This document shows, piece by piece, positions 1 through 23,813 of a stretch of DNA of 23,813 bases. This DNA is from a virus. Positions within the stretch are counted from its first letter, which is position 1. The number at the start of each line of letters is the position of its first letter. The stretch covers positions 1 through 23,813 of IMG/VR virus record IMGVR_UViG_3300034280_000394. The stretch is one strand, 5' to 3'. Position numbers and translations under genes: made by a program. The notes beneath the pieces were generated by a model. The model had not been told where the DNA came from. It searched no databases and saw only the letters and a program-made list of their open reading frames with translations.

Positions 1-1
1 T

Positions 2-154
2 GGTTTAAACAAGATCAGCGCCCGTGAGCGTCAGATCGAGCGCGATGAAACAATGACGCGCGATGAAAAGTTTGAAGCCATGAATAAGCTCCGGGAGGTG
101 AGAGCAAGGCTCACCTCCCAGATTAGCGAAATCAATAAGAAGCTTGGACGGTAA
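2..154 (+). CDS. C-terminal end of a coiled-coil phage protein (partial)
   Basis: The frame is open from the window edge and gives about 50 residues before a TAA. It is rich in Arg, Glu and Lys and is predicted to be helical (ARERQIERDETMTRDEKF, then SEINKKLGR). This kind of ending, with a D-x-x-MT-x-D/EEK turn between two helices, is common at the C-terminus of large internal virion or polyvalent phage proteins, so that is my best guess. The only direct evidence is composition and the open frame. It converges on the integrase and their 3' ends overlap by 23 bases. A perfect 10-bp inverted repeat lies inside its last third. Confidence 0.6.
   Translation, partial: GLNKISARERQIERDETMTRDEKFEAMNKLREVRARLTSQISEINKKLGR
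93..119. repeat. Perfect 10-bp inverted repeat near a convergent gene junction
   Basis: GGGAGGTGAG (93-102) and CTCACCTCCC (110-119) are exact reverse complements separated by 7 bases. The hairpin lies in the end of the partial left gene, just before the 3' end of the integrase. It has no U-tract on either strand, so it is not a standard intrinsic terminator. It could slow convergent transcription or be a recombinase or att-related site next to int. The structure is certain; the role is not. Confidence 0.6.
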
Positions 155-965
155 CGGATGTCAGGTTACTGACGGCACTCTCTGCAAGTTTAGTGCTGTC
201 AGCCTGCTCCGCATAATAAGCCGCCATCCGAATGGATTTATGGCCAAGCATAGCGGCAATCTCACTAATGGGGCGTCCATTTTCCGCCAAGGAAGATGCG
301 ACCCCCTTTCTTATTCCATGAAACACCTTCTGAACGCCAAGGCGCTTTGACTCGCTTGCGAACAGCTTCCGGAAGTTGGAGTCACCCATCCTTTTAGTGC
401 CGGAAACAATGTAATCTTCGGGGCTTCGCTTCGGTGCAATGGCAGACAGAATGGCCTCAAGATCCGGGTGTACCTTGATCTTCATCTCTGTTTTTGTCTT
501 GCTCTGTGTGAGGGTGATGTATCCATCCGCGTAATCACACACACGCATTGCGAGGATATCACCTTCCCGCTGCCCGGTGTACCAAGCCAGTGCCACAGCA
601 ATTGAGATACGCTCGTCAGCTTCACTGATAAGCTTCCTTACTTCCTCGGGGTTCCATTTTTCATGGCCCTGAAGCTTGTTCTTCTTCATGTTGGCAACAG
701 GATTGGCTGCGATAAGATCCCGGTCAAGAGCATAGCCATACAGGATGGAAGCCACACGCAGCACAAGGTTTGCAGATCCCGGCCTATTAGACATCTCATC
801 CTTCATCTTGATGAAGTCAGAGCGGCGAAGCTTTGTTGCGTCCCGGTCCTTAAAGAAGTGCGAAAGATTCTTAGCCCCATAGGCATATCCCCGCCAAGAA
901 GCAACGCTCAGCTTCTTGTAGGCATCTGTGTTGCTATAGTCCTTAAACAGTTCGTCAAAAGTCAC
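132..965 (-). CDS. int: Tyrosine-family site-specific integrase
   Basis: This 277-residue tyrosine recombinase would catalyse integration and excision between attP and attB. The N-terminal ~100 residues resemble a SAM-like core-binding domain (VASWRGYAYGAKNLSHFF). The catalytic domain carries Arg-I in TGQREGD (R133), the HxxR box HGIRKG (H216, R219), the third basic box LGHKS (H242) and the nucleophile in AAYYAEQAD (Y250 or Y251). Length is normal for a compact phage integrase without a long arm-binding domain. The start is GTG at 965-963, overlapping the upstream stop as GTGA with a GAGGTG ribosome site just before, so translation is probably coupled. It is the last gene of the minus-strand early operon and overlaps the 3' end of the plus-strand gene at 2-154. 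No attP core could be identified. Confidence 0.95.
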   Translation of the reverse strand: MTFDELFKDYSNTDAYKKLSVASWRGYAYGAKNLSHFFKDRDATKLRRSDFIKMKDEMSNRPGSANLVLRVASILYGYALDRDLIAANPVANMKKNKLQGHEKWNPEEVRKLISEADERISIAVALAWYTGQREGDILAMRVCDYADGYITLTQSKTKTEMKIKVHPDLEAILSAIAPKRSPEDYIVSGTKRMGDSNFRKLFASESKRLGVQKVFHGIRKGVASSLAENGRPISEIAAMLGHKSIRMAAYYAEQADSTKLAESAVSNLTSVTVQASY

Positions 966-1414
966 TTCTTCACCTCACCCTTTTTCAAGGCCGCTTCAAA
1001 CTCGGCCTTCAGTTCAAAAAATCTTCCGCGAGCATCTTCGTTTGTTCTGAATTCAGAGCGGGACTGGACACCACAGACATCTCTGATGGCGGCAATAGCG
1101 CCAGATTGATCGCGGCTACCACTGTAACCATTATCAAAAAGCCAAGAAACGAAACGATCATTGCGGCACAAAAGACCAGCAATATCCACTGCCTTATCGC
1201 CATCTGTTTTTTCCTTTGGTTGGACCACCTCATCCTGATCGTTTAAACGCGCCAACACCATAACATACCTAGAGCCAAGAGGGTCAAGAATAAGATCCTT
1301 CGGCAAGTCATTGGGATGGATTGCCAGCTTAAGGATGTGACCATTCTTGTCCTGCGACATTGCTATCTTCACAACCTCGCATTGAATGGTGTTCCGTTCT
1401 GCCCAATCAGTCAT
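962..1414 (-). CDS. Small conserved phage protein upstream of int, unknown function
   Basis: A 150-residue acidic, soluble protein with no signal peptide or membrane segment. The N-terminal half (CEVVKIAMSQDKNGHILKL, IHPNDLP, RYVMVLARLNDQDEV) looks like a beta-rich fold. The C-terminal half (DNGYSGSRDQSGAIAAIRDV, SRSEFRTNEDARGRF) is helical and ends in a basic tail. I recall similar IHP-x-D-x-P proteins in alphaproteobacterial phages beside recombination genes but cannot name a function. Its stop overlaps the integrase GTG start and its own start overlaps the GcrA-like gene by 8 bases, so all three are in one transcript. A directionality factor or recombination accessory is possible from position only. 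Confidence 0.8.
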   Translation of the reverse strand: MTDWAERNTIQCEVVKIAMSQDKNGHILKLAIHPNDLPKDLILDPLGSRYVMVLARLNDQDEVVQPKEKTDGDKAVDIAGLLCRNDRFVSWLFDNGYSGSRDQSGAIAAIRDVCGVQSRSEFRTNEDARGRFFELKAEFEAALKKGEVKK

Positions 1415-1709
1415 GTTTCAAAACCCCGGTCTTGTACTTACCACTAGAGCCTACACTCGGAACCCAAGCGAGAGTGGGCTTAGATGGTACAATTGGCTTG
1501 TATCGCTCTTCTTCGGGAAGATCACTCTTGAACTTCTTCTTGATGATCTTCCTGTTCCAAGCCGCAAGCACTTGGTTCTTTGTGGCACCAAGCTCTTTGC
1601 CAATCTTGCCAAAGCTTTTCTTGTCCTCTTTCCTTAACTTCTTAAGCTTTGCAAGCTTATCCTCCGTCCAGAACGAAGGCTTTCTCTTGTTGCTATGCTG
1701 ATTGCCCAT
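1407..1709 (-). CDS. GcrA-like helix-turn-helix DNA-binding protein
   Basis: A 100-residue, very basic protein. Residues about 13-55 (FWTEDKLAKLKKL, then SFGKIGKELGATKNQVLAAW, then NRKIIKKK) match the pattern of the N-terminal helix-turn-helix of GcrA: W-[ST]-x-E, two short helices, then I-x-x-x-LG-x-[ST]-x-N-x-V. GcrA is a cell-cycle regulator that works with sigma70 at GANTC-methylated promoters in alphaproteobacteria. The C-terminal part is unlike GcrA, so this is a GcrA-type domain rather than an orthologue. Start ATG 1709 has a GGAAGAAGG-type ribosome site. Its place in the int operon suggests a phage transcription regulator or an excisionase-like factor; both are inference. Confidence 0.75.
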   Translation of the reverse strand: MGNQHSNKRKPSFWTEDKLAKLKKLRKEDKKSFGKIGKELGATKNQVLAAWNRKIIKKKFKSDLPEEERYKPIVPSKPTLAWVPSVGSSGKYKTGVLKHD

Positions 1710-1866
1710 CCTTCTTCCTTTCCCGCTCCTGCCGGAAGAATTCGTCCAGTTGGGTTCTTAATTCATCAGGCATGTAAAAGTCGAGCATAAGTGGGATCTC
1801 AACCGTTAAAACCATCACAGGTTGGAGGTCTTCGTTCATATGAGTGCCGTAGTCAATGATTTTCAT
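1693..1866 (-). CDS. 57-residue protein of unknown function
   Basis: A short gene, ATG 1866 to TAG at 1693. It begins MKIIDYGTHMNEDLQPVMVL and ends DEFFRQERERKKDGQSA: a beta-like start, a central hydrophobic patch (EIPLMLDFYMP) and a charged helical end. Its ATG overlaps the stop of the upstream gene (TAATG) and its 3' end overlaps the GcrA-like gene by 17 bases. This tiling fits a real coupled cistron and it fills an otherwise empty gap. Codons 5-9 carry one exact copy of the dispersed ACGGCACTC motif. No family recognised. Confidence 0.7.
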   Translation of the reverse strand: MKIIDYGTHMNEDLQPVMVLTVEIPLMLDFYMPDELRTQLDEFFRQERERKKDGQSA

Positions 1867-2102
1867 TATGACCTCTTCGGTTGGCGCTTACGGTTCTCGG
1901 TTTTGGGTATAACGCGCGTCTTGACGTTCTCAAGAGACCCGGTGCGTGGAGCGTTTACATGGTCCACTTCCTTGCCGTCACCCTTGCTCACACGGCCATC
2001 CTTCTCAGCATCAGCACGGGCGGCGTTTCGCTGAGCCCTGCGCTTCTTTTGCTCTGGCTTGGCGTGGTATGAGTCGTATTCTTTTTTGTAATCTCTTACC
2101 AT
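1866..2102 (-). CDS. Small basic HNH-like phage protein
   Basis: A 78-residue, very basic protein. The pattern RAQRNAARADAEKDGRVSKG followed by DGKEVDHVN and a later GSLENVKTR is shared by a common family of small phage proteins often annotated as HNH nuclease-like. The D-H-x-N corresponds to the first half of an HNH motif, and no second metal-binding His is obvious. It may therefore be a degenerate nuclease or a DNA-binding protein. It overlaps the HD-domain gene by 7 bases upstream and touches the 57-residue gene downstream. Confidence 0.75.
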   Translation of the reverse strand: MVRDYKKEYDSYHAKPEQKKRRAQRNAARADAEKDGRVSKGDGKEVDHVNAPRTGSLENVKTRVIPKTENRKRQPKRS

Positions 2103-2629
2103 GACATCTTCCTGTTCATCTCTTCGTATTGCTGGTCAAGTTCTTCCCACAATTCAACAAACTCATTCGGCTCCCACAGGGCAAACTTAAAATAAATGTA
2201 TTCTTTTAAGTACATAGACATCCATCGTTCGCCATGCTCGATTGACCTAGCTTGATTGTGCCGACGATCACAAAGCTTGACCAGAGTGGCGTCTGGGTTT
2301 CGACGGATCAGGTGATATGTGTGGAGGTGCCGCTCCATACGATTCTTGCCCTCCTTATCCGTCAAGCAATAAACGATACTTCCGACATCCCACCCAAATC
2401 GCTCGGTGATTTCTTCTTCTGAAGTTGTTGTGTCTTCAACAACGTCATGGAGCCATGCGGCAGCAACAACCCTGTCAATAGGGGAATAGTTCAACCCATC
2501 GTCGTAGTGTTTCTGAACGTGCTCGACCACATTTTTGAGGTGATCTCCAATCTTTAAACAGCCGTGATCTTGCTGCCCATGCCGCTCAAGCGCGAAGGCC
2601 ATAGCCGCCGAGTAGTCAATCTTCTTCAT
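2096..2629 (-). CDS. HD-domain phosphohydrolase, (p)ppGpp hydrolase (MESH1/SpoT)-like
   Basis: A 177-residue single-domain HD protein. The metal ligands of the HD superfamily are visible: H30 in KIGDHLKNV, H61-D62 in AAAWLHDVVEDT and D121 in LVKLCDRRHN. The HDVVEDT box followed by a late V-K-L-x-D-x-x-x-N is typical of RelA/SpoT hydrolase and MESH1 domains, which remove the 3' pyrophosphate of ppGpp or act on related nucleotides. No synthetase or TGS domain is present. The start has a strong AAGGAGG site. Within the early operon it could lower the host stringent response during infection; that is inference. Another nucleotide-phosphohydrolase specificity cannot be excluded. Confidence 0.8.
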   Translation of the reverse strand: MKKIDYSAAMAFALERHGQQDHGCLKIGDHLKNVVEHVQKHYDDGLNYSPIDRVVAAAWLHDVVEDTTTSEEEITERFGWDVGSIVYCLTDKEGKNRMERHLHTYHLIRRNPDATLVKLCDRRHNQARSIEHGERWMSMYLKEYIYFKFALWEPNEFVELWEELDQQYEEMNRKMSW

Positions 2630-2981
2630 TATACCCTCCTTTTATCTCTGCGAGAATTGATAAAGCATCAATGCCATGCAAGTCAAGAAATAATTTCTCT
2701 GAACCAAAAATGTGCAACTCTTCGTGGTGAACCCTGCAAAGAGGTATGGTGAAGTCATCACCGTTTTTAATTGCGGCACCATGAGGGTGCCCTACACTTC
2801 TCAGGTGATGCGGGTCCGACGGCAGCTTACCACATATAACACACGGCATTCCCCTTACTTTTGAGAGATGACTTTGAGACCTAAGCCTGTGTCTTTTAAC
2901 GTTACTTCTTAAGAACTCTTCCGGGTCGCCACCCAACAGGGATATTTTCGATCTTTTTGATTTGCTTGTTTTTTTCGCCAT
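2616..2981 (-). CDS. HNH nuclease-like protein with zinc site (DUF968/Rap-type)
   Basis: A 121-residue protein with a basic N-terminus, then a treble-clef zinc/HNH core: MPCVICGKLPSDPHHLRS followed by FTIPLCRVHHEELH. The CxxC, DPHH and C-x-x-HH-x-x-x-H pattern matches small phage HNH proteins of the DUF968/Rap kind. In lambdoid phages these act near recombination functions as Holliday-junction-related nucleases. The last 30 residues form a helix. The first 80 bases of the gene are shared, in another frame, with the 3' end of the GIY-YIG gene. Translation into the HD gene is coupled by a 14-base overlap. Confidence 0.8.
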   Translation of the reverse strand: MAKKTSKSKRSKISLLGGDPEEFLRSNVKRHRLRSQSHLSKVRGMPCVICGKLPSDPHHLRSVGHPHGAAIKNGDDFTIPLCRVHHEELHIFGSEKLFLDLHGIDALSILAEIKGGYNEED

Positions 2982-3492
2982 TCGTAATCCACTTCATTTG
3001 AGAACGAATATCGCTCATCTTTGAAGAAAAAGAAGGGGAGAATTTTTTATTTCTTTGCGTTAATTTATGCTTTTCCCTATTTTTGGGATCTTGAAAATAC
3101 TTGACCCTAGCAGCCCTCATCTTCTCTTTTGTCTCGGCAGAATGATTCTTTCCAAGCATGTAAACGTTACCTGCCTTGAGTTCTTTGTTTCTTCTTCGCT
3201 GGGATTCATTCATCTTTCTTCCCGGCGTTCCGTCCCCACCATCCGTCATATTTGAAATAGGGATACCCATATCTCTAAGGTTTTTTATGATCCTTATCTC
3301 CTCATCTTTTGCCTCGTTATGGGTGCTGAACACAAAACGCATAACTCGTACGTTCTCTTCGCCGTACTTTTGCAAAATCCTACAATGAATTTCGTTATGG
3401 GGTCTCTTCAGTGAGAAGGCCCGATTCTTGAGTCCTTTACCCACATAAAATGGTCTGCCGTTTGGCTTGAAATGAATATAAACGTACCACAT
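2902..3492 (-). CDS. GIY-YIG homing endonuclease
   Basis: About 196 residues from ATG 3492. The N-terminus is a GIY-YIG nuclease domain: MWYVYIHFKPNGRPFYVGKG supplies the VYI and YVGKG strands, followed by an Arg-rich helix and the acidic EEIRIIKNL region. The middle has repeated short basic DNA-binding motifs (GKNHSAETKEKMRAARVKYF, SPSFSSKMSD). The C-terminus WITNGEKNKQIKK plus VGWRPGR is a motif I know from phage-borne GIY-YIG and HNH endonucleases. A TTG at 3537 in the same frame would add 15 residues, but the GIY-YIG domain starts at the ATG. The gene is more AT-rich than its neighbours and overlaps the following HNH gene by 80 bases, both consistent with late insertion. Confidence 0.88.
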   Translation of the reverse strand: MWYVYIHFKPNGRPFYVGKGLKNRAFSLKRPHNEIHCRILQKYGEENVRVMRFVFSTHNEAKDEEIRIIKNLRDMGIPISNMTDGGDGTPGRKMNESQRRRNKELKAGNVYMLGKNHSAETKEKMRAARVKYFQDPKNREKHKLTQRNKKFSPSFSSKMSDIRSQMKWITNGEKNKQIKKIENIPVGWRPGRVLKK

Positions 3493-3560
3493 ACGCCAAC
3501 AATAGCAAATTGTTCCTTGACTTAGAAGCCCGGTCAATAAACATTCTTACAAATGCAACA

Positions 3561-3581
3561 GCCGTGGCTACGAACCACGGC
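3561..3581 (-). terminator. Hairpin after the PD-(D/E)XK gene, possible weak terminator
   Basis: GCCGTGG (3561-3567) pairs exactly with CCACGGC (3575-3581) across a 7-base loop. It lies 26 bases past the stop of the minus-strand nuclease gene and upstream of the GIY-YIG gene. On the minus strand only a loose T-rich stretch follows, so it may be a weak terminator, a 3' end stabiliser or the border of the inserted GIY-YIG cassette. Confidence 0.4.
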
Positions 3582-3606
3582 CATATGCTTCTTGCTTCTC
3601 AGGCGA

Positions 3607-4086
3607 TTAGAGCGAGGCAATTACCTTGGCCTTACTCACATCAATGTAGGCATTTAAACGCTCAGCGATCCCGCCATTCACAGTTGCTTGTGTCTTCGTC
3701 ATTTCATATTCTGGCTCAATCAACCAGCCATCCTTGTATGAGAAGATCGGCACGATAAACAGCATCTTATCGGGTACAAGGTAAAGGAAACCACGGAAAT
3801 CGACACCTAGCCTCCTACAAAGAGCAACACAACGATCCAGCTTGTGCGCTGTGACAAGCCATTGGTGCTGATACTTCGAGGCAAGTTCATCCGCAGTCAT
3901 GTTGCGGCACTTGACCTCAACACCAGAGATGATTGTGCCGTCCCTTGTGATGAACCCGTCTATGTCAGCCGGGGTATCTTTCGGGGTTTCAATAAATTCA
4001 AAACCCGGGAAACTCTGGAGGAACAGACTTATCGCTTCCCTCTCTTGGGCTAGAGTTTCCAGCCCTTTCGGTGTTAGGATGTCCAT
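3607..4086 (-). CDS. PD-(D/E)XK superfamily nuclease
   Basis: A 159-residue protein. The core PADIDGFITRDGTIISGVEV followed by KCRN gives an Asp (D41 or D43), then E57-x-K59 on the next strand, the signature of PD-(D/E)XK nucleases. The rest is alpha/beta (LVTAHKLDRCVALCRRLG, FRGFLYLVPDK), as in small single-domain phage nucleases resembling VRR-NUC or resolvase types. It follows, with an 89-base overlap, a small conserved protein gene and precedes the hairpin at 3561. A role in recombination or host DNA degradation is possible; the specific substrate is not readable from sequence. Confidence 0.75.
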   Translation of the reverse strand: MDILTPKGLETLAQEREAISLFLQSFPGFEFIETPKDTPADIDGFITRDGTIISGVEVKCRNMTADELASKYQHQWLVTAHKLDRCVALCRRLGVDFRGFLYLVPDKMLFIVPIFSYKDGWLIEPEYEMTKTQATVNGGIAERLNAYIDVSKAKVIASL

Positions 4087-4222
4087 ATTTCTCCAGTTCC
4101 TTTTCTATAACAAATCTCATCCCAAGCATGGCAAACGAAATCAAAGCCTCTTTATCAAAGAGGAACTTGTAATCTGCGCTACCATCTTCATTCTCAATAA
4201 CTTCGCAAATATCTATTTTCAT
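3998..4222 (-). CDS. Small conserved phage protein, overlapping the nuclease start
   Basis: 74 residues. The N-terminus MKIDICEVIENEDGSADYKF and FDKEALISFAMLGMRFVIEK resemble small phage proteins with a beta-hairpin, an acidic DEEA-like turn and an amphipathic helix; no function is known to me. The last ~28 residues are polar and low-complexity and are encoded by the same DNA as the start of the PD-(D/E)XK gene in another frame. The start overlaps the methyltransferase stop as ATGA, which supports translation. Confidence 0.7.
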   Translation of the reverse strand: MKIDICEVIENEDGSADYKFLFDKEALISFAMLGMRFVIEKELEKYGHPNTERAGNSSPREGSDKSVPPEFPGF

Positions 4223-4803
4223 AGGTATAGCCTCGCCAGAGTGGAACCAACCTGCTTCACATCGGTGTAGAGATTCGACGCCCAGTTATACCACGGCACT
4301 CTCTTCTCGGGGCCAAAGTAGTCGTGGATGAAGACAGCGGCGTCACGCTTCTTTGCCTTCGCATGGATCGTAGCCAGCACTGCACCCCGGCAGATCCCAT
4401 CCACGAAATAGATGTCTGAGTTCCAGATGTCTGGGCAAAAAATATCGCTTGTTGGATCGATGTAAGTGCTTGCAAAACAAGGGTTTTCTTCATATGGAAC
4501 CCCGTAACCATAAAACCGAATATCAATCGGCTGGTTCTCAAAGGTGGGAGGATTGAAGCGGTATGAAAAATTCTCGCAGCATTCGCGCGAGTATTCATCC
4601 CCGATTACAATCTCTTCACTTACCTTGTTATACCATTCCTCGTTATGCTCAATGGACACAAGCCTGCCTGTATGGAAATGCTTGACGAACATACAAGTTG
4701 AGCCGCCCGATCCCCATTCTGTCATCTGGGATTCGGGGTTCTTGTTCGCAAGGAACTGCTCGAAGAAGGTGATTTCATCTGCATCAAGTCGTGGAGGTAG
4801 CAT
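4219..4803 (-). CDS. Class I SAM-dependent methyltransferase-like protein
   Basis: A 194-residue protein with a Rossmann-type SAM-binding start: MTEWGSGGSTCMF (motif I, E-x-G-x-G-x-[ST]) followed by RLVSIEHNEEWY, where the acidic residue after strand 2 would bind the ribose. A later strand SDIYFVDGICRGAVL and the HDY in AAVFIHDYFG are in the usual motif IV-V positions. It does not carry the [DN]PP[YF] box of adenine DNA methylases or the PC motif of cytosine-5 enzymes. A small-molecule, sugar or protein methyltransferase is therefore more likely than a standard DNA methylase. The TGTAAAC motif lies directly before its ATG. The substrate is unknown. Confidence 0.7.
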   Translation of the reverse strand: MLPPRLDADEITFFEQFLANKNPESQMTEWGSGGSTCMFVKHFHTGRLVSIEHNEEWYNKVSEEIVIGDEYSRECCENFSYRFNPPTFENQPIDIRFYGYGVPYEENPCFASTYIDPTSDIFCPDIWNSDIYFVDGICRGAVLATIHAKAKKRDAAVFIHDYFGPEKRVPWYNWASNLYTDVKQVGSTLARLYL

Positions 4804-4805
4804 GT

Positions 4806-5024
4806 TTACACCGCATCAATTGTGAATGTCTGACCCGGCACAACATTGAGTGCCGTGTCGATGATTTTATTATTTCCACGATAACTTCTTACGCGGATCT
4901 TCGTGACGCCCTTTGGCACCACAAAGGTGGCGGCGGGCTTCCGATATGCCGCCTCAGATCGACCTATCATAAATGGTGTGAAGGCCAATGCTGCTATGGC
5001 AGCAAACGCAGATCTCTTGTTCAT
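4806..5024 (-). CDS. Small exported protein with cleavable signal peptide
   Basis: 72 residues. The first ~26 residues form a classic Sec signal peptide: MNKR, a hydrophobic run SAFAAIAALAFTPFMIG, then a cleavage site near SEA/A. The mature part, about 45 residues, is beta-rich (TFVVPKGVTKIRVRSYRG, VVPGQTFTI), resembling the glycine-poor half of F-x-VP-x-GVTKIRV repeats of surface-exposed or tail-fibre-like domains. An exported protein in the early operon next to a methyltransferase could act in the periplasm, for example in superinfection exclusion; that is speculation from location. Start overlaps the upstream stop (ATGA). One exact copy of the GAGTGCCGT motif lies inside. Confidence 0.72.
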   Translation of the reverse strand: MNKRSAFAAIAALAFTPFMIGRSEAAYRKPAATFVVPKGVTKIRVRSYRGNNKIIDTALNVVPGQTFTIDAV

Positions 5025-5254
5025 TTCCTTTTTGCTTTCTCTTCAATCCATAACCCGGTCCAATCAGTTTTTCCATCCTTCGGACCTTTCCAAGGATTAC
5101 CAAATTCCTTCGGGTGTGGCAATAACTCTTTTTCAGTTTGTAGGGCATCACGCACAGCCGCGCGTTCGCGACTATGCTCTTGCTGTTTAAATTCTTTCTC
5201 GGTTTCGGCTGTGGTGATCCCGGTTATGGGATGTTTCTTTCTGGATCTCGACAT
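5021..5254 (-). CDS. Small conserved basic phage protein (MSRSRKKHPITGITTA type)
   Basis: 77 residues. The opening MSRSRKKHPITGITTAETEK is a recurrent signature of small phage proteins of unknown function; Arg/Lys/Glu-rich helices and a Pro/Trp-rich end (NPWKGPKDGKTDWTGLW) follow. No catalytic motif is visible. The ribosome site GGAGG sits 6 bases before ATG 5254, immediately after the U-tract of a terminator-like hairpin (5264-5296), so its expression may depend on readthrough of that hairpin. Confidence 0.75.
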   Translation of the reverse strand: MSRSRKKHPITGITTAETEKEFKQQEHSRERAAVRDALQTEKELLPHPKEFGNPWKGPKDGKTDWTGLWIEEKAKRK

Positions 5255-5263
5255 GTGACCTCC

Positions 5264-5296
5264 AAAAGAAAACCCCGGCTCACGTTGTTGCCGGGG
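5264..5296 (-). terminator. Intrinsic terminator or attenuator directly before a ribosome site
   Basis: Read on the minus strand, a 7-bp GC stem CCCCGGC/GCCGGGG (5290-5296 with 5273-5279) with a 10-base loop is followed at once by TTTTCTTTT (5272-5264), a textbook rho-independent terminator. The GGAGG ribosome site of the gene at 5021-5254 begins at the next base. It could end the transcript of the upstream genes, attenuate the downstream ones, or occlude the ribosome site. Confidence 0.75.
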
Positions 5297-5416
5297 CAGC
5301 GCTCACATTGCGGGTTTTGAAAAGCTATTCCCTACCACAGTCCAGCTTCTTTACCAGTGAGTCGAAAGGGTCGCCAGTCGCGGGAAAAGGAGGGAAACCC
5401 CACTGGCCCTACCTTT

Positions 5417-5632
5417 CTAAAGGGTAGCTACCTCAACAGCATGGATCTCATCTTCAGTTACAAGATGGCGGGTGATTACCATGTTATTATATGGGTCTGC
5501 CACCGAAACAAAATACGCAAGAGCATTGTCAAGGAAAGTCACCTCTCCAGTCACCTTGCCAACCGGATGACACTTTTTCCCAGTCGGGTCAAGAACAACA
5601 AGATGACCGTTTTTGAATTTATGCTTAGACAC
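5417..5632 (-). CDS. 71-residue protein of unknown function
   Basis: A short protein, MSKHKFKNGHLVVLDPTGKK at the start, then VGKVTGEVTFLD and ITRHLVTEDEIHAVEV. The pattern of short beta strands and turns suggests a small SH3-like or OB-like barrel. It has a good AGGAGAG ribosome site 2-8 bases before ATG 5632. It sits between the SSB-like gene and a 160-base stretch that contains the terminator at 5264-5296 but no convincing gene. No family recognised. Confidence 0.7.
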   Translation of the reverse strand: MSKHKFKNGHLVVLDPTGKKCHPVGKVTGEVTFLDNALAYFVSVADPYNNMVITRHLVTEDEIHAVEVATL

Positions 5633-5667
5633 ATTTCTCTCCTATATTACCTTGTCGAGGATATGTA

Positions 5668-5691
5668 GAGACCCCGTTAAAACGGGATCTC
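5668..5691 (-). terminator. Hairpin spanning the stop codon of the SSB-like gene
   Basis: The sequence reads GAGA-C-CCCGTT-AA-AACGGG-A-TCTC on the plus strand, an almost perfect inverted repeat. The TAA stop of the SSB-like gene lies at its loop. No T-run follows on the minus strand. It may be a 3' processing or stability hairpin that lets the abundant SSB-like product be expressed above the genes downstream. Confidence 0.45.
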
Positions 5692-5934
5692 GTCCTCAAG
5701 TTCCAACTTTGGTGCCGGGGCGCGGGTCTGCTCACGCGGAGCATCCTTCAGCCTTACAGAGCCCGAGAGAAACTTTTCCCCGCCACTCTTCGGCTGGGTG
5801 GACCAAGCATTGATCCAGAACTCGCGTCCGTTCTCGTCTGTGAAGGTGCCGTTGAAGTCGGCATCCTGCTTGCCTTCACGCTTCTTCGTGTTGCGGAACA
5901 GTGTAAACCTGTTCTTGTTGTCGTATTCAGCCAT
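5677..5934 (-). CDS. SSB-like protein with acidic DEIPF C-terminal tip
   Basis: 85 residues from ATG 5934, chosen because AAGGAGAT lies 5 bases before it; an upstream in-frame start would add 12 residues. The core (NRFTLFRNTKKREGKQDADF, then GTFTDENGREFWINAWSTQP, then GGEKFLSGSVRLK) is a small five-strand pattern seen in phage OB-fold-like single-strand-binding proteins. A Pro/Ala/Arg linker leads to the tail LELEDEIPF. The final D-E-I-P-F is the partner-binding tip of bacterial SSB, which recruits recombination and replication enzymes. It lies just downstream of ERF, which would act on the same ssDNA. Confidence 0.75.
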   Translation of the reverse strand: MAEYDNKNRFTLFRNTKKREGKQDADFNGTFTDENGREFWINAWSTQPKSGGEKFLSGSVRLKDAPREQTRAPAPKLELEDEIPF

Positions 5935-6259
5935 TCTTATCTCCTTGTACCTGTAGTTTTCTGGCAGCAAATGCCAGCCTTATCACTTCATAGATTTCTG
6001 GCTTTACCTTCTTCGCCCAATCCAACATATTGGCATTGGCCTTCCAGTAGTCAACCAGACATTCGACGTCCTTCGGTATGATCAAGGCAAAAATCATAAG
6101 CCCCGACCATGCGTCCCAGTCGAATTCCTTCGCCTCCTCAGAGGACGATACCTCCGTTCGTTCCGCCCGGAGACTCACCTCTAGCTTGAGGTCCTCCAGC
6201 GGCACCACGACCTCCGGCGGATTGTCCCCCACCATTGGGATTCGTCGCCGCGTTGCCAT
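5927..6259 (-). CDS. Conserved small protein overlapping the erf 3' end
   Basis: 110 residues from ATG 6259, which has GAGG 5 bases upstream. The C-terminal two thirds look globular and helical (FDWDAWSGLMIFALIIPKDV, YWKANANMLDWAKKVKP, YEVIRLAFAARKLQVQ). The first ~40 residues (VVVPLEDLKLEVSLRAERTE) are encoded by the DNA that encodes the Gly-rich tail of ERF in another frame. A shorter form starting at an internal GTG or ATG is possible. It overlaps the SSB-like gene by 8 bases. No function recognised; context is recombination. Confidence 0.65.
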   Translation of the reverse strand: MATRRRIPMVGDNPPEVVVPLEDLKLEVSLRAERTEVSSSEEAKEFDWDAWSGLMIFALIIPKDVECLVDYWKANANMLDWAKKVKPEIYEVIRLAFAARKLQVQGDKNG

Positions 6260-6764
6260 CGTCATCCTCTTCGCTTGCAATACCAGCAATTGCGCTCAGT
6301 GTGTAGCGCCTTGCATAGGAAATTGCTGACCCAATCTTTTGCATGTTTGTAGTGTCGTTCGGAAGGGGGAATGAGAACAACATCTCCCCACCGCTTTCGT
6401 GGACAAGCCGAGTCTCAAGAGAGAACCCGTTAAACCCGTCATTGTGCGGGGCTTGAATAATTGCAATCCCGTGCTTGCTGAAGATTGGGATGATCGCATC
6501 CCGCACTGCGGAAAGATCCGCATACTTGCTACGGAAATGCGGGTTCACCCTATTCATCACCACGTTCTGGCATTCAGCCTGAGCCTTCGCCAGAGCCCTG
6601 TACAAGACTCCCTTGCCATTGCCGACAATATCCTGCCACGAGGCAGTAATTTCCGGCGCATCGTATTGGAGATCCGTGTCGATGCTCAACGTAGTGTCCG
6701 GGGTTGAGGCCAATGCTTTCTCCAAGCTCTTTGGCGGCTCTGGTCGCGTCTTCTTGGTTGTCAT
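6138..6764 (-). CDS. erf: ERF-family single-strand annealing recombinase
   Basis: 208 residues. The ERF superfamily core is clear from about residue 53: VLYRALAKAQAECQ, then NPHFRSKYADLSAVRDAIIP, KHGIAIIQ, LETRLVHESGGEMLF, and GSAISYARRYTLSAIAGI followed by the acidic EEDDDGNAA. ERF proteins form rings that anneal complementary ssDNA, replacing RecA-type exchange in phage recombination. A disordered Gly-rich tail follows. The first ~50 residues (TTKKTRPEPPKSLEKALAST...) are less conserved and overlap the upstream nuclease gene by 191 bases. ATG 6764 has only a weak ribosome site, and TTG starts further in are possible. Confidence 0.9.
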   Translation of the reverse strand: MTTKKTRPEPPKSLEKALASTPDTTLSIDTDLQYDAPEITASWQDIVGNGKGVLYRALAKAQAECQNVVMNRVNPHFRSKYADLSAVRDAIIPIFSKHGIAIIQAPHNDGFNGFSLETRLVHESGGEMLFSFPLPNDTTNMQKIGSAISYARRYTLSAIAGIASEEDDDGNAATNPNGGGQSAGGRGAAGGPQARGESPGGTNGGIVL

Positions 6765-7494
6765 ATAGCTTTACCGCGCTTTTGCGGCCCTCTTTCATAA
6801 GAGCCCAAGTCTCGCCTCGGACCCAGCGCTCTTCATCAGTGCAATAAACGAGTGGCTCGCCGCTGTCAACAGCTTTTTGTGCCTCCTGATGTAGGCGTAC
6901 GCGGTCTGCAATAAACGCCCCCACCTTCTCAAGCGACCAGACTGGAATATCAACAACGGCGATTTGTGACTGCGGGTAGTCTGGCTTGAGTTCGGCTTGT
7001 TTCCTCACCCAGTCCCGCAGGATGGCCACGATCTTAAGGCTTGTTATCCTCCGACCATGATTCTTATAGGCAAGGTATGCGTAGCAGTTGAGTTGCTGCT
7101 CCCACTCGGGCTTGTCAGACTGAACTGAATACACCGATGTGATCTTGTAGTCGTTGATTTCCCATGTGCCATCGCCATTATCGATTTGCACATCCACGGC
7201 ACCACTGATCTTCCAACCCTTCACCACATCGAAGAGGCGCTCTTCGAGATGGTAGTGGGGGAGATCTTTTGATCCCTTTTCGAGGATCTTATGGACCGCA
7301 GTGCCGAGCAATGCTGGCACTCTGTTAACGACATCAACCTCAAGGTTGTGCTCGTTTACACTCTGGAGTATTACAATCCGGGGTGGCGAAATCAACTGAG
7401 TCACAGAGAGAACGGAATCTCCCTTGTCGTATTCATCGTCCTGAACCGCCCTGACGATGGTCTCAGGGACGCCGTACTTGTTTGTGATCCTCAT
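6574..7494 (-). CDS. RecB/Cas4-type PD-(D/E)XK nuclease with C-terminal Cys cluster
   Basis: 306 residues from ATG 7494. Nuclease motifs run in order: H68 in LLGTAVHKILEKG, acidic LEERLFDVVKGW, D101 in ISGAVDVQ, then INDYKITS (D115-x-K117) and a Q-x-x-x-Y helix (EQQLNCYAYLA), the RecB-nuclease motif III. The end carries SPIRCAGNYCLVAGYCRQW, three Cys spaced like the C-terminal ligands of the Fe-S cluster in Cas4 and AddB nucleases. It probably resects dsDNA to feed the ERF protein, as lambda Exo does for Beta. It is the first gene of the minus operon, 14 bases from the divergent rusA. An upstream alternative start at 7530 would overlap rusA. Confidence 0.85.
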   Translation of the reverse strand: MRITNKYGVPETIVRAVQDDEYDKGDSVLSVTQLISPPRIVILQSVNEHNLEVDVVNRVPALLGTAVHKILEKGSKDLPHYHLEERLFDVVKGWKISGAVDVQIDNGDGTWEINDYKITSVYSVQSDKPEWEQQLNCYAYLAYKNHGRRITSLKIVAILRDWVRKQAELKPDYPQSQIAVVDIPVWSLEKVGAFIADRVRLHQEAQKAVDSGEPLVYCTDEERWVRGETWALMKEGRKSAVKLYDNQEDATRAAKELGESIGLNPGHYVEHRHGSPIRCAGNYCLVAGYCRQWQGSLVQGSGEGSG

Positions 7495-7560
7495 AGTGCT
7501 GGGGATACATGAGTGCCGTAGACAAGTCAATAATCACCTTCACCATACTCGGGGAACCAG
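7495..7560 (-). promoter_or_regulatory. Divergent start region with a possible minus-strand promoter
   Basis: Only 14 bases separate the start codons of the divergent nuclease (7494) and rusA (7509), so any promoter must lie inside the opposing gene. On the minus strand TTGACT is followed after 17 bases by TATCCC just upstream of ATG 7494. The -35 is good but the -10 is poor. The spacer contains one exact ACGGCACTC motif (7511-7518 on the plus strand as GAGTGCCG plus T). A repressor bound there would cover both starts. Low to moderate confidence. Confidence 0.35.
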
Positions 7561-7877
7561 CGTCGAAGTCCAACAACCGACGATGGACGGGGCGGCGTCT
7601 TATCAAAAGCATAAAAGCCCTGAACTACTCCGATATGTTTAAACGACAGTGCCCCGTGCTTGATCCCCTGATGGATGGGGATCTCCGCGTCACGATGAAG
7701 ATATGGTATGCCAGCCGCAGGCCAGACCTAGACGCAAGCCTGATCTTCGACCTGATGCAGGATTGCATCTATAAGAACGACCGCGCCGTTAAGGAACAGC
7801 ACCTCTACTGGGGCCTCGACAAAAACAATCCTCGTGCCGAAATCACGGTCGAGAAGATCCATGTGCTGGACGCATAG
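7509..7877 (+). CDS. rusA: RusA-family Holliday junction resolvase
   Basis: 122 residues. It opens MSAVDKSIITFTILGEPASK-SNN as RusA proteins do and has the catalytic block RRPDLDASLIFDLMQDCIYK-ND-R. D73, D75 and D91 are the three conserved aspartates of RusA that bind metal and cut Holliday junctions. K94 lies just after. Length matches the family (about 120). It resolves recombination and replication junctions made by the ERF system encoded divergently. The gene ends at a 15-base palindrome that also holds the next start codon. Confidence 0.95.
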   Translation: MSAVDKSIITFTILGEPASKSNNRRWTGRRLIKSIKALNYSDMFKRQCPVLDPLMDGDLRVTMKIWYASRRPDLDASLIFDLMQDCIYKNDRAVKEQHLYWGLDKNNPRAEITVEKIHVLDA

Positions 7878-7888
7878 CTGCTATGCAA
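7870..7888. promoter_or_regulatory. 15-base palindrome, candidate operator (copy 1)
   Basis: GCATAGC-T-GCTATGC (7872-7886) is a perfect palindrome spanning the rusA stop and the next ATG. The surrounding 19 bases match 20555-20573 in the control region upstream of the terminase gene in 18 of 19 positions. Such a long match between a gene junction and a control region suggests a protein-binding site. Confidence 0.55.
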
Positions 7889-8221
7889 AAAGAAGAAAGC
7901 ATCTACGCTGCCCTGTTTGATCAACCCGGCACATCCCTCACGAACGAACGAATTCTCTGGCTGCATGTTCTGGCGCAGGCTCTCATTGATTGTTCTGTAA
8001 ACAACCCAGAGGTGAAACAAGAAGCCGTAAGTTGGGTGGGAACCCCGGATTTCGAAGAGGTATGCAGTTTTGCTGGGGTGGATACTCCTTTTATGCATAG
8101 CTTATTCCAGTCGGTTATGAGTGAGAGAAGTAGCAAGCGTGCATTCAAAAAAGCCATGCAATTCAGGTTCTTAGTGAGAACCTACATCGAAAACAACATG
8201 GGTTTTGCAGATAAGCTGTAG
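7883..8221 (+). CDS. Conserved phage protein of replication block, unknown function
   Basis: 112 residues, mainly helical. The stretch ILWLHVLAQALIDCSV, then QEAVSWVGTPDFEEVCSFAG and VDTPFMHSLFQSV, matches a family I know from many phages: L-W-x-x-V-L-x-Q-A-L-x-D, then A-x-x-W-[LV] and DF-x-x-VC-x-x-AG-[VL]-D. The second half looks like a helix-turn-helix, so DNA binding is possible. The gene begins 5 bases after the rusA stop and ends where a structured non-coding stretch begins. Confidence 0.75.
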   Translation: MQKEESIYAALFDQPGTSLTNERILWLHVLAQALIDCSVNNPEVKQEAVSWVGTPDFEEVCSFAGVDTPFMHSLFQSVMSERSSKRAFKKAMQFRFLVRTYIENNMGFADKL

Positions 8222-8603
8222 GCTTGCATATCTTGAGTGCCGTGTGATATGGTTGAGGTTCCGGTGCTTTGGCCACTTCGGCGCTGGTCGGCCCTGCTGG
8301 TTGGCAACTATGCTGGCAGGTAAACCGTAGCTTCCCGAAAGGGATGGGACGGGCAAATGATGGGGGTTGTTAGTGAAGAGCGACAACCCTACGCAAATGA
8401 GGAATACTCTCTCGCATAGCCGCCTAAATTGCGGCTCCGGTAACGGATAGAGAAACATCCTGAATTGCAGTTTGCCTTAGTTGCCTGTTGTTCGTGCCGA
8501 AGCGGCTCGTCCGGACAGAATTCCAGCTACCAATCCTGCGGATTAACTTCCGTGGGAAGTGGTAGCTGTTGCCCGAAACCTCGCTCTCATCGGACAGGGT
8601 GTA
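8222..8603 (+). ncRNA. Candidate structured RNA leading into an HNH gene
   Basis: 382 bases with no convincing coding frame but dense, compact base pairing. (a) 8261-8267 with 8281-8287. (b) CCTGC 8293-8297 with GCAGG 8316-8320. (c) TCCC-GAAA-GGGA 8333-8344, a GNRA tetraloop. (d) GGGTTGT 8364-8370 with ACAACCC 8383-8389, flanked on both sides by GCAAATGA (8353, 8393). (e) AGCCGC 8418-8423 with GCGGCT 8431-8436. (f) CCG-GTAA-CGG 8437-8446, a second GNRA loop. (g) a 9-bp stem CAGCTACCA 8524-8532 / TGGTAGCTG 8560-8568 closing a three-way junction with hairpins ATCC-TGC-GGAT and CTTCC-GTG-GGAAG. The HNH ATG follows 35 bases later. I cannot match it to group I, group II, HEARO/omegaRNA or riboswitch consensus. 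It could be a ribozyme, guide-like RNA or cis-regulator. Confidence 0.6.
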
Positions 8604-9365
8604 ATGGACATAACAGGAATAAGAGTTTCCGTAAGGCAAATAAAAAGAAACATAGCCAAGCTTAAGAAGAAAGATCCAAAAACAAAAAAAATTAACAGAG
8701 CTATAGAGAAGGCTGAGAGAAACCTTGCGAAGAGACTCTCTATACTTGATGAGATTGGTGTATCTGAGAAATTTGAGCGGAAACCTAGAAAGAAAAAGCC
8801 CACTTCATTTGGCTTTGGCGACTACAACAAGTACATAAGTTCAAAGGAATGGGCGGCGAGAAAGGCCTCCTATTATGAAACCCACCACAAAGAGTGTAGA
8901 TCCTGCGGCACAGATGAGAAAGAAATTCATTTGCATCATAGGAGCTATGCAAGAATATATCAGGAAGAAGATGGCGACCTGATTCCAATGTGCGTAGATT
9001 GCCATGCCATGCTTCATAAATTTCAAAGAAGCATGAAGCTACCAGTTGAAGACGCCACAAGAATGTGGCTATCAACAACAAACGGAACATCGAAAAAGAA
9101 AAAAATCAGGGCGGCATTGAGAAGTATGTCGTTTAAATCATTTGAAAGTTTGTGGGCCAAGAGATCAAAGCTTCATTCTTCCCCTGAGCAACATCTGGAA
9201 AAAACAATAGAGAGAATTGTTAAGGGTGATCTAGGGTCAAGAAACGATCTACTTCAGGATCATGCCGGGTTCAAGAAATCTATTGCCTTGGCAGGAAGAA
9301 CGGGTGTAGAGAAATTTTATGATGCAAGGGTTGATGCGCTCATACGCAAGCTTGAGCGTCAGTAA
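8604..9365 (+). CDS. HNH endonuclease with basic coiled N-terminus
   Basis: 253 residues from ATG 8604; a GTG at 8559 in frame lies in the RNA stem and was not chosen. Residues 1-60 are a Lys-rich helical region (VSVRQIKRNIAKLKKK). The HNH domain spans about 75-150: a CRSCG knuckle, EIHLHHRSYARIY, then IPMCVDCHAMLHKF, giving CxxC, HH and CxxC-H-x-x-x-H. A basic helical C-terminus follows. Its codons are AT- and AGA-rich compared with rusA and the primase, as is the GIY-YIG gene, which suggests separate acquisition. It lies directly behind the structured segment 8222-8603, so RNA and nuclease may move as a unit. No RuvC or PLMP motif of IscB/IshB is present. Confidence 0.85.
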   Translation: MDITGIRVSVRQIKRNIAKLKKKDPKTKKINRAIEKAERNLAKRLSILDEIGVSEKFERKPRKKKPTSFGFGDYNKYISSKEWAARKASYYETHHKECRSCGTDEKEIHLHHRSYARIYQEEDGDLIPMCVDCHAMLHKFQRSMKLPVEDATRMWLSTTNGTSKKKKIRAALRSMSFKSFESLWAKRSKLHSSPEQHLEKTIERIVKGDLGSRNDLLQDHAGFKKSIALAGRTGVEKFYDARVDALIRKLERQ

Positions 9366-9379
9366 AAAGGAGAACCACC

Positions 9380-9568
9380 ATGACAAAACCAAACCCCGGA
9401 ACCAAAGAAGCCATTGAAGCTGGCTGCACCTGCCCTGTGCTGGATAACAACTATGGCAGGGGCATCCCAATCAAAACCAAGGACGGCACTATCCAAACAG
9501 GATATTGGATGGATGGTGCGTGTCCTCTTCACGGGATCTTTGAAACCAAGGCCGAAGATGGGGAGTAA
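9380..9568 (+). CDS. Small Cys-containing conserved phage protein
   Basis: 62 residues, MTKPNPGTKEAIEAGCTCPV at the start and WMDGACPLHGIF near the end. The pair GCTCPVLDN and GACPLH is a signature of a frequent small phage and bacterial protein with a possible C-x-C/C-x-x-H metal site; no function is assigned to my knowledge. Strong AAGGAG ribosome site 8 bases before the ATG. It is 5 bases from the primase-helicase gene, so the two are co-translated. Confidence 0.8.
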   Translation: MTKPNPGTKEAIEAGCTCPVLDNNYGRGIPIKTKDGTIQTGYWMDGACPLHGIFETKAEDGE

Positions 9569-9573
9569 TCCCC

Positions 9574-11298
9574 ATGAGCCGCGAACAAAATCTTATTAAC
9601 ATAGCCCGCTATGGGCAGCACAAGTATCAGTGCCCTTGGTGTTCCCCCGAAAGGCGGAACAAGAAGGAGGCATGTCTCAGCGTCAACCGCGATGACAACA
9701 GGATTGTGTATTCCTGCCACCATTGCGGGGTCGAGGGTTTGATACCCATGCGCTCAGAGCATAGGAGACATGAAAAATTGGAACCCCGCAAAGATAAGGT
9801 GGTGGAGCGCCGCAAGATAGAGGACTTCAACCCCATCGAAGATTGGCATCTTGAATGGCTTTCGGAAAGAGGTATATCCGCCTCTACGGCACTCAAGTAT
9901 GAACTGGTTGGGTATGACAAGGGGGATGAGGCTGTTATCGGGTTCCCTTATTATGACAAGACAGGGAATGTGGTTGCGCTCAAGCAGCGCTTCACAGGCG
10001 AGAAGAAGTTCTTGTGCTGGCAAACCCCGGATTCATTCTTTGGTCTTCGGCACTTAAAGAAGGGTGACAACATCTATATCGTGGAAGGCGAGATGGATGT
10101 GCTGGCACTCGCAGAGGTTGGTGTGAGGGCCGTGAGTGTCCCGAACGGGGCACCGATGAAAGTGACGGAAGGGAAGATCGATCCTTCCGAGGATGGCAAG
10201 TTTAAATTCTTGTGGGATGCGAAGGAATATATCGATGCTGCTGAAAGGGTGCTCATTGCGACAGACCATGATGGTCCGGGAGAAGCGCTGGCCGAAGAGA
10301 TTGCTCGTAGAGTTGGGAAGGGCAAGAGTTGGCGCATTAAATTCCCCGAGGGCATCAAGGACGCAAATGAATGCCTTGTCAAATGCGGTGCGGCGGCTCT
10401 TAAGCGCTCGACCGAAGCGGCTCAACCTTGGCCAGTCCAAGGCCTCTACGATGCCTTCCACTTCCGGGATATGGTACGGGAGCTATACGAAAAAGGCGCA
10501 GGCAAAGGAGAGTCAACGGGGTATTCATCGGTCGATGATTTGTACACGGTGGTCCCGGGCCAAGTCACAATTTGTACTGGAGTGCCGTCGAGCGGCAAGT
10601 CGGAATTTATAGACCAGTTGATGGTTAATCTTGCCTCTAAGAAGGGATGGAGGTTTGGTATCTGTTCTTTCGAGAACGAGCCGCGTTTACACATATCAAA
10701 GCTGATGTCGAAGCGGGCACAACTTCACTTCTTTGAAGGCCCGACAAGGAGGATGAACGGTGAGGAGTTCAATGCGGCACTCGACTGGGTTCAGGAGCAT
10801 TTTGCCTTTGTTTGGCAGGATGATGGTGGGCTTGCTGACCTTGATAGCATTCTGGACAGGCTCCGCGTGGCCATCCTCCGTTATGGCGTTCGCGGCGCTG
10901 TTATTGATCCCTATAATTTTATCAGCAGAGACAATCGCAATCAGGCTGAGACGGAGTGGATCTCGGACATGCTCACGAAGGTTAAGGCGTTTGCGATGGG
11001 GCACGGGGTCCATATCTGGTTCGTCGCGCATCCCACCAAACTACAGCGTGGCACAGACGGGAAAATCCCGGTCCCCGGCGGTTACGACATATCTGGATCG
11101 GCGGCGTGGTTTGCGAAAGCAGACTGCGGGATCACAGTGCATAGGGAAAAGGACGATCCATTGACGGCACAAATTCATGTGTGGAAGTGCCGATTCGCAT
11201 GGGTGGGAAGGCAGGGCGCAACAAATCTTATTTACAATACGTCAACGACATGCTATGTCGAGCCTGTCGCCACAGAAGAAAAGGAGTTCAAGCTGTGA
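9574..11298 (+). CDS. Bifunctional DNA primase-helicase (T7 gp4 / Twinkle type)
   Basis: 574 residues. N-terminal zinc-binding primase module: C20PWC23 and C48HHC51. TOPRIM domain: GDNIYIVEGEMDVLALAEVG with E171, and ATDHDGPG (D231, D233). C-terminal RecA-like hexameric helicase: Walker A TGVPSSGKSEF (about 336-343), FGICSFENEP (motif H1a), Walker B GAVIDPYN (about 441-447) and IWFVAHPTK (sensor-like H3), then the GSAAWFAKADCGI region typical of DnaB/Twinkle. It makes RNA primers and unwinds the fork, so this phage carries its own replication start enzyme. Length is normal for the family. It leads a chain of small overlapping genes; the next begins at its stop (TGATG). Confidence 0.96.
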   Translation: MSREQNLINIARYGQHKYQCPWCSPERRNKKEACLSVNRDDNRIVYSCHHCGVEGLIPMRSEHRRHEKLEPRKDKVVERRKIEDFNPIEDWHLEWLSERGISASTALKYELVGYDKGDEAVIGFPYYDKTGNVVALKQRFTGEKKFLCWQTPDSFFGLRHLKKGDNIYIVEGEMDVLALAEVGVRAVSVPNGAPMKVTEGKIDPSEDGKFKFLWDAKEYIDAAERVLIATDHDGPGEALAEEIARRVGKGKSWRIKFPEGIKDANECLVKCGAAALKRSTEAAQPWPVQGLYDAFHFRDMVRELYEKGAGKGESTGYSSVDDLYTVVPGQVTICTGVPSSGKSEFIDQLMVNLASKKGWRFGICSFENEPRLHISKLMSKRAQLHFFEGPTRRMNGEEFNAALDWVQEHFAFVWQDDGGLADLDSILDRLRVAILRYGVRGAVIDPYNFISRDNRNQAETEWISDMLTKVKAFAMGHGVHIWFVAHPTKLQRGTDGKIPVPGGYDISGSAAWFAKADCGITVHREKDDPLTAQIHVWKCRFAWVGRQGATNLIYNTSTTCYVEPVATEEKEFKL

Positions 11299-11501
11299 TG
11301 CAGGATTTAAACAAGGTTATCGCTGAAAAAGATGCCGAGATCTCTCGCCTTCGCCTTGTTCTGCAACGTATTAGCCGCTGGGGATCACCAATGATAAAGG
11401 GGTACATAGATGCGGCTTTGGTTGGCAGACAGGCTGGAGGCAGTGATCCTTTGGCTGATGATCAAGTGGGTGAAGTTCGTGAACTGGATGCAAAAGCATG
11501 A
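11298..11501 (+). CDS. 67-residue coiled-coil protein, unknown function
   Basis: Begins MQDLNKVIAEKDAEISRLRL, an amphipathic coiled coil, followed by VLQRISRWG and an acidic tail. ATG 11298 overlaps the helicase stop; an in-frame GTG 3 bases earlier is an alternative, and AAGGAG at 11281 lies 11 bases upstream. The TTTAAAC motif occurs at 11306. A replication accessory role is guessed only from position. Confidence 0.7.
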   Translation: MQDLNKVIAEKDAEISRLRLVLQRISRWGSPMIKGYIDAALVGRQAGGSDPLADDQVGEVRELDAKA

Positions 11502-11746
11502 GTGAAGGAATGGATGATGACCGATTCGCCCACATGCTTAAGCTCTCTACTGTTTACATCCCGATCCTCAAGAGCAGATGTCTTTTTGATGATCTGCAAG
11601 ATATGGACAGATCAGAGGAGCACAACGCTTTAAACTGTCTGGAGATCGTGGCTGACACCTTCGTGGAGATGCAGCGCAGGCTGGGTGTGAAGCCGAAGTT
11701 TAGAGTCAAAGCCAGTGCCGCAATATCGGGAGACAAGCATGAGTGA
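11498..11746 (+). CDS. 82-residue protein, unknown function
   Basis: Acidic, mostly helical protein (MSEGMDDDRFAHMLKLSTVY, DDLQDMDRSEEHNALNCLEI). Its ATG overlaps the previous stop (ATGA), which strongly supports the start. The last 8 bases overlap the next gene. No recognisable family. Confidence 0.7.
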   Translation: MSEGMDDDRFAHMLKLSTVYIPILKSRCLFDDLQDMDRSEEHNALNCLEIVADTFVEMQRRLGVKPKFRVKASAAISGDKHE

Positions 11747-12053
11747 TAAGCGGATCAGCATTTCCCTTGATGAATACAATATGATGCACACTGAGATACT
11801 TTCTCAAAAGGCCACCATCATCAACCTCACAGCGGAAAATAACCTTCTGGCGAATGACCACGATGGTTACGTTCAGTTGCTGACTGATCAGAACACCCGC
11901 CTCACCGCAGATAATGAGAAGCTGCGGGCGGCGCTGCTGGTAGCGCGCAAGTATGTGTTGGTGCAGTCGTGTGAGTTGTCTCTCAAGCCGGAAGACGCGG
12001 CGAGGGATCTTGATGTTATTGATGAGGCATTGGAGGAAGATGATAATGGATGA
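11739..12053 (+). CDS. Coiled-coil protein, unknown function
   Basis: 104 residues from ATG 11739. After MSDKRISISLDEYNMMHTEI a long heptad pattern runs through IINLTAENNLLAND, LTDQNTRLTADNEKLRAALL, then an acidic end LDVIDEALEEDDNG. Predicted dimeric coiled coil, soluble. Similar coiled-coil proteins of unknown role are frequent in phage early regions. It overlaps the previous and the next gene by 8 bases each. Confidence 0.72.
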   Translation: MSDKRISISLDEYNMMHTEILSQKATIINLTAENNLLANDHDGYVQLLTDQNTRLTADNEKLRAALLVARKYVLVQSCELSLKPEDAARDLDVIDEALEEDDNG

Positions 12054-12276
12054 TAATGTTGTTGATTTTCCCAATGTAAACAAGAAAGATGAAGACGATC
12101 TCACGCCTGAGAAGGTGTTGGAAGCTGCTGAAGGGAAGTATGATCAGTTGATACTTGTGGGTAAGGTTAAAGGGTCTTCGAAATATGAATGTATATCAAC
12201 GCTTGACATCGAAGAAACTTTGTATCATGTCACGCGCATCCACCATAAGATCAACATGTTGCTCGATGAGATATGA
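12046..12276 (+). CDS. Conserved small phage protein (VVDFP...EKVLEAA type)
   Basis: 76 residues. ATG 12046 is preceded by GGAGG. The layout MDDNVVDFPN, then LTPEKVLEAAEGKYDQLILV-G, a beta strand KYECISTLD and a C-terminal helix HHKINMLLDEI matches a widespread prophage protein family with a DFP opening and V-x-G-x-x-x-[DN]-G-like strand; function unknown. Overlaps the next gene as ATGA. Confidence 0.72.
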   Translation: MDDNVVDFPNVNKKDEDDLTPEKVLEAAEGKYDQLILVGKVKGSSKYECISTLDIEETLYHVTRIHHKINMLLDEI

Positions 12277-12638
12277 AGGGCTTCCGAAAGGATGGCGGCG
12301 TTGACCTGAGAAAGCTTCCTTTTATTGTGGAGAGGAAGCTTCTCAGGCATGGGGCAGATGGGATGGCAACCCAGCTTCTCCACAACCACCCGAATGAGCA
12401 GCCGCCATATCAGCCGATGTTGGAGATAGATGATCGGCTTGTTGGCAGGGTGAGGCTAGAAACAATTATCCATGAGGCACTTCACCTTGCTTGCCCTTGG
12501 ATGCCAGAGCCAGTTGTGTTAAAGGTTGGAAGATACATAGCCATGATTGTGTGGCATCTTGAATACCGGAGGGAACATGAGAAAGCCGGAAGACATGATC
12601 GACTTGGGGCACATCATCCCGAAAAAAGAAACTTCTGA
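12273..12638 (+). CDS. Small zincin metallopeptidase-like protein (HEALH)
   Basis: 121 residues. ETIIHEALHLACPWMPEPVV contains HExxH (H67, E68, H71) after a hydrophobic helix, the zinc site of zincin peptidases; small phage proteins with this arrangement are often annotated as putative metallopeptidases or SprT-like. A third ligand is not obvious (E97 or later His). The sequence before it, LEIDDRLVGRVRLETI, would be the edge strand. It overlaps the next gene by 62 bases, in which its His-rich tail may be dispensable. Confidence 0.7.
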   Translation: MKGFRKDGGVDLRKLPFIVERKLLRHGADGMATQLLHNHPNEQPPYQPMLEIDDRLVGRVRLETIIHEALHLACPWMPEPVVLKVGRYIAMIVWHLEYRREHEKAGRHDRLGAHHPEKRNF

Positions 12639-12936
12639 ACCTTTTATGATAGGGAATATCGACCGCGATAAGATTTTGAACTCCGCGTCTGACCTGATCA
12701 ACGGCCAGCGCGCGAAGGATTATGGTGATGCGCTGGAAATGCACCGCCGTATCGCGGTGGGATGGTCAGAGATTGTGGGTGTAAACGTGAGTGCCGCTCA
12801 GGTTGCCCTGTGCATGGCATGGTTGAAGATTGCGCGATTGGTAGAGACGCCGGATCACTTGGATAGTTTTGTGGATTTGGTGGCCTATGGTGCGCTTGCT
12901 GGTGAAATCCAGCATAGAGATCCCAATAAGGGATAA
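12577..12936 (+). CDS. DUF6378-like conserved phage protein
   Basis: 119 residues from ATG 12577, chosen for the GGAGG 4 bases upstream. The run KILNSASDLINGQRAKDYGD, then IAVGWSEIVGVNVSAAQVAL, then CMAWLKIARLVE and HLDSFVDLVAYGALAGE is the pattern I associate with DUF6378 (I-L-x-x-A-x-x-L-I-x-G-x-R-x-x-x-YG ... K-x-AR ... D-x-x-D-x-x-x-Y-x-A-L-A-G). This all-alpha fold may be distantly related to MazG-like nucleotide pyrophosphohydrolases. Last gene of the plus early operon, followed by a strong terminator. Confidence 0.8.
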   Translation: MRKPEDMIDLGHIIPKKETSEPFMIGNIDRDKILNSASDLINGQRAKDYGDALEMHRRIAVGWSEIVGVNVSAAQVALCMAWLKIARLVETPDHLDSFVDLVAYGALAGEIQHRDPNKG

Positions 12937-13018
12937 GACTGGCCCGGTCTATAGGGTATGAGGAAATCGTGCTGCCAGCCAGCAGCGTTTGAAATGCACA
13001 CTTCCCAAAAATAACTTA

Positions 13019-13045
13019 GGCCGGGATTTCTCCCGGCCCTTTTTA
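13019..13045 (+). terminator. Strong intrinsic terminator of the replication operon
   Basis: GGCCGGGA (13019-13026), loop TTTC, TCCCGGCC (13031-13038), then CTTTTTATTT. A perfect 8-bp GC-rich stem with U-tract. It lies 82 bases after the last plus-strand gene and overlaps the stop codon of the minus-strand 22-residue gene by 3 bases, so it separates two convergent operons. Confidence 0.92.
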
Positions 13046-13111
13046 TTTAAACACTGCCTCGATACCTATAAGTATTATCACGGTTAAGAATATGATCAAT
13101 AGAACAACCAT
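13043..13111 (-). CDS. 22-residue single-span membrane peptide
   Basis: ATG 13111 to TAA 13043. After the Met, MVVLLIIFLTVIILIGIE is an uninterrupted hydrophobic span, then AVFK. The start overlaps the stop of the upstream gene as TGATG, which supports coupled translation. It is the last gene of the minus operon before the terminator. A tiny membrane peptide could be holin-like or a regulator of a host membrane protein; no evidence decides. A matching 28-residue membrane peptide lies at 13987-14073 in the same operon. Confidence 0.5.
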   Translation of the reverse strand: MVVLLIIFLTVIILIGIEAVFK

Positions 13112-13416
13112 CAATTGACTGCACTGGACGTTGGAGCGAAGTTTGAGAGGTTGATATCAAGAGTGCCGTCGATGAACTTCTCGAAGTCTTCCTTGCCTAA
13201 GATTTCCCCGATGCAGTCCATGATCTTTTCCCCCACGACTTCGTTCGCCATAGAAGCCTCTACAAGCTGAATTTCTTTTTCAGTATCGCCCTCAACTTGA
13301 ACGATGGACTTGAGTATTGCAACCTGCCGCTCCCTAAGCGCATGCGCGATATACATCAGCATGGCCCCTGAGATCTTCACGGTCGATTCTTCCTTAAGCT
13401 TTTCGATCACGCTCAT
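13111..13416 (-). CDS. 101-residue helical protein, unknown function
   Basis: Mostly amphipathic helices (MSVIEKLKEESTVKISGAML, HALRERQVAILKSIVQVEGD) with an acidic middle and a tail DGTLDINLSNFAPTSSAVN. The IDGTLDI codons carry one exact GAGTGCCGT motif copy. Start overlaps the upstream stop by 4 bases. Not recognised; soluble, probably cytoplasmic. Confidence 0.7.
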   Translation of the reverse strand: MSVIEKLKEESTVKISGAMLMYIAHALRERQVAILKSIVQVEGDTEKEIQLVEASMANEVVGEKIMDCIGEILGKEDFEKFIDGTLDINLSNFAPTSSAVN

Positions 13417-13616
13417 TTTGATTCTCCTTTGATTGTCTTCCAGTTGAGGTTAATTGCGTCGATGAAGTCCCTTCTCGTGTCTTTGCTCCACACAGAGATG
13501 CTGAGCCCTTGCTCCCCCTTGATGATCCAGATATCTGCGTCATCCGCAAATACCCAAACGCTCGCGCCTTCCATTCTATACATGCCGTCAGCGGCGCATT
13601 TGTTAAGCTTGCTCAT
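13413..13616 (-). CDS. 67-residue small protein, unknown function
   Basis: A beta-rich protein (GASVWVFADDADIWIIKGEQ, GLSISVWSKDTRRDFIDAIN) resembling a single small antiparallel sheet with a C-terminal helix. ATGA overlap with the downstream gene. No catalytic motif, no signal peptide. Role unknown; it belongs to the accessory block that follows the control element at 16.0 kb. Confidence 0.7.
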   Translation of the reverse strand: MSKLNKCAADGMYRMEGASVWVFADDADIWIIKGEQGLSISVWSKDTRRDFIDAINLNWKTIKGESK

Positions 13617-13619
13617 GTT

Positions 13620-13985
13620 TCACCATGTAAAGATTTCAAAGCCAAGGTAGGATTCGGGATCGATATCTTCCTTGTCGAGGAAGGTGACGAGCATGGCAAC
13701 CTCCAAGCCGCTCATGGTTGTATCGACGTTATCCCCGTTGCCATCGAGGCCTAGGATCAATCCCCTGCCAGCATAGGGCTGGTTTGATCCCTTCCATTGC
13801 CAATATTCCTGATTTGTCTTCGGCACCATCAGGCCTTCGTCATCGAGGAACAGGCTCTGGTCCTCCCCCACTGTCACGGCAGTGATGAGATCCACTCCCA
13901 GCAGTTCATAAATCTCTAAAAGCTTGCCGCTCGTTTCGATCTCAGAGACTGTGCGTGTAAACGGGTCGATAAGAATTCCGCGCAT
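13620..13985 (-). CDS. DUF3846-like phage protein
   Basis: 121 residues. MRGILIDPFTRTVSEIETSG, then IYELLGVDLITAV, LFLDDEGLMVPKTNQEYW and YAGRGLILGLDGNGDN fit the pattern of DUF3846-type proteins: an I-x-P-x-x-x-x-V-x-E opening, a DDEG turn, then P-x-AG-x-[GA]-L-[IV]-x-G. These occur in phages and plasmids and have been compared to antirestriction-region proteins, but no activity is established to my knowledge. It begins 1 base after the stop of the 28-residue membrane peptide. Confidence 0.7.
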   Translation of the reverse strand: MRGILIDPFTRTVSEIETSGKLLEIYELLGVDLITAVTVGEDQSLFLDDEGLMVPKTNQEYWQWKGSNQPYAGRGLILGLDGNGDNVDTTMSGLEVAMLVTFLDKEDIDPESYLGFEIFTW

Positions 13986-13986
13986 T

Positions 13987-14073
13987 TCATTTTCCTTGCA
14001 TTGGGTCTTTAGTGATGAACAGGATAAGCATTACAATTCCAATAACAGCGAAATAGGAGAGCGCTGTCATCAT
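13987..14073 (-). CDS. 28-residue single-span membrane peptide
   Basis: ATG 14073 to TGA 13987. MMTALSYFAVIGIVMLILFI forms a transmembrane helix, followed by a polar tail TKDPMQGK. The start overlaps the upstream stop (ATGA) and the stop is 1 base from the next ATG, so it fills the gap exactly. It is the second tiny membrane peptide of this operon. Role unknown. Confidence 0.6.
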   Translation of the reverse strand: MMTALSYFAVIGIVMLILFITKDPMQGK

Positions 14074-14243
14074 GTGTCCGGGTCTTGGTTTGATGCAATG
14101 AGGCCAAGCCTGATAAGTTCGTCCCTTATCGCGGTCGGCTCCCATGACACTTCCCCAGTGTCGGGGTCTCGCGTGATGTAGTGGGCGAGTTCCAGTCTGT
14201 CGTAAGAGGGGCGTAGGTGAGAGCAGGGCTCATGCCTCTTCAT
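14070..14243 (-). CDS. 57-residue protein, unknown function
   Basis: ATG 14243 to TGA 14070. Begins MKRHEPCSHLRPSYDRLELA and continues HYITRDPDTGEVSWEPTAIR and DELIRLGLIASNQ. The first part could hold a Cys/His metal site; the second is a helix-turn-helix-like amphipathic stretch. Coupled to both neighbours (14-base overlap upstream, ATGA downstream). The alternative frames in this stretch lack such protein-like character. No family recognised. Confidence 0.65.
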   Translation of the reverse strand: MKRHEPCSHLRPSYDRLELAHYITRDPDTGEVSWEPTAIRDELIRLGLIASNQDPDT

Positions 14244-14415
14244 CGATCAGTTCCCCGTAACATGTCAGTTCAGATTCCTCATAACGCCAGTCGAGAGAGA
14301 GACGCTGTGCGTCATCCTCCGCCATGCTCTCAGCCTGATCCAGTGTCGGGGCTTCGATCTCGATATCGGTCGAGTAGATTTCCGTCTTGTATACAGTGAC
14401 GATAAATTTCGGCAT
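14230..14415 (-). CDS. 61-residue small conserved phage protein
   Basis: From ATG 14415: MPKFIVTVYKTEIYSTDIEI, then EAPTLDQAESMAEDDAQRL and an acidic end GELIDEEA. The beta strand followed by E-A-x-x-x-x-x-A-E-x-x-A and a second strand is the layout of small phage proteins with a DUF-like beta-alpha-beta fold. Function unknown. It overlaps the next gene by 14 bases. Confidence 0.7.
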   Translation of the reverse strand: MPKFIVTVYKTEIYSTDIEIEAPTLDQAESMAEDDAQRLSLDWRYEESELTCYGELIDEEA

Positions 14416-14416
14416 G

Positions 14417-14632
14417 TTAGTCCTCCAGTTTCGGTTCAGCGGGGCGGGGTCCGCAGTTGTGTGCGTTGTCTTGCCATTGCCTGTAGATTTCAGCCATCGC
14501 CGGGTCGCTGTGGGCGATAGTAACAAGGCGGTCCTCCTCATCCTTGCCCATGCGATAGACCTCCGGGTCATCGCTCATCATGTAGTGCCAATCGTGTAAA
14601 CGGCACTGGGTCCAGTACTTGCGAACGTCCAT
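14417..14632 (-). CDS. 71-residue conserved phage protein (HDWHYMMSDDP type)
   Basis: The motif CRLHDWHYMMSDDPEVYRMG followed by AHSDPAMAEIYRQWQD matches a common small phage protein with H-D-W-x-x-x-x-S-D-D and a C-terminal helix D-P-x-x-x-x-I-x-x-x-W. Function not known to me. The TGTAAAC motif lies near its start (14595). It is preceded 4 bases upstream by the 68-residue gene. Confidence 0.7.
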   Translation of the reverse strand: MDVRKYWTQCRLHDWHYMMSDDPEVYRMGKDEEDRLVTIAHSDPAMAEIYRQWQDNAHNCGPRPAEPKLED

Positions 14633-14636
14633 TTTG

Positions 14637-14843
14637 TTAAGCCTTCTCTTTGAACAGCCGAATGCCTGCGGCGAAATGCTTCAAAGCCTCCGCGTCTGCC
14701 AACTCGCAATGATTCTTCGGGTCCTCAAGGGACCTTGCAATTCCTTCAAGTTGGTCATTGTCGAGCAACCAAAGCTTTGCCGCCGCGTCAAATATTTGAT
14801 CGAATACGCGCTGGTCGAGTGCTGTGTGGCTATAAGTCCCCAT
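14637..14843 (-). CDS. 68-residue helical protein behind a structured leader
   Basis: From ATG 14843 with GGAGG 6 bases upstream: MGTYSHTALDQRVFDQIFDA, AKLWLLDNDQLEGIARSLED, ELADAEALKHFAAGIRLF. Three amphipathic helices, no recognised family. The hairpin leader with the repeated GC-rich box (14859-14898) sits directly before the ribosome site. Confidence 0.7.
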   Translation of the reverse strand: MGTYSHTALDQRVFDQIFDAAAKLWLLDNDQLEGIARSLEDPKNHCELADAEALKHFAAGIRLFKEKA

Positions 14844-14858
14844 TGTCTTCCTCCTTTT

Positions 14859-14898
14859 GGGCGGGCTTGCCCCCACGCCGCACCCCGTAGGATGCGGC
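14859..14898 (-). promoter_or_regulatory. Structured 5' leader with repeated GC box (copy 1)
   Basis: On the plus strand GGGCGGGCTTGCCCCCAC (14859-14876) is identical to 15716-15733. It is joined to a 9-bp hairpin GCCGCACCC (14877-14885) / GGATGCGGC (14890-14898) with a 4-base loop. The ribosome site of the 68-residue gene follows on the minus strand. The second copy has the same order, hairpin, GC box, GGAGG, start codon, but a different hairpin sequence, so the structure is conserved rather than the stem sequence. Likely a leader that stabilises the mRNA or controls the ribosome site. Confidence 0.6.
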
Positions 14899-14912
14899 GG
14901 AAGAGTTTCCCG

Positions 14913-15296
14913 CTATAGATACGCTTCAATCCAGTCCGCGATAGACTTGAATGACTTCCCGTCATCGTTGAGGTTCATAAGTCGTTCTTCAACATTGAAA
15001 GTATCACCGCCTTCGTTATCCAGAACTTCATACAACCAAGCCGGGCAGCTATTACTACTTGTAAGGCAGTCACGGGAATGATTGGTGAGTGATCTTCCGA
15101 ACACCCAACCAAGGTCATTGTCTCCAATCCATTTGCCTTTGGTGGAGCCGTCTTTGATCAGCAGATTTGCAGCCACACCAAGGCAGCAAAATTCGTCGTT
15201 GTCATTGACCAAACGCCCCGCACATTGGCGATACTCTCCGCTACGCAAGGCTTTGATCCATGCTTTTTTGAATGTCTTCCAAGACTTGAACTTCAT
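14913..15296 (-). CDS. Conserved phage protein (ALRSGEYRQ...FCCLGV type)
   Basis: 127 residues from ATG 15296 (a GTG lies just before it; AAGGAT is the ribosome site). KAWIKALRSGEYRQCAGRLV, EFCCLGVAANLL, then ERLMNLNDDGKSFKSIADWI is a well-known pattern in phage and bacterial small proteins: W-x-x-AL-R-S-G-x-Y-x-Q, FCCLGV and L-x-x-x-ND-x-G-x-SF-x-x-IA-x-[WY]-IE. Function unknown. The conserved Cys pair may bind metal or form a structural site. Confidence 0.8.
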   Translation of the reverse strand: MKFKSWKTFKKAWIKALRSGEYRQCAGRLVNDNDEFCCLGVAANLLIKDGSTKGKWIGDNDLGWVFGRSLTNHSRDCLTSSNSCPAWLYEVLDNEGGDTFNVEERLMNLNDDGKSFKSIADWIEAYL

Positions 15297-15301
15297 CACA
15301 C

Positions 15302-15487
15302 TTATCCTTCTGCCAGCGCTTCAGCGATTGTTTCTGTAGTCCATACGGCCTTCACTTCCACAACTTGGTAGTGGTACTTGCTGTGATTATGCCTATGCTC
15401 AGCAAACTTCTTTGCTGCTCCAAAGGTGTCGAAGCCGAGCATACTGCCAACCGCTAGTTCTTTTCCTTTTCTGACAACATAATACAT
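15302..15487 (-). CDS. MYYVVR small protein, paralogue B
   Basis: 61 residues: MYYVVRKGKELAVGSMLGFD, TFGAAKKFAEHRHNHSKYHY, QVVEVKAVWTTETI. It aligns with the next upstream gene (15489-15701) over most of its length: MYYVVR at the start, an A-F-D/G-F-D helix region, then Y-x-[VI]-x-EV-x-x-x-W-[ST]-T. A beta-alpha-beta fold is likely, as in small phage proteins with a strand, helix and two strands. Function unknown. Confidence 0.72.
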   Translation of the reverse strand: MYYVVRKGKELAVGSMLGFDTFGAAKKFAEHRHNHSKYHYQVVEVKAVWTTETIAEALAEG

Positions 15488-15488
15488 T

Positions 15489-15701
15489 TTAGTTTGCCTT
15501 TACTTTAAAGTTTCTTGATGCGTTGAGGCCCTTTGTGGACCAAAGCTTATTAACTTCGTAGATCTCCCATTCGAATTTTTCGCCACGCTCCTCCCAATAT
15601 GTTTTCCGTCCAATGGCGTAGGTTGTGGCGTCTTTGTAGTTATCAAAAGCCTTTGTCCCCGGTCCATCCAGTCGAAGGCCAATCCTCACAACGTAGTACA
15701 T
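15489..15701 (-). CDS. MYYVVR small protein, paralogue A
   Basis: 70 residues: MYYVVRIGLRLDGPGTKAFD, NYKDATTYAIGRKTYWEERG, EWEIYEVNKLWSTKGL, ending in a basic tail. It is a tandem paralogue of 15302-15487. It is preceded by the second copy of the GC-box leader (15716-15761). The two genes are separated by a single base. Confidence 0.72.
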   Translation of the reverse strand: MYYVVRIGLRLDGPGTKAFDNYKDATTYAIGRKTYWEERGEKFEWEIYEVNKLWSTKGLNASRNFKVKAN

Positions 15702-15715
15702 TTCATTCCTCCTTC

Positions 15716-15761
15716 GGGCGGGCTTGCCCCCACTACACTGCGTTTACACAGTGTAGAGGGG
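15716..15761 (-). promoter_or_regulatory. Structured 5' leader with repeated GC box (copy 2)
   Basis: The 18-base box shared with 14859-14876 is followed by CTACACTG (15733-15740), an 8-base loop CGTTTACA and CAGTGTAG (15749-15756). An outer CCCC/GGGG pair (15728-15731 with 15758-15761) is split by one mismatch. The loop is exactly the dispersed TGTAAACG motif. GGAGG and the ATG of paralogue A follow on the minus strand. Confidence 0.65.
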
Positions 15762-15770
15762 AGTTTACCG

Positions 15771-15989
15771 TTAAACCTCTTTGCACCATGTTAGGCCGCG
15801 CGCTGCTGCCTCAAGTTCAAGTGCCTCTCGCAACAGTGGAGTGGTGATGTCTCCATCGATCCGATATGCGCGGAGTTCACCCTTGCCTGTTTTTTCGTCT
15901 CGCCATTCAGCCAGATCAATGGTCCATGATTTATCCTCGTGTGTCAGTAGGAATTCGCGGTCATGCCGTGTTTTCTTGAATGAAGTCAT
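15771..15989 (-). CDS. 72-residue protein, unknown function
   Basis: MTSFKKTRHDREFLLTHEDK, SWTIDLAEWRDEKTGKGELR, AYRIDGDITTPLLREALELE. Beta strands followed by an amphipathic C-terminal helix; soluble. AAGGAG ribosome site 8 bases before the ATG. First gene after the candidate promoter-operator at 16.0 kb. Not recognised. Confidence 0.7.
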   Translation of the reverse strand: MTSFKKTRHDREFLLTHEDKSWTIDLAEWRDEKTGKGELRAYRIDGDITTPLLREALELEAAARGLTWCKEV

Positions 15990-16008
15990 GTTGGCCTTCT
16001 CCTTTTGG

Positions 16009-16066
16009 GTTAACGTGCTGGTTGTAGCATTTATTGATTGTTAACGCAATGTGACAAGTTGTCGCA
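16009..16066 (-). promoter_or_regulatory. Candidate promoter with palindromic operator for the 13-16 kb minus operon
   Basis: TGTGACAA-G-TTGTCGCA (16050-16066) is an imperfect 17-base palindrome with 7 of 8 arm positions matching. On the minus strand TTGTCA inside it could be a -35, followed after 17 bases by ATAAAT as a -10. A TTGCGTTAAC / GTTAACCCAA pair (16037-16046 and 16009-16018 on the plus strand), like the arms of the leaders at 18.9-20.2 kb, flanks this region. The next gene on that strand starts at 15989. The upstream operon ends at the terminator 16117-16145, so a new promoter is expected here. Confidence 0.5.
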
Positions 16067-16116
16067 CCTCATTATTTATCAAAGCATGGTTGTTGGATAG
16101 GAAGCGGTTGATTTTA

Positions 16117-16145
16117 AAACCCCGAAAAGCCCCCCGGCGAGGGGC
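16117..16145 (-). terminator. Terminator after the DUF7192-like gene (repeat copy 1)
   Basis: On the minus strand GCCCC (16145-16141) pairs with GGGGC (16133-16129) across a 7-base loop, followed by TTTTCGGGGTTTTAAAA. About 30 bases here are nearly identical to 18323-18350. The element also contains one AAACCCCG motif. It lies 1 base after the stop of the gene at 16147. Confidence 0.75.
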
Positions 16146-16146
16146 A

Positions 16147-17016
16147 TCACTTGGACACCCCTCCGAAAGCCTGTGCAGGAGGCTCAACGCCTGCCTGCCT
16201 GAGTTGCTCCTCAATAACCGGGCCGATATGTGCGAGACATGCGGCGGGTGATTTGAGGGCGGAGTTACCCGGCTTGATGGAATTGATGCCGGGGATGATA
16301 CATTGGCCCCGCTCTGCCTCGTCTGCGCGGGGGTTCCGGCTGTAGCCATAGCCATGCGTGTTAAGCACCTGCGACAACCCTTCGATTGCCTCATATACTG
16401 CGAAGCAAATGCGCCGGAAGAAAGCCGGATGCACCATCACAAAGGCCATGCGGTCGAGTTCAATCGGTTCTTCGGCACGTTTCACCAGCACCGAGGTGAA
16501 TTGATCGCCATCGTTCTTAAGGTCGGAAGCAAAGCACACGGTGATTTCGCAGCGAAACCCCGCGCCCTCCAGTCCCTCGACGTAGGACATGATGGCGGCA
16601 CCATACGACATAAATTCGTCAGTGCTGTAGGCAGATGAACCAGCCCGCTGGATCAGGAGCCGCACGATAGGCCGCACCCGATCCTCGACGGGCGCAAGAT
16701 CCACCATTGAACAGGGATCACCAGCAGCAGCCAGTGCCGCGATGGGATAAGCACCCGCTACGTCCATGACGATGGAAAGTGTAAACGATGGGGTGGATTG
16801 TGCCGCCGCCATCGCGGTCATCAGTTTCTTCCGGCCTTCCGGCCAGCCCCGCTCTGCCATCTTGATGGCATCAGCGAAGGTCCGGACGCCTGTGAATTCT
16901 TCACCCTCCCGGCCATCGCGTTTGCTTGAATTCGCGCTGCTTAGGGAGGGCTGTTGAGAGGCCTTGAGGAATTCCCCAAGGCTCTCGAAATGCGTGCGGT
17001 AATATGGCTTGCTCAT
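16147..17016 (-). CDS. DUF7192-like partner protein of the MoxR ATPase
   Basis: 289 residues. N-terminal part MSKPYYRTHFESLGEFLKAS, then GEEFTGVRTFADAIKMAERG followed by WPEG, the F-[ST]-G-[TV]-x-[ST]-F-x-[ED]-A-x-x-[LM]-A-x-x-GW-x-EG signature I associate with DUF7192 proteins of phages. The middle (LSIVMDVAGAYPIAALAAAG, VRPIVRLLIQRAGSSAYST, ITVCFASDLKNDGDQFTSVL) resembles an alpha/beta fold with some likeness to von Willebrand A domains, the usual partners of MoxR ATPases; the MIDAS motif is not clear. Strong AGGAGG site, 12 bases after the ATPase stop, so the two are co-translated. Likely a chaperone-type pair; target unknown. Confidence 0.75.
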   Translation of the reverse strand: MSKPYYRTHFESLGEFLKASQQPSLSSANSSKRDGREGEEFTGVRTFADAIKMAERGWPEGRKKLMTAMAAAQSTPSFTLSIVMDVAGAYPIAALAAAGDPCSMVDLAPVEDRVRPIVRLLIQRAGSSAYSTDEFMSYGAAIMSYVEGLEGAGFRCEITVCFASDLKNDGDQFTSVLVKRAEEPIELDRMAFVMVHPAFFRRICFAVYEAIEGLSQVLNTHGYGYSRNPRADEAERGQCIIPGINSIKPGNSALKSPAACLAHIGPVIEEQLRQAGVEPPAQAFGGVSK

Positions 17017-17028
17017 GTTTTCCTCCTA

Positions 17029-18249
17029 TTAAGCAGCCTTGGCAATAACCTTGCCGCGCGTGTCGGCGTCAAGGCCCTTCCAGATCACGGCATCCTCTGC
17101 CTCCGCCCACGTAAAGCCTGCCGCCAGAAGGCGAGAGCCATTGACGGTGGCGCGGGGCGACACAACATGCCGCACCTTGAGTTCACTCACGGCACTCCGC
17201 ACCTTGCGAACCCGTTCCACCCACTGGAACGCAACCGCCTGCACACGCTCAGCCGGGAGAGGCTCGATAGACCGGGGAACAGGCGCACCCTTCGGTGCAT
17301 CCGCGCCAATCATCGCGGCCTCAAGAGCCTCGTCATATCCCCAGTCAAGCACCGCATAACGGTCAAGAGATGCAGCGTCTAGTTGATTGCGCCCAACATA
17401 TTGACGGTCTGCACCCGTGCCGAAAGTATTGGCCCCGGCGATCACGCGGAAGTCATCATGGCGCTTGATGTTCGCGTCAGGGAAGTCATACCAGTCATTG
17501 GCCAGAGCGCTGTTGAAGGCCAGCAGGGCACCCGGCAATGAGCCGTCGATCTCATCGAAAAGGAACACCCCGCCATGCTCGAAGGCCTTGCGGAATGCGG
17601 TTGAGATCACCCGGCCTTGAGCATCGATGAATCCCGAAAGTTTATATTCGGTATTAATTGCACCAGTGCCATAGAAGGGAAGGCCAAGCGCTTTGGCAAC
17701 TTGCGCTGCCGCCGTGGTCTTGCCGGAACCAGCAGGGCCGACAAGCATGATGTTTACACGCGCCGCAACAGCAGCAGCCAGCAGCGGAAACTTGTGGTGC
17801 ATAACGCTGTCACCTGAGAGCGTTACGCCCGGGGCCGTGAGGTCGATTGTGACATGTGCAGGCCGCGCCACATTGTCGCGGATCAATTCCAGAACCCGGC
17901 TCTCCGAAATGCCGCCGCCAAGCTTGCGAAGCAATTCGAGCAGCGCCGCTGCATTATCATCGATGCCATAGGGCACGGGGTTGACCAGCACGGGGGTTGT
18001 GGGGTTCATGATAGGGCTCTCCTCTTTTTCATTGGGCAATCCTTCCACAACCAACGTGCCATCCTTCACCATGCGGCGAAGATTACGGATTGCGGTGTTG
18101 ATCTTATCGGGCGGAATTGCGCATGAAAACGCAGTGCCATCATAGATGGCGGCTGCATTTTTTGGCCCAACGCCCGGTACGAACTTAACGTCAGAGATAA
18201 AGGCATCACGGTCACGAGCACCGCCACCACGGTGGATTGTTAAAATCAT
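17029..18249 (-). CDS. MoxR/CbbQ-family AAA+ ATPase
   Basis: 406 residues from ATG 18249 (AGGAG 7 bases upstream). A ~90-residue N-terminal part (TIHRGGGARDRDAFISDVKF, GPKNAAAIYDG) is followed by an AAA+ module: Walker A VGPAGSGKTTA (about 170-180), Walker B GGVFLFDEIDG (about 226-235), RVIAGANTFGTG as sensor 1, the insertion DRQYVGRNQLDAASLDRY (arginine finger region) and sensor 2 VVSPRATVNGSRLL. These match MoxR/CbbQ/GvpN ATPases, which with a VWA-type partner remodel or insert metal into target complexes. The downstream DUF7192-like gene is the expected partner. It is the largest gene of the minus accessory operon. Confidence 0.93.
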   Translation of the reverse strand: MILTIHRGGGARDRDAFISDVKFVPGVGPKNAAAIYDGTAFSCAIPPDKINTAIRNLRRMVKDGTLVVEGLPNEKEESPIMNPTTPVLVNPVPYGIDDNAAALLELLRKLGGGISESRVLELIRDNVARPAHVTIDLTAPGVTLSGDSVMHHKFPLLAAAVAARVNIMLVGPAGSGKTTAAAQVAKALGLPFYGTGAINTEYKLSGFIDAQGRVISTAFRKAFEHGGVFLFDEIDGSLPGALLAFNSALANDWYDFPDANIKRHDDFRVIAGANTFGTGADRQYVGRNQLDAASLDRYAVLDWGYDEALEAAMIGADAPKGAPVPRSIEPLPAERVQAVAFQWVERVRKVRSAVSELKVRHVVSPRATVNGSRLLAAGFTWAEAEDAVIWKGLDADTRGKVIAKAA

Positions 18250-18322
18250 TTTTGTTCTCCTCTTTTTTCCCCTCATAGGGTGCTTTGCGTTTACAGTCAA
18301 TCAATTATTCGAGGGAATTTTG

Positions 18323-18350
18323 AAACCCCGAAAAGCCCCCCGGCAAGGGG
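18323..18350 (-). terminator. Terminator after the SprT-like gene (repeat copy 2)
   Basis: Minus strand: CCCC (18350-18347), 7-base loop, GGGG (18339-18336), then a C and TTTTCGGGGTTTCAAAA. Nearly identical to 16117-16145. It starts 1 base after the stop of the gene at 18352, as the other copy does for its gene, so each long gene of this module is closed by the same terminator. Leader-like sequence for the ATPase gene (CTGTAAACGCAA on the minus strand, 18286-18297) follows. Confidence 0.75.
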
Positions 18351-18351
18351 A

Positions 18352-18951
18352 TTATTCATCCCCCTCATCCTCATCACCCTGCACAACCATTTCACAACCA
18401 GCCGGAGAGGTAGGAACCCCAAAGGCCAGCCACTTTTTGGTTGTCCGCACCGTGTAGCCCGTTTCGGGACAGACCAGCTTAATCATGCGGGTCGATTGTT
18501 TCTTGCGCTGCGATGGGTCAACCGCCGCATGGGGATAGTCACCCAGCATAGGCAGTACCTCAGCAGCAAGCCACTGCTTCAGTTCGGCACCCGGTAAGGC
18601 TTCGCTTGCCTTCCCTTCCAGTCCCACGGCGGCACAAAAGCGCTTGAATTCAGCACCATGCCCCGCCTCAATCCCCACGGAATGATGACCATATTCATGG
18701 GCCACAATCCCAAGCGCCAACATGGGATCATCCACCAAGGGGCTCACGAAAGTCTCATGATACCCAGCGGCACTAGCCATTTGAGATATAGCCTGCCCTA
18801 GAATTTTCTTTCCGCCGCGCGCTCCCATTGGAAAACCGCAGGCAATCTTAACGTTGGCCGGGAGAGAATAGCCTTGTTCCGTGAAGCGCTTGGCAATCAA
18901 TGCCAGAGCATGGGAGAGCCAGCCCTCGCGCGTATCGTGAAGTTGTTCCAT
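18352..18951 (-). CDS. SprT-like zincin protein with degenerate zinc ribbon
   Basis: 199 residues. GWLSHALALIAKRFTEQGYS, then NVKIACGFPMGARGGKKILG, then LALGIVAHEYGHHSVGIEAG and HGAEFKRF. H85-E86-x-x-H89 and H98 form an SprT/zincin zinc site. Phage proteins of this family often end in a C-x-x-C-GY ... C-x-C zinc ribbon. Here the ribbon region reads LVCPETGYTVRTTKKWLAFG and VPTSPAGCEM, with two of the expected four Cys missing, so the ribbon looks degenerate. The end is acidic (GDEDEGDE). A DNA-protein crosslink protease or a structural zincin is possible. It precedes the MoxR gene and shares its terminator type with the module. Confidence 0.85.
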   Translation of the reverse strand: MEQLHDTREGWLSHALALIAKRFTEQGYSLPANVKIACGFPMGARGGKKILGQAISQMASAAGYHETFVSPLVDDPMLALGIVAHEYGHHSVGIEAGHGAEFKRFCAAVGLEGKASEALPGAELKQWLAAEVLPMLGDYPHAAVDPSQRKKQSTRMIKLVCPETGYTVRTTKKWLAFGVPTSPAGCEMVVQGDEDEGDE

Positions 18952-18966
18952 TTTAGTTCTCCTGCG

Positions 18967-19014
18967 TTGCGTTAATTGATCCGGGCCAATAGCCCGGACT
19001 GATTACTGCACACA
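18967..19014 (-). promoter_or_regulatory. Hairpin leader element A (before SprT-like gene)
   Basis: Plus strand TTGCGTTAATTGA (18967 on) leads to TCCGGGC, loop CAATA-like, GCCCGGA and a divergent right arm TGATTACTGCAC. The TTAACGCAA arm lies 8 bases from the AGGAG of the gene at 18951. Same plan as elements B-D: TTGCG-arm, 6-8 bp GC stem, complementary arm. It overlaps the stop of the upstream gene. Confidence 0.6.
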
Positions 19015-19302
19015 TTTAAACAGGCGCGCAATTCTTTTCCGACTTGCGCTTGTTAATTTTTCAGGGAAATGCAATCCATAGTCCGTCATTTCACCAGTCC
19101 TGAAATCGCGTTCGCCATAGAATGTTAGCCAACGCGCGGCGCTTATGTCGCTGCAACTTGCTTCACAATAGCCGCCATGCCAGAGAAGGAAATTATAGGC
19201 GTCACGCAATGTTGCATCCTGCATTTCGAAGCCTGTTGCATCGAAGTCACCATGCGCGGCGCTTTCCTCAGTTGTGATTGAAAAAGTTATGTTGAATTTC
19301 AT
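19003..19302 (-). CDS. 99-residue conserved phage protein, unknown function
   Basis: MKFNITFSITTEESAAHGDF, ATGFEMQDATLRDAYNFLLW, CEASCSDISAARWLTFYGER, GEMTDYGLHFPEKLTSASRK. Beta-strand start and a W-L-T-F-Y ... G-L-H-x-P-x-x-x-T-x-[SA]-S-R-x-R-I pattern that recurs in small phage proteins. No enzyme motif. Its start lies inside the 3' end of the upstream zinc-finger gene (35-base overlap). Confidence 0.72.
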   Translation of the reverse strand: MKFNITFSITTEESAAHGDFDATGFEMQDATLRDAYNFLLWHGGYCEASCSDISAARWLTFYGERDFRTGEMTDYGLHFPEKLTSASRKRIARLFKCVQ

Positions 19303-19483
19303 TTTTTGCCCCGTTTATTCTGTTGATAAGTTCAAGTGTTTCAGATTCGCGCCTGTTTACCGCGCATTGACCATGCGTAGTGAATAGCTTGATGTAGTCC
19401 TCGGGTTCCCCGCCATACTTTTTGGCCCGCTCTTTTGCTGACGGCGCAAGAACAACTGGTTTATTGCAAATTTTGCATAGCAT
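19268..19483 (-). CDS. Small zinc-finger phage protein (CxxC...HxxC)
   Basis: 71 residues from ATG 19483, AGGAAAGG 8 bases before. MLCKICNKPVVLAPSAKERA, then KKYGGEPEDYIKLFTTHGQC, then NRRESETLELI. C3-x-x-C6 and H37-x-x-C40 form a probable zinc site. The P-S-A-x-E-R-A-x-[KR]-x-GG-x-P-x-DY-x-x-LF-x-x-H-x-x-C pattern is a frequent phage family of unknown role. The leader element B lies directly upstream. Confidence 0.78.
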   Translation of the reverse strand: MLCKICNKPVVLAPSAKERAKKYGGEPEDYIKLFTTHGQCAVNRRESETLELINRINGAKNEIQHNFFNHN

Positions 19484-19501
19484 TGTGTAAGCCTTTCCTG
19501 A

Positions 19502-19554
19502 TTTGCGTCTATTGAGCCTGTTGCGTGTAAACAACAGGCCTTATAGCTGCAACT
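19502..19554 (-). promoter_or_regulatory. Hairpin leader element B (before zinc-finger gene)
   Basis: TTGCGTCTATTGA then GCCTGTTG (19516-19523), loop CGTGTAAA, CAACAGGC (19532-19539) and the right arm CTTATAGCTGCAAC. Stem is a perfect 8 bp and the loop again carries the TGTAAA motif. AGGAAAGG of the gene at 19483 follows on the minus strand. The right arm overlaps the stop of the upstream gene. Confidence 0.65.
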
Positions 19555-19846
19555 AAAGCGTCACTACGTCATCAGAACATATTTCATCAGAGCCGAAATA
19601 TTGGACATGATTTTTCTGGCCAAACATTGCGCTCCTGCCCATGAGGCGAGTCAATGTGTTGAGCCTGTCCCTAGTTGTGACGGTTCCCCATCCTGCCATT
19701 GTCGCCGAGATTGTCCCGTCTTCATTGTGCCATGCAATCTTATTCCCATGTAGGAACATGGCCTTGCCATCCGTGTGAGTTCTCGCGGCCTTTGCTTCCC
19801 GCTTTGAAAGGAAGGCCTTTGCAATCTTAACGCTCTCTTTACGCAT
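19553..19846 (-). CDS. 97-residue conserved phage protein, unknown function
   Basis: MRKESVKIAKAFLSKREAKA, ARTHTDGKAMFLHGNKIAWH, NEDGTISATMAGWGTVTTRD, RLNTLTRLMG. The run T-x-T-D-G-x-x-x-x-LHGN-x-IA ... AGW-x-T-x-T-[TR]-x-RLN-x-L is a conserved phage family; the small beta domain may bind nucleic acid but no function is shown. TAGGAGAG ribosome site, with leader element C upstream. Confidence 0.78.
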   Translation of the reverse strand: MRKESVKIAKAFLSKREAKAARTHTDGKAMFLHGNKIAWHNEDGTISATMAGWGTVTTRDRLNTLTRLMGRSAMFGQKNHVQYFGSDEICSDDVVTL

Positions 19847-19863
19847 CTTTTCTCTCCTATAAG

Positions 19864-19910
19864 TTGCGTTTAATGAGCAAGCGCGCTTGGCGCTTGCCTG
19901 TTAATCGCAA
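19864..19910 (-). promoter_or_regulatory. Hairpin leader element C (before 97-residue gene)
   Basis: TTGCGTTTAATGA, GCAAGCG (19877-19883), 7-base loop, CGCTTGC (19891-19897), then CTGTTAATCGCAA. The outer arms TTGCG-x-TTAA and TTAA-x-CGCAA are inverted repeats of each other. TAGGAG of the gene at 19846 lies a few bases downstream on the minus strand. Confidence 0.65.
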
Positions 19911-20090
19911 TTATGAATTGTGGATTACGCGGATTCCCTTCATCACTTTGTTTGCGCTTGTTAGATCATTTTTAATGCGGGCGGAAATGTACTCTTTTGC
20001 GAATAGTTCATTTATTGCCAGTCCTTTGAACGATTCAATTTGCCATTGATCGTTCTTCTGTACGTGAGATTCGTGCATTGCCTTGATCAT
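19911..20090 (-). CDS. 59-residue protein, unknown function
   Basis: ATG 20090 to TAA 19911. MIKAMHESHVQKNDQWQIES, FKGLAINELFAKEYISARIK, NDLTSANKVMKGIRVIHNS. Amphipathic helices with a basic tail. It sits exactly between two leader elements (D before, C after) and has AAGGT 9 bases upstream, so it follows the same plan as its neighbours. No family recognised. Confidence 0.65.
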   Translation of the reverse strand: MIKAMHESHVQKNDQWQIESFKGLAINELFAKEYISARIKNDLTSANKVMKGIRVIHNS

Positions 20091-20109
20091 TTGTTTTACC
20101 TTTTTTAAG

Positions 20110-20158
20110 TTGCGTTAATCGAACAAGCCGCATGTAAACGGCTTGTTTGTTAGCGCAA
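20110..20158 (-). promoter_or_regulatory. Hairpin leader element D (before 59-residue gene)
   Basis: TTGCGTTAATCGA, ACAAGCCG (20123-20130), loop CATGTAAA, CGGCTTGT (20139-20146), TTGTTAGCGCAA. Perfect 8-bp stem; including the outer arms nearly 20 bases per side can pair. The loop holds TGTAAA as in element B and in the GC-box leader at 15741. Confidence 0.7.
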
Positions 20159-20404
20159 TCTTTTCCCATGCAATCAATCCGATATCGTCCTGAACCTTCG
20201 GTTGATGTCGGCCCGTCATTTGTGCCGCATATCAATTGCATTCCCGATAGACGGGCTTGGGGAACGAAAAGCGGACGGTGGGGCTTTTGCCTTACGGACG
20301 CCGATCTAATCGCCCGCTTTCGTTTGCCGCGTTGTTAGGGTGTCGCGATCACCGTGACCAAACATTGCCCGGCCTCGTTTGCCGTGTAAACAATTATTTT
20401 CAGT

Positions 20405-20495
20405 CCAATGATTTCAATGGCTTAGCAATGCGGGAATTCAGGAAAACAGGCGAAATTCACTGGAAAATAGCATGTGATTCCCCAATGATTTCAAT
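20405..20495 (-). repeat. 14-base direct repeat that interrupts a small reading frame
   Basis: CCAATGATTTCAAT occurs exactly at 20405-20418 and 20482-20495, 77 bases apart. On the minus strand the frame before it reads ANHWQVIEIIG and is then closed by a stop. After the second repeat the frame reads IEIIGLKIIVYTANEAGQC and on to TVIATP and stop. Removing one repeat unit with its 77 bases would join both into one open frame of about 44 residues. This looks like a small gene broken by a repeat-flanked insertion. Confidence 0.4.
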
Positions 20496-20554
20496 AACTT
20501 GCCAGTGATTCGCGGCGCTTTGGGCGTGAAGCAGTGTAAACGACACTCAATTCA

Positions 20555-20589
20555 ACGCATAGCTGGTATGCAATAAGCGCATAGCTATG
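20555..20589. promoter_or_regulatory. Tandem palindromes, candidate operators (copy 2)
   Basis: ACGCATAGCTGGTATGCAA (20555-20573) matches 7870-7888 at 18 of 19 positions. It is followed after 6 bases by the palindrome CATAGCTATG (20580-20589). The pair lies about 100 bases upstream of the terminase gene, where a late-operon operator would be expected. Confidence 0.55.
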
Positions 20590-20690
20590 GGATATGTGTG
20601 AGGAAATGTTACAATTGGACATAACCATAAGGGGAAGCAATTTTTGAGACCCCGGAAAGAGCCGCCCGGCGTTTGAGGGGATAAGAGCCC

Positions 20691-21215
20691 ATGAAGGACA
20701 CAGTAGACAGCACCAAGCCCAAGCTTGCCCTAGTTGCCAGTGGAGGGGAGAGCATAGGGAAGGGAAGGCGGAGCGGGAAATTGCCGAATGGCCTAACTGC
20801 GAAGCAAGAAAACTTTGCTCAGGCATTGGCTAGTGGCTTGAGTAATGCCGATAGCTATCGTGCCGCATATGACGCAACGTCAATGAAAGATAACACCATT
20901 CACACTGAAGCAAGCAAGCTTGCGTGTAACCCTGCAATCGCAAGTAGGGTTAGGGAAATATTGGATGGAAAAGCAATCAAGAATAGCATGTTTGCGGATC
21001 GACAAAGGGAAAAGCATTCCGACAAGGTATGGCGCACGCTATGGGCTATGGTTGACGCAGCGGAAACGCCTCCCGCCGTCAAGGCAAGCCTGCTATCCCT
21101 AGGTGCAAAAGCTGCCGGAATGCTTACAGACAAGGTTGAGATTGATCAAAAGATTACGGACTCAAAGAGCATAGAGGCAGAGATTCTTGAGCGATTACAA
21201 CGACTTAGCGCATAG
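20691..21215 (+). CDS. terS: Terminase small subunit
   Basis: 174 residues. After a polar start, KLPNGLTAKQENFAQALASG, LSNADSYRAAYDATSMKDNT and EASKLACNPAIASRVREIL match small terminase subunits: L-T-x-KQ-x-x-F-A, G-x-x-x-[AS]-D-[AS]-Y-R-x-AY and A-S-x-L-x-x-[NH]-P-x-[IV]-x-x-R. This helix-turn-helix domain binds the pac or cos site. A helical oligomerisation part and an acidic-basic tail for large-subunit contact follow. The large subunit is not in the window and must lie downstream. First gene of the late plus operon. Confidence 0.88.
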   Translation: MKDTVDSTKPKLALVASGGESIGKGRRSGKLPNGLTAKQENFAQALASGLSNADSYRAAYDATSMKDNTIHTEASKLACNPAIASRVREILDGKAIKNSMFADRQREKHSDKVWRTLWAMVDAAETPPAVKASLLSLGAKAAGMLTDKVEIDQKITDSKSIEAEILERLQRLSA

Positions 21216-21511
21216 TCGCCGTTAATTGGAAATAAGCGCGCTTTCACTGGCATAGGCAAAGCATGTAAACGCTGGCACAGAACGGGAACAAAAGGGGAAC
21301 AAAGGCAGAACACCCCTGCCGGGGGCGGGGAGCCCGTATGCGCGCTGAGCCTCGTCATGTGTATAACATAGTACTTCACCCAAACAATCCTCAATTTTTT
21401 CAAAACCCCAACCCCTATTCCTCATCCTAACCCCCTAATTTCATTCAGCATTTTCATTTAAAATAGGCCGGGGGGTATATTTCTAAAAAATAGCAAACCT
21501 ATGGGTGTAGA
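21216..21511 (+). other. Non-coding gap after terS with iterons and C-rich tract
   Basis: 296 bases without a gene. It contains GGGAACAAA at 21284 and 21295 with GAAC recurring every 11 bases (21286, 21297, 21308), a GC-rich inverted stretch at 21312-21330, a C-rich pyrimidine tract around 21404-21437 and a G-run at 21470. Position next to terS and the helical period of the iterons make a packaging (pac or cos) site worth considering. A TGTAAAC motif is at 21264. The nearby GC hairpin lacks a U-tract. Confidence 0.45.
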
Positions 21512-22015
21512 TTGAACCTCCCCAAGACTCGCGCAGAAGCCCTAGCGCAAGGCGCAAAACACTACTTCACGGGGAAGCCATGTAAACATGGGCATATTCG
21601 GGAAAGGTTTGCCTTATGTAGCCATTGCCTTTCTTGCAAAAACGAGCAGTCCAAGTCATTTCTTAAAACCCCGAAAGGCAGAGAATGGCATAGGATATTC
21701 CAAAGTCTTTGGGGCAAGACCCCAAATGGAAAAAGAGTCAACCGAAGCAATAGAATTAGAAGAAAGAAAAGGTGTGAGCTATCTACACCTTCATGGTGTG
21801 ACATGGAGGCACTTGTTGAGTTTGCTTCTCAGTGCCCCGAAGGACACCACGTTGACCACATCATCCCTCTGCGAGGTAAGAATGTCTGTGGTTTAAATAT
21901 CCCCGAAAATCTCCAATACCTCCCGGCACAAGAAAACCTCTCCAAGTCCAACAAGATCGATCCTCTTTCACTCGAAGCTGTTGTTTGCGTGCTGCCTGCA
22001 TATCGAAGCTATTGA
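21512..22015 (+). CDS. HNH endonuclease with N-terminal zinc motif, next to terS
   Basis: 167 residues with a TTG start (21512); no ATG is available in frame upstream. N-terminus: LPKTRAEALAQGAKHYFTGK, then PCKHGH and CSHCLSCK, a Cys/His zinc module frequent in phage HNH proteins. C-terminus: GHHVDHIIPLRGKNVCGLNI followed by PENLQYLPAQENLSKSN, a full HNH (DH, N, then N-x-x-K-x-x). Such proteins beside terminase either assist DNA cleavage in cos packaging or are homing nucleases; position fits the first, the free-standing style fits either. It contains a TGTAAAC, an AAACCCCG and a GTTTAAA motif. Confidence 0.88.
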   Translation: MNLPKTRAEALAQGAKHYFTGKPCKHGHIRERFALCSHCLSCKNEQSKSFLKTPKGREWHRIFQSLWGKTPNGKRVNRSNRIRRKKRCELSTPSWCDMEALVEFASQCPEGHHVDHIIPLRGKNVCGLNIPENLQYLPAQENLSKSNKIDPLSLEAVVCVLPAYRSY

Positions 22016-22092
22016 TTTTTGTTTTGGCAGTTTGTGATTTAAAATTATGTCATGCCTTGACAGCAACCAACAGAAGAAGAAAGACCCCATAA

Positions 22093-22839
22093 ATGGCCGA
22101 CTCTGAATTCGAACGATTTAAAAAGATGTTCCCTCGCGGGAAAAAGGACATGAATATTCAGGCCATTCCTGCGCCGATTCCCGGCCCCGGCGGTCTTCTT
22201 CGCTCTGCTGTGGGGCAGGCTGTCCAGTCTGGTGTCAGGCGCTTTTCGGATGTGAAGAAGGCCGACAAAACCACTAAGATGAAGGATCGCAAGGGTGTTG
22301 AGCGCCGTGATCCGATGGAGCCCCGTGTGGTTGATTCTGGCCGTTCTGAGGCCCTCCGGAAGACCCGTGAAGGCGGTGGTGGCCCGACCAAGATGAAGGA
22401 TCGCAAGGGGCTTGAGCGCAAGGAAAAGAAGCCCGCAGGCAGGTCTATTATCCCCTCTGTTCGTGGTGGTGGCCCCGCTAAACGTCAGGGTTCTTCGGCA
22501 CCCTCTATGGCGAGCACCGCTCAGTCCACCAAGGGCGCTGAGCTTTCTTCTATGTACATGCGGAACCCCACTCAGCGTGCCTATGATGCCTCGACATCCC
22601 CCAGAGGCGGTGGCCCGGAGAAGCGTCAGGGCTCTTCTGCCCCCTCTATGGCAAAGGCACCCATTCCGAAGGCAAAGCCTGCCAGCCTGAAAAAGAAGGC
22701 AGAGAAGCGTAAGCCTGAAAAGAAGTCCAAGACCCGCATCGCTTTTGAAAAGGAATTCGCTGCCGCTCGTAAGAAGGGCAAGAAGAAGTTCGCTTCGAAG
22801 CTGGGCAAGTATGGCACATACTCCACAAAGCTTAAGTAA
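22093..22839 (+). CDS. Disordered, repetitive basic phage protein
   Basis: 248 residues, very rich in Lys, Arg, Gly, Pro and Ser. Internal repeats: TKMKDRKG (61-68 and 99-106) followed by [VL]-E-R; RGGGP-x-KRQGSSAPSMA (124-140 and 171-187). The end, FEKEFAAARKKGKKKF then GKYGTYSTKLK, matches a C-terminal tag I know from many phage structural or internal proteins (F-x-x-A-x-x-G-x-x-x-F ... Y-x-T-x-L), which suggests a virion-associated or DNA-condensing protein. Followed by a strong terminator. Alternative: scaffold or packaging accessory. Confidence 0.75.
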   Translation: MADSEFERFKKMFPRGKKDMNIQAIPAPIPGPGGLLRSAVGQAVQSGVRRFSDVKKADKTTKMKDRKGVERRDPMEPRVVDSGRSEALRKTREGGGGPTKMKDRKGLERKEKKPAGRSIIPSVRGGGPAKRQGSSAPSMASTAQSTKGAELSSMYMRNPTQRAYDASTSPRGGGPEKRQGSSAPSMAKAPIPKAKPASLKKKAEKRKPEKKSKTRIAFEKEFAAARKKGKKKFASKLGKYGTYSTKLK

Positions 22840-22861
22840 GACAAGCAACAACCTTTAATTT

Positions 22862-22895
22862 AAAACCCCGCAGGTTATGCTTGCGGGGTTTTTTT
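22862..22895 (+). terminator. Strong intrinsic terminator
   Basis: AAAACCCCGCA (22862-22872) pairs perfectly with TGCGGGGTTTT (22882-22892) over 11 bp, and a seven-T run ends at 22895. It closes the transcript of the repetitive protein. Its stem arms carry the AAACCCCG motif in both orientations. Confidence 0.93.
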
Positions 22896-22953
22896 ATTTG
22901 ACACGAAGTTCTTTGGGTGTCAGAACGCAACATGTACCAGAAAGGATATTAAT

Positions 22954-23148
22954 TTGTTCACAAGACTTGAACCACCAATGCCAGTCAATACAGTAAGGGG
23001 AGACGGTTATGCTTTTGCAGTTATTGATTATAGCTTCGAATCGGATCTCATCTGGGTCGTGGCACTCGATGAAAGCCGGGAGATCTGGTGTATCCCAAAC
23101 GCTGAAGTGAGGATGCAGAAGAATTGGACAGCCGGGAGAAGGGATTGA
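22954..23148 (+). CDS. Small conserved phage protein (DLIWVV...EIW...PN type)
   Basis: 64 residues. TTG start chosen because AAGGAT lies 7 bases upstream; ATG 22978 is the alternative. MFTRLEPPMPVNTVRGDGYA, FAVIDYSFESDLIWVVALDE, EIWCIPNAEVRMQKNWTAGR. The W-V-V-x-L-D ... E-[IC]-W ... N-x-E-[VI]-R ... N-x-T-x-GR pattern is shared by a widespread phage protein of unknown role. It starts a new transcript after the terminator at 22862. Confidence 0.75.
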   Translation: MFTRLEPPMPVNTVRGDGYAFAVIDYSFESDLIWVVALDESREIWCIPNAEVRMQKNWTAGRRD

Positions 23149-23151
23149 CCC

Positions 23152-23361
23152 ATGATAAAGGTAGTGAAACAAACAGAGGAGGTTACATGTAACCGCTGTG
23201 GTTATCAGGATGTCTGGATTCCTGAAACCCCGGACTACATGAAGTGGGAATGGAGTGAGTTTACCCAAGGTAATGAAGACAGCGGGTATAAGAAGATTGT
23301 CATGGACATATGCCCGAAATGCACGAGAGAGGTGAAGAGTTGGATAAGGAATGGACGATGA
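23152..23361 (+). CDS. Small zinc-ribbon protein
   Basis: 69 residues. VTCNRCGYQDVW (C13, C16) and MDICPKCTREV (C54, C57) form a four-Cys zinc ribbon around a Trp-rich loop. It is 3 bases from the previous gene and its stop overlaps the transglycosylase ATG (ATGA). Function unknown; typical small phage zinc-binding protein. Confidence 0.78.
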   Translation: MIKVVKQTEEVTCNRCGYQDVWIPETPDYMKWEWSEFTQGNEDSGYKKIVMDICPKCTREVKSWIRNGR

Positions 23362-23783
23362 AGAAGTATATCGCTGCGCTGGCCTTCGGGGTCGTGATTT
23401 TTTCAACCCCGGCACTCGCTGGTAATGTGCGGGACATGGTTGCCGCAGAGGCCCGTAGACAGGGTGTGCCTGTGGGTTTGGCGGTTGCAATCGCGAAGGC
23501 TGAAAGTAATTTCAAGTGCAGTGCCGTGGGAAGAGCGGGGGAACGTGGTGTGATGCAAATTAAACCCCGCACCGCCCGTGGATTGGGATATAAGGGTTCA
23601 GCCTCTGGTTTAAACAATTGTGCTGTTGGCATCCTTTACGGTATGCTTTACCTCAAGCAGGCCTATAGGAAGGCTGGCGGCAACATTTACCGCGCTGCCC
23701 TCCTGTATAATGCGGGGATTCATTCAAAGAGAAAGAGCAGTGCCTATGCCAAAAAAATCTCGGGAACAGTTGGACAAAAGTGA
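23358..23783 (+). CDS. Exported SLT-type lytic transglycosylase
   Basis: 141 residues from ATG 23358, chosen because it begins the signal peptide and overlaps the upstream stop; an in-frame ATG 48 bases earlier would put a polar lead before it. MKKYIAALAFGVVIFSTPAL-A is a Sec signal with cleavage after ALA. The mature SLT domain has LAVAIAKAESNF (catalytic E49), GERGVMQIKPRTARGLG and ALLYNAG, the conserved blocks of Slt/goose lysozyme-like enzymes. It cleaves peptidoglycan, either for DNA entry or as an endolysin. Its last 38 bases overlap the next gene. Confidence 0.93.
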   Translation: MKKYIAALAFGVVIFSTPALAGNVRDMVAAEARRQGVPVGLAVAIAKAESNFKCSAVGRAGERGVMQIKPRTARGLGYKGSASGLNNCAVGILYGMLYLKQAYRKAGGNIYRAALLYNAGIHSKRKSSAYAKKISGTVGQK

Positions 23784-23813
23784 TGTGCTGCGACAGCTTG
23801 ACGCAGATAATGT
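23746..23813 (+). CDS. Start of a further phage gene (partial)
   Basis: Frame opens at ATG 23746 with MPKKSREQLDKSDVL and runs off the window end without a stop (22 residues seen). It starts inside the last codons of the transglycosylase in another frame, as is usual for coupled phage genes. Not recognisable from this short stretch; a portal, large terminase or similar late gene is expected downstream. Confidence 0.55.
   Translation, partial: MPKKSREQLDKSDVLRQLDADN

Follow-up and report, generated by a model that had tools for sequence, protein, structure and literature searches.

A non-coding segment that directly precedes an HNH nuclease gene in a 23.8-kb virus record (IMG/VR IMGVR_UViG_3300034280_000394; 23,813 nt, the whole of it hereafter called the window) raises two questions: whether it encodes an RNA of a new class, and whether the adjoining nuclease spreads that RNA or needs it. 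The original prediction, of a new structured RNA tied to the HNH gene, finds support in covariation, in a strict co-occurrence of the two and in Rfam searches that came back negative, and the observation behind it proves to be stronger than was claimed.

Organization of the locus

Between positions 7509 and 11298 of the window, the order is a RusA-like gene, orf112, the RNA, the HNH gene, a 62-aa gene and a primase-helicase gene. The features that concern us are the following:

7883..8221, plus strand: orf112, the conserved upstream gene, 112 aa; relatives in 11 IMG/VR loci, aligned
8224..8253, plus strand: promoter-like element TTGCAT-N18-TATGGT with an extended -10 (TGn); conserved position
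8260..8601, plus strand: structured RNA of type A (RNA-A), ~345 nt; homologues, covariation, no Rfam match
8604..9365, plus strand: HNH nuclease gene, 253 aa; PHROG HNH matches, invariant residues, AF2 model and VIA-align to HNH domains
9574..11298, plus strand: primase-helicase gene, Toprim and DnaB-type helicase by Pfam

The orf112 product gave no Pfam or PHROG match, and the end of the gene abuts or overlaps the promoter-like element. Contig L003, near-identical to the window, carries an extra 94-aa coding frame (3776-4057) that is missing from the window and falls between the HNH and 62-aa genes, and contig L005 has an endonuclease VII/HNH-type gene (767-1219) between RusA and orf112. Matches to the Betaproteobacteria-1 RNA in related phages hint at a betaproteobacterial host.

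A TTG-N18-TGnTAnnnT element lies near the orf112 stop in all 10 loci compared, starting within ~16 bases; on one strand of the whole 23.8-kb window, this pattern has three matches. In L004, TTGACA occupies the same promoter position. A generic sigma-70 promoter scan did not flag the element of the window, and it is called promoter-like here because it is conserved across loci. The RNA had been predicted to span 8222-8603. Its left 35 bases have to be given up, because 8224-8253 form the promoter-like element, and the RNA itself begins only near 8259-8260. Transcription of RNA-A probably starts near 8259, and the 5' leader ahead of the first helix, P1, comprises only ~7-17 nt after the -10 box.

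Homologues and conservation of RNA-A

RNA-A adjoins the 5' side of the HNH gene in four IMG/VR contigs (L003, L004, L005, and L006), and independent DNA patterns drawn from two RNA-A sites matched these four contigs alone. L004 and L006 are two contigs that are identical over their shared stretch. The linkage and covariation described below are drawn from only three independent type A lineages, namely the window with L003, L004/L006, and L005. No relatives of RNA-A were found in the phage records searched or in bacterial genomes; pattern matches to bacterial genomes (L091-L094) extend over at most ~35 nt and look like chance.

Between the window and L003, the RNA region shows a single difference in 354 bases. 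RNA-A is more conserved than the HNH and primase genes, nucleotide identities between lineages being 77-81% for the RNA, 63-66% for the HNH gene, 64-70% for the primase, and 49-57% for orf112. As had been proposed, the segment is free of genes: the comparison of lineages revealed no conserved reading frame through 8222-8603. An Rfam scan of the segment gave no match at the gathering threshold and, at E<=10, nothing beyond chance matches.

Covariation and predicted fold

The folding energy of the segment is below chance (z -3.77; reached by 0 of 100 shuffles), but energy alone is not decisive because some 200-nt windows of nearby coding DNA also reach z values of -3.3 and -3.8. The decisive evidence for the predicted fold is covariation. 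RNAalifold, applied to four sequences, returned 16 pairs with double changes. In a hand-refined structure of 92 pairs in 16 helices, including one pseudoknot, 98.1% of cells are paired, compared with 36-46% when the 3' partners are slid by 1-3 columns. Double-sided changes occur in 18 of the 92 pairs, against 0-4 in the slid controls, and the observed structure score was reached by none of 500 shuffles. The predicted structured RNA is thus borne out in its homologues, and covariation of this extent, together with the lack of a family match, marks RNA-A as a genuine new class of structured RNA. Judged by its proposed pairings, the molecule is compact and apparently pseudoknotted:

8261-8266 with 8282-8287, plus strand: helix P1; 2 pairs with double changes
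8288-8291 with 8573-8576, plus strand: closing helix UCGG/CCGA; invariant
8293-8300 with 8313-8320, plus strand: helix P2; 2 pairs with double changes
8325..8352, plus strand: helices P3 and P3a with GAAA tetraloop; invariant
8353-8357 with 8471-8475, plus strand: helix P10, enclosing P4-P8; 4 of 5 pairs with double changes, as counted after a one-column shift of one gap
8364..8389, plus strand: hairpin P4 with loop AGUGAAGAGC; 2 pairs with double changes
8377-8381 with 8583-8587, plus strand: proposed pseudoknot between AGAGC of the P4 loop and GCUCU of the tail; complementary and invariant in all sequences
8393..8468, plus strand: domain P5a/P5b, enclosing P6, P7, and P8; double changes in 5 of 6 pairs of P6 and in 1 pair of P8
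8485..8518, plus strand: helices P9/P9a (CTGT/ACAG; GCCG AAG CGGC); invariant
8524..8568, plus strand: long hairpin P11/P11a; 3 pairs with double changes as a single hairpin

Support is strongest for P6, P10, P1, P2, P4, and P11. The variants of P10 across lineages are GCAAA/UUUGC, AUAGA/UCUAU, and AUAAG/CUUAU. P3, P5, P9, the closing helix and the pseudoknot are invariant and were placed by complementarity alone; the closing helix, being invariant, contributes no evidence from covariation.

Where at least seven helices had been claimed, at least ten were found, and both GNRA-type tetraloops are present, GAAA in P3a (GGAAA in one lineage) and GUAA/GGAA in P8. Some finer points of the original prediction did not survive the comparison. 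Positions 8524-8568, taken for a three-way junction, form one hairpin made up of P11 and P11a; the two small hairpins of the supposed junction lose pairs in the other lineages. The direct repeat GCAAATGA (8353, 8393), thought to flank a hairpin, is not conserved: L004 lacks it and L005 has just one copy. The first of the two copies forms one side of the covarying helix P10. Nor does the RNA end 35 bases before the HNH gene, as its near-invariant tail, CCTCGCTCTCATNGGACAGG, reaches ~8600 and adjoins the HNH ATG at 8604. Near this start, an SD-like AGGG/AGGA lies at the end of GGACAGG in the tail, and a scan of the window found no terminator between RNA-A and the HNH gene.

The HNH gene and its product

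The HNH protein comprises a basic helical N-terminus, an HNH domain at approximately residues 70-145, and a helical C-terminus, and its zinc-type residues (C98, C101, H111, H112, C130, C133, H134, and H138) are invariant. Relative to the protein of the window, identity is 98% in L003, 66% in L004/L006, and 64% in L005. Matches to PHROG HNH families are confined to the HNH domain, as are matches in phage records (27-39% identity), and no full-length relatives were found in phage records, plasmids or bacterial genomes. Distant HNH genes (L095-L098) were considered as further sites of RNA-A and rejected, the stretches ahead of them being at most ~150 bases and too short to hold it. Pfam identified no RuvC, Nop or PLMP region in the protein, and NCBIfam no RuvC or PLMP region; the HNH domain is all that was recognised in its 253 aa. 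The gene has a dN/dS of ~0.12 (window vs L003), and in each of the three lineages its G+C content lies ~8-9 points under that of its own genome, as would be seen in a gene acquired from outside.

An AF2 model built from four sequences (pLDDT 71.5, moderate) predicts a Lys/Arg-rich N-terminal helical hairpin, the HNH domain, and a helical C-terminus; the N-terminal stretch KRNIAKLKKK is basic and mostly conserved. Structure searches with this model highlight HNH domains (Cas5-HNH Cascade, Gme HNH; Z 5.5-8) and common helical hairpins, and Foldseek gave no match at E<=0.001. TasR/TasH chains align with the model only over the N-terminal helical hairpin, a common arrangement. The structural matches, made with a predicted model, give nothing firm on RNA binding by the HNH protein.

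Different RNAs occupy the same site

Alternative cassettes were located via relatives of the primase and of orf112. Three types were distinguished:

Type A RNA with the HNH gene, behind the promoter: window, L003, L004, L005
Type B, behind the same promoter-like element: L011 1683-1990; single sequence
Type C: L105 2874-3146, L106 2869-3029, L110 2910-3098, L015 3588-3860; also L046

Type C has a conserved core, CCGCAGTCCGNAATGCAGAAGCGG, covarying hairpins of its own, a fold z-score of -4.07, and a terminator-like hairpin as its 3' end. It represents a second uncatalogued RNA family at this site. A pattern scan of viral contigs found type C in six contigs, all of them already in this phage group. 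The evidence for type B as a structured RNA is weaker, consisting of one sequence with a fold z-score of -1.61; in L011, it is followed by a queuine tRNA-ribosyltransferase-like gene and then a queuosine-precursor-transporter-like gene. Searches with nhmmer, blastn and a covariance model of the 5' part detected no homology of RNA-A to RNA-B, RNA-C or the Betaproteobacteria-1 RNA. By eye, type C resembles Betaproteobacteria-1 in two loops, which the Rfam model does not confirm.

The flanks of L011 and the window are ~94% identical on both sides; homology is lost at 8253 and picks up again at 9380, so that the RNA and the HNH gene are replaced as one block. Of 10 related records searched in full, 3 contain RNA-A together with the HNH gene and 7 contain neither, and stray copies of either were found nowhere else in those ten records. 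The type of cassette does not follow the phage tree, because identity of the primase groups the phages differently. The L005 primase (type A) shares 90% identity with that of L110 and 86% with that of L015 (both type C), but only 67-73% with those of the other type A phages; that of the window (type A) is 97% identical to that of L011 (type B). Such grouping of the flanking genes implies that cassettes were exchanged, at least two exchanges being needed. These sequence comparisons support the view that RNA-A and the HNH gene behave as one exchangeable cassette, and the description of the RNA as mobile holds in this sense.

More distant relatives

In L027 (3428-3544), L031 (3427-3543) and L030 (192-308), the interval from the RusA gene to the primase gene contains the Rfam Betaproteobacteria-1 RNA. 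In eight further contigs (L028, L032, L036, L038, L039, L042, L045, and L024), this interval holds, ~0.4-1 kb after the RusA gene, another conserved and apparently non-coding stretch, with ~71-95% identity over longer matches between contigs and strong-looking promoters (TTGACA...). In L032 and L042, it includes a hairpin, GTTCTAACGG, followed by a T run. No Rfam RNA was found in this stretch in the contigs scanned, with the exception of a tRNA in L045. Another related phage contig, L020, has two matches to type II hammerhead ribozymes on the minus strand (8411-8475 and 9529-9596). The isolated Synechococcus phage MinM2 (L099; OQ594354.1) has a 748-bp unannotated gap (3199-3946) from an HNH gene to a primase-helicase gene; by blastn, this gap resembled none of the other inter-gene stretches that were included.

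Possible roles of RNA-A and the nuclease

Comparison of related phages demonstrates the RNA fold, the conserved promoter-like element, the strict pairing of RNA-A with the HNH gene, and the block replacement. The reading we prefer, and hold tentatively, is that RNA-A is a promoter-driven phage non-coding RNA gene whose type A allele is linked to a homing HNH nuclease that favours its own cassette. The site behind the promoter would then always hold a structured RNA in this clade, of differing type (A, B, or C). RNA-A and the HNH gene presumably share one transcript. The HNH enzyme would cut phage DNA bearing a rival cassette, and repair would copy in RNA-A together with the HNH gene, amounting to intronless homing in which the RNA gene next door is co-converted; RNA-A itself may act in trans during infection. 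This account draws support from the RNA fold, the promoter-like element shared by ten loci with different RNAs, the block replacement in L011, the joint presence or absence of RNA-A and the HNH gene, the grouping of the primases, the intact residues of the HNH domain, the low dN/dS and the low G+C content. As in free-standing homing endonucleases, the HNH domain is intact and the gene lies outside any intron or intein, and it is missing at the cognate site of the close relative L011, where it has been exchanged with its flank. Homing genes typically disappear from some of their carriers, whereas this HNH gene is intact in all three type A lineages, a pattern that would suit an RNA-dependent enzyme too. 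The block swap could also have come about by ordinary phage recombination without help from the HNH protein.

It is somewhat unlikely that the HNH protein has RNA-A as an obligate partner, with the RNA serving as scaffold or guide in a ribonucleoprotein nuclease. Such a particle would account for the strict co-occurrence of the two and their joint absence elsewhere, a linkage that persists over ~35% protein divergence, as well as for the conservation of RNA-A above that of the HNH gene and the adjacency of the two with no terminator between; the basic KRNIAKLKKK stretch, modelled as a helical hairpin, would suit it too, but this hairpin could equally bind DNA. A variable guide-like stretch is absent, given the short leader and the near-identity of the window and L003, and there is next to no 5' extension ahead of P1 for an omega-type 5' guide. 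The lack of a RuvC, Nop or PLMP region by Pfam and of a HEARO match also argues against it. It is doubtful that RNA-A and the HNH protein make up a novel type of RNA-dependent nuclease without relation to OMEGA, CRISPR and TIGR systems, carried at a locus dedicated to the exchange of phage non-coding RNAs; if true, phages would use it against rival phages or the host. A cis-acting leader that governs the HNH gene, and perhaps genes further downstream as well, would be in keeping with the tail that reaches the HNH start with its SD-like motif, which the proposed pseudoknot would adjoin, and again with the missing terminator. This role is nevertheless quite unlikely: phages that lack the HNH gene still keep the promoter and a structured RNA, and the terminator-like end of RNA-C suggests free-standing RNA genes at the site. 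The compact fold, GNRA loops, adjacent HNH gene and mobile behaviour would all be expected of a self-splicing or self-cleaving ribozyme, whether a new or a remnant mobile intron, served by an HNH homing endonuclease. We regard this as very improbable: no ribozyme or intron family matched at E<=10, the promoter lies directly ahead, orf112 is complete and the genes behind are intact in all types, and an intron is unlikely because no gene is interrupted.

Whatever the role of RNA-A, the locus is more unusual than a single new RNA, combining a conserved promoter position with interchangeable structured RNAs that show no detectable similarity in sequence, of which one comes with a linked nuclease. 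It offers a testable case for phages exchanging RNA genes in the manner of alleles.

Comparison with known systems

As the original prediction stated, neither group I introns nor HEARO/IscB systems fit, the Rfam searches being negative for both. The HEARO or IscB omegaRNA (RF02033) shares with RNA-A a position directly 5' of an HNH-containing ORF and mobile behaviour. However, the window has no match to the HEARO model at E<=10, the protein lacks a recognised RuvC/IscB region, and RNA-A lacks a 5' guide stretch. Phage group I introns that carry HNH homing endonucleases likewise combine a structured RNA with an HNH gene, but cmscan found no group I or other intron family at E<=10. RNA-A, in contrast to these introns, has its own promoter-like element and splits no gene: orf112 is complete, the downstream genes are intact, and other RNAs take the same place in relatives. 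TIGR-Tas systems with TasH also pair a phage HNH nuclease with RNA (PMC12045711). They differ in their repeat array; a TIGR array beside the HNH gene was considered here and rejected, there being no tandem repeats at 7800-9600.

GOLLD and ROOL are large ornate RNAs of bacteria and phages (PMC12286853), and RNA-A resembles them in being an elaborate non-coding RNA, with function mostly unknown in their case (PMC12286853). It is smaller (~345 nt) and has no Rfam match. Intronless homing by free-standing phage homing endonucleases has been reviewed for T4-like phages (PMC2988022), in which, as here, a nuclease gene lies beside an exchangeable locus and is exchanged along with its neighbour (PMC2988022). 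The linked allele in the present locus is a structured RNA gene and not a protein gene, and we only infer homing. The Betaproteobacteria-1 RNA (RF02932) has no match in the window, and so none to RNA-A, but it takes up the corresponding site from RusA to primase in L027, L030, and L031, which now places this Rfam family at the corresponding phage site.

Follow-up and report, generated by a model that had tools for sequence, protein, structure and literature searches.

Genes and hairpin leaders of the window

The window, by which we mean the whole stretch of DNA analysed (23,813 bases), is an IMG/VR virus fragment and is itself a piece of a virus genome. It encodes tailed-phage functions, namely an integrase, a primase-helicase, a small terminase subunit, a SprT-like protease and a CobS-like AAA ATPase, and from ~20.1 kb down to 13.1 kb its genes are carried by the minus strand. 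The close relatives were all metagenomic contigs (L001, L002, L006, L007, L009/L040, L017 and L018); none of 50,697 named phages proved to be a near relative, and a protein search for prophages in genome contigs gave no match. The minus-strand run opens with a 59-aa gene (19911–20090) that has no assigned function and is missing from L002. It is followed by a 97-aa gene (19553–19846; PHROG 554 / Kyanoviridae Gp96-like), a 71–72 aa gene (19268–19486; PHROG 8738), a 99-aa gene (19003–19302) that overlaps the gene at 19268–19486 and has no leader of its own, and a gene for a 199-aa SprT-like metalloprotease homologue (18352–18951; PHROG 6361).

Four of these genes are preceded by a hairpin leader of the type that we have designated family A, each recognised by its fold and by a match to a covariance model. 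The leader of gene 19911–20090 (20109–20159) has the layout attgcg c taa ca AACAAGCCG tttacatg CGGCTTGTT cga tta a cgcaac, with a weak Shine-Dalgarno sequence 6 nt downstream. That of gene 19553–19846 (19863–19911) has its first base on the TAA stop of the upstream gene, that of gene 19268–19486 (19502–19553) begins on the TAG stop of gene 19553–19846 and has the inner arm CTAT/ATAG, and in that of the SprT-like gene (18966–19013) the TAA stop of the upstream gene lies inside the 5′ arm. All four are on the minus strand at the places where an initial annotation had put them. The four window hairpins are real and well above chance: for each, all 200 dinucleotide shuffles folded less well (z −4.3 to −5.7), and a two-tier hairpin descriptor gave 0.8 chance matches per shuffled 24-kb window, compared with four leaders within 1.2 kb. 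The initial annotation had a leader before each small gene; small genes are indeed preceded by them, but gene 19003–19302 lacks one and the long gene 18352–18951 has one.

A family A element is ~47–52 nt long and in the window lies on the gene (minus) strand. Its lower stem is UUGCG/CGCAA, above which there is a 1x1 mismatch whose 3′ base is A except in one degenerate copy. The adjoining inner stem is of 4 bp (3 bp at 20109) and covaries, reading TTAA/TTAA, CTAT/ATAG, TAAT/ATTA and TAA/TTA in the window copies, so that the fixed TTGCG-x-TTAAT arm of the initial annotation does not hold. A small internal loop, typically CA/CA, separates the inner stem from an upper stem of 8–11 bp that is free in sequence, and the terminal loop comes in two sizes, 8 nt with the sequence TKTAMAYG and about 5 nt; TKTAMAYG is common to the 8-nt loops, which sit on unrelated stems. 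The height of the hairpin is ~20–22 layers in nearly all copies. The internal-loop bases and the 3′ arm, the latter the more conserved, contain C, A and ACGCAA that are nearly invariant beside the sequence-free stem.

The related arms that the initial annotation had listed at 16009–16046, 18286–18297 and 20525–20565 proved not to be degenerate leaders. None was matched by the model, on which the rejection of the 20525 site rests, and the first two folded poorly (16000–16050, z −1.1; 18265–18330, z +0.9). The arm-like palindrome before gene 15771–15989 (16005–16049, minus strand) lacks a stable upper stem and is not family A. The 18286–18297 site probably serves as promoter for the AAA ATPase gene (17029–18249): a putative sigma-70-type promoter, TTGACT-N17-TATGAG, with a modest promoter score, was placed at 18267–18295 (minus strand), and TTGACN-N17 occurs at the matching position in L001, L002 and L006. 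This site comes after a terminator; by inspection, a probable intrinsic terminator, CCCCTTGCCGGGGGGCTTTTCGGGGTTT, follows the SprT-like gene (18313–18350, minus strand), and the relatives have clear terminators at the equivalent place. An integron attC reading (core boxes RYYYAAC / GTTRRRY) was also rejected by inspection, as the 3′ arms CAATTAACGCAA, AATAGACGCAA, GTGAACGCAA and similar ones contain no GTTRRRY.

Other features of the window were recorded alongside. The divergent intergenic DNA of ~500 bp that lies ahead of both the terminase and the leader operon (20160–20690) is unusually conserved, with ~300 bases identical to L002, and probably contains promoters, operators or an origin. 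A hairpin between convergent gene blocks (13019–13038; GGCCGGGA-TTTC-TCCCGGCC), conserved in L001, L002 and L007, is probably a two-way terminator. TGTAAAC (GTGTAAACG) is the most over-represented 7-mer of the clade formed by the window, L001, L002, L006, L007, L017 and L018 (22 seen in the window, 1.7 expected). It occurs on both strands, in coding and non-coding DNA, and is kept within the AAA gene of the relatives as a rare Val codon; a general placement in hairpin loops was rejected, since among 85 sites few lie in a loop apart from those of the leader copies. AGTGCCG is likewise strongly over-represented in the window (24 sites, 2.5 expected) and weakly so in the relatives.

Pairing and position of family A across relatives

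A covariance model, R2, was built from four family A copies. It recovered the other two window copies together with all copies in L002, L006, L018 and L040, matched L001 weakly (E 0.48), missed the degenerate copy of L007 and found a new copy in L048 (E = 2e-7), a phage found only through the second leader family described below. The model thus returned copies in the window, in the relatives and in one further phage, and family A is known from eight contigs only. Exact arm patterns in IMG/VR returned the same clade plus chance matches and nothing else. No Rfam 15 covariance model gave a gathering-level match overlapping any leader; the overlaps seen were at chance level, one L002 copy being overlapped on its antisense strand by mir-4018 (E 0.71) and L040:13343–13363 by CRISPR-DR36 (E 0.23). 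A literature search for such hairpins and their sequence found no published account.

The 14 sense copies carry 13 distinct upper-stem sequences and share sequence in the outer arms alone, and 96% of their cells were paired, compared with 75% (maximum 80%) when partners were shuffled. They showed 44 two-sided changes (shuffle maximum 19). The 10 copies outside model building gave the same 96%, against 77% shuffled. Pairing dropped to 21–41% in slid controls, a set that includes antisense rows and one chance match, and exchange of inner stems between copies left only 58% paired. As a MAFFT alignment of all copies places the upper-stem gaps wrongly, these statistics were taken from hand segmentation and a model-based alignment. 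Because most copies were found through the stem plus the 3′ arm, perfect upper stems partly reflect the way in which the copies were chosen; the inner stem, the orthologous leaders of the SprT-like gene and the comparison of the window with L002 are outside this bias. In the last of these, ~400 aligned intergenic bases running through leader 20109–20159 contain three differences, all in the hairpin, being a C-G to T-A change across the upper stem (a compensatory pair) and one loop base. A leader-type hairpin lies ahead of the SprT-like gene in 6/6 relatives with a readable start, that of L007 being a degenerate copy, and the stem usually differs between relatives. The proposal in the initial annotation that stems differ, pairing is kept and the structure is under selection is therefore strongly supported by the relatives, and in close relatives with intact genes the pairing was found to be kept.

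With respect to the neighbouring genes, in 9/12 copies that have an upstream gene the stop codon of that gene lies between −3 and +8 nt relative to the first leader base, and an unpaired Shine-Dalgarno sequence begins 0–8 nt past the last leader base, so the leader fills the gap between cistrons. In the window copies this last distance is 2–6 nt, which corrects the 5–10 bases of the initial annotation. Within one stretch almost all uncoupled genes carry a copy, and the downstream genes are unrelated (PHROGs 6361, 554, 8738, 2554 and 1617). The leader belongs to the downstream gene, because the SprT-like gene retains it in relatives despite differing upstream genes and because the first-position copies (20109, L006 and L040) have no upstream gene. 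Fold energy did not tell the two strands apart. Wobbles in the upper stem, at its base and at the T...G ends of the 8-nt loops, are G-U on the gene strand and A-C on the other. The lower stem and internal loops depart from pairing mostly through A-C as read on the gene strand, equivalent to G-U on the opposite strand, and since these departures point the other way the strand argument rests on the upper stem.

A second leader family in at least ten phages

Further down the same strand, the gene at 15489–15701 is preceded by a leader (15714–15771) with the layout (CGG)UAAACUCCCC CUACACUG uguaaacg CAGUGUAG UGGGGGCAAGCCCGCCC, then a Shine-Dalgarno sequence. The gene starting at 14843 is preceded by another (14857–14913, minus strand) that reads CGGGAAACUCUUCC CGCCGCAUC cuac GGGGUGCGGCG UGGGGGCAAGCCCGCCC. 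These define family B, the core of which is GGGAAACUCUUCC, a 9-bp free stem and GUGGGGGCAA(G/U)CCCGCCC, followed by the Shine-Dalgarno sequence. An exact scan of IMG/VR with this core returned 17 contigs, 17/17 having the hairpin and a start codon after it. In 16 copies 98.8% of cells pair, and every wobble is U-G when read on the gene strand; the covariation score is 0.55, compared with 0.20 +/- 0.02 for shuffles. Family B is unrelated to family A, has the same plan and covaries independently.

Family B was present in at least ten different phages (the window, L067, L043, L045, L046, L048, L049, L050, L052, L054 and L055). L067, a Rhizobiales metagenome contig, has five copies in a row over 2.4 kb (L067:3026–5445), before five genes, and its leaders typically begin on the stop codon (UAGGGAAACUC). 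Both families occur together in L048. The family B core had no match in Rfam 15, and a literature search for the core sequence was without result. Both leader-RNA families are apparently undescribed so far. More tentatively, and at odds that we put below even, phages, some of them probably of Alphaproteobacteria, may use at least two unrelated and undescribed leader-RNA families that run from stop codon to ribosome site before successive unrelated small genes and combine a sequence-free clamp with a conserved core. Such an arrangement would amount to a common strategy among phages, with a single nuclease or RNA-binding protein acting on many genes by way of RNA modules.

Interpretation of the leaders and comparison with known systems

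We favour the reading of family A elements as intercistronic leader RNAs through which the message of the downstream gene is controlled or processed, by RNase III-like cutting or a bound protein, and give it a probability of roughly 0.55. The structure, covariation, position and association with the downstream gene are observed; recognition and function are what we infer from them. The elements would be leaders within the polycistronic message of an uncultured phage, running from the upstream stop to just before the Shine-Dalgarno sequence. Recognition of the mRNA hairpin, either by a nuclease of RNase III type or by an RNA-binding protein reading the internal loop and the 3′ arm, would cut or shield the message at each gene boundary. 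The message of each downstream gene would then begin with a short unstructured 5′ end of its own that leaves the ribosome site exposed, unrelated accessory genes would be expressed as one set, and some exchange of genes at the arms could be a by-product. That the leaders lie behind a stop codon and ahead of an exposed ribosome site indicates mRNA, and the occurrence of a second family with the same plan and independent covariation is a point for an RNA leader. RNase III-type processing fits the shape and position of the leaders by analogy, as they present about two turns of irregular duplex (~20–22 layers) between cistrons. Sequence conservation of the 3′ arm, which RNase III does not need, is a counterpoint.

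Processing or insulation at gene boundaries is favoured from sequence features that do not separate it from protein-dependent control of translation. A credible if less probable alternative is a translational leader that is not cut: an RNA-binding protein of phage or host origin would recognise its internal loop and 3′ arm and thereby increase or prevent translation across a regulon of small genes. The conservation of just these bases next to a sequence-free clamp stem agrees with it, as do the TKTAMAYG loops on unrelated stems and the way in which the leader tracks the downstream gene whatever lies upstream. There is, however, no candidate protein, the Shine-Dalgarno sequence is not sequestered in the predicted folds, and 5-nt loops without the motif occur too.

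A DNA element is unlikely, whether as an operator, a binding site for an activator, or a promoter with inverted half-sites of the sort suggested for ESAS. Inverted arms immediately before the start codons of non-structural genes do resemble ESAS (PMC3203893), and TGTAAAC, present in some loops, is a DNA word over-represented genome-wide in the clade. However, the upper stem pairs perfectly whatever its sequence, and the inner arms vary among neighbouring copies of one genome yet remain complementary, which likewise disfavours the sites for a protein that turns on each gene, offered in the initial annotation, if these are taken as DNA operators. The copies also sit between stop and start codons within gene runs. 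The best sigma-70 pair score was at or below the shuffled mean in all four window leaders, so that 0/4 exceed expectation, and was slightly above it in a few copies of the relatives. With stems that are free in sequence, a DNA operator is excluded as the primary interpretation and a folded strand is indicated.

That the elements are recombination linkers, short border homologies for the swapping of small genes with no regulatory role for the hairpin, is improbable. Gene 19911–20090 was lost from L002 by a ~225 bp deletion (against L002:1534–1601) that ends in CGCAACTTA, shared by the 3′ arms of two leaders; near-identical leaders precede unrelated genes in the window (19863–19911) and L006 (7151–7199); and similar deletions occur at the cluster O repeats (PMC4351075). 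Linkers would nevertheless be expected to conserve sequence and not pairing with replaced stems, and the SprT-like gene holds its leader across relatives with little common stem sequence. An intrinsic terminator or attenuator is very improbable even though stable GC-rich hairpins lie between genes, as the conserved 3′ arm and no U-tract follows every copy, separate terminators exist at 18313–18350 and 16111–16144, and first-position copies have no gene upstream. With no U-tract, and with no promoter boxes in the copies of the window, terminators are excluded and promoters are unlikely, and the terminator-antiterminator leader suggested initially is further opposed by the lack of a competing structure and by a copy before nearly every uncoupled gene.

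For most small phage genes function and control are not known, and a leader recurring before unrelated genes marks one regulated set and is a handle for finding its regulator. Rfam lacks both leader families, which would be two additions to the known RNA families, and further copies of either can be sought directly with the covariance models R1 and R2.

In shape, the nearest known structures to family A are the RNase III processing sites of T7 early mRNA, irregular hairpins between cistrons in which an internal loop splits lower and upper stem near the next ribosome site. Folding of the T7 region here gave such hairpins before genes 1 and 1.3. Unlike these, family A has a sequence-conserved 3′ arm and internal loop, and a copy at nearly every uncoupled gene. 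The REP/BIME sequences of enterobacteria are intercistronic hairpins too, but are mobile elements of conserved sequence whose action is on the upstream message; family A shares with them the hairpin directly after the stop codon, whereas its leaders go with the downstream gene.

Actinobacteriophages have inverted repeats of 18 bp (cluster EG) and 17 bp (cluster O) in short intergenic gaps, with deletions by recombination between the cluster O copies (PMC7302621, PMC4351075). Unlike family A these are fixed-sequence palindromes, and cluster O copies also lie within genes. In position, the nearest published analogue is the ESAS of cluster K mycobacteriophages, the function of which is also not known, consisting of spaced inverted repeats just before the ribosome sites of some non-structural genes (PMC3203893, PMC11373665). 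Its arms have a conserved 17-bp sequence in each subcluster, are tied to a 13-bp SAS (GGGATAGGAGCCC) and contain SigA-like −35/−10 boxes (PMC3203893, PMC11373665). The upper stem of family A is sequence-free where ESAS has its 17-bp repeat, the spacers between leader and ATG have no GGGATAGGAGCCC-like sequence, and the window copies have no SigA-like −35/−10 pair; for these three reasons the elements are set apart from ESAS.
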